From the NCBI GenBank assembly GCA_018127085.1, contig CM030732.1, positions 186,001 through 250,000 on the forward strand: DNA of 64,000 bases, given 5' to 3'. Source of the DNA: Pneumocystis sp. 'macacae' (Eukaryota > Ascomycota > Pneumocystomycetes > Pneumocystales > Pneumocystaceae). Position numbers and translations under genes: made by a program. Under the pieces are notes generated by a model. That model worked only from the letters and a program-made list of their open reading frames with translations, had not been told where the DNA came from and made no database searches. Below are positions 1 through 64,000 of the stretch, one piece after another; within the stretch, counting starts at the first letter, position 1; every line of letters begins with the position of its first letter.

Positions 1-3000
1 TTATAAAGAAAACGGAATGATCCATCCTAAGTTTTTTAGATTCATCTTTTCATAAAAATGTAGTTACATCTTCCTCTAAAATTTTTGTGCAATACATTGA
101 TACACTATTAAATAAAGAAACCATATTCGCTAACTCATGAAAATGAGATGCAAATAATACTCTGGATTTATTAATATAATGAAGATGATAAAGACATGCA
201 TAAGCTATTGCAAGACCATCCTTATATGTAGTTCCACGACCTACTTCATCCATAATGACCTATATTTTTGTAAGAACAAAAAAAGAGACATATATTTACA
301 AGAGATTTTGGTGTTGCTCTTTTTAAAATTTTAGCTGTTTCTAACATTTCTACCATAAAAGTTGATTGGTTTTTATAAAGATTATCACTAGATCCAACCT
401 TAATTAATTAATTAATTATAAACAATAATATTGTAATTTACTCTACTAAATATTTGATCAACTATACCAATTTCAGCATGTATTGCTGGTACAAATGAAC
501 CTATTTGTGCCAAAATTGAAATAATAGCATTTTGACGCAAATATGTACTTTTTCCCCCCATATTTGGTCTATAGTAAATTTAATAAAAATTATATAAAAT
601 ATTTTTTATAAAATATACCCTGTAATGAACCATATACGATTTTCTTCTTCCAAAAAACAATCATTTGGCACAAAAACAAGTCCACGATTATATAGACCAG
701 CTTCTACAATAGGATGACGTCCTGATATTATCCTATGAATGACTCTAAAAAGTTTAATATTTATTTTTTTTCTCTTTACAAGTTATACCCTGTATTTAAT
801 ATAGGCCTTATAAGTTTCTGTTCTTGAGCTAAAGTCGCAAATGAAGATGCAATATCTAATTCATCAAGAACTCTTGCATTTTTTCGCAATACTGAAAGAT
901 TTTTAAGTACCTATAAATTTATATCCCTATCAAAAAAAATATTAAACAATATAGGAAAATTTACTTCAATTCGAAGACAATTAATAGTATTAGACTCTTC
1001 AAGCCGAATTTTCATTTTTGTTTGCTCTATCATATTCCCAAGATGAGTCCATTCCTAAATCAATTAATAAGATAACATTAGGCTTAAAAAATCATACAGG
1101 TATTTCGATTGATCTAGTACTTTTATTAGTACTAACAGTTTTTGCTCCATAAACCTCTAATATATTTTCCTTAAAATTTTTATTTCGAAAATGAACAATA
1201 TGATTCAACGTAGGGGTTGTTTTTAATGTTAAGTTATTTGAACCTTTATTTTATTTATGAAATATATCAATAGTAAAACTAATTACCTAAAGATGCCCTT
1301 AAAGATTCTTCAAGTCTATTTTTTTGATCATAAAAAATATTTAATTCTTCATGAAGCTTTTTTAAAGGCAGTGTAGCACTAATAAATTAGTATAATATTT
1401 ACAATAAAAAATACATACTCTTTTTTTATTACCCATGTATCATTATTTTTAAAATCTTTTTTATTATTTTTAAATTTTAATTCAGATGGATCATTATCAA
1501 AAGGATTTTCAGATTCAGATACTCTAAATTCTACTACTTCTTTTATAACTTCTACTGCTATTTCTTCATTTTCTTTTTGTTTCTTCAAAAGACCATCTTC
1601 ATCTATTGTTTCTTGAATTTTTTTAGATAAATCTAAAGGAATAGTAATTCGTTTTAAAAGAGAGTTAATGCATTCTTTTTCAGATACTTTCTCTAAACAA
1701 CAATAAATTTGATCCGTATTGTCTATTGCTTTAGATAATGCCAACAAATCATCAGCATTTTTACGTCCTAATGAAATTCTTTGTATAATACGTTGAGAGT
1801 CATAATTTTTTTTTAATAGATATATGATTTTAGCTCTGAGATGTGAATCATGATAAAATGTTTCAACTAAATTTAACCTTTTATTTATTAAGGGGATAGA
1901 AGTAATAGGAGAACCTTAAATATTAAGATTAAATTAAAAAATTAATTTATTCTTACAAATCCATTCGGTAAGCAATCTTAATCCAGAATCTGTGACAGTT
2001 CGTTTAATAGTTGACAATAAACTGCCTTTTTTTCCCCCATCCATTAGCGATTGTTTCAATTCTAATGTCCTTATAGAATTTACATCTATAAAGATATTTT
2101 CTCCTATATTTCTTCTTATAGGTACTTGCAAACTAAACTCATCTCCCTGTAATTTATCATTTACATAAGATAAAATCTTAAGAGCTGCATTTTCTTCCAA
2201 AATTGAGAATTCTAGTATTTCTTTGTTATCTGTTTTAATATTTTTCCATTTTTGTACTATATGATCTGATATTTTAACTGTTTCATAAGTCACAAAACAT
2301 CCCCGCTCTTTTACATATGATGAAATATGTTCTATTAAAAAACCTTGAACCGTTTTGTCAACAACAATTTCCCTTGGATTAATTCTCTCTAATTCATCTA
2401 AAAGGTATTCAAGTTTAGATGTTTGGATAAAAAAATCACCCGTTGACAAATCAAGCCAAGCAAGACTAATTTTTTGGGACAGACTGGCTTCATTATCCTT
2501 TATTTCCTCTAAATCCATATGTATAACCAAAAGATAGTTATTAATATAAAGATTCATAAATTTTTCATCAATCAATGTACCTGGAGTAATAATGCGTGAA
2601 ATACGGCGCTCATAAATATTTTTATTTATTGGGTTATCATCTGATCGTCTATATTCTTCGCTAATTGCAACATATTCCCCCATTTCTTCGACTAAATATT
2701 TAAGATATCTGTCAAGCTGATAAAATGGAAATCCTGCCATGGGAACAGGTCCAGATTTTGTCTCTTTATGTGCAAGTTTTATATGAAGTAACGGCGCATA
2801 TTTTTCTGCTTGAGAAAAGTAAAGCTAAGATAAATTTGGTATAACATAATAAAATTATCAAAAAACCTCGTAAAAACCTCCTACGCGTGTCAAAACAACA
2901 CAATTTGGATATTTCTTCTGATTGTAAAGTACTTGGTCAAGCAATTGAGTATATGTGTGTCCTGATGCATTCATTAATGCTAACACTGGTAACTTTTCTT

Positions 3001-3203
3001 GAAGAGAAGATCCCAAATCATCCTTTTGTTCAGATAGAGTTTTAAAATTGTTTTGATTTAAAAGTGCAGGTAGTATTTGATATCTAGATGATAGTATTGA
3101 ATATTTGCTACACTTTAGCTCTACTTAATTTTTAACCACTTTATTTATTCATTTAGAAATTACTTTGTACTGCCTGAGTGATTTGGTGAAGAACACGATG
3201 CAT
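1..3203 (-). CDS. MSH1: Mitochondrial MutS homologue Msh1, 3' end outside window
   Basis: DNA mismatch-recognition ATPase that maintains mitochondrial DNA. The start at 3203 gives a basic, hydroxylated N-terminus ([13 protein letters not shown], then a ~44 nt intron) that suits a mitochondrial presequence. The MutS mismatch-binding domain follows ([14 protein letters not shown]), then a connector exon at 1934-2740 containing [13 protein letters not shown] and [12 protein letters not shown], which are typical of the MSH1 branch rather than MSH2/3/6. The lever/clamp exon is at 1379-1747 and the ATPase Walker B stretch ([19 protein letters not shown], then FASHFHEL) at about 100-253. At least nine short introns interrupt it. 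The last codons lie beyond base 1, so the C-terminus cannot be judged. Minus strand, tail to head with YDJ1 upstream. Confidence 0.9.
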
Positions 3204-3406
3204 AAGAAAGATCGTAACAGGGCAGAATAAATTAAAAAATGAATATACATACATATAATATATATTATATTTACATTAAATTAAGAGAAAAAAACAAGAA
3301 TTAATCATAAATACAAACATTTAAATGAAAATATATAACTGTACTTTTAATTTTTTATAATTGAAAGCTACATGATAAACCAATGATATTTTATAATCTG
3401 ACATCT

Positions 3407-4898
3407 TTATTGATGAGCGCAGCTAACGCCGGCATGTGTGCTTTCATCTTCATAATCTTCAGACATGCCATTAGTACCCCGTGCACCCTTAGCAGCACCT
3501 TCTGCACGTGCTTCTTGCATTGGATCGAGATCAGAAATAACCGCTTCCTCTGTTATTGCATTCTCAGGAATCATAACTTCATTTCGAGGAGGAAGAATCT
3601 TTTCCAGAAGAGAAAGGCTAGCAGGATCCGTAATGGAGTAGGGTCTTGGAAATTCAATTTCGAATCGAACGTACAAGTCTCCATAATCATGATGTCTATA
3701 AGAAGGCATACCATAACCTTGTAGAACTTTGACGTCCCCTAATTATTATAAGAATTTAATCAAATAATTTGCTAAAGTTGATTACCTGGTTTAATGCATT
3801 GTCCTGGTAAAATAGAAATCTCAAGAAATCGATCATCTAAATGTTGTATAAAGACTTTTCCTCCAGCAAGGGACGTTAAAAGATCAATTTTATGAACAGT
3901 ATAAAGATCATCATCACGCCGTTTATAAAGTGGATGTTCTTTTTGTTCCAGTACGAAAATAACATCTCCAGGGGTAATATTTGGACCTTGAAACATAAAA
4001 AAAAGAGAAAAAGTGAAAATAAGTATTACCTTGATCACCTTCTCCACTAAATACAATTTTCTGTCCCTCCTTCATGCCTTTATCGACATGAACCGAAAGA
4101 AGTTTACGTTCACTAACGGTTTTTTTACCCTTACACTAAAATGAAATTAGAAAAATACAATAAAGCAATATTTCAAACGCATACCTCTTTGCACCTATCC
4201 TTGTCCCTAATATGTTCACCTTCACCATTACAATCCGGGCAAACAGTTTGAAAACGTTGAATCATAGGACCCAAAGCACGTGTAACTGTTTTATGACCTG
4301 TGCCATTACAAGTACTACATTGTCTAACTGCACCCTCTCTCCCACCGCGACCATCACATTTTGAACACATAACATGCTTTTGTAATGCAAGCTTCGATAC
4401 TTTGCCTTTATACAAATCTTCGAGAGATACTTTTAAAGGATGAACAAGATCTTTGCCTTTCCGAGGCCCTGTAGAGCCACGATTTGTACTGCCTCCAAAC
4501 ATACTACCACCAAAGAACTGTGAAAAGATATCCTCTGCATTCATACCACTCATTCCACTTGATCCATCTCCTAAAAGACCCTCTTCTCCATACCGATCAT
4601 AAATTTCCCGTTTTTGTGGATCCGAAAGTACTTCATATGCATGACTAATCTCTACACGTCACCATAGATTAGAAATATGTACTGTCTTCCGTGTCAATCA
4701 CATCATACCTTTAAATTTGTCACCTGCTGCTGGATTTTTATCTGGGTGATATTTTAACGCCAATTTCCTATATGCCTTTTTCAAATCATTCTATTTATTA
4801 ATACATCAGTTTCAAAAAACTAAAATATTCTTAAATATTACTTCTCCTGCATCTGGACGAACTTCCAGTACATCATAATATTTGGTATCCTTAACCAT
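3407..4898 (-). CDS. YDJ1: Type I J-protein Hsp40 co-chaperone, Ydj1/Mas5 class, farnesylated
   Basis: Cytosolic Hsp70 co-chaperone that stimulates the ATPase of Hsp70 and delivers unfolded clients. It starts [13 protein letters not shown] at 4898. The J-domain, with the HPD-containing stretch, is split by introns at about 4660-4850. A Gly-rich linker (FFGGSMFGG) follows, then a zinc-binding domain with four CxxCxGxG-type repeats ([25 protein letters not shown], then C-E-C at the 4170 splice), and a two-part substrate-binding domain. The protein ends in CAHQ, a CaaX box comparable with the CASQ of yeast Ydj1, so farnesylation and membrane association are expected. Introns lie at about 3740-3783, 3988-4030, 4136-4183 and in the J-domain. 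The four repeats and the CaaX box make the class assignment firm. Confidence 0.95.
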
Positions 4899-5246
4899 TG
4901 GATTACTTAAAAACGTGTTAAATATTTAATTAATAAAACAAAAATATATAATACGTTTAAATCTTATTTTAAATCTTTGAAAATAGTTATAGTGCTTTTC
5001 CCAAAGCTTTTTATTAATCTAATTTTTTTGTTAAATTATGAAACATAGAATATCGAATGAAGTTTCTAGACAAAATTGCACTTTTAACCCTATATAAAAA
5101 GGCTTTAAAAATGGGAAAAAATAAAAAAATATATGATAAATAAAAAAATTATTAAATAACAAACAATCATATTATCTATTGAACTTTTTTTCCTAAAAAG
5201 GAAAAATGTATATATTTACAAATTTTTAAATTAAGTGTGAATTAAA
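4899..5246. promoter_or_regulatory. Upstream region of YDJ1
   Basis: This 348 bp AT-rich gap lies between the YDJ1 start and the UTP23 stop. It contains a TAACCCTATAT element at about 5087-5097 (TATAGGGTTA in the YDJ1 sense). This resembles the telomere-box type sites bound by Tbf1/telobox factors in other fungi, but one site is weak evidence. No ORF of note and no RNA gene recognised. Confidence 0.35.
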
Positions 5247-6153
5247 CTAAGATAATGTATTAAGTATATTAGTAGTTTCTAGATCAGATATTTTAGAAGT
5301 TGAGTTATGAGATTTCTTTCCTAATTTCCCTCTTGATTTTCGCCTTGTTTTTTTGACTTTCTTTAGATCTTCAGTAAAGGAAATGCTTTTTTCGGTAACA
5401 ATTTGTGTTTCTGGTTTGTAGTCAACAAATCTAACTTTTTTTTTTTTAACACTTAATGGATTAGGTTCTCGTGGACCCTTTCTCCGTTTCTTTTTAGGTA
5501 GAGATATTTCATCTTGTTTTCTTTTGGACCCAAGGATTTTTTTGCTTTCTTCTTTTTTAAGACCAAGTTTTTCTTGTTCTTGCAATTCTTTAGCTTTAAT
5601 AGTAGGAAAAGAAGAAGGCTCAAGAATCAGGACAGACCGACTAATATAAGAGAGTGGAACCCCTGGAATATTTCGCAATCTAATTCTAATATCTAAAGAT
5701 TGCGTTGCAACAACATAACGATGTTTGTTTTTTCCATTGATATTAACAATGCTATAAATACAATCCTCAGGTGAAAGCGGGCTGTCCTTGTGGTTGCATC
5801 TCCGTCTTTCATATGTTTTTGCAAGTGAAATTGTATCTTGTTGTTTGGTTTCATATAATTTTTGAATACAACATTGAGTAATCACTATCTTAGCTCAACC
5901 TTTGTACTTTATAAAAAAACGCAGCTAACTTGGCTTTATTTTTCCTTGAAGTGCGCGTTCAAGTTGTTTTACTATATCAATTTTATATTTTATAGAATCT
6001 TGTAAATAATCAGCGTCAACTAGAATCAAGGAAATAAATAAACAAAATAACGAATGGAATTATACTTAACGTTTGATAGGGTTCTCTGAACCCGAAATGT
6101 ATTTTATAAATTTGCATTAGTTTTCTATATGATTTCATGCGTTTTTGTCTCAT
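5247..6153 (-). CDS. UTP23: rRNA-processing PIN-like protein Utp23
   Basis: Small-subunit processome component needed for early 18S rRNA maturation and snR30 release, nucleolar. The N-terminal exon from 6153 reads MRQKRMKSYRKLMQIYKIHF followed by GFREPYQ, the invariant Utp23/Fcf1 start. Two short introns (about 6015-6065 and 5887-5935) lead to the large exon with MITQCCIQKLYE, AKTYERRRCNH, and NGKNKHRYVVATQS, the degenerate PIN domain with its Cys/His zinc-binding residues. RNIPGVPLSYI precedes a Lys/Arg-rich tail typical of the family. The active-site acidic residues of true PIN nucleases are not evident, as is usual for Utp23. Convergence of N-terminal, zinc and tail signatures supports the call. 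Confidence 0.9.
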
Positions 6154-6423
6154 GGTTTATTTTCGATGCTTAAATTTGCGGTTTTAAATATTAGTAGATA
6201 AATAATATATAATCATGTGTTTATATAAAATATTTTAAATAGTCCTAAGTATATATTTGATAATATTTTTATTTTTTTCTATGTTTTCGAATTTGTGAAA
6301 AATCATATAGCGGATAAAATTTATGATTAGCTATAAATTTTAAAAATAGTCTCCTTAAAAAAATAGACATTACCTTCTATAACTAATGTTTTATTCATTT
6401 CCATTTCAATTTTTTCAATTTCT

Positions 6424-7632
6424 TCATTCTAATATCATGTTAAAAAGATAATTTAAATCAAATTGTTTTTTTACTCTTGGAAATAAATATATAACAGGGA
6501 CATTGTCATCATTAGAATTATCTAAAGATATCCATAGTATGTTATTTTTATCCAGTGTAATACTTAAAGGATTTCCCGGAAGTAATTCAATAGCGCTTAA
6601 TATAGGTTTTTTTGATATTAAACCTCCAAATATCAGCAATAATGGTATTCTTTTATTATGAGCATTAAAAATAAAAAAATTTAAGGAATAAAAAGTTATT
6701 ACTTTTCAATAATAACCGCAATTTCTTTCTTTTGTGGTATTTCTTGAATACCAATAATTGCAATCTTTTTTTCTTCCAAAATACATGTATTCCCACCAAT
6801 TTTGTTGATATACTCTATTTTTTCATAAAACAAGTTTATCAAATCTATTTTGCACAATAATTCTTGAATCTCCCAATTCCAAATGAATAAATATGGATCC
6901 CCTCCACCTGATATTAAAATATCATGTTTCCACGATAAAATACAGAGCTTTGAAACAAATCTAGACTACTTTAATACAAAAATATTATGAATAATTTATA
7001 TAACTCATGATGACCTAGACAATAGCCTTTAATAACAACACAATTTGGTAAATGACTTATTTTAATATGCTCATCTCTGTCTGATGTAATTAAATATTTA
7101 GAATCATGTGTAACGACCATATCTGTAATCATAGAAATATGACCTAATACAAGATTTGGAGGAAGAAGACTTGTGTTTATATCTGTCTGTGATTCTTGAT
7201 TTAATGAAAAAGAATATACATCCCCAAATTTATCGCTAACAAAAACCTTTGACAATGAATCGATAACTGTTATTATACATGGGCGTTTACGACATTGTCT
7301 ATTATTAAATATTAATGCTTTTTTTATTTTTAACATTATCTATTATACTTTTCGTTTTGAAGGCTCAGCCCTTCTGAAATATCAAAAATTCTTAATAATT
7401 TATCATTGCTTGATACAAAAAGAAGATCATAAGTACTGCTAATACCAATACACTGTATAACTGGTGCATCATTCATTGAATCTTTTTGTTGAATAATACT
7501 TGATTCTGGAAGACTCCAGTTTGCTATTTTTTCTCCTGTTTTCGAATTTATAACATAAATATTCTTTCCAGCTCCTAAATAAATATTATTTTTTTGATGA
7601 TGTGCTAATAAAACTTGAATAGGATGTTTCAT
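6424..7632 (-). CDS. TRM82: tRNA (guanine-N7) methyltransferase non-catalytic WD subunit Trm82
   Basis: Scaffold partner of Trm8 that forms m7G46 in tRNA; WDR4 in animals. It starts MKHPIQVLLAHHQ at 7632. Beta-propeller segments include KIANWSLP, the family motif KRPCIITVIDSLSKVFVSDK (in the exon 6971-7336), LGHISMITDM, ITSDRDEHIKIS and GYCLGHHE followed by FVSKLC. The 3' end is uncertain. The open frame stops at 6424, but a 46 nt intron (donor GTAAAA near 6473, acceptor ATATTAG near 6427) would instead append about 30 residues ending near 6318. The start codon lies only 87 bp from that of divergent HEM12. No frameshift seen in the core. Confidence 0.85.
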
Positions 7633-7719
7633 TAGATATTTAATTTTTTCAAGTAGTATTTCGACACATGAAATTTATAAAATTCTAAAGTTTAAGAATT
7701 TTAATGAAAATAAATCTAA
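7633..7719. promoter_or_regulatory. Shared 87 bp divergent promoter of TRM82 and HEM12
   Basis: Only 87 bp separate the two divergent ATG codons. The stretch is AT-rich with no obvious TATA box or GC-rich element. Both 5' UTRs and all core promoter elements must fit here, unless transcription starts inside one of the coding regions. Confidence 0.6.
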
Positions 7720-9033
7720 ATGAGTTCCGAATTCCAAGATGTGAAGAATGATTTGATTTTAAGAGCAGCAAATGGTTTTTTTCGAAAAAAAAGGCCTAAA
7801 AACAAGTCTAATATCATTAATTTTATCTAGGTGAAAAGGTGGAGCGTCCACCAGTTTGGGTTATGGCAAAAAACTTTTTTTTAAGTTTTTTAAATAATTC
7901 TTATATTTCTAGCGCCAAGCAGGTCGTTACTTGCCAGGTATGTTTTTTTTTTTAAATCGAAAGAATCGCTTAATTGTCAATTTAGAATATCATGAAATAG
8001 GGAAAGATTTAGATTTTTTTGCTAAATGTCGCTCTCCGGAGATCGCATCAGCGATTACAATGCTTCCTATTAATAGATATGGTGATCTGATCGATGCTGC
8101 TATTATATTTTGTGATATTCTTGTGATTCCACAAGCGTTAGGTATGGATATTGAAATGCTTGATAAAAAAGGTCCCCGTTTTCCAGATCCACTTAGAACA
8201 CCTGAGGATATTTCTAAATTGAATTTTAGTCTTGATGTAAAGAAAGAATTGGGATATGTAATGGAAGCAATTAAATTAACAAGAAAAAAATTGAATGGCA
8301 AAGTTCCACTTTTTGGGTTTGCGGGTGCACCATGGACTTTAATGGCTTTTATGACACGGGGTGACTTTAAGGGATTTGAAAATTCAAAAGCATGGATTTA
8401 TAAATATCCAGAAGATAGTAGAAGGTTACTTGAATATTTAACAGATATTGTAATTGAATTTCTTGCACAACAAATTATAGCTGGTGCACAGGTGAATTTT
8501 ATTTTGCATCTGTAATAATCTTAATTCTTTTAGATTATTCAAGTATTTGATTCGTGCGCTGGAGAGTTATCTCCACAGGATTTTAAAGATTTTTCTTTAC
8601 CTTATCTTAGAAATATTGCAAAAAAACTACCCAAACGCCTTATAGAACTTAAGCATCCACTAGTTCCAATGATCGTATTTGCAAAAGGTGCTTGGTATGC
8701 ATTGGATTGGCTGTGTGATCTTGGATATCAATGCGTCAGTTTAGATTGGACATTTGATCCCGAAGAAGCACAAAAAATAAATCGTGGACGTTGCACACTT
8801 CAGGGCAATTTAGATCCTAGTATTCTTTTTGGGGATACAAATACGATTATACAAAGAACAAGAAAAATGATTCAAGCTTTCGGTGGTGGAAAACAAGTAA
8901 ATACTTTTTCTTAAAGTTATTTCTTTTTATTTTTTTATAGCATTTAATTTGTAATCTTGGTCACGGAGTCTTATCATCTCATCATCCAGATTCTTTAGAA
9001 ATTTTTCTTAGGACGTGCCATTTTGAGAAATAA
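7720..9033 (+). CDS. HEM12: Uroporphyrinogen decarboxylase (haem biosynthesis)
   Basis: Decarboxylates uroporphyrinogen III to coproporphyrinogen III, a cytosolic step of haem synthesis. Exons: 7720-7774, 7831-7865, 7913-7937, then from about 7982, with later introns at about 8491-8533 and 8896-8940. The first family signature ([17 protein letters not shown]) is assembled over exons 2-4. The second, [13 protein letters not shown], is in exon 4, and [13 protein letters not shown] holds the catalytic Asp. NLGHGVL near the C-terminus is the last conserved block. Reading frame is maintained throughout, with a stop at 9031-9033. Exon 3 is only 25 nt and the intron before it begins GC rather than GT, which is required to keep [10 protein letters not shown] intact. 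The length is usual for the family. Confidence 0.93.
7866..7912 (+). other. GC-AG intron of HEM12
   Basis: This 47 nt intron runs from GCAAAAAAC to TTTCTAG. The flanking codons must join as ATG|CGC to give the invariant Met-Arg of the uroporphyrinogen decarboxylase signature, and no GT is available at that position, so a GC donor is the only reading that fits. Confidence 0.8.
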
Positions 9034-9990
9034 AATATTTTTCAATTTTTTAAATTAAATTTTAATTTTCTTATTCTTAAATTAATAATTTATTGAGTTT
9101 GTTCGAATATATGTATAATAATTTAAAACTTTCTTATTGAGATTCTATCACAGTAAAAACATGGTATAGTATTTTTTATTTATATCTAATAAATTAGTTA
9201 TAATTTATGCAAATTTACTTATTTTTAATTAATTTTTATAATTAACTCTTTTATATAAAATGTTTTTTATGATAGTTGTAAATGAGTTTGATCTATAATA
9301 TTAATAAAATATTTATAGCTTTCTTATAGAAAGTTTTATTAATATTTAAAAAATATTCTTATTGAGGTTTTAATAATTTTTGAAATAATGAATCTTAGAG
9401 TTTGTGAATATTTGTATTAGTAAAGATGAAATATTTTTATTATATTTTTCTATTTTTTTAATTGGAAAATTTATAAATGATATATATATATAATGAATAA
9501 ACAAAAAATTCTTTAAGCCAATTATTCGAACTTTTAAATTTTTTATATTAGAATTACTATAAGGTTTATTCATTTAAAATTACAAAAATAAGATAAACAT
9601 ACAAAATATTTTTAACATTTTAAATAAGATTAAACGTTACAATATGAATATTATTATAATTATATAGTAAATTTTCATAAAACTATAAACTAAATTATGA
9701 TAAAATATAAATATATTACATTACATTATTCTTTAAGAATAATTAATTTTTAAAATTGTTTTATGAATTTATACTTACAAAAAATATTTTTCATAAAATA
9801 TATTGTTTAATTTGAAAATTTCTAGATAATTTAATACATAAATATATATTAATAACTATATATATTTAATTATAACTAATGCGTTTGAATTTTTAAATTA
9901 AATAAAACCATATTATAAATTCAAAAAAATACATGAAAAAATATTTAATATCAAAATCTTATTAAAACCATATTTAATTGTTTATAGAAT
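9034..9990. other. Long AT-rich convergent intergenic region
   Basis: 957 bp between the 3' ends of HEM12 and RAX2, almost entirely A and T with many poly-T/poly-A runs. It should hold the two 3' UTRs and terminators. A 67-codon minus-strand frame at 9370-9573 is AT-driven and unsupported. I see no RNA gene. Confidence 0.5.
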
Positions 9991-12900
9991 TCATAAATTT
10001 CCTCCATTGGAATTATTAGGAATACCTATTGATGATGCTTCATGCAATTTTATATCTTTAGGAAAACATGATGTTTGTAATCTTCCTTTCTTTTTTCGGT
10101 ACTTAGAAAGAATTACTCTATATAATGTCATCAAAAATATAATAAATAAACTAATTGAAAGAGATATTAAAACAACAAAACCCTTAGCAAGATATCTACG
10201 AGATGATGGATAAATTTCATGTTCAAAAAACAAAGAACTTGCCATTCCAGGCTTACCAGTTGAAGTAGATGATATTAAATATGGTATCCAGCTATCTCCA
10301 TCATAAAATGCTCCTGTCACATTTCCAAAAGAAAATACTAGAGAACCAAGTACTAAAATCATTATATCTTCAGGAACAATATTATTCCAACGATGTTTAC
10401 GTTTTAATGGAATAATACGTAAATGAGTTATTATTGAGCCCGGTAATAATTCAGAATCTAGACCTCTTAAATTTTATTAAAATAAAATATTTAACCCTTA
10501 CCTAAGTGCAAAAGAGTTGATCCATTCCATTTATTAAAATATATGTGACCATTTTCTTTCTTTCCTGTTAAATATATAGAATTTTGATGATTTTTATCGA
10601 ATAAAATCGAAAATGCTGGCCCTGGAAGAGAAACTCCCTTAGATAAAACTGTAGACCATGCTGATGTATCAAAATGATATTTTACTAAGTTCAATAATGT
10701 CCCGTTTAAACTTATAATTCCACTTAATAATAATGAGTTCTCCTAGATAATCTTTTTAATAAAATCTACAATAAAATTAAAACATACATCAAACCATGTT
10801 AAAGAAGTTATTTGTCCTGAAAAACCAGCAGAAGGTGATTTCCATCTTTGTGACAAAGTTTCAAATATACAAAACCCATTACATAATGATGGCTCAGTTA
10901 TATTGAATTTACCGGCAACAATGAGTTGATCTGATTTTGGACGCATAGAAAGATAATTCACCTGGACATCTTTCCCTTTAATTAATTAACAAATATCAAT
11001 AAACTTTAAAAAATATGTACCGGGAAGTTGAAATTTTTTATATGATCTTTTTTTTTTAAAATCGTATGTAAATATTCCATTTATATTATTACCATTAATT
11101 TTACCCCAAAGATACCCTCCTGCATATAAAATATTTTTATGTATGACAGTACTTAATATAATACTAGAAGGATCTAAGTCTATATCGATTCCTGTTATTT
11201 CTGAATTATTTACAATAGCAATATTTTTTATTAATTTGTTTTCATAACTTCTAGTTACGAATTGACCACCAAGAATTATTAAAGACTGAGAAAGTAATTT
11301 GTAAAATGTTCCTGTATAGACTGAATTTCTAACTTTAGAAGATTTATTTATATTCCGTTTAGATAATGAATTAAAAAAAGGTTTAAACGCTTTCGAAAAA
11401 GTTAATGGAAAAAGAGAATGAACGTGTTTCGAAGAATCTAAAAATACAGCACCAAATGCTGCTAAAGAGTGTAATGCTCTAATATTCCCTGATGTTAATG
11501 ATATACTATCTAAAGCCATTATAGAATTTGTTATCTGTCCGTCTACAAATAAATCTATGTCTACAACCCACTTTCTACTATCAGGACTCCATAAAGCAAA
11601 TCCATTTACGTCAAATAATTTTTCATTATTAAATGATAAAATTTGTGTAAAGTCACCAGAAAATGCTATGTAAATTCTATAAGTACCATTTATTGAAGCG
11701 CTATACTTAAAAATGTGATATACAATACCATTTAAACCCCATAAAAGAGATATCCAAGAATTGTCATCGATAGAATATGATACGACATTGTTAATTGCAC
11801 TTGATGATGAACCGATAACTTTATCAAATTTCCCACCAATGTAAAGTATTTTATTATACAAAAGCATTGAAAAAATTTCACCATTTACTCCTCCATATGC
11901 TAAAGAACTTACTTGATGAGTTATTTGTACTATATTGGAAAAAGAAACATCTCCTTTACTAAAAAAACGTCCAGCTATTATAGTTTGAGATGAATCATGA
12001 ATAATAGATGAAATAACAGCATTATGTGACAATAAAGACCTAACAACATCTATAGAAGAATTTACTGTCTGTTGATCGGATGTTTGTGCTGAGTATTTAG
12101 AAGGATTATATTCGTAAATACTATTAATTGACGTAAAAAAAGATTTTGGAACACATCTGATACGTAGAGCAACGATATTAAGACTATCACGCTGATCTTT
12201 GAGAGGAGTTAGAACTACACGAGGTCTAAATGAAGAAGATATTGGATATATATAGCCTTCATATATATTATCAATTTTTCCATAATATTGATTTTGATAA
12301 ACAGCGGTTGTTTTAGGCTCTGTATCCTCTTTGTAATAAATCTCTAATTGCACCCTTCCACGCAGCGAACATGTATTATCTGGAATACACCCTGGAGTAT
12401 ATAGTTCAATGTGATAATATCCACCTTGTTGTATCCGTGGGCAGAATATAACAGATGATTTTTCCAGGGCCAATCCAGAAAGGTTCGCAGAAAGATAACT
12501 TTCGCCATTAGCTCTAACCATTTCCCAAGGGCCTCCTGTTATATATGCATTTGAACGTAAATCTCTATTAACACAAAAGGGTTCATTAAAAATATTCAGA
12601 GCATGTGTCTCAATATCTATAATATGTTTATATATTATAAGTAAGAAAATTATATACTACCATTGAGTAAGACTTCAATTTCCTTTAATCCACCACCCTT
12701 TCCATACCAATCCATAATTTCAATTCTAAACCCAATCATAGGAATAATATTCACAAAATCAAATTCCTGATATTCTAAAAAGCTTTGTTGAAGTGGGCAT
12801 GATGCTTCACAAAATGCTTGTTTTTTTGTAATCGGATCAAAATAGCTAAAATTCATAATTCCATTGATTGGAAAAGAAATTAATCTAAAAACTTTTGTTC

Positions 12901-13838
12901 CATAATTTGGCACGTCAGAATTCTTAAAACGAATTTTCTTAGGTCTAAAAACATATTGAAAAACTACTGACCATTTTCCAATTTTTGCATCAGCTAAAAT
13001 CCAAGAAGATTTATTCTTATAAACATCTGGACATATAATATTCCTTGGATTAGAATACTTTTCATGATGACTAGAATGTTCAGATGAAATCTAGATGAAT
13101 AAGACAAAATATGTAATATTTATGATATTTAGTTACCCATGCTGTTTGAAGATTTAATACCTGTCTTTTACATTTAGAAAAAGCCGAGAGCTTATCCCCA
13201 ACGAGTGAAACAGTATTTTCAAAATGACCGCCAAACAAAATATTCTGATTATTACTTCGAGATATTGTGTTAACAACGCCATCGAATCCTTGAAAAGGAA
13301 GTTCTATCCATGTATTTTTAATAAAGTCCCAAATAATAACATTTAGTGAATTATTATAATGAAATTCTCCGCCGACATAAATATATTTACTTGATTCGTC
13401 ATAATATAAAGATTTTACAACTCCATTTGGAATTCCCTTTTTGAGTGCAATAAATGTAGATTTATTTAAATTATAAAGAAGAATATTATTAGTTTCTGTA
13501 TTTCCTATACGAGAAAATTCGCCTCCAATAGCAATATAAATATCATTCCCATTTTTTATCGTAATCATAACATTAATAGTACCATCAATTATACCAAGTG
13601 ACGTATGCATTCCATCTGATTTTTGAATAAAAAGTTCATTATTATATGCGCTTGAAGCATTAAGCAACGTCCCTCTCTTATTATATGCATAAAAACTAAT
13701 ACCAGAAAAATCTCCTGTAATCACTGCTTTCCCATATCTTGAAAGATCTATTTGTGGAACCATTAGATCTGTCGCATCTGCAACATCTTGATATACTAGA
13801 AGAAAATATATAACTATCCTTGAAATAAATCCAAGCAT
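9991..13838 (-). CDS. RAX2: Rax2-type cell-polarity landmark protein
   Basis: Large cell-surface type I membrane protein that marks the cortical site for bud or tip growth together with Rax1. The start at 13838 (MLGFISRIVIYFLLVYQDVA) is a signal peptide. The lumenal part has repeated kelch-like blades such as IAIGGEFSRIG, YVGGEFHYN, LFGGHFENT, IIAGRFFSKGD and ILYIGGKFDKV, characteristic of the family. The largest exon is 10986-12521. Near the C-terminus a single membrane span (GFVVLISLSISLFIIFLMTL) precedes a short basic cytoplasmic tail ending SNGGNL. Introns separate exons at about 13085-13135, 12610-12660, 10965-10985, 10695-10745 and 10365-10490. Fungus-specific, and its topology matches known Rax2. 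Confidence 0.9.
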
Positions 13839-14559
13839 TAATTTTTTGTACCCAGCCTTTTAGCTGTTAAAAATTGACTTTTTTTCTTCCAGTTTAATGG
13901 AATTATTTTTCTTTAATATAATTTTTATTTTAATAAAAAACAATTAAAAAAAATTTTTCACTGACAAGAAAATATCTCTATTGATCAATTAGACATATCT
14001 AAGAAATTTGTTTTCTCCAAGTTATTTCAAAGCCCAATTGTCGTTTTTCTTAGATAACTTTTGATATCGCTAGTTGTTATTTATACAATCGATTTAAATC
14101 ATCTCTTAAAAATAAGAAAAAAAATAAATATACACAAATAACAAAAGAAAAGAATTGGGTAGTATGTATTGTATATATTTTGCACTTTCTATTGTTTACA
14201 AATTGATTTATTATATTTTTTTTATAAAAACAAAAAACATAAATAAAACAATCAAAATATCTTTTATTTCTATAAATTTATTGAATATTATATTAAATAT
14301 TATGTTTTATATAGTGTTCTATATAGTTATTTTTTTATACTATTTATTTTTTATTATAATTCTATAGAATTTAAAATCGTGTTGTCCCGGCTTATAATAA
14401 CATAAGTACTGTGAAAATCTCTATTGATCGTACAAAATCTACAAAAAAAAATTAAAAGAAAAAGAAATTATAAAATTGACAAAGGGTTTTTTTAAAAAAA
14501 AAAGAAGAATATTGCATTGTCTTATACGTAAGTGTTTTTTTTAGAAAAAATACTTCAAA
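13839..14559. promoter_or_regulatory. Divergent promoter region of RAX2 and RPS13
   Basis: 721 bp of AT-rich sequence between divergent starts. It contains AAAGGGTTTT at about 14,480-14,491 on the RPS13 side, loosely like the AGGGT elements of ribosomal protein promoters in fission yeast (HomolE family), but only a single degenerate copy is seen. A 70-codon hydrophobic frame at 14155-14367 is an AT-composition artefact in my judgement. Confidence 0.4.
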
Positions 14560-15239
14560 ATGGGTCGTATGCACACACCTGGTTTGTATTTATGATTATT
14601 GGATAACGTATTAAAAAAAACAGGAAAGGGTATTTCAAGCTCTGCATTACCCTACTGCCGTGCTCCTCCTTCATGGTGTAAAATAGAATCAGAAGAAGTT
14701 TGCGATTTGATATTTAAATATGCAAAAAAAGGATTTTCTCCTAGTCAAATTGGTGTAGTTTTACGTGATAGTCACGGAATCCCTCAAGTGAAGTTTATTA
14801 CAGGTTTGATAATTATGGTTTGTACTTGAGGCATTTTTTAATGTCTTTAGGTAATAAAATCTTAAGAATTCTTAAGTCCAACGGTTAGAGTTGATTCTCT
14901 TTATTTAATAAAAAAACTAATAAAAATAAGGACTTGCACCAAAAATACCCGAGGATTTATATCACTTGATAAAAAAGGTATATATCTTTTGTGAACTATA
15001 TTCCTGACTAATATCTAAACAGGCAGTAACAGTTCGAAAACATCTCGAGCGTAATCGGAAGGACAAAGATTCAAAATTCCGTCTTATCCTCATTGAAAGC
15101 AAAATTCATCGTCTAGCACGATACTACAGACGGTTTTTTTCTTATTTAAGTGTTTTTTGTCTAACCTGTTTATAGTACAGGTGCTCTTCCTCCTATTTGG
15201 AAATATGAGAGTGCAACTGCATCTACATTAATTGCATAA
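14560..15239 (+). CDS. RPS13: 40S ribosomal protein S13 (uS15)
   Basis: Component of the cytosolic small ribosomal subunit. The start [72 protein letters not shown] and the end SATASTLIA match the eukaryotic S13 almost residue for residue, at about 151 residues. Five introns split this short frame, at about 14583-14624, 14803-14848, 14884-14931, 14979-15022 and 15133-15176. Two of them begin GTTTTT/GTTTGT and one GTTAGA rather than GTAAGT. The reading frame joins exactly across each. It lies head-to-head with RAX2 and convergent with SDC1, 73 bp downstream. Confidence 0.96.
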
Positions 15240-15312
15240 ATATATTTTTGCAATAAATCTCTACGCAATTTTTATAAGCATAATATGTACATATTTTTCA
15301 TTAGAAATACTG

Positions 15313-15829
15313 CTATTTTTTACTTTTATTAATCAAATATTCACCAAGTACTTGCAATGGATTTGGAGGTCTGTCCTTTCAATTAAAACTATCTTGTCCA
15401 TCATAAATACACACCTTTCTTTCGCAATAATCTTCATGCCTTCTAAAAGTACAGGTGTTATATTCTCATTTAAGTAAACTCGTGTAGGAACAGTAGAAAT
15501 TATTCTATTTTGTAATTGTGTATTTGTTACTGTTGCCGTTTCCTTTAGCGGAGGTATCTGTATTTGAATTAATTTTATACCCCAAAGCACAATTGCATTA
15601 CATGCGTTTCCACAAGATCATTTAATGAAGTAGTGCTGGATGTAGACGTTGGGTAATAAGGAAATGGTGTCTGAAGAGAAAGTACTGTTGGTTGCGAAGA
15701 AATGGTCACTGGAGGTATTTCTTGCGTTGAAAACGAGCAATCTGCATCATTTGTACTATTTTCTGGTGTTATTTTCCCAATTGAGTGTTTATTTTCTGTA
15801 TTTTGCAATTCTTTTAAAGATAGTTCCAT
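15313..15829 (-). CDS. SDC1: Dpy-30 domain COMPASS subunit Sdc1
   Basis: Subunit of the Set1/COMPASS histone H3K4 methyltransferase complex. The N-terminal half (MELSLKELQNTENKHSIGKI onwards) is Ser/Thr-rich and unconserved. The C-terminal half reads RVYLNENITPVLLEGMKIIA then KERPPNPLQVLGEYLINKSK, the Dpy-30 dimerisation helix pair, close to its usual form. Two introns are needed: about 15556-15599 (joins ETH to IPPLKE) and 15371-15415 (joins KER to PPNPLQ), the second right inside the motif. Divergent from OGG1 with 155 bp between start codons. The motif is short but highly specific. Confidence 0.85.
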
Positions 15830-15984
15830 GTTGAAAATAACGTTTTAAACTTTACGTCTAAATATAAAACACTTAGTTTTATGTTTAGAATTTTATAAAA
15901 ATATTAAGTTTGTTAAAAAAGCATTTCTTACCTCATTAGCATAAAATTACTTAATTTCAAGAGATTTGAATACTTAAAAACCTA

Positions 15985-17204
15985 ATGTCTGTTTGGAAAA
16001 GAATTAAAATTGAACCAGATGAATGTAAATCTTACTAAAATATACAGAAAAATAGTAACAAAGCCCTAGTACGTTTGGAAACGACGTTGCAAGCAGGACA
16101 AGCGTTTCGTTGGAAATATTTAGATAATGAATGGTCTTGTGCGTTTAATAATATGATTATTTTACTAAAACAAGATGGTAAAAAATACATAAAAAACAAG
16201 AAATTATGTAAATTTAAATAGGATCATATATTTATTATAAAGTAATAAGTAAAGAACTGAATTTCTCGAAAAGTGAAAAGGAACATGTTGCATTTCTTGA
16301 AAGTTACTTCAATTTATCAATTTGTTTACGTGATTTATATAAAGAATGGACATATAAGGATAAAAATTTTAAATTCCAAATGAAACGGTTTAAGGGCATT
16401 CGGATTTTGCGGCAAGACCCCTGGGAAAACTTGATTTGCTTTATTTGTTCGAGTAATAATAATATTTGCCGGATAACAAAGATGGTAAGAATATTAATTC
16501 TACTATTTAATACTTTTTAAGTGCATAAGGTTGATATTCTTTGTTCCAGGTATGGTTCGTTAGTAGGAACGGTAAGGAATATTGATTATTTTGATTTTCC
16601 TACACCTGAAAAACTTTCTGAATTATCTGTCGAATCTGAATTAAGACAATTAGGCTTCGGATATAGGGCGAAATTTATTCAGAAAACAGCATGGATAATT
16701 GAGAACGAACGGCCTAAAGAATGGCTTGAAAGTCTTAGAAATAAGTCATATAATGAAGCTAAAAAGAGTTTACGCGAATTAATAGGAGTAGGAGATAAAG
16801 TAGCAGACTGTGTGGTAAATAAAATTTTGTATTTTAAATGATTTAACTGTTTTTAGTGTTTAATGTCTCTTGATAAACCATCTGCTATTCCTATAGATAC
16901 ACATAGTAAGAGCTATGTATTGTAGAACGTTCATATTTAAAAATATTTAGTATGGCAAATTGCTCAAAGAGATTATAACTTCAATGCAGAAAAATGTAAA
17001 ATAATTAATAAAAGGCTTTATAATAAAGTTGGTGAATATTTTAGAAATTTATGGGGAAGTTATGCAGGTTGGGCACAATGTATTTTATTTGTTTCAGATC
17101 TTTCAATATTTAAAAACAGAACAATTGAAATAAAAAAAGACAGCCAAAAAATATCCCTAAATGAAATAAATTGCAATAATAAAATATTAAATAATAATGA
17201 ATAA
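15985..17204 (+). CDS. OGG1: 8-oxoguanine DNA glycosylase/AP lyase Ogg1
   Basis: Excises 8-oxoguanine opposite C and nicks the abasic site in base excision repair. It starts MSVWKRIKIEPDE; a 39 nt intron at 16025-16063 (GTAAAT...CAAAG) joins it to SLVRLETTLQAGQAFRW, the conserved N-terminal block. Later exons give LRQDPWENLICFICSSNNNI, the TBP-like to HhH transition. The helix-hairpin-helix is LIGVGDKVADCV with the catalytic Lys, then CLMSLDKPSAIPIDTHVWQ with the catalytic Asp. Introns also lie at about 16175-16220, 16483-16520, 16815-16858 and 16905-16950. The C-terminus (SYAGWAQCILFVSDL, then a short Lys/Asn tail) is normal for the family. Confidence 0.92.
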
Positions 17205-17321
17205 AAACATAAAAACATTTATTCTTATCTATAAAAAACTATGTAAAACCAATCATATTTGAACATCAATAATTTAATTTCTTAAAATAATAACATATTT
17301 ATAAAAGATAATAGATATATA

Positions 17322-18470
17322 TTATAGTTTATCTATTTCTGGTCCAGCAGAATTATCCCAAGAATGTCTTATTAATAAATCATAAAGCTCTGAAGGAATT
17401 TTTTTAATAAGGCTTACTGCAATCCCAATTACTATTTTAGCTGGTAACTGAGGGAACTTTCTTAAAAGTTTTATTGGACTATAAATGTAAAAACATATCA
17501 AATATTTTTATTTATTACCTAGGATGACGAAGAATATCATCACGTATAATCAAAAGTTGTGCAACAACACATAAAATATTTAAATACACACCATATGCTA
17601 ATAAAAAATCCCAAAGCATTAATACTTCCGAAAGAGGAGGTGTACATGCTGAAAATGTTAAAATAGCTATGTAATTATTAGTTATATAATAATGTAACCA
17701 TAAATAATACATGGAAAAGCATAAACCTTAGATTGTAAGTTTTTTGATTGCAAATATAAATACAATTTAATATCAACAATTTCTAAACATTTATCAAAAA
17801 GCTAATTATATCAAATAGAAATAAAATATATGTGTAAATATACCTTAATACCACGATGGACCCCTTCTAAAGTAGAAGCAACATATAAAGGACACTGAAT
17901 TGAAATAAATGTTGTGAATAAAGAAAATGCTTCCGTTTCAGATTTAGAAGTGTAAAGAAAAGGTGCTGCTATAACATTCATACCTTGTATGTATGATATT
18001 TGTGAATTATGGCTCTCCATGTACCAAACAAAAGAATTTAAAAGTCGTATAAGCGATGCTTCAGAAACTTTTCGACGAAAAAGTGGATCTGTTGCCAAAG
18101 TACGAAAAGTATCATTTCGAATTTTATTATATACTAATATATATATATATATAATACTTAATATTTATGAATTACCAGAAGATGGACCTTTATGTATTAA
18201 TGATAAATATGCATTTGCTGGTATTGGTTCTACTCCTAAAAATATACACCAAACATAAGGTCGTATAGATGACTAATAATATTATTATTTACTTTAAGTA
18301 GAAAAGAATTATACAGTGCCTTCTGACGATGAAGGAAGTCCTTCCGAAAGAACAAGTCTTCGCAAATGATTGTAAGATGTTTCCCATTCAGATGTAGATC
18401 TATTTTTTGGACGATATAATTGCATTAAATTTTCAAATGTTTTTTCTGAAATTTTTTGTTTTGGATCCAT
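17322..18470 (-). CDS. BUB2: TBC-domain spindle checkpoint protein Bub2/Cdc16
   Basis: GTPase-activating subunit, acting with Bfa1/Byr4 on the Tem1/Spg1 GTPase at the spindle pole, that restrains mitotic exit and septation. It starts MDPKQKISEKTFENLMQLYR. The TBC region includes RNDTFRTLATDPLFRRKVSE, SQISYIQGMNVIAAPFLYTS (the conserved YxQGMN), STLEGVHRGIKL, and a Rab-GAP tail LWDFLLAYGVYLNILCVVAQ, ending GPEIDKL. The small size (about 300 aa) and nearly bare TBC architecture identify Bub2 rather than a general Gyp protein. Four to five short introns. Divergent from EAF6 with 157 bp between starts; the OGG1 stop is 117 bp from its stop. Confidence 0.87.
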
Positions 18471-18627
18471 GATTTAAGAATAAAAGAACTTAAATAAATA
18501 CAAACAATATACTAAAATAGATAAAGGTTTATTCAAATGATTAAATGGTTTAAATTTAATAATGCTAAACTTTGATGTTGCGAAAATATATATTACCATA
18601 GTAACGCTTTAACGACCTTAGATTTGA

Positions 18628-19256
18628 ATGACAGTATCTCAGCAAATAAAGGAAGAAGAGCGTATTAAAGAGAATTTGAACAATAAATCTAACAAAGGAG
18701 ACTGGGTATATTTTTTCCAGATAAATTAGTCTATTTTAACATAAATAGCCGACGATAGAATATTATGAAGATAAAAAGAAAGAATTACGAGAATTGATAA
18801 GTAAGAAAAACTCAGTAGATAAAACTCTTGTAAATAGGATATTAATGTTATGTTTTATATTTTTAATATTTTAATAGGCTGCATTGGAAGAAAAAATATA
18901 TAAGCTTGAAGGTGCATATTTAGAAGATACCGCTCAGGGAGGAAATATTATACGAGGATTTGATGGATTTCTTAAAGGCTCAAGTTATAAGAAGCGTACT
19001 GACTATACTGATAATGATCGCCTTTTTTCTTTTTCTTCAGGAACTTTTTTAAAAGTGTTTTAGATATTATTTATGTTATATTATTAAATTTACGTTATAG
19101 TTTCTTCATAAAAATGAATTATATGATGATTCCGATACTTCAACAACACAAAAAAAGAAAAAACGTAGGAAAACAGATGGAGATTCTTCAGGTAGTTCTA
19201 AAGATTTACCTTATGTAACAAAAAGGGTTAGAATATCTTTTCGAACAGATGATTGA
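18628..19256 (+). CDS. EAF6: NuA4/Eaf6-type histone acetyltransferase subunit
   Basis: Small subunit of the NuA4 (and NuA3) histone acetyltransferase complexes. Exon 1 encodes [18 protein letters not shown]. Exon 2 (after an intron ending near 18746) begins [20 protein letters not shown], followed by the coiled coil [17 protein letters not shown], then [14 protein letters not shown], the hallmark Eaf6 block. Exon 4 is acidic/Lys-rich with [12 protein letters not shown] and ends VRISFRTDD. Introns end at about 18746, 18877 and 19101. The helix plus GN(I/V)I(R/K)GF(D/E) motif is family-specific. Confidence 0.9.
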
Positions 19257-19901
19257 TAGTGCTACTATTTTTATGGGAATACTTTTTCTGAATTCAAATT
19301 GAAGGTGCACTGTAAATATGTTGAAATAATTTCTTTTGAAAAAGAAATTGATAAAAATCTAATTACATAAAACAAAATATACCTACTTATTCTTAAAAAC
19401 TGACTAATAGTGATGATATGTATGATTAATATATGTTTTGTAATAAGATTATTAATTTTTATTTTTTTTTAAAAAATTCATTTTTTTATATTTATCTTAT
19501 AATTATAGAGATTTTTTAATTGTTTCGAATTAGGAAAACTATATATAGTGTACTAATTTGTTTTTGTATTTTTTATATAAAAGATTTTAAAAAAAAAAAA
19601 ACAAATTTACGTATTTATATTTTTTCTAAAATATAAAATATAAATTAATCTTAAAATATTAAATATTCTAAGAAAAAAATTCTATCTCAAGTGCATAAAT
19701 TATTAATTTAAGATGACTTAAGAGTCATTTTATTACTATTTTTTATAGTTTTAAACAATCTAATATATAAAATATAAAAAATTATAAAATTCAGATACAT
19801 CACTAATTTAATTATCAAATATTACAAAAAATAATTAATATAAGGCAGTAGAAACATAAGTATTCACTGACAACTTTAACTATCTATAATATTTAGTGTA
19901 T
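19257..19901. other. AT-rich convergent intergenic region
   Basis: 645 bp between the 3' ends of EAF6 and the U2AF gene, dominated by A/T runs. It should contain both terminators. No ORF or RNA gene recognised. Confidence 0.5.
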
Positions 19902-21805
19902 CTACCAAGCTCCTACTTCATAATTTTCTTCTGGATAAAAACTTGTCAGCACAGTACGATCAGAAAATTTTCGACCAGCAAGATCTTTCATTGCTTTTAA
20001 ACAAGATGCTTCAGTTTCAAACCGCACATAAACCTAAAAATAATTAATAATTAATATTTAAATAATTTAAAATTTAACCTTTCCTACACCAAAATTTGAA
20101 CGACTACCACCAATACCTCGAGGAATCTTCAAATCCAAGACTTTTCCGTATTTTGAACACTCATCCCTAATATCTTCTGAAATTTCTAGTATTTTTAAAT
20201 AAAACTACAAATAATTTTATAAAACCAACCTTCATATTCATCATCATCTTGTAGCTCTTCAGGAGTAACCATATTAAACATTTGTAATACTCGCGTTGGC
20301 CGTAATTGGCCTTCCTCTTCCGCTAGCATAGTAATACTTGCAATCCCGCCACCTGATGTTGAAATAGGTTTTTGTCTTGTTCCAATGCTTGCACGTTTTA
20401 CAACCAAAACTTTGTCGCCAAGCTCCATACCATTAAGACCTTCACATGCAATATCTGTTACATCTGGATCTACGTATTCGCAGAATGCAAAACCCTTTTC
20501 ATTTTAATTATAATATAATATTATTTAAACTTACTTTCGACTCATTTGTTGCAGCATCTTTAATTAAGTTGAAAGCCTTTAATTCACCAAAAGATTTAAG
20601 AAGCTCAATGACTTGTTCATCATCAAGATATGTAGGAAGTCCCCCGATATGAATTTTATTAGGTGTATCTGTAAAATTTGTTGAAATTACTCCCGGAACA
20701 TATGTATCATCATCTGCGGGCATTTGAGGAACGATATAGTCCATTGGTCGCCTAATTTTCAATGAATTATCCATATATGATATCCCATCAAATCCAATAG
20801 CAACAGTTGCATCTTCAGGCTGTCGAAACTAAAAAGAAATTAAAAAAATAATAAATAAAAAAGAAAATACTTCAAGAAACGCATATCCTTTTTCATAATT
20901 AACCTGAGCAGCTATAACAGGATTGTCGCCAGATGTTGTAACATTAAGACAACTCATTGTATCATTAAAAAAGTTCACAAGATGTTCTTCATCAATTGGC
21001 TGAGGAATATTTCCAACATATATTCTTCGAGATTGTCTAGATTGCAAAGGTTGCAAAGCTTGTGGATTAGGAATATTCATAGCACCCGGACCTTTATGTA
21101 CTGTAGAAAGTTTAGACAAATCCATCATAGATTGTCTTGGTGCTCCTGGTAATGGAAATAGACCTAAAACTCCTAAGTATAATAAAAACATACCTAACAT
21201 TTCCCTACCAGACATTTTTGCTTGTTCTGCTGTAATTGCTTCATATCCAGTAGGTTTTACATCCCACATACTCATTCTGCGCCGGCGCTCATTAATAGGC
21301 ACAACATCTGTAAGATCTGGAGTAGGTTCTCGACCACGATAACGTGGGCTTCTGCTCCGTCTGTACCAATCTTCTCTTCCACCACGACGATCACGATTGA
21401 TACGGTCTGGACGCTCGTCTCTCTCCCTTTCTGGACGACCTGACCCAAAAGAATACGTTGAGTCATGATTCCGCTCATTTTGAGTATATTCTTCGTCTCT
21501 ACGACGTCGTCGTCGCTCATCTTCTTCTCGACTCCGGCGATGACCATGTTCTCGATCACGATCACTAACTCTTTCATGCCTTAGAGATCGTTCAGAATGG
21601 TGATAATGCCGATCCTCCCTATCAGAAGGCATGTCTCTTCGAGGTCTATCACGATCCGATCTTCGTTCAGCTCGATCGCTTCTTTCAACACGTTCACGTT
21701 CATTTCGTTCTCCTCGTCTATCTCTGCCAACCCCGTTGACAATTTCTATATAACATAAACAAATAAACCAATCTCTAACAAAACACGATTACCACTTCTT
21801 CTCAT
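19902..21805 (-). CDS. Splicing factor U2AF large subunit
   Basis: Binds the 3' splice-site polypyrimidine tract and recruits U2 snRNP. A two-part N-terminus (MRRS at 21805, then a ~48 nt intron) leads to a long Arg/Asp/Glu-rich region with RRSRSPRYR, the RS-like domain, and RRRRMSMWDVKPTGYE, the U2AF-small-subunit/SF1-linked stretch. RRM1 begins RRIYVGNIPQPIDEEHLVNF, RRM2 begins NKIHIGGLPTYLDDEQVIEL, and the C-terminal U2AF-homology motif contains GKVYVRFETEASCLKAMKDL and ends NYEVGAW. Introns lie at about 21168-21195, 20832-20870, 20500-20535, 20195-20230 and 20035-20082. This is the prp2/U2AF59 orthologue of fission yeast. In a genome this intron-rich it should be essential. Confidence 0.94.
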
Positions 21806-22335
21806 TGAAAAAAACGCCTTCTTATAATAAATAAATCAACAATATATTTAATGTTTATTTAAAACAAAAATTAGCCAATTTTTTTCTTAAAAAAAATAAA
21901 AAGCTCAAATACCTAATAAAAATTAGAATTATAATAAATAGGAAAAATATAAAGAATTCTCCACAATTTATTAAGTCCTTTTTTCCAGTTTTTTTGCACA
22001 GTCGTTAATATTTTAAAGTTGAAAAAGAAAATCAATCTTTTTTACTGCCTTCGATCTTCAAAGTAAAAAGGACACCCTAAAAATATAAAAAATATTTAAG
22101 AACTTAAGGGTCCACTAATCGTCCTTTGTTTATTCTATTATTGTTAATAATGATTTAATATTTCATTTATATTTTTTAACTTTATTTTCTAAAAACATTA
22201 AAATTTTTGTACTTTCTTAAATTAACGACATTGGCCGCTTTTTTATGTTATTTTACTATTTATTTTAGTTTTTATATTTTTTTTATTTTTTAAACAATTT
22301 TCATGAATATTTAAATAATTAGATATTTTAAAAAA
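21806..22335. promoter_or_regulatory. Divergent promoter region of U2AF and EMC6
   Basis: 530 bp between divergent starts, AT-rich with poly-T tracts. It contains CACCCTAAAAA near 22,071-22,081 and AAGGGTCC near 22,106. No ORF or RNA gene recognised. Confidence 0.4.
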
Positions 22336-22716
22336 ATGAATAAAAAAAATCATGAAATCCATGCTATTGCATCGGATGCTGTGATTCATAATTTTAAAGT
22401 AAATTATGTATTTTTTTAAAAAATATAAATTAATAAACAGATTATTTCACATATTCGAAATGTAACATCTATTTTTTTTGGTTTTGCTGCAGGAATTTTA
22501 AATTTGACATCATATTATGGACTCTTATTTTATGTTTTGGGGACTCTTTTTGTAAACTTGATGATTTTTTTAATACCAGCAAAGAGACACCCATCTCTAT
22601 ATTTTCTTTCCCGTAGAGAAGTATGGACAAAAGATATTTTCTCTGGATTGCTAAGTTTTATATTGAGTTGTACTTTATCTTATGGACTTGTACATAGTAG
22701 GCTATTATCTTTTTGA
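22336..22716 (+). CDS. EMC6: ER membrane protein complex subunit 6
   Basis: Core membrane subunit of the EMC insertase. Exon 1 is MNKKNHEIHAIASDAVIHNF; a 43 nt intron (about 22398-22440) follows. Exon 2 has IISHIRNVTSIFFGFAAGIL then LNLTSYYGLLFYVLG, FVNLMIFLIPAKR and SLYFLSRREVWTKDIFSGLL with a final span LSFILSCTLSYGLV. Size of about 110 residues and three spans match the family. The very end is ambiguous: read-through stops at 22716. An intron 22690-22740 (GTACAT...TTACTAATAACATATAG, with a good branch site) would end the protein as YGLFTFN at 22755. DIP2 converges, with its stop at 22777. Confidence 0.88.
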
Positions 22717-22776
22717 TAAGGAGTTACTAATAACATATAGTTTACATTTAATTGAATGTTTTATATTTGTACAAAC

Positions 22777-25700
22777 TTATAATGCTAATGTTGAAAAGAT
22801 TCTCTTTTTTCCACTTTCTAATTGTTTTTTATATTCTTCTTCATTAAAAAATTCTTTTGTATGTTGAATTTCCCAATTCTGACGGATATATTTTAAAGCA
22901 GCTAAATTATAACCTATCATATCTTTTTGAATTTGTAGTTCTTCACGTAGTTTCATTCTAATAGAAATTAACATAGACTGCATATCTTTATTTGCAACAA
23001 TTCGATGATGATGTATTTTTAAAAGAATAAACAGAATCCTGGATACTAACTGAATATTCCACCCCTAGAATATTTTAAGAGAAATATCATATATATCTCA
23101 TACCTTTTTTGTCCAAAGATCAATAAATATAAACATATATGTTACACTTTTAAATGGAAGCACAAGTAAAGCATCTTCTAAATGACTTGAATGAACTTTT
23201 TCAAGAACGTTTAACACATATTCTTCTGCAGAAATATTCCCATTTGCAATAAATATCGGATTTCTAATAGGATTTTTTAGATTATTATTTTTTTTCTTTG
23301 CCTTTATCAAATATTAGTTTTTTTTAATATGGTAAAAATATAACCTCTTCATGTTCTTTTATCAATTCTATATCTTTTACTCCAACTTCAAGGGTATCAA
23401 TGATTTTCTCTCCAGCAATTACTGATTCTAAAGTTTGTTTTCTAGTTGAAGCAAGATCATCTATTTTTTTATTTTCATTAATTTCATATTTATCTAGCTT
23501 TTCAACTAAATCTTTCTCATATAGCTTCTCTAATTCTCTTTCTTTTTGTTCATCCAAAAAAACTGGTTCGTCTGTTTGATACCATATTCTTATGCTACGA
23601 TCATGACTACCTGTAATTATAAATCGATTGTTATTGCTAATTGCTAAAGCCCGTATTTCACTATGATGTCCTTCTAATTTAAGAATATTTTCAAATTTAT
23701 CACCATCCCAATATTTAATTAATTTATCTTTTCCTGTAGAAAAAAAATTATGTCCCTTTTTTTCGAAAGAAACTTGCATAATGCTATCTTGATGAGCAAA
23801 AATACTTCTATGGCAATCACCAAAATCTAAACCCCAAATTTTTATATTTTTATCAGCAGAAGATGTAATTAAAAGTTTATTATCTGAAGAGATATCCATG
23901 GATAAAACAGGAAGTTTATGTCCATATAATGATAAAAAGAATTTCAAAGTATCTGTATAAAATACTTTGACTGTAGCATCTAAAAGTGATACTGCAATTA
24001 AACGACCATCAGGAGAAAAACAAACAGAAAGAACATCATCTGTTAATTTTAAAACACGTATTTCTTTTATATAAGGTTTCAATATTTCTCCCTATATTTA
24101 TAAACTATATATATATATTATGTATTTCTTACTTCTGAAGAAGTTTCATCAATTTTTAAATTCCAAAATTTAACTGTTTTATCAGCACTTCCTGTAATAA
24201 ATCCTTGACCATCTGGTTGAATCTTAAGAGACCAAATAGGCCCTTTATGAGCCACAATACGTTCAACCATAGTACTAGAAGGGATATTGAATAATTCTAA
24301 ATGACCTCCCTTTGTACCTAAAATTATCTAAAGATAATTAATATTAAACAATAGTCTAGTTAGAATTACTACATATCTATCTTCTAAACAAAAACTAGAA
24401 CACACTGCATATCCACAATCTAAACTTCTTATACATTTTCCTGTTTTTATATTCCAAATTTTTAAACTTCCATTAGAAACAGATGCTAGCATCTCATCAT
24501 TAGAATTTATTGACAACGAACGGATATCAGAACGATGGCCCTGTATTTCAATAGAAAATGCTTTTGAACATTCTGGTAAATTAGATGCTTTAAATTTGAG
24601 TACAATAGGAATATCATATACTTCTATAGTATTGTTTGAAAGCGAAACAAGCAACTGAATATTAGTTATTATAATATAAAAATATAAATTAACTATAACC
24701 TGAAAGACATGTTTTTTAACTGGATTTTGTCCAAAAAATCCCCAATCAATAGATCTAATTTTAGATGGAGTTCTAATGCATGTATATAGAAAAATTTCAT
24801 CTTGAGGTTGCAGTGAAATATTTTTATCATTACTATCATCTTTTTCACGACTTCTTTTTTTTCTTCGGCTTAATAATTTCTTAAGTTCTTTTTCATCTCT
24901 TTTTTTATATATTTCGATAGTTCTATCTGCTCCATGACATGCAAACATATCACCTTTTGGATGAAATGTAATTGTCGTTAAACGCTCTTTGCTTTGTTTT
25001 AACAAAGTATATTTAAGAGTTAGTCGATGGTATGTTTCTGCAGTTAATTCTTTATTAGTCATAAAAATATTTAACTGAATATTCCAAAATTTTAATTCAC
25101 CATCTAATCCGCCTGTTATACATATTTTCTGATCAGGACTGACCCCCATAGCCCAACATTCACCATGATGTGCAACATGTGTTTCTATACAATGCTGAGT
25201 ACTTAGGTCCCACAATTTAATATAAGAATCTTTGCTAACACTAATAATCCATAAACTATCTTTAGTTGTATCAATAAATTCTGTCTCATCTTCAAGAGGG
25301 GTATAAAGAAATATACATTCTGTAATTTGATCTTTATGACCACGTAAACGATACATACCCATTTCAGAGACAATATCCCAGACAATAATATCCGTATCAC
25401 GAGAACCGCTAGCAAGCTTTGTTCCTGTAATATCAAAGGCAAGTGCTGTTACACTGGATCGATGAGCGTTTAATTTCATTAAAACTTGATCTTTATCAAG
25501 AGACCAAAGACAAATTAACCCATCTTCATACCTAAATCAGCAACTAAACGTTAAACACATATGACTTTCCAAAAATTTTCGATTACCCTACTGCAAACAT
25601 AAGTTTATCTGCCTTATTCTGTTTAATCACTGTTGTTTCTGCTTTCACATCTATATCTCTCCACCTAAAAACTTCCTCTCCTTTCTTAACATCCCATATA

Positions 25701-25855
25701 ATAACATCTTCAAGTGCTGGGACTACTGCTAATCCATTTTTTGCTTTAAATAGCTCATTTATTTCTTTATCATCAATGAATACACTGTTTGATTGATAAG
25801 ACACAATGATTCCCCAAGAAAAACCAAATTCATAATTCTCATAACTCTGCACCAT
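22777..25855 (-). CDS. DIP2: U3 snoRNP WD-repeat protein Dip2/Utp12
   Basis: SSU-processome (UtpB) scaffold for 18S rRNA maturation; WDR3 in animals. The start at 25855 ([20 protein letters not shown]) matches the family N-terminus. Two beta-propellers follow: blades in exon 25479-24328 ([35 protein letters not shown]) and in exon 24082-23324 (ICFS-like [51 protein letters not shown]). The C-terminal helical Utp12 domain runs from [14 protein letters not shown] through RKTQ-type helices to the last exon, 22983-22777, ending [11 protein letters not shown] Lys/Arg cluster ([13 protein letters not shown]) is a likely nucleolar signal. About nine short introns. Divergent from ARC35, 181 bp between starts. 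Confidence 0.93.
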
Positions 25856-26036
25856 TCAAAAGTGCTTTTTTATTTAAAATTCCTTTACATATTAACATAC
25901 TAAATTTGTAAAAACATGTTAAAATTACTTAATGATTTTTAATGAAGTTAAATATAGTTCAAGAAAAAAAATACCGTAACGATTTTAGGTTGTCTGTAAA
26001 AAATAAATAGAAATAAGAGAAATAAAGGATAAATTT

Positions 26037-27163
26037 ATGAAAGATATAACGAGTCATCATATTATCCTTGAGTCTATTGTAGAGAAGTGGCTTTTTAGGT
26101 AAAAAAATATATTTTTTTGTGAAAAACTAAATTTTTATAAATAGAAAAATTACATCTTCAATTGATCAAATAATTTCGGATTTTGATGGGGTGATATATC
26201 ATATTTCAACGCCAGAAACAAAAACAAAGATGCTTATATCGATTCGAATTCGCTGTTATAATAATTTGGTTAAATATAATGCTCAAACAGTTCTTGAAAA
26301 ATATTATAGAAAAATGATTGTTTCACCAGAAGATAAATATGATTTTTCTCTTTGCATTGATCTTGAAACTCTTTCTGGTGATGAGAAAGAAAAAAATGAT
26401 CTTGTCCGTTTAATTGGCTTGCTTAAAAGAAATACACTTGCAGCGCCTTTTGAAATGGCATTTATGCAACAAGAACTTCTGGCAAAAGAACAAGAAAATA
26501 CGAAGGAAACTACAAATAAAGTAGGTGAGGTTATGGAGATACCTTATAGGGAAGAAGAAACTATTTTTATTATTCCGTCTTCAGATAGGGTAACGATTAT
26601 TTTTAGTATGATTTTTAGAGAAGAAACAGATAGAATTATCGGTAAAGTATTTTTGCAGGTAATTTATTTTTTAAAAGGAGAAAAAAGCGGAGTATAATGA
26701 ACAAATTAGGAATTTGTAGATGCACGTAGAAGACCTGCTATTCAAAATGCACCTCAAGTTTTATATTCTTATCGTGATCCACCTTTAGAAATTCAGGCAA
26801 TAAAAAGTTTAAATAGATCCGAGAATATAGGCTATGTAACTTTCGGTAAAGGCAGTAAAAATAGATTTATCACTAAAATAATTTTTTATAGTTTTCTTTC
26901 CTCAACATTATACACTTGAAAAAAGAGAAAATTGTATTACAGGAATCCAATTGTTTCGACATACATTACATTACCATATCAAAGCATCTAAAGCACATAT
27001 GCATGGACGTGTAAGTAATGATATTATGTGAATAAACTCTTATTTTTCTTAGATGCGGGCAAGAGTAACAGCATTTTTAAAAGTTTTGAATAGGGCTAAA
27101 TTAGAGAATCCTGAAAGGGAAAGAAAAACAGCATCAGGAAGAAGCTTTATCATATCTAAATGA
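26037..27163 (+). CDS. ARC35: Arp2/3 complex subunit 2 (ARPC2/Arc35)
   Basis: Large core subunit of the Arp2/3 actin nucleator that contacts the mother filament. It starts MKDITSHHIILESIVEKWLF; the main exon (26191-26660) has GVIYHISTPETKTKMLISIR and LEKYYRKMIVSPEDKYDFSL. Later exons give EFVDARRRPAIQNAPQVLYS, VTFVFFPQHYTLEKRENCIT, HTLHYHIKASKAHMHGRMRA and the end ERERKTASGRSFIISK. These are signature blocks of p34-Arc. Introns at about 26099-26148, 26657-26710, 26846-26890 and 27010-27053. The stop at 27161-27163 is 27 bp from the stop of the convergent ETT1-like gene, so the two 3' UTRs must overlap. Confidence 0.92.
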
Positions 27164-27190
27164 TGAAGTTGAAATGAGTGAATCTGGTAT

Positions 27191-28693
27191 TTATATTGCA
27201 TCAAGCTCATTTAAAATGTCCCATAAATAATCTGGTAATCGGTGAGACTGGCGTGGATCAATTTTTTTCAAATATTTTAATGCATCCTTATATCCTTCAG
27301 ATCGTCTGTTCTCATCTTTCAGATTAGCTAATGATATTTTTGCTTCCACTATCTAATTATAAATAAGTTTAATGTAAAAACAAAAAAATACAAGATATAT
27401 TTAATATACCATAATAAGCAAGTCTATAGAAACACCTTTTTCTTTTTGTATATTATATGCTTTCATAAAGTAGGAGATAGCACTATTCAGATGTGCTTCA
27501 GCCTGTATTGCTGCTTCACTAGTTTCTTCTATTTCTTCCATTTCCTCTATTGGTTCAAGATAGGCATTAGACATCGAAAGCTCGACAAAGCCCAAGCCTT
27601 CTAATGCTTCTATATTTGACTCATTTTCTGTCGAAACTGTAAAAATATATTTAATTCAATTATATTCATTACCTTTTAATAAAAGATGCCATTTGGATGC
27701 AACCCAATCATTAATTATTTTTTTTTCCAAAACATCTTGACAATCATCGCCAATTGTAGCTACCCAGTGAAGAAGGTATGTAATATTTCCGTACATGTCA
27801 GATGAATTTGATGCATCCAAGTCTTTCATCGCATTTTTCAAAATATTTTTAATAGAATTATATGGCCGATATGCTTGATACATAAGTCTCATGAGCTTTG
27901 CTCTACCACGAACGTGTTTTAAAATTAACTGATTTGCATTCTCATTTACTAGTAAGTTAAATTCAGTTGAATTTATAACAAGTCCAGCATTACACCGATC
28001 AATAGCAGCATCAATCAGCATTAGTGTTGTCGAAATAAAAGAACTATGCTTTCCAATAGAATGTTTTTTTCTTTTCCTTCCTGAACTATTAGAGACATTC
28101 CCATTTTCTATATTCAAATCTTCATTAATTAATTTTTGAGTACTTGAACTTTTATCACAAGATAAATTGCCTGTTAATTTGATGTCTTTTATCGAAACAT
28201 CATCTTCTAATTCTTTTAAATCTTTTTCCATATCTAAATTACTTTCAATTGTCCCATTTACTTTAACATTCACTCCTTCATTTGTTAATCGTGCTAAATC
28301 CAACAATGCCATTGCGTAGATTATATAAACTCGTAAAAAGCGTTTAGATATAGCATCCTTTAACTCATCTTTTTGAGAAAGTGTCTCAGTTTTGCTCAAG
28401 TTTAGTTGTTGATTTTCATTTTTTTGAATTAATTGATCACATTCGTGTAGTGTTCCTCGCAATAATGCTGCTGAAAGCCAATAGTCCATTTGTTCACTAG
28501 CAGATTTATATAAAGCTTCAACCTGTATTATATCATCGTCTTCTGGTGATGTATTAAGAAAAATAGCAGGAGTTGCTTGTGAAATAGCTTTTTCTGATGA
28601 TATAGAAACTAATGTATCATCTGTTTGAACCATATATGCTTTTTTTTTGCGAGTTGCAGCAATACCCAACGGTTTACAGTAAGAATCATTCAT
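27191..28693 (-). CDS. ETT1: Ett1/Nro1-like TPR-type protein
   Basis: Probably the fungal Ett1/Nro1 family, implicated in translation termination and, in fission yeast, in oxygen-dependent control of Ofd1. It starts MNDSYCKPLGIAATRKKKAY at 28693. The body is helical: DIIQVEALYKSASEQMDYWL, LLRGTLHECDQLIQKNE, FLRVYIIYAMALLDLARL, then a poorly conserved acidic insert with RKRKKHSIGKH (possible nuclear signal) and helical repeats ATVA-type to HLNSAISYFMKAYNIQKEKG. It ends LPDYLWDILNELDAI at 27191. Two introns (about 27640-27665 and 27358-27408). The assignment rests on the pattern YxxWLxxxLLxGTLHECDxLI and overall length (~460 aa), so a related TPR protein is possible. Confidence 0.6.
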
Positions 28694-29207
28694 ATTTTTT
28701 AATATTTTTTATAAAAATCAATGAAAAATTATAAAAAGAAACTATTTAGTTTTAATATTTTATGAAATTTTCGAAAGGTTTTACATGATTCGAAAATACA
28801 AAAGATTTTAACGAAAGAATTAAAAACAAGAATAAAGAAAACGGTTGGTTTTTCTGAAAAAGAACATTTTCGGAATTTCTATATATATTTTATCTATACT
28901 TTTTTTAAAAAAAAAATTACTTTATAAAAAAGATTTTAAAAAAAAATAAATCAGTAGAATTAGAAAATTAACGGAATATTCTTTTATTGAATCTTTTTTT
29001 AGTTTTTAACTTTTAAAAGAAAAAGAAGGCGTTTTGTTCCTAAGGATTACTTTTTTTGGATTTTTAATTGTTTAAAAAGACTATTCAATAAAAATTTTAT
29101 GATTGGCAATTTTTTTTAATACATAGAATCGATTTAAAATATTGATAGTATAAAGTATTTCATTGGTTCTAAGATAACTTATTTTTTAAGAAAGAAACAT
29201 AAATAAA
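28694..29207. promoter_or_regulatory. Divergent promoter region of the ETT1-like gene and SEC9
   Basis: 514 bp between divergent starts. It is AT-rich with long A and T runs near 28,900-29,030 and shows no recognisable box or ORF. A 61-codon minus-strand frame starting at 29364 overlaps SEC9 coding sequence and is a shadow. Confidence 0.4.
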
Positions 29208-30285
29208 ATGGAGAGTAGTCAAATATTGAACACAACTGGAGATTTTTCTCGTAGCAAAGGAATATCTTCTTCCAAAGGTTTTCGTAATATTTCAAATGAC
29301 ATATCTTCGAGGAGTAGTGAAAATACGTATATTCAGTCTCGAAATAAGTTACTTGAAGTAGCATTATCTAAACATGATCAAAATACTCATACCAGTAAAT
29401 ACAAATTCAATTATAATAATCACCATAAGGAATATGGTTATGAAGATTATACACCGTATAATAATGATGGCTCTAGTGATGAAGATGTAGAGGCTATTAA
29501 GCAAGAAATGCGATTTATCAAGCAGGATAGTTTAAGTAGCACTCGAAATGCAATTAGAACAGCTATCCAGGCAGAAGAAACAGGGAGACAGACTCTAATG
29601 AAATTAGGAACACAAAGCGGTAGAATGATTAATTTATTTTGAAGTTTGTTTATAATGACTGTTTAGAAAGGATAGGAACTACTGAGAAATATTTGGATCT
29701 TACTGCTGTTAATGCAAAAATGGCTGAAGAAAAAAATAAAGCTCTTAAACAGTTAAATAGAAGCGTATTTATTCCCCATTTTAAAAAACCATGGAAAAAA
29801 CAGACACGGCTCTTAGAAAGAGAGCAACGTATTCGTGATCAGTATGAACTAGAACAATTGGAAAGAGAAAAGACAAAAAAAAGTGAATATGAAAGTTTTA
29901 CACGTATCAAAGATGCTCTCAACACACAAAAAAACAAAATCTATGAAAATAAAGTATCAAATGACCCTTTTCGCTGTCGATTTGAACCTGATGAGGTATG
30001 AATTCTTAAATAAGAAAATATAATATTAATATTTTAAAATAGGAAGATAATGAGATTGAGGATGAAATAAACCAAAATTTATTTCAACTTGGAAATATAG
30101 CTTCTCAACTTAAAGCAATTGCTACTGCCACTCAAGAAGAGATCACAAGTCAAAATACTAGACTTGATAGAATTTCAGAAAAGGTTAATATTTAAAAATT
30201 TTAATATTTTTGTTAACTTTTTAAGGGACATAGATTGGATGCTGAAATCCATATTAATGCCGAAAGGCTTAAAAGAATAAACTAA
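29208..30285 (+). CDS. SEC9: t-SNARE Sec9 (SNAP-25 family)
   Basis: Plasma-membrane Qbc-SNARE for exocytosis. It starts MESSQILNTTGDFSRSKGIS with a Ser-rich N-terminus. The first SNARE helix is EDVEAIKQEMRFIKQDSLSS to SVKTAIQAEETGRQTLMKLG and continues in exon 2 as ERIGTTEKYLDLTAVNAKMA with KALKQLNRS. A Lys/Glu-rich linker (FIPHFKKPWKKQTRLLEREQ) leads to the second helix: NEIEDEINQNLFQLGNIASQ, LKAIATATQEEITSQNTRLD and LDAEIHINAERLKRI. No membrane span or palmitoylation Cys cluster is visible, as in fungal Sec9. Introns at about 29620-29665, 29997-30042 and 30183-30225. Both SNARE layers are complete, so the call is secure. Confidence 0.92.
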
Positions 30286-30433
30286 CGTTTTAAATTATTA
30301 TAGTTTAAAATATTTTCTAAGTTATTATTTGAATTTATTTAGAAATTACTTATACAATACATATAAATGGATTAAGACATAATATTTATTACAAAGTATT
30401 TAAAACGTATACCGTTTTTATCAGTAATGTTTT

Positions 30434-32512
30434 TTAATTTTCATTATTTAGAATTTTTACTCGTCTTTTTTCCAATACATCTTTAAGCTCTGAAACCACT
30501 TTTATTCCTAATTCTCTATCTTTTTTTATTTTTGAATGCTTTTCTTTGTCTTTCTTAATTTTGTCAATCTTTTCTGTTTTGTTTAATTTTTGTATTCGTG
30601 GAGCTAATTCTGATTTATCTGAAATTGCCTCAAAAATAATCTCTTTTTCATTATTATCCAAGAAGACTCTTCCTGATGATGAACACTGTGGATGTGATAC
30701 TAAAGATATGTCCCAGTCGTTTGTAATCTCAGAAAGAGCCTTAACATTCTTGATTTCATTTGATGAGTTACTAGAGTCTGATTCATTAGAATCATGAATT
30801 CCAAAGTCCGAATTCTCCGATATTTGTGAATTAGAATGCAGATTATTTTGCGGTAATATATCAGACTTAGTAGGTATTTTTGATAAATAATCACGTCCTG
30901 ATTCCCATTTTTCCATTAATATCTTTAAATCATCTTTAAGAGAATCATAATAACGCAAAAGTTCATTTTTAATATTTATATTAAAGTCATCTTAAACTTA
31001 GAACATTATTTTAATAAGAGTATATTTACCGTGTATTAAACAATTACTTTCTTCTTTTAAAATGTACAATTTTGCTTGAAATCTACGCAAAACCTGAAAA
31101 AGTATATTGATATTCCGAATATGATTGTTCCATTTAATGTTTTTTTCATGTACTTTAATTTTCGGTATAGATAATTCCAATATTCCTATCTAACATTAGT
31201 AATAATATAGAAAAAAATAACTATTACTCTCATTATTTTCAAAAGTCTTTTCAATTTCGTCATGAAAGTTATCCATCAGATTAGATAAAATTTTTAATTG
31301 GTTAATAACAGCTTTCCAAGATGATATATTTTCAAGACTTGAAACAGGCATTGATAAAAGCGACACCAAGCATTGACGTCGTTTTTCATGTATTGTATAA
31401 AAAAGAGCTTTCAAATAAGGTAATCCATTAGAATCATCTCTTTGGAAATAAGATGGAAGATAATCAAAGTCCTGGGAATGTGGTAAGTTATACATTATTT
31501 GTAATGTATCAAATTCGCGTTTTGAATAAAACGTTCGAAGCAAAGAAAAAGAATGATTATAAGAAGAAAGCATTTGAGACAAAAGGGTAGAAAGCAATAA
31601 GCGTAACATCTTACAACGCCGATCTTGTGAATTCGTTTCAATTCGTGTAATAGGTGGTAAGGGCAATGATCTAAAAAATATTAACTTAAATACAGTAAAA
31701 TAAAAACGACTAACAATAAATATCCACGAGATACGAGCTCCACTTCTTGAATTAAAGCAAGTGTTTTGTTAACAGTAATATCAAAGCGTTGAGATGTATC
31801 GACAAAACGTTTTATAAAAAATATAGCTTGTTTTTGAATATTCTTAAAATAAATCCTTGAATAATAGACATAAAATAGTAGTGATCCAATAATACAAGTA
31901 AAAAATATAAAAAAATACCGAATTTTCTTACTAATCTGTTGAACATCTCTTTTAAAACACCATTTTATACCAAATGCTAATACAACAATACAACCACTTG
32001 AAACAACCCAATGTTTAACATTAAAAATAATCTTCTTTAGTAATAAATAATCCCTTTTTTTGTAATCTATAGATGATTGTTGAGAATGGTAAAGTGAAGG
32101 TGATATATTTTCATTTAAAAGTTGAGAAGTACAAATAATATAGTGAAATCGTTCAAGAAACATAGATTTCTCTGTATCTGAAAGATATGTTTTTAAAAAA
32201 GCCTGTTTTTTATCATTTTTCTATCAACCAGTGCTGTTTTGATTTACTGAAAACAAAGAATATAACTTGAAAAACAGTGCTTGAGATTGATCAGAAAAAA
32301 ATATAACTTCCGGTCGCATATTTCCCTTTTTTTTATTACGCTGTTGTTGTTGAAATGCGTAGTATGAATGAAATATTGTCTTTATTTTATTTTCTGTTTC
32401 ATTTCCATGTCCAACATCTAACTTTATCAATTTTTACTAGAAAAAAGCTATTTAACTTCCCTTCAAAATAATTTCCAAGAGGTGTATTTTTGAATATGAT
32501 TGCTTCTCCCAT
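30434..32512 (-). CDS. Vezatin-like membrane protein (myosin/dynein transport adaptor family)
   Basis: It starts MGEAIIFKNTPLGNYFEGK at 32512, similar to the N-terminus of fungal vezatin (VezA)-type proteins. The exon 32224-32430 precedes FLERFHYIICTSQLL. Two membrane spans follow: HWVVSSGCIVVLAFGIKW and YFFIFFTCIIGSLLFYVYYS. Next is VNKTLALIQEVELVSRGY, the strongest family block, then LPLPPITRIETNSQDRRCKM. Downstream are helices and a Lys-rich coiled-coil C-terminus (KLNKTEKIDKIKKDKEKH). Vezatin relatives anchor motors: VezA promotes dynein-mediated early endosome transport in Aspergillus and Inp2 links myosin V to peroxisomes. Which of these roles applies here cannot be told. Five or so introns. 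Divergent from BUD16 (152 bp between starts). Confidence 0.75.
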
Positions 32513-32664
32513 ACAAATATATTTTTACTATGTAGTTTATGATAATTGTATCGAAATCAAAAAATATAAAAAAATAAAAATATTTAAATAAAGATATAAT
32601 TATTTTAGATATATTTTTTATATACAGCATTTTTTTCTTTTTTACTTTTAAAGAGTAGATTTTT

Positions 32665-33772
32665 ATGACTAATTTACCACTTAAATATGTTTTGTCTATT
32701 CAATCATCTGTTTCTTGGGGTATTTTTTTATATAAAAAGATTGATTTGCTGATATTTATTAAAAGGATACTGCGGAAATAGGTCTGCAACATTTCCGTTG
32801 CAACTTTTAGGATATGATGTCTCTGTTATCCATACTGTTCAGTTTTCTAATCACACATGTTATGGGCATTGGCGTGGCCAATCATTTTCAGGTCAACATT
32901 TGATGGATCTTTATCAGGGATTGAAAGATAATGGTATTTCCAAGGAATACCATTTTCTATTAACAGGATATGTTCCTGGAAAAGAAGGTGCCGAATCGAT
33001 GGCATGTATTGTAAAAGATCTAAAGGATAATAATCCTACAATTGGATGGCTTTTAGATCCAGTACTTGGTGATCGTGGGCGTCTCTATGTTAGTCCAGAT
33101 GTTGTTCCTATTTACAAACAGCTTCTTTTCATGAGTGATTTAATTACACCGAATCAATTTGAAGTAATTTTAATTTTCTAAATTTCATTAACTAATTTAT
33201 TATTAGGCAGAGTATGTTCACAGTTTATTAAAAAAGAACACACGCTTATTTAACTTAGAATTCTTTCTGACAAAAAAATATCATCATTTAAAACTCTGTT
33301 AAGTTGTTTGGAAAGTTTACATAAAAATTATTATCTTAAACATATTGTCATAACATCAGTTCAGTTTAGTGAAAGCGACAAAGAGTTACATATAGTTGCT
33401 TCTTCATGCAAATCTGATTATACGCCTCGTGCAGTCAAAATAACTGTTCCATATTGTGATTATACATTAGTAGGCACAGGTGACTTGTTTTCAGCGCTTC
33501 TTTTGGCCCGGTTCAACGACAATATGAAGTTTATAGTTCCAGATGATGTATCTGCGACTGATATGCCTCTTTCTTATGCTCTTGAATTAGTAGTTTCATC
33601 TGTACAGCATGTTATAAAAAATACAATCAAATTAATTGAAAAAAGCCTGGTACATCAGGAAAATCAATTATCAAAGGTTGAGATGTTTAAAGTATCTGAA
33701 TTGTGTATTATTCAATCTCAAGATATGTTAAAAAATCCAAATGTTGAATATAAAGCGATAGTTTTAAAATAA
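32665..33772 (+). CDS. BUD16: Pyridoxal kinase Bud16
   Basis: Phosphorylates pyridoxal, pyridoxine and pyridoxamine in the B6 salvage pathway; cytosolic. Exon 1 is MTNLPLKYVLSIQSSVSWG; an intron leads to GYCGNRSATFPLQLLGYDVS, the ribokinase-fold substrate site, with AIHT-type VIHTVQFSNHTCYGHWRG. The later motif WLLDPVLGDRGRLYVSPDVV (Asp/Arg substrate contacts) and, in exon 4, TLVGTGDLFSALLLARF, with the GTGD anion hole and catalytic Asp, are complete. Introns at about 32718-32768, 33160-33207 and 33235-33268. The C-terminal tail (HVIKNTIKLIEKSLVHQENQ) is normal for the family. Confidence 0.92.
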
Positions 33773-33826
33773 TTTAGATTTTATCGTTAAAAAAAATATT
33801 TTTAAAGTGTTTAAGTTAATAAAATA

Positions 33827-34129
33827 ATGAATACTGGATTTAATGTTTTTTTATCAGAACTTGAGTCTTTAAGGACAGTTTCTTCTTCTATACAGTTTCC
33901 TTTTATAAATTCGCAGTTAATTTCAGAAAACGCATTCAGCGAAAATTTAAAAACAGATGAAGAATCATGGTTTAAGAAAGTAGAAAAACTAATTAATTTG
34001 GAACAACAGATATATAAATATCAAATGTGCAGAACACTAGAAAACACTAGGGAAACATTAGATACACTTCAAGATCAAATAAATCAAATATTACAAATAT
34101 ATTCTCCAACTCTAAAATACAAAAAATAA
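33827..34129 (+). CDS. Small predicted coiled-coil protein, unknown function
   Basis: Intronless 100-codon frame starting ATG at 33827, 54 bp after the BUD16 stop on the same strand. The C-terminal half (KKVEKLINLEQQIYKYQMCR, TLENTRETLDTLQDQINQIL) has a clear heptad pattern of Leu/Ile. There is no signal peptide or membrane span. Balanced amino acid composition and an unbroken helix in an AT-rich genome suggest a real gene. Its size and helical form resemble subunits of small multiprotein assemblies (DASH, BLOC-like or Mediator subunits), but I do not recognise a family and make no functional claim. Confidence 0.6.
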   Translation: MNTGFNVFLSELESLRTVSSSIQFPFINSQLISENAFSENLKTDEESWFKKVEKLINLEQQIYKYQMCRTLENTRETLDTLQDQINQILQIYSPTLKYKK

Positions 34130-34287
34130 CAAACCTATCCTATATAAAAACAATAAAATAGTATGATTCTAGACAAAGTATGAATAAAAAATAAATATAA
34201 CAGAATTTGTACAAAATTTGTATATATATAACCCAATGAATAATATGTTTATACTAAATTGCAATTTTAATATTTAAATATATTCCC

Positions 34288-35897
34288 TTAATTCCCACGT
34301 TTATTTTGCTGTCTATCCTCCTCATCTAAATTTTCATTATCTTTGACTATTTGTTCGTTATTATCCTTTTCTTTTTGCTTACTTTCAGATGCAATTAATT
34401 CCTAAATAATTAATATATAAAATACCATAATTCATAACTAACCTCTTGTTCCATAATAACTTCCAGTCTTTGTTTATTTGTTGCTTCTTTATCTTGTACA
34501 TTTAACTCCGTTTCATGGTATAATTCATCTGGTAAACTTGATAATGTAGCAATTAAAGCGTTATAATGTCTATCTGATTGATCATCTTGATCATACATAA
34601 ATGCATTTGACAAAAGCAAAAGAGTACTCGGTACTCCATGTTTTAGACGTAAATCAAGCCATTGTTCTAATTCATCTCTTAATTTTGCGGGACTTAGTCC
34701 ATGAGTACGAATTCCTCTATTTGCACAAGCTACTTGTAATTCTGGGACGGAAAGTGTATCTACACCTTCATACCAAATAGCTTTATCATCTGACTTAATT
34801 TTACGCATTTTGTGTCTAATTTGATATCGAAGCATAGGATCTGTCCCAAATGTGTTTAAGTTCATGTAACGACACATAGCAACGAGTTGTGGACGAGAAA
34901 GATTATCTAGTGTTATATCATCTCTAAATAGTTTTGATACACTAATAACATCAGTTTGTGATGGAAGTTCTTTCCCGCTGCGAATTTTTCGAAAGAACTC
35001 AGTAAATTCTTGACGTTGTTTTGTTGTTGTACTGAATGGTAAACCAGTTTCTTGCAACGTCGTCCTTAAAAATTGCGAAACACTTTTCCGCGTATCGCTA
35101 AGTTTAGTTTGTCTTTTTTCTTTATCTTTGTCTGCTTCATATGTAGATGGAAGCATATTAGGAAATAATTTTAATGCTAGTGGAAGAAGTAATTCTGCAA
35201 AAGGAATTAAAATAAAAGCAGAAAAGGGTACAAGACGGACTAAATCCTTAACTGTACGTTGAAGCTAAATAAAAGTAAGTTTCTTCTGCATAAGAAAGTG
35301 TAATTTTGTGTTAAAATACTTGTCGATGTTCCCGTCTAGTTAATTCATGACCTGCTGCCATTTTTAACGCAAGCTTATATGAAATTTTAGTTTCTGCGCC
35401 CAAAAGTTTTGTTCCATCCCAATAATGCTGTGCTTCCCCCTTTATTTTTTGCCAAAGTGTCTTTTTTTTATCTTTTTTACTTTCCTGTTCCACAAGAGGT
35501 GAACATGTTTCCGTAGAAACATCTTTAACATTTGACATAAAAGACTCTTTTCCAGTATTAGGGAGGTTTTCAGTTCCTAACGGAAGTGTTTGTGCTACAT
35601 GATATGTCTTTTCTTTGTTAATAGCATGCTCATAAAGAGATGATCGTTGACTTGAAATTGTAGAGGAATGTCTATGAGAGCATTTAAATGGAACCATAGA
35701 CTGCCAGTGGATATATCTACACGATGAGATCCATGGCCTACTATTTAATATCGTTCTTGCATATAAAGAAACTAATTTGTTTTAATTCATCAACATTAAT
35801 AATTCATTTTACCTGTGAAAGATGGTACATTTGAAGAAATCCATAAAAAGTCAGTAGCAGATAAGAATGATGATGAATTTATCTTCATATACATCAT
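34288..35897 (-). CDS. MDM38: Mitochondrial inner-membrane LETM1/Mdm38 protein
   Basis: K+/H+ exchange and ribosome-anchoring factor of the inner membrane. The start at 35897 gives MMYMKINSSSFLSATDFLWI, joined by a 47 nt intron to VSLYARTILNSRPW, a likely targeting sequence. Then a Ser/Thr-rich region, KTLWQKIKGEAQHYWDGTKL, LGAETKISYKLALKMAAGHE, LTRREHRQLQRTVKDLVRLV, and the membrane span PFSAFILIPFAELLLPLALK followed by LFPNMLPSTYE, the LETM1 hallmark. The ribosome-binding domain includes LSRPQLVAMCRYMNLNTFGT and NRGIRTHGLSPAKLRDELEQ. The C-terminal acidic tail ends EEDRQQNKRGN. Introns at about 35790-35825, 35265-35315 and 34400-34445. Confidence 0.93.
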
Positions 35898-36129
35898 GAT
35901 TTATACAATTCTTCAACCATTTATTAGATTTTCAGAGAATTTTTAAAACTCTGAGACTGGTTTGCAAATCCGGAGGATCTTGAATAAATGTGTACCAAAT
36001 CAAATATATGAATGAGGAAAATAAAAGAATAATAAAAAAAGAAATAAATACATGAGATTGATAAAAAACAATATAATTAAAATGTATAAAGCATGAAGAA
36101 AATAAACTGAGAATACTTTTAAGATAAAA

Positions 36130-37025
36130 TTATTCTTCACTGATTTTGGGTGCTAAGTAAAATCTAAATGAAATCAGAAGCATAAAAAAGCATAAATAAA
36201 AAAACCGGAGATGCCCTGTATCCATTTTATACTCCACCATAAGCGGTAGTTCATTACTCATAGAAAGAATGACAGATTCTGCAAGGGGAGTAGCTTTTGT
36301 GAAATTGACCAAATATTTGAGACTAAAAGTAAGTGAAACAGGTTCATTTAGCTCAATATTTGTGTCTTGATTTTGTATTAATGTTATACTTCCATTTCCT
36401 ATATCCCCTGAGCAACTGAATTTAATGCCTTCTTTATTTGCTTCAATATGTACACTTTCACTTAAAGCAAGAAGATCTCGACAAATACGTTGGAATTCAA
36501 TTGACAACATCTTTACTACAACACTATACTCTGTATCCGGAATTCCAAGATGCTCCTGGTCAATATCCATTAGTTTGATATCATACTCACTAATGCGGTC
36601 ATTTGTTGGACTTTCAAACACCATATTTAAAGTATCAGGTGTATCTTCTGCCTTGAGTGTAATAATATCTTCATTTTGAGCACATTTAAGGACTTTTGAA
36701 AAGGAATTCAGGTTAACTCCAAGAGAAATATTACGATCACAACGGTACGGTTCAAATCCATCCATTCTTAAAAGCATGACTACCAATGCTACATGGGAAT
36801 TATCCATTGCCTGAAGAGCAATTCCTGACTCATTGCATTCTATATTTACGTCACTTATCAGTTCTATTAAAAAATTATTAATAAAAAAAATGCATTTTAT
36901 TTATTTTAATACCTTTGACTGCATCTAAGATCTATTTAAATAACCTATATTAATATTCTTTTTGAACAAGGATTTAAAAATACCTTTTTTAAGACTGATG
37001 CTTGCTGGAGTCGGGCTTCAAGCAT
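36130..37025 (-). CDS. POL30: PCNA sliding clamp
   Basis: Homotrimeric DNA polymerase processivity clamp. Exon 1 ([14 protein letters not shown]) from 37025 is joined through introns of about 60 and 50 nt to ILDAVK and [18 protein letters not shown]. The long exon has [40 protein letters not shown], the interdomain connector [19 protein letters not shown] and [20 protein letters not shown] with [13 protein letters not shown]. The last intron (about 36160-36200, donor GTTTTTTT) is needed to give [14 protein letters not shown], the canonical C-terminus; read-through would insert hydrophobic residues. Length about 258 aa, as expected. Confidence 0.96.
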
Positions 37026-37563
37026 TGTATTTCTAAAATAAATATTAAGTAATAAAACGAGTAAGTTCTGGAATCATAAGTATTTGTTTAAATTATTCTA
37101 TAAAATCGGCTTTTTTGCCGCTTAAAATAAAAAAATAGGAATTGTATTTAAGAACAGTTGTATAGAAACATGGTATATTTGTTATAAAGAATCTATAACT
37201 CACCTATTTTTTTAAATAATTTTAACAGATTGCTCAGTCAACGATTTTGATCGCACATCTGAAAAAAAATGAAAAATTAAAAAATAGTATTTATAAGATA
37301 AAGAAAGGAATATTAGTATAATTTTTCTGAAAATATTACATTAGGAGTCTTTATCATATAGGACACTTTTTTAGTAAAAAAGACTTAAAAGAACTCGTCT
37401 TTGTTCGTTTTTTAAAAAAGTATTTATTAAATTTAGAAATAGTTCTTGAGTATTTAGCATTTGTAAGTATTTTCGTGTTTTTTGCTTAAATAGATACGTT
37501 TTAGTGGAAGACGTAAATTTAAAATATTATAGAATATATTTAAACTGCTTATTAGTACTTAAA
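37026..37563. promoter_or_regulatory. Divergent promoter region of PCNA and the PWI/SR factor
   Basis: 538 bp between divergent starts, AT-rich. I looked for ACGCGT (MCB) sites expected upstream of PCNA and saw none. No ORF or RNA gene recognised. Confidence 0.4.
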
Positions 37564-38927
37564 ATGTCAGCTGGTTTTTATAAAGTATAAAATTATTGTT
37601 TGTAACAATTTTTTGGTAATCGAATCAAGGGAATATCTTCAGAGCAAGATACTCGTTTTACAAATGCAGAAAAAAAGCTTTTAAGGAATACAAAGTTCCC
37701 TGATGAATTTTCCATTAAGGTTGAAAAATGATTAAATTTTTCTTTTTTTCTAATTTATTTGAATAGGTGGATATGGATAAAGTTAATTTATCTGTTATGA
37801 AGCCGTGGATTACTCAGAAAGTTATTGATTTGTTGGGTTTTGAGGATGATGTAGTTATTAATTTTGCATTTCAAATGATTGAATCTACACGTTTTGTAAG
37901 TTTTTTATTTAATTGAAAATGAGTAATGAATGAAGCCTGATCCAAAAAGAATTCAAATAAATTTAACTGGTTTTTTGGAAAAAAAAGCATCTCTTTTTAC
38001 TAAAGAACTATGGACTCTTTTACAGTCGGCTCAACAAAGTATTGGTGGTATACCTGCTAAATTTGTTGAAGAGAAGAAGCTAGAACTTCAAGCTAAAAAG
38101 GTGTTGTGTTTTAAATAATTCTCTTGGCTTATTTTTATTAGTTGGAAGAGAAGCGTATATCTGAGGAAATAAAAAAACAAAAGGAAAACGATCAAAAGAA
38201 TGATGAAAGGATAAACGCTATTAGAGAAAGAGAAAGAGAAAGAGAAAGGCAATCTATGGTGCATGTTTATAATAGAAATGAATATCGTTCTTATCCTAGA
38301 GATATAGATGAAAGACGTAGCCAAAAAAACTATCGCTCCAAATCGCGAGATAACAGGACATATGATAATCGTAGGCGTAGTTATAAAACTAGTAGATCTT
38401 CTTCTCAAGATAGATATTTGCACAGTGATCGCTACTATAGGGAAAATAGATCGCGTTCACGAAATAGAAATTCATATGATAGAAGACATAGAAAAGATAG
38501 AGATATTTCTCAAAATAGAGGAAATATCGATAATCGGGGACGCAGTCGTAGAAGAGATAGGTCACGTTCTCGCAATAGACATCAACGTAGTCAAAAACGT
38601 CAAAAAGATCATTCGTCTTGTAATAGTTCACGAGTTCGATCTAAACGTAAAGATTGTGACAATGACTCTTTTAGGATTTCTATGTCAAGGTCTAGTGAAG
38701 ACACTTATTACAGAAGTACTTCATTTTCTAATGATACTCATCAAAAATATTCGTCACCTGAAACACGTTCATCAAAACGGTCTTTGTCATATGAAGAATC
38801 ATCTAAAAAACGGCTCTTAGACTATAAAGAGGAACGTTCACATAATCTGTGTTCACAGTTACATAGAAATGATTATCATTCAAATTCAAAATCAGATAAA
38901 TCATCAGATAATGTTAAAGATGACTAA
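37564..38927 (+). CDS. PWI-domain, Arg/Ser-rich splicing coactivator (SRm160/SRRM1-like)
   Basis: Nuclear matrix/exon-junction splicing factor family. Exon 1 is MSAGFYK; a 47 nt intron (37582-37628) joins it to GISSEQDTRFTNAEKKLLRN, as in SRRM1. The PWI motif is complete: VDMDKVNLSVMKPWITQKVI, DLLGFEDDVVINFAFQMIE, RIQINLTGFLEKKASLFTKE, LWTLLQSAQQSIGGIPAKF. The C-terminal half (38142-38927) is a long Arg/Ser/Asp-rich tail with repeated SRSR, RDRS and DRYxR units, suited to SR-kinase phosphorylation. Introns at about 37727-37768, 37896-37930 and 38100-38141. It is the second splicing factor in the window besides U2AF. Confidence 0.9.
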
Positions 38928-39242
38928 AATGAAAAGAATCATTTAGATTTAATCAAAAAATGTCTTGAATTAAATCCAAAATGAGCTGATTTTTTTCGTA
39001 AAAAGTTTTACATTCCCATTGATCAAAAATAAAAATATAATATCTACTTAATATAATTATGATCCTTTAGCATTATTTTTTATAGGAAGCTTATTTTGTT
39101 TTATTTAAATGTATAGCAGTTTTAGAAATGTTATTTCTTTTATATTTTTTCATAGTAATATATACTTAAAACTTAAATTTTTATAATAAATTTTCAATAA
39201 AAATAATAATTTTAATAAATTATGTTGAAAATAACTATTGTT
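38928..39242. other. Convergent intergenic region after the PWI/SR gene
   Basis: 315 bp between convergent stops, AT-rich. It begins in-frame beyond the stop as AATGAAAAGAATCATTTAGA and carries only terminator-like T runs. Nothing further recognised. Confidence 0.4.
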
Positions 39243-42200
39243 TTATTCAAAAAGGGTTTTAAGACCAATATCTTCTTGTTCAAGAATATCTTTATATATA
39301 TCCGAGGGATTTATTTTAGAGTTAACATGTTTCATTATTCCATACATATTAATATTAATTTCACCAAGTTTTTCTGAGTAATTTTTTCCATTAGTTTTTA
39401 ATTTTATTCCGGAAATAAGTAAAAAATCTATCATAATCATTTTTTTTGATTTAGAATTTTTAGCATTAAAAAATTTTGTCTCAAATTCATGTATTTTTTC
39501 TGAATTCAATCCTTCTATAGACAAAAAAATATCTCTACACTGTTGAATTTTTCGTTCATGCGCTAAAGTATAGATTTGAATTAGAATTGTGACAATTTCA
39601 TGATGAATAGAAACTAAATAAGCATCATTTATAGCCATAAGACATACTTTAAACAAATCAGTAGTAACAAAAGTAGAGATCTGGTTATTCGGATGATCGA
39701 TTAGTATAGGTATAGTATTTTGAAGAATACGGATCGCATTATGTGAAGTACGAGTATCATGAAACATAATTAAATGTGACAATAAAAGAAGTAATGGCCC
39801 AAGTATTTCCTTGATAATTAGTTAGAATACAATAAATATTATTTAATGGAAAAAAAAACATAATTTTGTAAAACATAAGACATATTTGTTTTCAAACCTT
39901 CGGATATATTTATAGATTGTGCTATTAGTTTATTAGTAAAAATATATGAAACATCAAACTAAATACATTTGTTTAATGGTACTAACAGATTTCTTAATAA
40001 TTTAGCTGTAACGAATGATAAATTTCTGAGTAATAATTCTTGGATTATTTCATCAGATAAATCTTCATTTTGGTAAGAAGTACTATTAATAATGTTAGTA
40101 TAATAATAATAAATAATAATTCATACATGAAATCGTCATCAGACATAAGTTCTTTTCCTTTAATTTTTGACCATTCGTACATGAGCTTTTTATCAATTTC
40201 AGCAAATAAATATGGTAATAATACTTTTAGAAAACTTGCTTGATATTCATAAGGACATTTAATTATTAAAGGAGAAATAGAGGAATCTAGAATACTTGAC
40301 CAAGTATATAAAGAAAGACCTTTAATATCTGTAAAAAATGATTCAATTAGATTTTGAACTAAATTTGGATTTTTATAAAAACAATTTCCAAAGTTAGAGA
40401 ACAATCCAATACTCATATAACTAGAAATATTAGATTAAAGTTTCTAAAATTTACAAAATTAACCAATATTCTTTATTTTTTCGTAAAAAATAGCCAAGGT
40501 CATAGGCCAATCCTATAATTTTATTTTCAGAATTTGAAATTTCTTCATAAAATTCGTCTTTGGATATTAAACTAATACCATGAAACCAAAATTTTTCCGA
40601 AATACTTTGAGAAATAACAAATTGCAACTCTGGAGCAAAAAGAACCCAGTTGTCAGGGTTGTATAATACATGGATATGTCTATGTTATTAAATATTATTA
40701 TTATTATTATAGTATAGACAATACTTTATTATATTGAAAATGTCTGGAAGAATAAAATCAATAATAGGTTCCCATAATTTTAATAAAAAATCATTGTTAT
40801 TATTTTCAAGTGATACAATTTTTAAGTGATAATCTGCAAGTTTTCGAAATGCTCGAATAGGCCAAAACTTTAAATATTTAATAATGAGACTATTATGAAT
40901 TTATTCTACTACCATTTTCCTTATTTCCTTTAGTTCATTTGTTAACAGCTTCCCTTGAATATCTAGATATTCAGTGCTTAGATCTTGAATAGAATGAATA
41001 TTTTTTGATTCTAAATTTACTTTAATCAGCAAATTTGAAAAAAAATACTTACGAATATATAGCATTATCTTTTGTAAACCTAAAAAGTCAAAAAAGTCAT
41101 TAAATGTTTCAAAATTAAATAATGATTTAGTTTTGTTCCATGTATTTGTTAATTTAGTAATAATATAATGAAAATAATGTATTTTTTCATCTTGAGTATT
41201 ATTTGATTTTTGACTATAGCATTTTAATATACTTAGGCTAATATTTCTATTTAAGAACCTGATAATTAGCAAAAATGTATTAAAAATTATATTTTCATTT
41301 TCACTAGATTTTTTATTTATAATTTCATGAATTATTTTTTCAAGTTGAGGATATATATTCTTGTTTTATTAGTATGAAAAAAAAATTATAAAAATACCCA
41401 TAATAAATCAGATAATTCCATTGCAAGTCTAAGGAGTTCTTGACCTGATTTTCCGCGTAATTCACGAATTGTTTGTACTTCATCATTAAGAGCATTATCA
41501 GGATAATGATATACAACAGCTAATATTGTCTACTATATAAATATATATTTAGTTTAAAATAATTAAGACGTACTTTTTCCAAAACTGGTATAAGAAATTC
41601 CTTTTCTTCAAAAAAACATAGAAATGTTACTAATATTTGAACCTGAAGACTGAGTATTAAAGGCACCTAAATTATTAACCATGAAATTAATATCCTAATT
41701 GAAAACCTTGATATCCATATCGATTATTTTTTTAAACCAATATTTTAAAAGAGATAAACTTTTTTTCTTTAAATCACTCTATAATCATTAAAGAATATTT
41801 AAATATCAAACTATACACACATTTTGCTGTTCGTCTTTTTCATTTAATATTTTGTATCCTTTTAGCACAGATTCTATAAAAGTAAAATTACTATCATAAA
41901 AAAAATAATCTGGTGTTTTCTTTTTAGAGGTTGTTTGATTATTATTTATAAAGTTAGAATGTGCTACAAAAAATTCTTCAATATGTTGTTGAGCATAAGA
42001 TAAACAATCCTTTGTCTATATTATTAGTAATTTATCTTCTAAAAAAAAAAATAATTTTTACAGGAATAGAAAATATTATTTGTATAAGATCTATCATAAA
42101 TCTTCGGTAATTTCCACAAAATACATGGATTTCTGAAACACTCTCAATATCGTAATTTAAAAATTTTATTTCTATAGAATTTTTTAAAAATGTTTCTTGA

Positions 42201-43994
42201 GCATTTTCATACTAAAAATAATCAATTGCAAGAACTCGAAAACTAAATACCCATACTCTTATTAACCTACTCGATGCAGTGTCAAGTAGATAGGGTAATA
42301 TTGATATAACCGCTTGTTCTTTATTTAAAGACGATTTTAGTAATGCTATCCAAAAAGGCAAAGATATAAATGATACAATAAGTGATGGATGTTTAGTAGT
42401 AAATATAACAATGTCTAAGTATATATCTAAATGGTAAAATGTATTTTTTTTTTGACTATTTAAAATATGAGAAGTTCCAAGAGCAACAATAGTCTATAAA
42501 ATAATCAAAAATTATAAATAATGAAATTATTATATACTTCGACTATTTTTTTAAGAAATGAATATTTTTTTTCATCAAAATGAATATGATTATCATATTG
42601 AACCTGAGAAAATATATCTTCAATTACAGAACGTAAATGATTTAAGTTATTAGGTTCAAAAAACGAATGAATTACTTTTAAAAGTTTATCTTCAAAAGAT
42701 AATGGACGAACAAAAAGAGCATGAAGACAATCTGAAGAAGCCTTTTGAATGTTATTTTTGAATTTAAAGACAAATTGGCGTACTATTTTTATTTCTATGT
42801 TTCCATATAATAAAGCAAAACATAATTGGTTCAGTATTTCAGATTCTAAAATAGATCTAACAAGATTAGATTATATGCTGTAGAAATAATTGTCCTTGCT
42901 CTGTTGGGATCCAAAATAAGCAACCTTTTAAACAATTTAAAATACTAATTACATTGGCTTCATTTATTTTTGGAAAAGATGATGTATCAGTGACTTTGAA
43001 ATAATTTTCTATACTTTTTTTAAAAATATTGAGCCATCCCAAACTGTTTTCATGTATTTTGAGTGGATTAGGGAGACCATTGGGGTAGATGGTTTTTAAA
43101 ACGTTTGAAGAGCAGAGAATAGAAATCATACCGATAGATAAAATAGAAGTCTTTGATAAATGAGAATTGTCGTTAGATTTAAATACGTCTTCAATTAAAT
43201 TTAATATTGTATTTAATGATATATCTCGAGCTGTAGGCTATTATTTGTAAGTTTTTTTCTTAAATCAAAAAACGTACAGAAGCTAAAAACATATTTTGGA
43301 GTGCTAAGTCCATATCAAATAAGACAAAATTTAAATCTTTTTTCACTATGTTGCTAAGTATTTGAGATATTTTTTGCTTAATATAATGCACTTCTTGTTG
43401 ATCATGAGATGTACCATCACGAACGCCCTAAAAATATTAAAAAATTACGTCTATTTCTAAAAATACAACATCATAACACATCTTTATAATGTAATTTTGC
43501 ATATGTATTTTAATATCATTTGTATATATATCCCAATTGTATTGTATATTATGTTCGATCAAGTTTAGCCCGAAATGCCGGAGTATATCCATTTTCTGAT
43601 CTTTGGACTGTGTTAGCTCAATCCCATACTTCCAAGAGTTTATATCATTTTTTATTTCGTCAAGAAACTGTTGTGTATTAGCAGAGTTTTATGTTTTATT
43701 AGAACTGTTTTAATGTTTCATCTTTGCTGTCTTGGATTCTTGCAAATTTTTGAGAAATATTTAGTACAATTATCATTTCAAAATTCGTTTTTGAATTTCT
43801 TAAATGTTTTTATTTTTTTGGTACTCAGTTTTATAATTCTCTTATTTGTCTTACCTTTTGTGCTTCATCTCTTGTTGTTTTATTTACATCTACTGCATAA
43901 ATCACGGACAATGCTGATATTAACCTATCTACTGCTGAAGATTTTAAGTCTATATGTATGCTAAATTTTTTGGAAATATACTTTCTTTATTCAT
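39243..43994 (-). CDS. MSN5: Exportin Msn5/Exportin-5 class karyopherin
   Basis: Nuclear transport receptor for phosphoproteins and RNAs. Exon 1 from 43994 is MNKE then, after a short intron, NLKSSAVDRLISALSVIYAV followed by DVNKTTRDEAQK, joined by a 187 nt intron (43668-43854) to FLDEIKNDINSWKYGIELTQ and ILRHFGLNLIEHNIQYNWD, the classic importin-beta N-terminal and exportin-1-like region. The rest is HEAT-type helices in more than ten exons, e.g. 42866-43129 (INEANVISILNCLKGCLFWI), 40901-41272 and 40045-40416. It ends LEQEDIGLKTLFE. The exportin-5 assignment rests on HFGLxLxEHxIxxxW; most of the rest is divergent, as in Msn5. Exon edges in the middle are approximate. Confidence 0.8.
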
Positions 43995-44562
43995 TTGACT
44001 GAGACAAAATTATAATACGTACAAGTCTACCAAAATTTTTATGCAATTTTTTGAACATGAATATTAAACAACTAATCTAGGCATCCCCTTAGAGCTCTAT
44101 CTCTATAAATAATCTGTTTTAAAACTTTTTTATTATCATTTAATTATGTTTTACATGTCGTTTTTGAAATTTTATCGAATATAAAAATTTAAGTGTAGAA
44201 ATAAGGTTCATAATAAGTATATTTACTTGTTTGAATAATATTATTGAGGTAAATAATGATTTTTTATATATAGTTTTAGTATAATTATACGTTAATTCTA
44301 TAGTTAAAACGTAGTTTTCAGCATAGTCTTGAGTATTCATATTATGTGTTTATATATGAGTTAGATGAAAGTTTAATTGGGACTTGTAAAGAGGTTATTT
44401 GTTATTTAATTATTCCTGTTGGATTGTAGCAAAGTTTTTGGTTAGTTATTGGACGATTATTGTGTGGACACGGTATGTGCGCGTGTCTTCGGTTTACCTT
44501 GTTACAATGTTTGATATTCTCTTTTTATCGGTTTTTGGTTTTTTGTATTCACTCTTTGTTTG
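43995..44562. promoter_or_regulatory. Divergent promoter region of MSN5 and the dynein LIC gene
   Basis: 568 bp between divergent starts. The left part is extremely AT-rich (9 G+C in the 60 bases from 44,221), while 44,440-44,510 (GGACGATTATTGTGTGGACA, GTATGTGCGCGTGTC) is already noticeably richer in G and C. No RNA gene recognised; the 66-codon minus-strand frame at 44140-44340 is unsupported. Confidence 0.4.
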
Positions 44563-46390
44563 ATGGATAAGGTTTTTTGCGCTCAAAATGCAATTGAAGA
44601 AGTATTGGAAGGTACAGATGGGATATCAACCTCATGCAATCTTTGGTTGAATCTTCTGAACTCTGTTTCTTCTGTAAAAAAGACACCTTTAAAGCATCTT
44701 ATTTTGCTTGGTTGGTATTTTGATGACTGAGGAATGTGTAGGTCTGATTGTCTCTAGGAGGAGGAAATAGGGGTGCAACTGAGTGGATTTCGTCTTTGAA
44801 GCAGGTTGCTGGATCATACAATAGACAAGATTCGTTTTCGCGAGATAAGGAACAAATAACATCGCCAACGTATCTTATGGATTACACGTATATTGAGCTG
44901 ATGGATCCAGATCATGGGGGTAAGATCCGGGAGAGTAGCTGTTATGGATTTTTTATCTCTAACATATAAAACAAGAGATATTGGCTGTTATTGAAGTATA
45001 TTTGATTTCAGAACTTCATTTGGTATCTGAAGCGGTGCTTTCTGAACTCTTTACGCCAGAGTTTCTTGAAAACTGTGCTGTTTGTATTTTACTTGATTGG
45101 ACAAATCCTTGGCAATGGTCGCATGAGCTATCTGTTTGGATACAATTATTAAAGAAAGTTATTGAAAATTTTAAATCAAAGTCAGAATTATGTGATCAGA
45201 TTGTTTTGAAATTGACAGAACTGTGTAAATATACGAGATTCATGAATCTACTTTAGTAATATAATTATTCAGGGAAACATAAAATACAAATCTGTGAAAA
45301 TTTAGGGTCGACGTTGGGCGATCTCGATCATAATAATCGAATGACGATTCCCTTGGAGCCGGGCCAGTATGATGAACCTTTAGGACTGCCGTTGATATGT
45401 GTTTGTAATCATGTAATATTTCTTCTTTTTAAATCAGTCAAATTTTGACATTTTGGATATAGTCAGAATATATGGCTACAATCGAGAAAGACGAACTTTT
45501 GAAAGACGAACACTTTGATTTTATCCAGCAATTCCTTAGAACGATACTTATGAAGCGTAGTTGAATTTATCCTATATCTTATAGATGTTGATTTGATCCT
45601 AGATGGAGGAGCGCTTTGTTATACATCTGATTTATATCCAGATACACTAAATAGTTTACTGTATACTATTCTTGATAGCTTTTTTCTTTCGCCTCAGATA
45701 TATATGGATATAAGTCTTCCGCCCAAAGCAAATGTAATCGATAGAGATCACATATTTGTACCGGCGGGCTGGGATTCATGGGGGAAGATCCGCATTATCC
45801 GGAGCGAATTTGATGTAGAAGGAGTGGCTGAAGGGTGGTGCTTGGATCTGAATTTGGATGCAAACAAAACGAAGCCTGGTGCTATGCAAATTTATGAAGA
45901 AACAATATTGGACTATAGAAAAGTGGGCAGTATGCAAGCATTCATAAAGACTAATCGTCCTAGGACAGTTCCCTCGATTCTCCGGAGACAAAAGAACCGG
46001 TGACTGCGCTGTCTTTGCAGGAATTTCTTTTAAATCAGCTGAATACGGCTGAAACAAAAACTCAGACACAAGAAAGCCCCACAAAGACCAAGAAAAACAT
46101 AGCCAATGCTCATGCTGCCTCAACCCAGCTGAATCTGTGTGGTATGAAGCTAGACACCGACGAGGTCGTCGAAAGACTTCAGAAATTAAGAGTAAGCTGT
46201 CTCTTTTCTTTCTCCTCTAAAACACTAGGATATACGCTCCGAAAGCAACTCGCCCATGCTGACTCCAGACAAGTCCGCCAACTCTCTTTCAAAGCCAACG
46301 TCTCCCCCGCTCCTCAAAGACCAGACCCAGAACGAGGCACTCGCTAATTTCTTCCAAAGCCTGCTCAGCCGCAAGAAAGAGACTACATAG
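44563..46390 (+). CDS. DLI1: Cytoplasmic dynein light intermediate chain
   Basis: Links the dynein heavy chain to cargo adaptors. It starts MDKVFCAQNAIEEVLEGTDG. The Ras-like fold begins LLGGGNRGATEWISSLKQVA, where the P-loop Lys-Ser/Thr is missing, followed by YTYIELMDPDH and CAVCILLDWTNPWQWSHELS. DEHFDFIQQFLRTILMKRS and PAGWDSWGKIRIIRSEFDVE are family blocks. A 43 nt intron (about 45921-45963) joins DYRK to DSSLDSPETKEPVTALSLQE, giving the adaptor-binding helix QEFLLNQLN. The last exon ends NEALANFFQSLLSRKKETT, the conserved C-terminal FF..LL helix. GC content rises steeply through the last exons into the GC island. Confidence 0.88.
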
Positions 46391-47021
46391 ACCTCCCAAG
46401 ACATTTCCACGCCTGTCTGCCTGCAACCCTCCTCCCCAGAGCACCGCCTGTCTTACCCAGTGACCGCCCCAACCACACCCGGCCCCGTCATCTCCTGCCT
46501 AGACCTGCGTCCCTGCCCGTCTCTGTCCAACAGGACCCCTTCCATACTTCCATACTCCTCATCCATCTCGCCCTCCTGCCCCGCCCTGCCCCCTCTCCAA
46601 CTGCTGCCTCATATATGTCTCCCGGGCACGGTCATACTGTTCCCGGTGCCCACTGCAATGTCAAAAGCCGCCTGCCACACACGGCATCTTACTTGAGACG
46701 CATGCACTCCTTCATCCGGTGCTTCTCTTCCCGGCACTTCCATGCCATCGAAAACGTCCTTCCTGCCGCACACTCTGCAAATCCTGTCCATCTAAGCCGC
46801 CGCCGCCCCACTGTCTCCCAACCTCGGATGCTGTCCGCACATGCCGTCCGAAGGCTCTTCAGGAAAATCCTGCGCACCTCTTCCTCGTCCCGCGAAGACC
46901 ACTGCCCAAACATCTCCGACCGCTCTGCCACCCGCTGCCCCGGCAACCACATGGCAACGCTTCTCGCGGCACGTGACCGCCACAGAGCAACTGCTCGTGC
47001 GGCAGTGTCTCCGAGCCTCTG
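46391..47021. other. GC-rich intergenic region between dynein LIC and TEL2
   Basis: 631 bp, C-rich on the plus strand, containing the dynein LIC 3' UTR and the TEL2 promoter. Frames of 78-190 codons are open on both strands (for example 46460-46696 and 46615-47022 plus, 46689-47261 minus), but the high GC removes stop codons and none shows a recognisable domain. An unannotated TEL2 5' exon here (for example around 46,930-47,015, WQRFSRHVTATEQLLVRQ in another frame) is possible but cannot be confirmed. This is the only intergenic stretch in the window with such high GC. Confidence 0.5.
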
Positions 47022-49572
47022 ATGGCCGACGAAAAGGACGCCGCCGACACCGCCGACGCACACACCGCCCTCCAGACACTCCGCAGCCAGCCGCCGCCCG
47101 ACGCCCTGCTCCACGCCCTCCAGACCATCGCCCGCCTCCACAGCACACACTCCCCGGCCGTTGCCGGCCACCTCGGCGCCACCATCACCTGTGTCCTCGT
47201 CGACTCCATCCTCCCTGCACACCTCCCACCCATCTTCTCCGAGAAAACCCCCGCCACCCACGCCCTCAGGGCCGCTCTTGCCGCCTGTCTCTCAACCGTC
47301 CGTGCACTCAACGCACTCCTCCTCCGCATCAAGACCGTCTCCGAGACCCCTCCCGCCACTGTCTCCCCCGCCTTCTTCCACCACATTGCCGACCTCCTTG
47401 CGCTGCTCCAGGACATCCTCTGCTTCGAACAGACCCTCGTCCCTGCCTGGATACGCTGCCACCCCCCTCCCAACCCCGGCCCCGCTCTCTGGAACGACTA
47501 TGTTGCGCTTGTTGCTGGCGGCCGCATCCTTGGCACTGCCTCCCAGGCACTCCTGACGCTCTGGCGCCACTCGCCTCTCGATGCCCGGCCCTCCTTCTGG
47601 GTCTCTGACGGCCCCGCCTATGCGCGCCGCCTCGCTGGCCTCCTCCTTGCGTCCCTCGACGACCCCCGCTTCTCGTCCTCCATGGAGCACGGCTTCTCCC
47701 GCCTCCTTGGCCGCCTCCTCTCGCTTGGCCACACTGGTCAGTCTGCGCCCTGCCCTCACCCTAACCCTCTACCCTAACCCCCACCCTGCCCTACCCTTTC
47801 TCTGTCTGCCCTCACCCTGCCCTACACATCATCCGCCTGCCCTAACCCTCACATGCATGCCCTGCCCTAGCCCTCCGCAGCCGACCACAGCACCGCTGAC
47901 ATGCACAGGCCCGCTTGTCTCGCCGCTCTTCCCGGCCGGCCTCCTGCCTCTCCACCGGATTGCCCGCCTCCTGACGGCCTCCCAGAAGACCCTCTATGTC
48001 CACGCCCTCCTTGCCCTTGCCGACCGCTCCTCCGGACACCCTGTCCTCGCCGAGACACTTGCTGCCCTCCTCGCTGCCGACTCCTCCCTCGCCTCCATCC
48101 TGTCCCAGTGGCTGCATTCCCAGCCGTCCTCGGTCCCCGTCCGCCGCGCGGTTGTCGCTGCATATGTCTCCTTTGTGGGCGGTACGTCATCTCCTGCTGG
48201 TCTCTCTGACTCCCCAGACTCCTGTGCACGGGACACCCTCCTGTCTGTGTGTTCCAGATGGGCATCACGTGCCTTCATTGCCTGTGCACCGCTCTCTGAG
48301 CAGGAAGGTGGGTTGGCTGATGCAGTGCTGACCTCAGTCCTTACACAGACACTCCTGCTCTTTGTTGCTGTCCTCTCCTCTGCCTCCCTCGACGCCTTCT
48401 CCCACGCAGCCCCCTATCTCGACGGGCTGACCAACAGACTCGGTGCGTCTTCTGAGCGTGCACGCTTTCTCGGCATGGTTGTTGGCGAGGCCCTGACCCG
48501 CCGCCTCTTTCCTGCCGCCCCCGACAGGTGGCTCACCTTCGATGTCGACGACACCCGGTCGCCCGAGGCCGACTCCTGGCGCACCCTTGCGGGTGTCCCT
48601 TCTTCCTCGCCCGCCTCCGCCCCTGTGCCTCCGCCCACTCCGCCCCCGCAGCCGCTGCCCAGCCCGGACAGCAGCCCCGGCCTTGTGCCGTATGCGCTGC
48701 CCGCAAGCAGCAGCGACGCCGACTCTGACGACGAGTCCCTGTCCGACGACCCCTCTCTTGCCCCCCGCGTCGCTGCACCCGTCTATATCCGCGAGCTTAT
48801 CGCGCTCCTCCGCGACGCGTCCTATGAGCGCGTCCGCGTCGCGCTCCGCGTCGCGCCAGCACTCATCCGCCGCAAGGCCGCCTTTGGCTCCGAGCTTGGG
48901 GCCCACGCACTGACGCTTGCCCGCCTCCTCTCTGCACTCAACGACGAGTTTGCCGTCCCCCGCTTTGTCGAGCGCAAGCTTGCCGCCCTTGCCGCTCTCG
49001 TTGCCGCCTGTCCCGACCCCGTCGGGCCCTATCTTGTCGACGAGTACTTCACCGGCGACATCTCCGTCCAGCAGCGCTCGCTCATCCTCTCTGCACTCGC
49101 CCTCGCTGCACAGGAGATCGCTGCGCCCGCTCCACAGCCCTTCCCGTCCCGCCTCCTGCCGCCCGCGGCCCACCGCCGCCTGTTGCCGGGCAACGGCGCA
49201 CCCCCTGTGCGCGCACCCGCAGCGGTCTGCGCGTCTCTGCTGCGGCCGCTCGCCGCACAGTGTGCGCGCTGGTGGCGCGGCGCACCGGACAGCTGCGCAG
49301 CGTATGTGTCCCGTCCCGCAGCACTGACCGACAGACTCGCAGACGCACTGCTTGCGCGCCAACTCGCACAGACAGTCGGCGTCCTCGCCGCATGTGCAGT
49401 GCTCGACAGCGACACCGCAGCAGAAGCAGCAGCACTGCTGCACGCACTGCACACACACCCCGACACAGGCGTCCAGGACGCAGCAGCGGCGGCACAGGAG
49501 GTGCTCGGCACACGGACACCCGGCACGTGCACCCGTAACAAAGATTTTCAGTGGACACTCCGGACGCACTGA
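47022..49572 (+). CDS. TEL2: Telomere length/PIKK-stability protein Tel2
   Basis: Scaffold of the TTT complex (Tel2-Tti1-Tti2) that, with Hsp90, stabilises ATM/ATR/TOR-type kinases. Exons 47022-47736, 47909-48181 and 48218-49572 give about 780 residues, normal for fungi. N-terminal helical repeats (LHALQTIARLHSTHSPAVAG, LLALLQDILCFEQTLVPAWI) lead to ERARFLGMVVGEAL, an acidic linker (SSSDADSDDESLSDD) and the diagnostic C-terminal domain: YIRELIALLRDASYERVRVA, APALIRRKAAFGSELGAHAL, CPDPVGPYLVDEYFTGDIS and VQQRSLILSALALAAQEIAA. Codons end mostly in C or T, and the protein is Ala/Pro/Leu-rich, unlike AT-rich neighbours. A 30 nt stretch at about 48307-48336 could also be an intron. The stop is 27 bp before the WHI3-like ATG. 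Confidence 0.88.
47737..47908 (+). repeat. TEL2 intron 1 with degenerate telomere-like CCCTAA/CCCT repeats
   Basis: 172 nt intron (GTCAGT to TGCACAG, branch-like CTGAC near 47,896) joining HTG to PLVSPLFPAG in frame. Exact CCCTAA hexamers occur at 47,759-47,764, 47,772-47,777 and 47,840-47,845. They lie among many CCCTGC, CCCTAC and CCCTCA variants, so nearly the whole intron is built from CCCTNN-like units. It is several times longer than the usual 35-60 nt introns here. The minus strand would be G-run rich and could fold into G-quadruplexes. Confidence 0.75.
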
Positions 49573-49599
49573 TGTTTGGCGCGGAGAGCGGCAGCGGCG

Positions 49600-50718
49600 A
49601 TGGGTGTGCAGCGCACAAACGACAGTGACGGCCGCGACACAGACCGCGGCGGCACAGGCCTCGGCACACGGGGACGGACAGGCGCCCGGCTGGTCGTCCG
49701 GCGCGGTCTGCCGCGGGACGCCACAGACCGGGAAGTTGCGGCTCTGTTTTTCTTTGCACGGGGATGCACAGGGACAGTGGCAGGGACAGAGGGCACAGAG
49801 GCCGATGGCAGTGCGCCACAGGCAACAGCATACTTTGAGAGCGGAGAAGCAGCACGGGCAGCACAGGCAGTGCTGCAGGCAAAGACCTGGGGGGGCTGGG
49901 GGGGCGAAGACATAGACACAGAGGTGGTCGACGACCAGGGCGGGTCGCCCGGGACCACACACCACCCACAGACAAGCCGGCTGGCACAGTACTGCGGGGG
50001 AGCACGGGAGACAAAGGGGGGGGAGTGGATGCAGGCGTTCTGCGGAGTGCCGTATGGATACGGGGTCTATGGGGCTCCGGGACCAGGGGGGACAGGACAG
50101 GAGGTGTGCACAGAGGGCTGGGGGATGGGGGGGAGCGGGTATGGGGGGGAGGGAGAGGGCATGCATGGGGGACAGTCGCCAGGGATGCGGCGGGGACAGA
50201 TGGTGGGGGTGGGGGGGTCGCCAAACGGGTTTGGGGGGCGGGGGGAGGGGATGGGGGGGTATTTTGTGAACACGGGGTGTGGATATGGGGTGGGGAGCCA
50301 TGTGCGGGTGAGCACGAATCCGGCGGACCAGAATCCGCCGTGCAACACGCTGTATGTGGGGAATCTGCCGGTGAGCACGACGGAGGAGGAGCTGCGGAGC
50401 CTGTTTTCGCGGCAGCCGGGGTACCGGCGGCTGTGCTACCGGACAAAGTCGAATGGGCCGATGTGTTTTGTTGAGTTTGAGGATGTGGGGTATGCAATGA
50501 AGGCGCTGGGGCTGCTGCAGGGGGTGTGCCTGTCGAGCTCAGTGAAGGGGGGGATCCGGCTGAGCTTCAGCAAGAATCCGCTGGGGGTGAGGAGCAGCGG
50601 GGTGGTGGTGGGGCACTATGGGGTGCAGGGGAATGGGTTTGCGGGGGGGCTGCATGGACAGGCGGGGTTTGGGGTGGGGGCGGCATGGGCGGGGGTGAAC
50701 CAGCTGCTGGGGAAGTGA
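49600..50718 (+). CDS. WHI3: Whi3-like RNA-recognition-motif protein
   Basis: Cytoplasmic mRNA-binding protein family; Whi3 retains cyclin mRNAs and tunes cell-cycle commitment in yeast. I chose the ATG at 49600 ([18 protein letters not shown]). A degenerate N-terminal RRM-like region reads [21 protein letters not shown] long Gly-rich low-complexity linker follows (about residues 125-235, e.g. [17 protein letters not shown]). The C-terminal RRM is strongly Whi3-like: [58 protein letters not shown]. No intron. The coding strand is packed with G runs, and the Gly richness probably reflects this composition. The 27 bp spacer to TEL2 leaves almost no room for a promoter. Confidence 0.85.
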
Positions 50719-51003
50719 GGGCGAGGATATCCGGTGTTTTGGGGGAGGGAGGGCATTTTGGGGTCTGGCAGGGATTGCAATATGTTTTGTTTATTTTGAG
50801 CAGTTTTGTTTTGTTTAGGCACAGTTTGCTGTATACGTTATACATTTCATGTTATATATGAGCAGTGGTGCAGTGGGTGCGGAGACTTATGCGGGCGGGG
50901 AGCGTTGCCGGAGCGACGGCAGACGTCGAGAGTCAGAGGGTGGTGGAGACGGTCTTTGGGTCTGGAAGGACTGGAGAACGGGGTAGAGGGGATGTGGTAG
51001 GCG
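50719..51003. promoter_or_regulatory. AT-rich notch and promoter before the lipase gene
   Basis: 285 bp between the WHI3-like stop and the lipase start. Within the GC island, 50,770-50,860 drops abruptly to AT-rich sequence (TTTTGTTTAGGCAC, TATACATTTCATGTTATATA), then GC returns from about 50,865. The AT notch likely holds the WHI3 terminator and the lipase core promoter. A 43-codon frame from the ATG at 50858 ends before the lipase ATG and may be an upstream ORF. Confidence 0.5.
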
Positions 51004-52199
51004 ATGGCGTCGTCGCTGCGCTCGCTGAAGATATGTTTTTCGGCGTTTTTTTCGAAATCGGTGCCTTTTTTGTCGCTTTGTGATCTGAACATCAGACAGG
51101 TGATTTCTGACATGTGCACGAGACCGGCACAGCGAGAGCGGTTTGCATATGGGCCGGCGGCAAAGACGGACGGCAAGAGGCCGTCAGACAAGTGGCGTTT
51201 TCTGCTTCCCATCCAGTATTCATATCATTCACCCCAGTACCCGATTGTATTGTGCCATGGTAGGTGTCTGGCGGTGGAGCAGGGCTTACGGTGCAAGGGC
51301 TTGGGTTTTTTGAGAAGGTTCCGTCGTCTTTGCCGACGTTTCAGCTCCACTACTGGGGATCTATTTTTGAGTCTTTGAAGAAGCTCGGGTGCCAGGTTTA
51401 TGTGACCCGAGTGCCCAGCACGGGCACGATTGCACATCGTGCCAGAGAGCTTAGCAGACAGCTGTCTTTGATGGTCAAGGGGAAGCGGGTCAACCTTGTT
51501 GCTCACAGCATGGTGTGTTTTTCCAGGTTTCAAGGCTTGTGGTTAATTATGCACAAGGGAGGACTAGATTGCCGATATCTATTGTCAAAGCGTTTATACA
51601 CAAATTATTATCCTGTCTCGTTAACGACTTTGTCGTGTCCCCACCGTGGATCGCCTTTCATGGACTGGTGCCGAGACTATCTTGGGCTTGGTCGTGTTTT
51701 TCCTCATTCAACTGGTGTCGTAAAAGATGATTCTATTACGAAAAATGCTCGGTTTTCAAGTAGTTCGTGCAAAAAGAATGAAAGCAATTCATCCATTTCA
51801 TCAACTATTTTGACAAGTATCATGTTTTCTCAAACAATGGATACTCCTGCATATGCTAATTTAACGACTACATATTTGAAGGAATCCTTTAATCCCTTTA
51901 TCTTGGACTCATTAGAGGTGAAATATTATTCGTTCGCTGCTGTTGCATCTTCTGTACCCATATGGCATCCTTTGTATCTTCCAAATCACGTTGTTTCCCA
52001 AGCAGAAGGTATTCGCAATGATGGTTTGGTAAGTGTTGAAAGCGCAACATGGGGGAAACTGCTAGGGATATTGGATTGTGACCATTGGGAACTGCGGGGC
52101 AGAAGAATAGGTGTAGGAACAGCATTTAGTAAACGAAATTTTGATGTAAATGATTTTTATTGTGCTCTAGCAACACATTTATGGAACGAAAGTTTTTAA
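51004..52199 (+). CDS. TGL2: Alpha/beta-hydrolase triacylglycerol lipase, Tgl2-like
   Basis: Predicted neutral lipid lipase, mitochondrial in yeast. It starts MASSLRSLKICFSAFFSKSV, a plausible targeting or anchor sequence. Two introns (51260-51297 and 51513-51557) assemble YPIVLCHGLGFFE, the oxyanion HG motif, HYWGSIFESLKKLGCQVYVT and VNLVAHSMGGLDCRYLL, with the nucleophile Ser in HSMGG. SLTTLSCPHRGSPFMDWC follows. A C-terminal GIRNDGLVSVESATWG (Asp-containing) and CDHWEL (His) complete the triad. About 370 aa. Exon 1 is GC-rich, exon 3 AT-rich, so the island edge passes through this gene. The SCPHRGS motif is typical of the bacterial-like/Tgl2 lipase family. Confidence 0.86.
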
Positions 52200-52505
52200 A
52201 TGTATTTCCATTTACAAAACTTTAACAAATTTCAGTCATTTTAGTTCATGTTTTGTGTATTATTTGCAAATTATTTGCAAAAATATTTATTCGGATTTTT
52301 ATTATCATGTTTATAGAAAAAGTTAAAAATCATTAGAAGCGTGCCATGAACGTACTAGAAGCGTAGCAAAGATGCACTAGAGACTTGAGAAGTTAGGATT
52401 TATATCATAGAAACTGGTCTATATTGATATGTTTTCATTTAAAACAAGTCATTTCTAATATATACAATGATATCCCCTCTAGGGATTTTCCTAAGATGTT
52501 TGTCA
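52200..52505. other. Convergent intergenic region after the lipase gene
   Basis: 306 bp, AT-rich, with two near-copies of TAGAAGCGT (52,333-52,341 and 52,359-52,367). These are too short and few to call a repeat family. It should hold the lipase and kinase 3' ends. No RNA gene recognised. Confidence 0.4.
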
Positions 52506-54499
52506 TTAACATGGTGATTTCTTGAGTTTTCTTAATAAATCTACGGGAATATGATCATGTTTTACTCTTGCTTCCATTTGCTTAAAACAGTCTTTGTTAG
52601 ATACATCTACTTTCCCGTGAGAATCAATCTCTTGCCCTTTATCTAAAGCACAACACTCTATCCGTTGAACAAATTTAGAATTTAGTACTTCTTCAGCTGA
52701 TAATCGTTCATTAGGATCAGGATTAAGCATTCTATAAATAGTATGTTGAGCGCTGGCTTTCCAATGCTTAAAAGGAGCATATGAGGGAAGTTTTTCATCT
52801 TTGACTCCATTCGTAGCGCAAATAGGAGAATATAGTGGAGACATATCCGTAAAACTTGAAATAGATGGTACTGATGCTGATAAAGGTAAGACTGATGAGT
52901 CAACATTAGTCTGGTGTGATGCAAAATTCGACGATAATGAGTCTGAGGGATCAATAAATTTTGTTCGAAACTTTTTAAATGCATCTAAATAGTTGTCATA
53001 ATGCTTGTCACCAGGTATTGCTTTAACAAAAAGTGTCCCACCCCAGGTGAGACAAAAATAAACAATTGCACAAGACCAAATATCTACTTTAAAGCCATCA
53101 TATTCTAGTATATGTTAAAATGATACATATTACAAAAAATGAAGAAAGTGATACTACCTTTTTGCATAAATACTTCGGGAGCGATATAAGCACCACTTCC
53201 ACATATCCCACGACACTTTTTGGCCTTTTTTCCACCATCAGGGGAGTCCTTATTAAACAATACATCACTTGTTCCAAAATCTGTAATTTTAAGAATACCA
53301 TTATAATTAAGAAGTAAATTTTCAGGCTTAATATCCCTATGTGCAATCCCCTCGGAATGCAAATAATAAATCCCCCGAAGTAGCTGTTTAAAAAGACAGT
53401 TTCTAAGATTTGGCGCCATTTCTTTAGGCTCCGGCTCTGCAGTCCAATCGACCATGGATTTAATAAGAGAATGAAGGTCGCCCGCGGCACAGAATTCCAT
53501 TATTTCACACCATGAATCCGCACTGAGAGCATGATCATCTAAACAAATGTCAACAGCACGTACAACGTTTGGATGGTCAACGCGTCGTTGAATCGTCCAT
53601 TCGCTTGCAAGTTTTTTAAGATAATCTTCTTTTCTTTCTGATCTACTTTTCTTTCTGAAAGTTTTTACCGCAAAAAGGCCAGAATCTCCACCAGTGCTTT
53701 CAATACTTGAATGACATCCGGGTTTAAGGCTAACAACTTGGACAGTAGCTGTTGCACCCGAACCGATATCTTTTTTCCGGAATCCGTGATGTGTGTTTCG
53801 ATAGATATACCGCTCCTTTAATTTAATAATGCCTTCTCGGTTAATAAATTGCTGGATTCCCATGCTTAATGAACGGTTCCTGAAAATCTTTGATTTCAAT
53901 CCTGATCCAAGTTCTGCACAAGCATGGTTCAAAATATCCGGAGAATCCGCATATATTGACTCAGCCATGTCAGATGTTTCACTTTTAATAGATTCCGGAA
54001 TAATAGGACAGCAGTCATACATGATTCCTTTAGATAACAAAGGTTTATCATGCCCATTAATTTTATGATGATCTTCATGACTATCGAAAAGCTCTGATGA
54101 ATTCCTGCTATGATGTAGCCTTGGTATATCTGCGAGATCCACATCTGAGGGAGGGTAAGATGAAAAATCATCAAATTGCTCGATTTCTTTTGCAAGATTG
54201 CTAGATACACAATCTGTCTCTGTATTCAATGAAAAAGATCGCTGATGCCCAATCGATGAAATAAACATATTGGATTCTTGCGGAAACTCCAGTCCATGAA
54301 GTGATCTAGAAAATGTGGTTCCATTTTCCCTTGCTGCTGATACTGCCAGAGAGGTAATTGCTGACATCGATGATGTCTTCTGCAGGATCCTGGGCCACGA
54401 AGACTCCCTTTCTAGCACTACTGACGTGTGTTTAGACATATTATGCAGGTTTCTTGTCTCTTTTCTTATTTGTGGAAGATGTGTTATAAAAGCTGACAT
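52506..54499 (-). CDS. Ser/Thr protein kinase, Npr1/Hal4/Hal5-type
   Basis: Fungal kinase family that controls nutrient and ion transporters at the plasma membrane. It starts [20 protein letters not shown], with a ~230 aa Ser-rich, low-conservation N-terminus. The kinase domain has the glycine loop [18 protein letters not shown], the Lys in [11 protein letters not shown], the catalytic loop [21 protein letters not shown] in [12 protein letters not shown], and [15 protein letters not shown]. After an intron at about 53105-53155, [17 protein letters not shown] and the C-lobe with [20 protein letters not shown] follow. It ends [20 protein letters not shown] and the acidic insert are typical of this fungus-specific family; exact orthology among Npr1, Hal4/5 or Hrk1 is not resolved. 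Confidence 0.83.
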
Positions 54500-55542
54500 A
54501 ATTCCATGATTATATGCTTTTTAAACTCCCTTTACGCCGTCTGAAACACTGCAATTTTTGGTTGTCTCGCCCAAATACTGTCTTGTATGCGCTTTCTTGT
54601 TGATCTTTAGGTTACTAATTTCAAGTACGAAATTAAATATGAAAAAATGTTCTATACTTCTTAAAGTTTTTATACAATTCCAATCTATAACTACGCAGAG
54701 CTTTTGTAGATACTTTTTCCTATCTTTTTTACTTTTTATTTTTCTGCTAAAAATGATTACTTTTGATTAAAAATATACTCGTTTGATTCTCTTGATGTGT
54801 CCTTGTTTGACTTCCCGTGTATAGTGTTGCCTAAGCAACGTTAATGTTGCTTCTATCGTATCTGTTTTTGCCAAAATATATGATATTTTTAAAATACTTA
54901 TAAGATTTTTAGTTGTGTTTTAAAAAATATATATCTTTTATTTAGATGATTTTCAAGTGTTTCTATAAGCCTTAAACTTTTAAATACTGCTTTTTATTTG
55001 AGATCAGAGTCCCGAATCGTGTGAATAGGGTTTTGTCGGATCTAATCAGCACTCCGTTGTAGGGTTAAACCTTAATAAGATGAGACAAAGAATAAGAGGA
55101 TAAAAAACAGTAAACTAGAAGAAGCGTAAAAGAGTTAGAAGTATAAATATGTCTTTTTCTACTATTTTCCTACTTTAAATATTTTTAAGTATCTTCAAGG
55201 AACTACTTTTAATGGAAAGCTTAATTATTGGAACTCGATAAATGGTTAAGGAGTTTAATTTTGTATAAATTAAAAGGGTAAAATGAATCTGTTTGAATCC
55301 AGTATAAGAAAGACAGATGCATATAATCTGATTATATCAGATATCAAAATGAATATGGATGTAGAAAAAACAAGCAATAAGTGTATTTTGGAGAAGATTG
55401 TAAAAAGAACGTTTGTGATACCAGTTAAAATCGATTGATGTAAGTGTAAATAAGATTTATTGGTGATTAGAAAAAATGTATAAAAAGTGCATAAAATAAT
55501 GTAAAATCGAGAGATGGATGAATAAAAATGTAAAGAAACAAA
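54500..55542. promoter_or_regulatory. Large region upstream of the kinase gene and downstream of the septin gene
   Basis: 1,043 bp. A small perfect hairpin GTTGC-CTAA-GCAAC lies at 54,826-54,839. Two AGGGTT elements, at about 55,026-55,033 (TAGGGTTT) and 55,055-55,063 (TAGGGTTAA), occur in a stretch less AT-rich than its surroundings (54,990-55,080). An uncharacterised small RNA or a regulated promoter is conceivable, but I recognise no known RNA class. A 70-codon plus frame at 54558-54770 is AT-driven and hydrophobic and not supported. Confidence 0.4.
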
Positions 55543-56877
55543 CTATGAGTCTGAAGCTATATTTTGAGAAGAAACGGCAAGACGTGCTTCGAGACTACGA
55601 AGAGCTTCTTCTTTGGCAAGAAGTTGTTGACGCTTTTCGCTAATTTCTCGTTGGACTTTGAGTTCTATTTCACGGAGTTTTTCTTCTTCACGGCGTAATT
55701 GTTCTTCTTTTAGACGTACAGACTGAGTTGCAAGATCTTCGCGGCGAATCGATATGTCACTAGAAACAAATGAATACCTTTGTAAAGGAGAGATTGAACA
55801 TACGTAGAGACATCGGCAGATTTACTTAACTTTTCAGTACGATAATTTTCGTATAGAAAATCATGAGTAATTTCCTTTAAATCACAGAGATGTGTACGCA
55901 AAAGTACTGATTTTACTACCAAGAAGTCGGAATGAGCTGGATTTTCGACTAGACACATAAATACTTATGTTTTTGTATGGAATTATATACCTTCGACAAT
56001 TCCCCATGGGTATTGTCGTGCTCTTATGCGTCGTCCATTGTATTCAATGATATCTTCGCTTCCCACAATAGCAAATGGCAACATGCTGCGTAATTCTGCG
56101 TTTTCCTCGACGGTTTCTTCGTCATCTTCCTCAACGTCATAAGGAAAATTGTAAATAGGAATATTATAATGTTCTATATCTTCCATGATTAATTTTTTGT
56201 TTTCTTGTAATTCCGCTAGTGTAAGCGTATCTGCTTTTCCAATCACTGGGATAACATTTACTCTTGGAGATAAACGACGCATTAATTCAATATCGATTTC
56301 ACGAAGTCCATGACCGGTTGGTACAATAAAATATAATAAAACATGTACTCTATTGTCTCGGAAACGTGGATTGCGTTTGATTCTTGATTCTTCTGCCAAT
56401 ATATTATCATATTGTCGCTCAAGGTAGGCTAAAATTTCTCGAAAACTGCAATGTTATATATAAGACAATAAACAGTGTATTCATACTGCATCTCATTATT
56501 AACACTATCGCCAAATGAAGGGCAATCCACAACTGTCAAGGAAATACGTGTTCCATCCTCCTCAAGGTCTTATACCATTAACATTGTTTAATAGCATTTA
56601 TTTTCATTATTACCTACTGTTACTGGATAAATCGAAATCTCATCTTCAAGATGGGCATTTGCTGGATCATCTACTTCTTTATGTTCCATAATGTTTTCAT
56701 TACAAAGAGTATTAATAAATGTTGTTCTTCCTGTGCCACTCGCACCAACAATCATTATAGTAAATTGAACTCCTTTTTTCACATTTTTTCGGCTACGTTG
56801 GTTCTATTTTTTCCAATTTTTAGAAAAATATATTAAATTGTATTTAAATGTTCATTTACTGTTGTTGAAGATGCCAT
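55543..56877 (-). CDS. CDC11: Septin, Cdc11 class
   Basis: GTP-binding cytoskeletal protein at the division site. It starts MASSTTNQRSRKN. The basic region is followed by [20 protein letters not shown], with Arg in place of the P-loop Lys, as in Cdc11-type septins. [16 protein letters not shown] (switch region), [20 protein letters not shown] (the septin polymerisation interface), [20 protein letters not shown] (G4) and [14 protein letters not shown] follow. The C-terminal coiled coil ([33 protein letters not shown]) ends SQNIASDS. Introns at about 56820-56858, 56545-56600, 56445-56500, 55960-55990 and 55755-55795. Class inferred from the P-loop Arg and the position of the coiled coil. Confidence 0.92.
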
Positions 56878-57607
56878 TTTATTCTAATTTCTTCGCAAAA
56901 CGGTTTTCAATTGTATAAATATTCGTTAAATCATATGCGTGTCCGATGTACACGGAAGATACAAATGTTGTTGAAAGTACAAAAATAGAAAATGTTTTAT
57001 GAATAAACACTATATATATATTTATGTGTATGATTTAATTTTAGTGATTGTCTGTCTTTATTTTTATGATTTTGTTTTATAGTTTTATATTTTTGTCAAT
57101 TCAATATATTTATCGATCTTCCAATACTTTTATGATGAAAAATGAGTTAAAAAAGGTTTTTATATAGTATGAAAGATTTTTGTTGGATAAAATTTGTCTT
57201 CAATTTGTATTTAAAATGTATATTTTATAAAAGATTTACATATTTTATTAAGATTTACTGAATTTTGAAAATATTTAATGTTATCTGTAAAAATTATTAT
57301 GTTTTGACTAATATTTATTTATTTTAAAGTGATTTGTTATTTTTTAATTTCTTTGTATGTTTATTTTTATATTTCAAATACTATTAAATCTAGTATTTTT
57401 TAATTTTTTAAACAGTAAAACAGAAACTAGAAGAAATTTGTTATATTTTATTAATTTAAATTTAGTATATATATTTGTGGATGTATAAAATATGTTTCTA
57501 TATACATAAATAAATATTTATAAGAGATAATATTGTCGATTGGATGATATTTTTATTTAAATATATAAAAAATTGAAATTTTTGAAAATTTGGGAATTAT
57601 TAATATA
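56878..57607. promoter_or_regulatory. Divergent promoter region of CDC11 and MRPL38
   Basis: 730 bp between divergent starts, extremely AT-rich, rising slightly in G+C near CDC11 (56,880-56,970, e.g. GTGTCCGATGTACACGGAAG). No RNA gene or convincing ORF recognised. Confidence 0.4.
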
Positions 57608-58131
57608 ATGATTAATTTAAAAACAATTCTTTTTGTTGCAGATAATTCTGTAAATTTTTTGATTGTTTTTTTTTTTTGATTTTTTTTAAATTATTATAGG
57701 GTGCACAATTGGCAGAGTGTATTAATGTTTTAAAGTCAGGGAAATATGCAAAAATAGGTTATTTTGCCAAAGGTATAATATTGTGTCTTATCTGTCCTTT
57801 AGGTGATGAGATTGTCGTTGTTATTCAAAAAGTACGATCAACTAGTTCATCTGCAGGTTCTCAGAATATAAATAAGATTCAAAGAGGAGATATCAAGCAT
57901 GCTTTGATCGTTCGAACAAAAAAAGAGACACGGAGAAGAGATGGAAAATATATTCGATTTGATGATAATGCATGTATTTTAATTAATAAAAAAGAGCCTA
58001 TTGGCACACGTATTCTTGGTGAATAAAATTGTTTAGAAATGTACAACTAATGTTTAAAAGGCGTCGTTTCTGCAGAATTAAAGTATAAAGGCTGGAGTAA
58101 AATTCTTTCTTTAGCAGAAAAAGTTGTTTAA
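57608..58131 (+). CDS. MRPL38: Mitochondrial large-subunit ribosomal protein uL14m
   Basis: uL14 of the mitochondrial ribosome, at the subunit interface. Exon 1 is [14 protein letters not shown]; an intron (57650-57700) gives [20 protein letters not shown], then intron 2 (57759-57803) gives [20 protein letters not shown]. The exon continues [40 protein letters not shown], and intron 3 (58020-58061, GTGAAT...AAAAG) joins [20 protein letters not shown] ending KVV. The GAQ..C.., RGD..KA.IVRTK and GTRI.G signatures are all present. The N-terminus is short for a presequence, as in some fungal uL14m. The final intron uses an AAG acceptor. Confidence 0.93.
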
Positions 58132-58314
58132 TATCAAGATATAAAAATTATGCGATTTAATTTATAGAAAAAATGTATTATTTTTTTATTATTACAAGCT
58201 ATTTAGACAGTATAGATTAAAGATATTGGGGTTGTAGGGTATTTTTTTTATTCCTTTTTTTCTAAAAGACAATTTAAACATTTTGTAAAATATATTTGAT
58301 ATATCTCATACAAT

Positions 58315-58824
58315 TTAATGGACCTTTCCGCAGTTGACACATACGTAATGTAAACACTTATTTGTTTTAGTCAAGCCTATTACGGTACAGTCCTACCATT
58401 TTTGTTTCTGTACTTCTTCCCTGCGATTGGAAAAAGACAGATTCTCGTCCATGGCACGATGGACACTCTTTATTACTCCTTGGCTGTTAAATATTTAGAA
58501 ATACGATTATTATATATCCATTTCAATGAACCAGTGTAGGATCTGATCCAAGATCTGCTGTTATACCGACTGTTTCTCTTTCAACTGATTAAAAATGTAT
58601 AAAAACTAGAGTATACTATCTACACTAAAGAAGAACGGAGTTCGTTTCTGAAAACGCACAAGTTTCTTGCAACTTCGGTGTAATCGCAGTTTCTGCAGGC
58701 ATATAAAAGTCGTTTTTGAGACTTTATGTTAAAATAAAAAATAAAAAATATTATATTAATTTTACTTTTTCTTCTTTAGGATAAAGCATATTGTTGCATT
58801 CGATACAATAATGAAAAGTAGCCA
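58315..58824 (-). CDS. RPB9: RNA polymerase II subunit Rpb9
   Basis: Small zinc-ribbon subunit affecting start-site selection and transcript cleavage. Exon 1 from 58824: [20 protein letters not shown]; exon 2: [20 protein letters not shown] with [10 protein letters not shown]; exon 3: [16 protein letters not shown]; exon 4: [20 protein letters not shown] then QGRSTETKM; exon 5: [13 protein letters not shown]. The two Cys4 zinc ribbons (CxxC...CxxC; CxxC...CxxC) and the linker DLGSDPTL are characteristic. The splice into exon 5 is at about 58365-58404. Five exons for ~120 residues is extreme even here. RPA12 and RPC11 are excluded by the linker and the N-terminal motif. Confidence 0.9.
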
Positions 58825-58926
58825 TTTTATTTTGATTTTCTGTCTAGTTAACTTTGATTAATTCTAAATGTTTTTTTTGAAGTCAAGAAATATCGATATC
58901 AATTGTTTCAATCTAAAAAAAAAATA

Positions 58927-59538
58927 ATGGCACAATACTGTTTAAGAAACGCTTTTAAACTTTTTTTAAGAAATTGTACATGTACTTATAGGTATAGAAA
59001 GATGAATTTTTCTTTTTTTTTTGCAAATAACTTATATTTACATTTTAAAAGATTGCAAAGGATTCATCATTACTCTTCTATAACTAATGACAAAATCTCT
59101 AAGATAGTTAATCAAATAAGTTGTTTGACATTGAAAGAAACAGCTGATCTTGTGTCTCAATTGAAGGTTCCGAATTTGAGTGCCATTGTCTACAGATCGC
59201 TGATCTTTAAGTAATAAATATAGATTCATTTAAATATTCAAGATATTAAGCCTGTAGTTACATCAGTATCAATGCCTTCCTCAGAACCAGTTCAAAAGGA
59301 AAATGAAGAAGAGAGTGAAGAGAAACGTTTGTTTAACATAACTCTTGAGTCATACGATCCAACTGCAAAGGCAAAAGTTATTAAGGAAATCAAATCAATT
59401 TTAGGATTAAATCTTGTGGAATCTAAAAAATTCGTAGAGAGTAGTCCAAAGATGTTAAAAGAAGGTATAAGCAAAGAAGATGCAGATAAAATAAAAAAAA
59501 CACTTGAAGATTTGGGTGCAAAAGTATCTTTAAGTTAA
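58927..59538 (+). CDS. MNP1: Mitochondrial ribosomal protein bL12m
   Basis: Stalk protein L7/L12 of the mitochondrial ribosome, recruiting translation factors. I use the ATG at 58927 (MAQYCLRNAFKLFLRNCTCT), a basic, Ser/Thr/Arg-rich presequence. The N-terminal dimerisation segment is ITNDKISKIVNQISCLTLKE followed by TADLVSQLK. An intron (~59167-59218) leads to the hinge and the C-terminal domain: EKRLFNITLESYDPTAKAKV, IKEIKSILGLNLVESKKFVE, GISKEDADKIKKTLEDLGAK. These residues match the bacterial L7/L12 C-terminal domain (IK.IR..TGLGLKEAK..VE). It ends VSLS. Divergent from RPB9 with 102 bp between starts. Confidence 0.93.
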
Positions 59539-59609
59539 TTTGTCATTTGACATTAAATCAGGGTTTTTATAGTATAATTGGATATATACGAAACATATCT
59601 TCCTCATTT

Positions 59610-60442
59610 CTATGATGGAACAATAGCTGCTTTTGCATTTTCTTCTTCCATATATTCGAAATCATATTCATCTAAAGATGATGTGGTTTCCCACATATTT
59701 TCAAATTCTACATTTATACCAACATCCCCTTCGGGGACAACCCATATATTTTCTCGTAAACGTTTGTGCTGTTTCTCCATTAATTTATGCTTATTTATGT
59801 TCTTATATTTACTCTTTCTCTATCTTCTTCAATTCTACGAAAAATTTCTTCTTTAGAAAAAAAGGCTCTATTTTGAATAGTATTTAAAGATCTATAATAA
59901 TAAGTACCTCTTTTGTGCTACAAGTCATTATACTTGTCATCTCTTTTGGATAAAGATGCTTCTATTTCAAGAAAATCTCGGTTGTCTATATATGCTTTGT
60001 TTTTTAAATTTTCAATCACCTGAAACTAAGTAAAGTTGGAAAAAGAGACAAAGAGTTCCACCTTTCGGACTGCTGATATATTTGCTGCTCCCTGTGGTCC
60101 AGGCGGTGCCACTGCTCTAACAATTTTTATAATATCTTTGCGTATCATTGAAATATAACTGTTACATCCATTTTTATAACTGTAATCGCAAAGCGTTTCT
60201 AAAAAGTATATAATATTCACTCTTGAATTTAAAGATGTCTGCAAGAAGTTAAATTTTTTGTTTAAAATGCAATTTTTTACTACATGTTCAAGTTCTTCCA
60301 GTATACAATTATATAAATCTTCATCTAAATCTTTATGCCGAAGTGCAAATTGTGCTGTTTTTATCTGAGATTGCTGACTAGCAGTAAGTTTTTTAAGAAT
60401 TTCTAGGAATGCAAGACGTCCTTCAAACGGATCAAGAACCAT
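59610..60442 (-). CDS. CTK3: CTD kinase-I gamma subunit Ctk3/Lsg1
   Basis: Regulatory subunit of the CTDK-I kinase that phosphorylates Ser2 of the RNA polymerase II CTD. It starts MVLDPFEGRLAFLEILKKLT at 60442, continuing ASQQSQIKTAQFALRHKDLD and EDLYNCILEELEHVVKNCIL, then NSRVNIIYFLETLCDYSYK and MIRKDIIKIVRAVAPPGPQG, the Ctk3 CTD-interacting-type helical domain. Introns of about 45 nt (60020-60065 and about 59890-59935) join VIENLKNKAYIDNRDFLEIE and RSLNTIQNRAFFSKEEIFRR. It ends EENAKAAIVPS at 59610. The plus-strand frames at 59578-59887 are antisense shadows. The motif DPFExRLxFxxxLxxLxASQQS is diagnostic. Confidence 0.9.
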
Positions 60443-61531
60443 TATACTGTTTTAATAATTTTATTTTTGATTTTATCGTTATTGTTAGAAGTTTGAAAAA
60501 ACTAATAAAAGTATATTTGAGAGGATTTGGAAAGTTATAATATATTTAATAATAAGACTATTTATTAATGTTTTTTTTTGTTTTAATTTTTCATCTTAAT
60601 CATATACATAATTTAAATTATTTTTAGATAGTAGTTTAAGATAATTTACTTGTAGAATTTAGTTGATTAGCTTGAGTGAAAATATGAATTTTTATATATA
60701 AAATTATAAATTTTTACAATCCTGAAAATGTTTTAAAAAGTTATATTATTGTGAAACTAGGGAACATAATAAAGTAGCTAGAATATCAAAAAGATATAAA
60801 TATGTATAAAAAGAACTATTTTTAATTAGAAATATTTTAAAAGTGGAGTTTAATGATTTATGCAAATTTTATGAAAAGTTTTGGTTAAATAACATTGTAT
60901 TGAATAATAATAAAACATTACATCAAGTTAAAAGATCTTAACAGATAGTGTACTGTATGTGTTAATACTGAACTATAGTAATATATAAATCCTATATATT
61001 ATAGATTTTTTGTTATCTTAAACTTTTAATAGATTTATCACTCTAAATATTTAACTGAAAATTTATGTATGAATAATTATAAAGTGATTAGATACATATA
61101 ACGAAATATTATTTTGATTACTAGATATAATTGTTTCACATTATTAAAAGAAAGTTTTTTAAAAAAAAACTCAGAAAATATTCTTTAAATATTTTTTGTA
61201 ATCTTTATTAAATTTAAATAATTTATAAAAGGAAAAATAATTTATAAAACAGTGAATAAATTTTATATAAATATATATTTATTGTTTTTAAAAATTTTTC
61301 TATTCTTTTAAAATTTTAAATTTCAACTCTTATATTTGAGTATTGATCAATTATTTTATTTAGAAGTCTACTAAAGTATCTAAGACACATAAATTATATA
61401 TAATTCTTTGTATTTTTACCAAAAAAAGGGTTTTATTTATTATGTATAAATCAACCTGATTAAACATCGACAGTGATAAACGTTTAATATTTGTAGATAA
61501 TAAGATTTGAATAAATGAACTTTCCATAAAA
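60443..61531. promoter_or_regulatory. Large divergent promoter region of CTK3 and APC1
   Basis: 1,089 bp, AT-rich throughout with few G/C runs, the longest intergenic region in the window. GGGTTTTATT near 61,429 is the only G-run element. No RNA gene recognised. It separates divergent genes, so long 5' UTRs or an unannotated short RNA are possible. Confidence 0.4.
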
Positions 61532-64000
61532 ATGGCATTTGAGATTGTCCCCGAGGATCTTGGAGATCACCTTCCAACTGGTCTTTTTTATTGTCGTGAG
61601 AATGGGATTGCAATGGATTCAGCTGAATGGCGTGTAATCGAGGATTCTCCATTTCTTGATGAAGAACTTTTAATTACAGATAATACTGTTGTTTGGTCTG
61701 TTTCTGGAAGAGTAAAACGGTCTTTTAATTTTGATGACGATGGCCAACGAGTGACACATGCATTATTTGCATATTTTGTAAATCCAAATGATGAAATTAC
61801 GAATCATCATGATCCATCATATGTACCACCTTTAGGTACGCGAACAAGGTCTTTAAATCAATTAAGTGGGTGCGTTCATGATATAAAGCATGTGACGTAT
61901 GAAACATCTACTAAAGATCGACGTGCTGCTTCTGGAAGACTTAAATCTGATGAGCGTTCAATGGATTCATCACTTCATTTATTAAGAGCATTAGTCATTA
62001 TACTTGAAGATTTATCACACATTTTTTTCTTAGATGGTGCATTATGGGTTATTCATGTTCCTTTTCGTGTTCGACGGGTGCTTTCTGCACCTCGGGGATT
62101 GATTCTTGAACGGTCTCTTGAAAATCTTGAATTAGGTATGTCGTCTCAGGAAATAGCTTCTGTGAATTATTCTCCTCGTTTTTTTTCATTGATTGGACCA
62201 TTAGATGAGTTTGGGCTTATTGTTGCTGATGGAATTTATTCATTTGATGTACATGATGAGTTGGTTTACATAGGCAAAGGAGATGAAGCATTATTGGTTA
62301 CAAGAAATGCAGAGAAAAAACAAATTGACATTTGGAAATGTTCATATGTTTCTCAAACAGAGCACTGTTTTCCTCGGCCATTAACAAGTCTATCAACGAG
62401 ACGACGCTCTTCTTTTGGAAGTTTGAGTTATAATGACACAGATACTGATATATATGGATCTTCTTTAAAATCTGAGTTAAGCATTACACTAGATAGGATG
62501 GCGTTTGTTAATAATAATCAATTGCCTGCATTGTTAGGTGAATCAGAAGGGCTTAGAAAAGAAATTTTCGTAACACATATTGAAAGTTTTCCATCTCACT
62601 ACAAGTAAGAAGTTTAGATTATTATTTTTATATTTTCTAATTAATAAGTAAACTTGCTTTTACTGTATTTTCAATTCGTCCTTCATCAGGAATTGAAGTT
62701 ATTTCTATATTTAATAAAGAAGAATCAACACTTTTAATTCTTATATTTCGGAGAGATGAAGGATTCTCGCCTTACTTAATTGATTCCATTACTTTTCCGG
62801 CTATTGGTGCAGCGCCTCTTATTTCTAAATGTATGGAAAAAATACTTATATTTTCAATAAAAAAACCTATTCTTAAGCTCTATGCACCATGTTCTCCTGA
62901 TATTGAAGTTAAAATTGATTTCATTAAAGAAGAAATAATTGAATTGGTTCATCCTGTTGGTTGTAGAGTATCTTTAAAAGATGTTAATGGTACTTTAAGA
63001 AGAATTTCTTTTGACATCGAACATAATACTGTTTTGATTCAAAGGTGTTTTGGGGCGTTGAAAATGATTTTGCCATATAAAGATTTTGAATATTTTCAAG
63101 CTGCATTTTTGCATCAAAAATTATCTAATGGTTCATGTTTAAATGAATTTAAATCGTTTTCTATTACATTGTTTTCATGTTTTTTGTGTGGTAGTATGAA
63201 ATCTAGACATATTCGAGATAAAATAGATGGAAATTGTTCAACTGAAATACTTGAAACTATTGACGACGCATATCATTTTTGTCAAAGAAACGATATGTCA
63301 GTTATGACGAAACATTTGTCCTATATTTTGCAGTGTTTTCATATTTTAAGTGAAGACTTTAAATTTGATTCTGCTACATTATTATATTGTCGTCAAATAA
63401 TACCTGTAAAAGCACAAATGGCATATTGGTTAGGATGGACTGCATTTGTAGAAAAAGATATGTTATATGATGAATTTATGACAACTATAATATTTGATAA
63501 GGGTTGGTATTATGCAATGGAAATTAAAACTTAATATATGTTAGAACGACTTGAACATCTTAATATACCCCAATTTCCTTCAAAACCATATTCTGTTTAT
63601 CATAATTTAATTTTAATGTTAAAAAGAAAAAAATATGATCCAGTCCCGTCTATTATAAGTATTGGAAAAACTAATTTAGAACACAAAAATTTAAGTTATA
63701 CCCAAGGGTCTAAAATCGTATCATCACTTTCTAAAACTATTTTCTCGTTATATGAGACTTTACTTAATCCAAAACTACCTCTTCAGGATGTTGTTACACA
63801 AATGGTTGAATATAAGTTCACTTTAGATCATTTAAAACGTTTGCCTGATGGAGTTGCAGTACCATTACGAGATGCAATAAGATATTCTCAAGAAAATCCT
63901 TTACCAAATTGGGGAGTTGAAGCACTTCAACTTATTGGTATGTTTTTTGTATTTTTTTTGAATAATATATAAATGTTATAATAGATAGGAAAGACCTTGA
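61532..64000 (+). CDS. APC1: Anaphase-promoting complex subunit 1, 3' end outside window
   Basis: Largest scaffold subunit of the APC/C ubiquitin ligase. It starts MAFEIVPEDLGDHLPTGLFY. The main exon (61532-62608) encodes the N-terminal WD-like propeller typical of Apc1/BimE/Cut4, including YFVNPNDEITNHHDP, LLRALVIILEDLSHIFFLDG, ALWVIHVPFRVRRVLSAPRG and LILERSL. A short intron (about 62608-62652) and the next exons continue with FSIRPSSGIEVISIFNKEES, VERCFGALKM-type blocks, MAYWLGWTAFVEKDM and PLPNWGVEALQLIG before another intron near 63,940. The window ends within the gene. RRVLSAPRGLILERSLE is specific to this family. Only about the first third is visible. Confidence 0.85.

Follow-up and report, generated by a model that had tools for sequence, protein, structure and literature searches.

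GC-biased gene conversion usually appears as a weak statistical signal, and the break hotspots of the mouse, which are PRDM9-directed, reportedly show (Smagulova et al. 2011) a nucleotide skew that reverses polarity at the centre. At human hotspots the geometry of resection has been described, with a central 100 bp lacking asymmetry and a forward-strand mutation asymmetry of C>N and A>N (PMC7615360), and competition between hotspots extends across tens to hundreds of kb (PMC8789058, in excerpt). In gerbils, runaway GC, attributed to recombination and biased conversion, affects a single large region plus at least 17 gene clusters on the megabase scale (PMC7403616, in excerpt; 'GC skew' denotes AT-to-GC bias there, not strand skew). 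A local GC increase with skew jumps is also reported at human constitutive replication origins (PMC9645720, in excerpt).

Here, a GC-rich island is described in a 64-kb stretch (hereafter the window, i.e., the whole of the DNA analysed) of the genome of Pneumocystis macacae, a very AT-rich lung fungus of macaques, together with its counterparts on other contigs. As in the mouse, a mammalian system, polarity changes at the centre of these islands. Like human (PMC7615360) and fungal hotspots they are kilobase-scale, centred and bordered by strand-polarised flanks, but they reach ~65-70% GC in a 28% genome and are visible at each locus, and their skew sign is opposite to the human mutation asymmetry. 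They share lineage-specific GC-ward protein rewriting with the gerbil regions (PMC7403616, in excerpt), but are many discrete bells of 3-5.5 kb with a strand flip; with human origins (PMC9645720, in excerpt) they share a local GC rise and a skew jump, but their skew is gone within 3 kb and their flanks do not switch. A search of the literature on Pneumocystis recombination and gene conversion, subscription journals mostly lying outside it, returned no prior report of these islands.

A GC bell with a skew flip over native genes

The richest 5 kb of the window (46294-51293, from sliding 5-kb windows) has 64.9% GC against 28.0% outside, where 5-kb windows beyond 44.5-52.5 kb have a mean GC of 0.280 (SD 0.019, maximum 0.335). 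This confirms the GC-rich island in an AT-rich genome reported in an earlier note on this DNA, including its 60-base lines at 47041 (0.783) and 44221 (0.15), while the line at 50161 reaches 0.717, slightly under the 73% given. The composition change, described there as abrupt, is gradual at both edges and forms a bell instead of a step, GC rising from ~44.5 kb, lying at 0.65-0.71 in 1-kb windows across 47-50 kb and returning to near 0.3 by 52.1 kb. The note had also missed the GC skew, which is -0.43 over 46.5-48 kb and +0.51 over 50-51 kb, changing sign near 49,560 in spite of TEL2 and an RRM gene both lying on the + strand; the GC centroid, at 48,759, is ~800 bp left of the skew minimum. An Rfam scan of the 64-kb window gave no match at gathering thresholds. 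The features are as follows:

46031..51573, no strand: GC bell (800-bp smoothed GC >0.45)
49260..49860, no strand: inferred centre and proposed break zone (cumulative GC skew minimum ~49,560, drawn ±300 bp)
45554..46000, + strand: left shoulder exon, weak dynein light intermediate chain match (PF05783, E 3.9e-5)
46977..47777, + strand: TEL2 upstream exon, open frame (41% identity to P. oryctolagi TEL2, 237 aa)
47741..47885, + strand: probable long TEL2 intron (64.8% GC; CCCTAA/CCCTGC-type repeats; ends placed by eye)
47557..49572, + strand: TEL2 main frame (PF10193, E 2.9e-33; aligned with P. oryctolagi and P. canis)
49573..50718, + strand: RRM protein, the WHI3 of the earlier note (PF00076, E 1.2e-12; coding strand G-rich)
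53105..54520, - strand: flanking protein kinase of normal composition (control)

The identification of TEL2 is upheld by the PF10193 domain, by the identity to P. oryctolagi TEL2 and by a single match in the genome; its main frame, read straight through, still contains introns and has a C-rich coding strand. The second gene, given as WHI3, is confirmed as encoding an RRM protein only, its nearest solved relative being Mec-8 (E 1.6e-10); NCBIfam gave only RRM-type matches below cut-off for one of two frames and none for the other. The proposal that the island carries native core genes is thus borne out by the domain matches and the single-copy TEL2.

The best matches of P. macacae TEL2 are those of P. 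oryctolagi and P. canis, which are AT-type, and in P. oryctolagi the kinase and TEL2 have consecutive tags. P. macacae and P. oryctolagi TEL2 are 37% identical, as opposed to 71% between P. oryctolagi and P. canis, and residue changes relative to these two species are 134 GC-ward vs 17 AT-ward, the control kinase having no such shift. The AT-to-GC excess at TEL2 extends to all site classes (third positions, first/second positions and intron), the intron being as GC-rich as the exons. TEL2 sites strongly conserved in fungi are broken no more often in P. macacae than in its relatives, so that no conversion load is visible there. No TEL2 of P. jirovecii (the sister species), P. carinii or P. murina was found among the 8,000 most word-sharing candidates scored per search.

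Islands of the same anatomy across the genome

Across 16 contigs, runs of G/C define at least 59 internal clusters, with three to five on 15 of the 16, and these are spaced more evenly than chance (over-dispersed), a test that rests on the at least 59 clusters and whose outcome further islands could alter. The figure of 59 is a minimum, above all for C11-C19. Places less than ~30 kb from the end of a contig, for the most part C homopolymers and recurring subtelomeric runs, were left out by hand, as was one place on C19. Fifteen clusters rest on a single run, and all five of those that were read are islands. Twenty of the 59 were read, 18 picked for their G/C runs (the window's own was given) and two (L031 and L032) for 'RG' domain hits, skew never being used to pick them; every one is GC-rich over ~3-5.5 kb, the pieces for L028, L031 and L032 ending inside the rich stretch on one side, and changes from C-rich on the left to G-rich on the right near its middle. 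The earlier note, whose local process is supported, had therefore described one island of many.

Over 18 islands, the mean profile decays from the centre with a half maximum near 1.9 kb, and the mean skew passes through zero at the centre, reaches its greatest strength near 1 kb and fades beyond ~2.8 kb, which resembles human hotspot geometry (PMC7615360). A split at the cumulative-skew minimum dictates the sign, so islands are counted fairly by a split at the centroid instead; this is negative/positive in 17 of 18 islands, the exception being L030. Four of 25 clusters outside the set read at that stage go the opposite way in skew (one of the 25, C11 400.9, later joined the 20 read).

Third-position skew tracks the side of the centre, not gene strand, in 21/21 gene-side segments (those of 24 with ≥20 codons lying 200-2600 bp away from the flip; two derive from below-cut-off matches, and the flip itself was placed by the GC skew of this DNA). 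It is -0.59 and -0.50 on the left, and +0.38 and +0.62 on the right, for + and - genes, respectively, and in L008 it changes inside one gene.

A Pfam scan of 60 frames of 14 islands, frames of L028-L032 being left out, found at least one match above cut-off in 12 of the 14, L005 and L009 having matches just below it only. The CpG observed/expected ratio of the bells is 0.81 on average (0.68-0.93). When, in 18 islands, hexamers up to 300 bp from the flip were set against those elsewhere in the bell, no convincing centre motif emerged: words near the flip are mostly GC-rich, and the top one, CAGTCA, rests on small counts (8 near, 8 far). Regarding Spo11 machinery, one locus with the Spo11-family domain TP6A_N scores above cut-off, on C12.

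Alternative explanations

The main rival is that the islands are constitutive replication origins, where origin-linked mutagenesis would lift local GC and leave a skew jump. Origins are usually marked by GC skew turning from negative to positive, as it does in the islands, and even cluster spacing fits origins too. For a fungal genome of 8.3 Mb, ~60 origins would be a small number. Around the window's own island, non-coding skew is ~0 on the left and +0.15 over ~113 kb on the right, an upshift that fits an origin. However, in the 14 islands with both flanks measurable (over a few kb), flank skew is -0.006 on the left and +0.005 on the right (R-L 0.011, paired P 0.73), left and right values correlate (+0.66), and an origin-like pattern is seen in 2/14. 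As flank skew does not switch, origins are disfavoured and, despite the precedent of local GC increase and skew jumps in human origins (PMC9645720, in excerpt), appear unlikely; the replication-linked effect suggested earlier is weakened accordingly, the longer upshift at the window's island still speaking for it. Mutation alone, through error-prone break repair or single-strand damage without biased conversion, is less likely still: human break hotspots are flanked by strand-asymmetric mutation (PMC7615360), but the sign predicted from that pattern is the opposite one, and a net AT-to-GC mutation pressure reaching 65-70% GC would have to be assumed.

Transcription, R-loops or the codon preference of highly expressed genes, for which the housekeeping genes in several bells might speak, are very improbable, given that third-position skew is alike for + and - genes on a side and shifts within one L008 gene, and that an intron is as GC-rich as the exons. 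An R-loop or CpG-island promoter, expected to have a G-rich coding strand downstream of the start, was rejected: the + strand segments of TEL2, TBP, Gar1/Naf1 and Snf7 left of the flip are C-rich. The island's composition, sharply unlike its surroundings, would suit a contaminant, horizontal transfer or chimeric assembly, yet TEL2 is present as a single copy, its best matches are those of P. oryctolagi and P. canis, the P. oryctolagi tags of kinase and TEL2 follow one another, the edges are gradual and 20/20 clusters read share one anatomy; the assembly was moreover built from Nanopore and Illumina reads (PMC7940399, in excerpt), which counts against a chimeric join, and such an origin is barely conceivable. 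Foreign DNA was also discarded after foreign relatives and extra gene copies had been sought and none found. P. murina and P. carinii have centromeres of similar length (4.8-8.0 kb), but these have on average 3.9% lower GC and are single per chromosome (PMC10327204, in excerpt), in contrast with GC-rich islands in 3-5 clusters on 15/16 contigs, and the chance that the islands are centromeres is negligible.

Probable fixed meiotic break hotspots

Very probably, meiotic double-strand breaks have a fixed hotspot in the island, one of ~60 such sites in P. macacae, with GC-biased and strand-polarised conversion. GC-biased conversion at a persistent hotspot, a local repair process proposed in the earlier note, is the best-supported explanation, being consistent with single-copy native genes, gradual edges, at least 59 clusters, a flip independent of gene strand and over-dispersed spacing; even spacing would follow from competition between hotspots at the range described for it (PMC8789058, in excerpt).

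Breaks, resection, biased repair and persistence are what we infer from this anatomy. Breaks would recur near 49.56 kb, both ends would be resected over ~2 kb, and repair from the homologue would prefer G/C over A/T, which over long times would lift coding, third-position and intron DNA near the break from ~28% GC to 65-70%. Left of the break the 3'-ended single strand would be the top one, and on the right it would be the bottom one. What produces the skew at the level of mismatches is speculative: we propose that T.G mismatches whose T lies on the invading strand would be corrected to C.G, and C thus put on the 3'-ended strand would make the left arm C-rich and the right arm G-rich.

Several observations count against the hotspot reading: a skew sign opposite to that left by human mutation asymmetry; the +0.15 right flank of the window's island for ~113 kb, as an origin could give; and the lack of a centre motif and of visible conversion load in TEL2, together with the deviation of L030 and of 4/25 clusters. 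The wider claim, that ~60 fixed and mutually spaced break sites, with conversion both GC- and strand-biased, have written resection polarity into each hotspot's sequence, is accordingly held as tentative, slightly short of an even chance.

If the hotspot reading is true, GC-biased conversion would here be near saturation, with a directional signature at single loci, and would account for the rewriting of the core gene TEL2 (37% identity vs 71% between P. oryctolagi and P. canis). Of the published P. macacae 'RG proteins', two appear to be encoded by ordinary genes lying in GC islands, and on the wider claim the published 'RG protein family', specific to P. macacae, would outside the subtelomeres be a by-product, not host adaptation; more generally, GC-rich 'lineage-specific' proteins of P. 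macacae may be ordinary genes. The strand mechanics of meiotic repair would become testable from sequence, on the wider claim hotspot maps of an unculturable fungus would be readable from one assembly, and recombination would be located in a genus that resists culture.

Shape and strand asymmetry of the island

The contig that carries the window, C13, is 440,900 bp long in a genome of 8.27 Mb and 19 contigs (C1-C19). The GC-rich island of about 5 kb described in the earlier note is confirmed: the richest 5 kb (window 46294-51293) reaches 64.9% GC, whereas the rest of the window averages 28.0%. The inversion of composition is real but not abrupt: GC follows a gradual bell, rising from ~44.5 kb, reaching 0.65-0.71 at 47-50 kb (1-kb windows) and returning near background by 52.1 kb. 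GC skew passes from -0.43 to +0.51 despite the shared + strand of TEL2 and the neighboring RRM gene, and its flip (the cumulative-skew minimum), at ~49,560, coincides with the 3' end of the TEL2 frame.

Features of the window
46977-49572, + strand: TEL2 (exon ends placed by eye), intact enough for PF10193 at E 2.9e-33
47741-47885: probable long TEL2 intron of imperfect CCCTAA/CCCTGC-like units, some matching a TTAGGG-type telomere repeat
53105..54520, - strand: flanking protein kinase outside the bell, used as composition control

Across 18 islands aligned on their GC centroid, mean GC climbs from 0.30 to 0.65-0.67 with half maximum ~1.9 kb on each side (widths above 45% GC of 3.0-5.5 kb), and pooled skew goes from -0.40 at about -1 kb through ~0 at the center to +0.35 at about +1 kb, being ~0 past 2.8 kb. 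When split at the centroid, 17/18 islands are negative on the left and positive on the right, the exception being L030. Flip positions are good to a few hundred bases (flip minus centroid SD 346 bp), and the flip of the window island lies at +801 bp from its centroid. A consistent flip of AT skew was looked for across islands and not found.

Islands across the genome

On the genome's + strand, 235 places carry a run of 16 G/C bases when overlapping runs are each counted. The listed runs away from contig ends form at least 59 clusters, spread over C1-C16 with between 1 and 5 on each, and 15 of these clusters rest on a single run. In all 20 clusters whose DNA was read (that of the window, L002-L009 and L022-L032), the stretch of high GC is C-rich in its left part and G-rich in its right part (500-bp or 1-kb steps), so that what the earlier note ranked as the strongest unexplained signal in the window is real, but one of many of its kind. 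Among 25 clusters scored by their runs before any reading of their DNA, G-richness of the runs increased rightward in 20 and decreased in 4, with one tie (P 0.0015). The continuous 120 kb of C13:250001-370000 hold no island by GC and no cluster by G/C runs, and the two methods thus agree there. C12 has at least one cluster (at 74.2 kb), whereas each of the other 15 contigs of C1-C16 has 3-5; the C12 figure may be an undercount.

The smallest of 33 gaps between neighboring clusters, on 11 contigs of known length, is 29.8 kb. When clusters are placed at random but at least 5 or 10 kb apart, no more than 0.001 of trials reach this value, and the gaps are also less variable than random ones (CV 0.55, P 0.004-0.012). 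Both results concern a lower-bound cluster set, and any clusters absent from the run lists could weaken them.

Repeated G/C runs (ACCGCCCGCGCCA, ACCCCCCGCGCCA, GGCGCGGGGGGCGGCGCGGGC) lie close to many contig ends (e.g., C1:8033, C2:557494, C3:307, C13:6510 and C16:338687) and were omitted from the island count; they probably represent a subtelomeric gene family.

A native but rewritten TEL2

The island genes are native. TEL2 has a single match in the P. macacae genome, and its closest relatives among the matches listed are TEL2 of P. oryctolagi and P. canis. In P. oryctolagi the kinase and TEL2 have consecutive locus tags, apparently on the same contig. Identity of the flanking kinase is 100% to Pneumocystis 'macacae' PMAC_000980 (95% of the query covered) and 83% to its P. 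oryctolagi counterpart. TEL2 is 37% identical between P. macacae and P. oryctolagi across 546 aligned columns—a few of which may be intron, as the P. macacae frame keeps introns—versus 71% between P. oryctolagi and P. canis. Gly/Ala/Arg/Pro make up 39.7% of P. macacae TEL2 versus 15.9% and 16.7% in the two relatives, and Phe/Tyr/Met/Ile/Asn/Lys 7.7% versus 33.9% and 33.5%, while the control kinase has normal composition. By residue class, the 210 columns where the relatives agree and P. macacae differs comprise 134 GC-ward, 17 AT-ward and 59 neutral changes. Of 122 sites on which at least 90% of 53 other fungi agree, P. macacae deviates at 45 and the two relatives at 41 and 42; selection therefore still holds the TEL2 core. 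Among the matches listed in two protein searches, none was a TEL2 assigned to P. macacae, and gene prediction or annotation may have missed it.

Origin of the islands

Pfam, applied to 60 frames from 14 islands, identifies core genes inside the bells or at their edges, including TATA-binding protein, squalene synthase, a Gar1/Naf1 protein, L44, Mon2, ubiquitin hydrolase, a Cns1-type protein, Snf7, an MMM1/PH protein, a GPN-type GTPase, cohesin loader, eIF4G and a mitochondrial carrier (some being the gene names we take to go with the Pfam family). Left of the flip, top-strand skew at third positions of these domains is -0.59 for + genes and -0.50 for - genes; on the right the values are +0.38 and +0.62. 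This skew matches the side of the flip in 21/21 counted segments, in + and - genes alike, and switches sign inside the hydrolase gene in L008, which makes transcription a very unlikely cause.

Replication origins are a more serious alternative, since a local GC rise with skew jumps is reported at human constitutive origins in the available text of PMC9645720, and since non-coding skew around the window island, ~0 over 45 kb leftward and +0.15 for ~113 kb rightward, is also what an origin predicts. However, the 14 islands whose flanks could be measured on both sides (a few kb each) average a skew of -0.006 in the left flank and +0.005 in the right (paired P 0.73), the two sides correlate (+0.66), and 2/14 have an origin-like pattern. 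The replication-linked effect proposed in the earlier note thus keeps the rightward skew of its own island but lacks a switch across flanks generally: island skew is a local signal within whatever domain surrounds the island, and replication is not, or not simply, the cause.

The surrounding domain was examined over C13:238500-370000 (the window from 52500 plus L010-L021). Non-coding GC skew is ~+0.15 from 238.5k to ~352k and then -0.19, with AT skew opposite in sign and independently of coding strand; the change near 352k resembles the edge of a domain, of replication or of another kind.

GC-biased conversion at fixed, inferred meiotic break sites is the probable explanation of the islands. 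This process, suggested in the earlier note for a recombination hotspot, fits the GC-ward change in every site class tested, the resection-scale bell, the centered flip and the spacing. GC3 of 0.72-0.78 in bells versus 0.30 in the control kinase corresponds, by our arithmetic, to a scaled conversion strength of ~2 if third positions are at equilibrium. A TP6A_N (Spo11-family) match above cut-off lies on C12, and hotspot competition and interference are described with a range of ~200 kb for S. pombe and of ~70 kb for S. cerevisiae (PMC8789058, in part).

According to the accessible portion of PMC7615360, the single strand at human hotspots is the forward one left of the break and the reverse one right of it, and mutations are strand-asymmetric across the flanking 2 kb and symmetric in the central 100 bp. 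The islands share this geometry of strand-polarized flanks, but with opposite sign: the forward-strand mutations at human hotspots hit C and A, whereas in the islands C builds up on the would-be single strand. Because of this opposite sign, we tentatively propose strand-biased mismatch correction, which would resolve T·G to C·G on the invading strand. Such resolution is not far-fetched, as mismatch repair is strand-biased by break processing in a mouse-ES-cell study (PMC9001825, from the part available).

Relation to the RG proteins

The sections available of the P. macacae genome paper (PMC7940399) describe 190 arginine-glycine-rich 'RG proteins' unique to P. macacae, nearly half of them subtelomeric and with frequent gene conversion suggested, and report domains in only two, PF08285 and PF10259. 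Each has one genomic match, both in GC islands.

Genomic matches of the two RG-protein domains
Rogdi_lz: C11:402163-402333 (L032 2663-2833), inside a 67% GC stretch; single match
DPM3: C16:175032-175133 (L031 5032-5133), on a 47% GC shoulder; single match

The Arg+Gly fraction is 0.2-0.39 in some open frames of the bells and ~0.1 in others, versus a mean of 0.08 and a maximum of 0.11 in 23 AT-rich frames. Outside the subtelomeres, RG proteins may for the most part correspond to genes or frames within GC islands (2 of 190 checked), and part of the RG protein family may therefore be ordinary genes turned R/G-rich by local GC.
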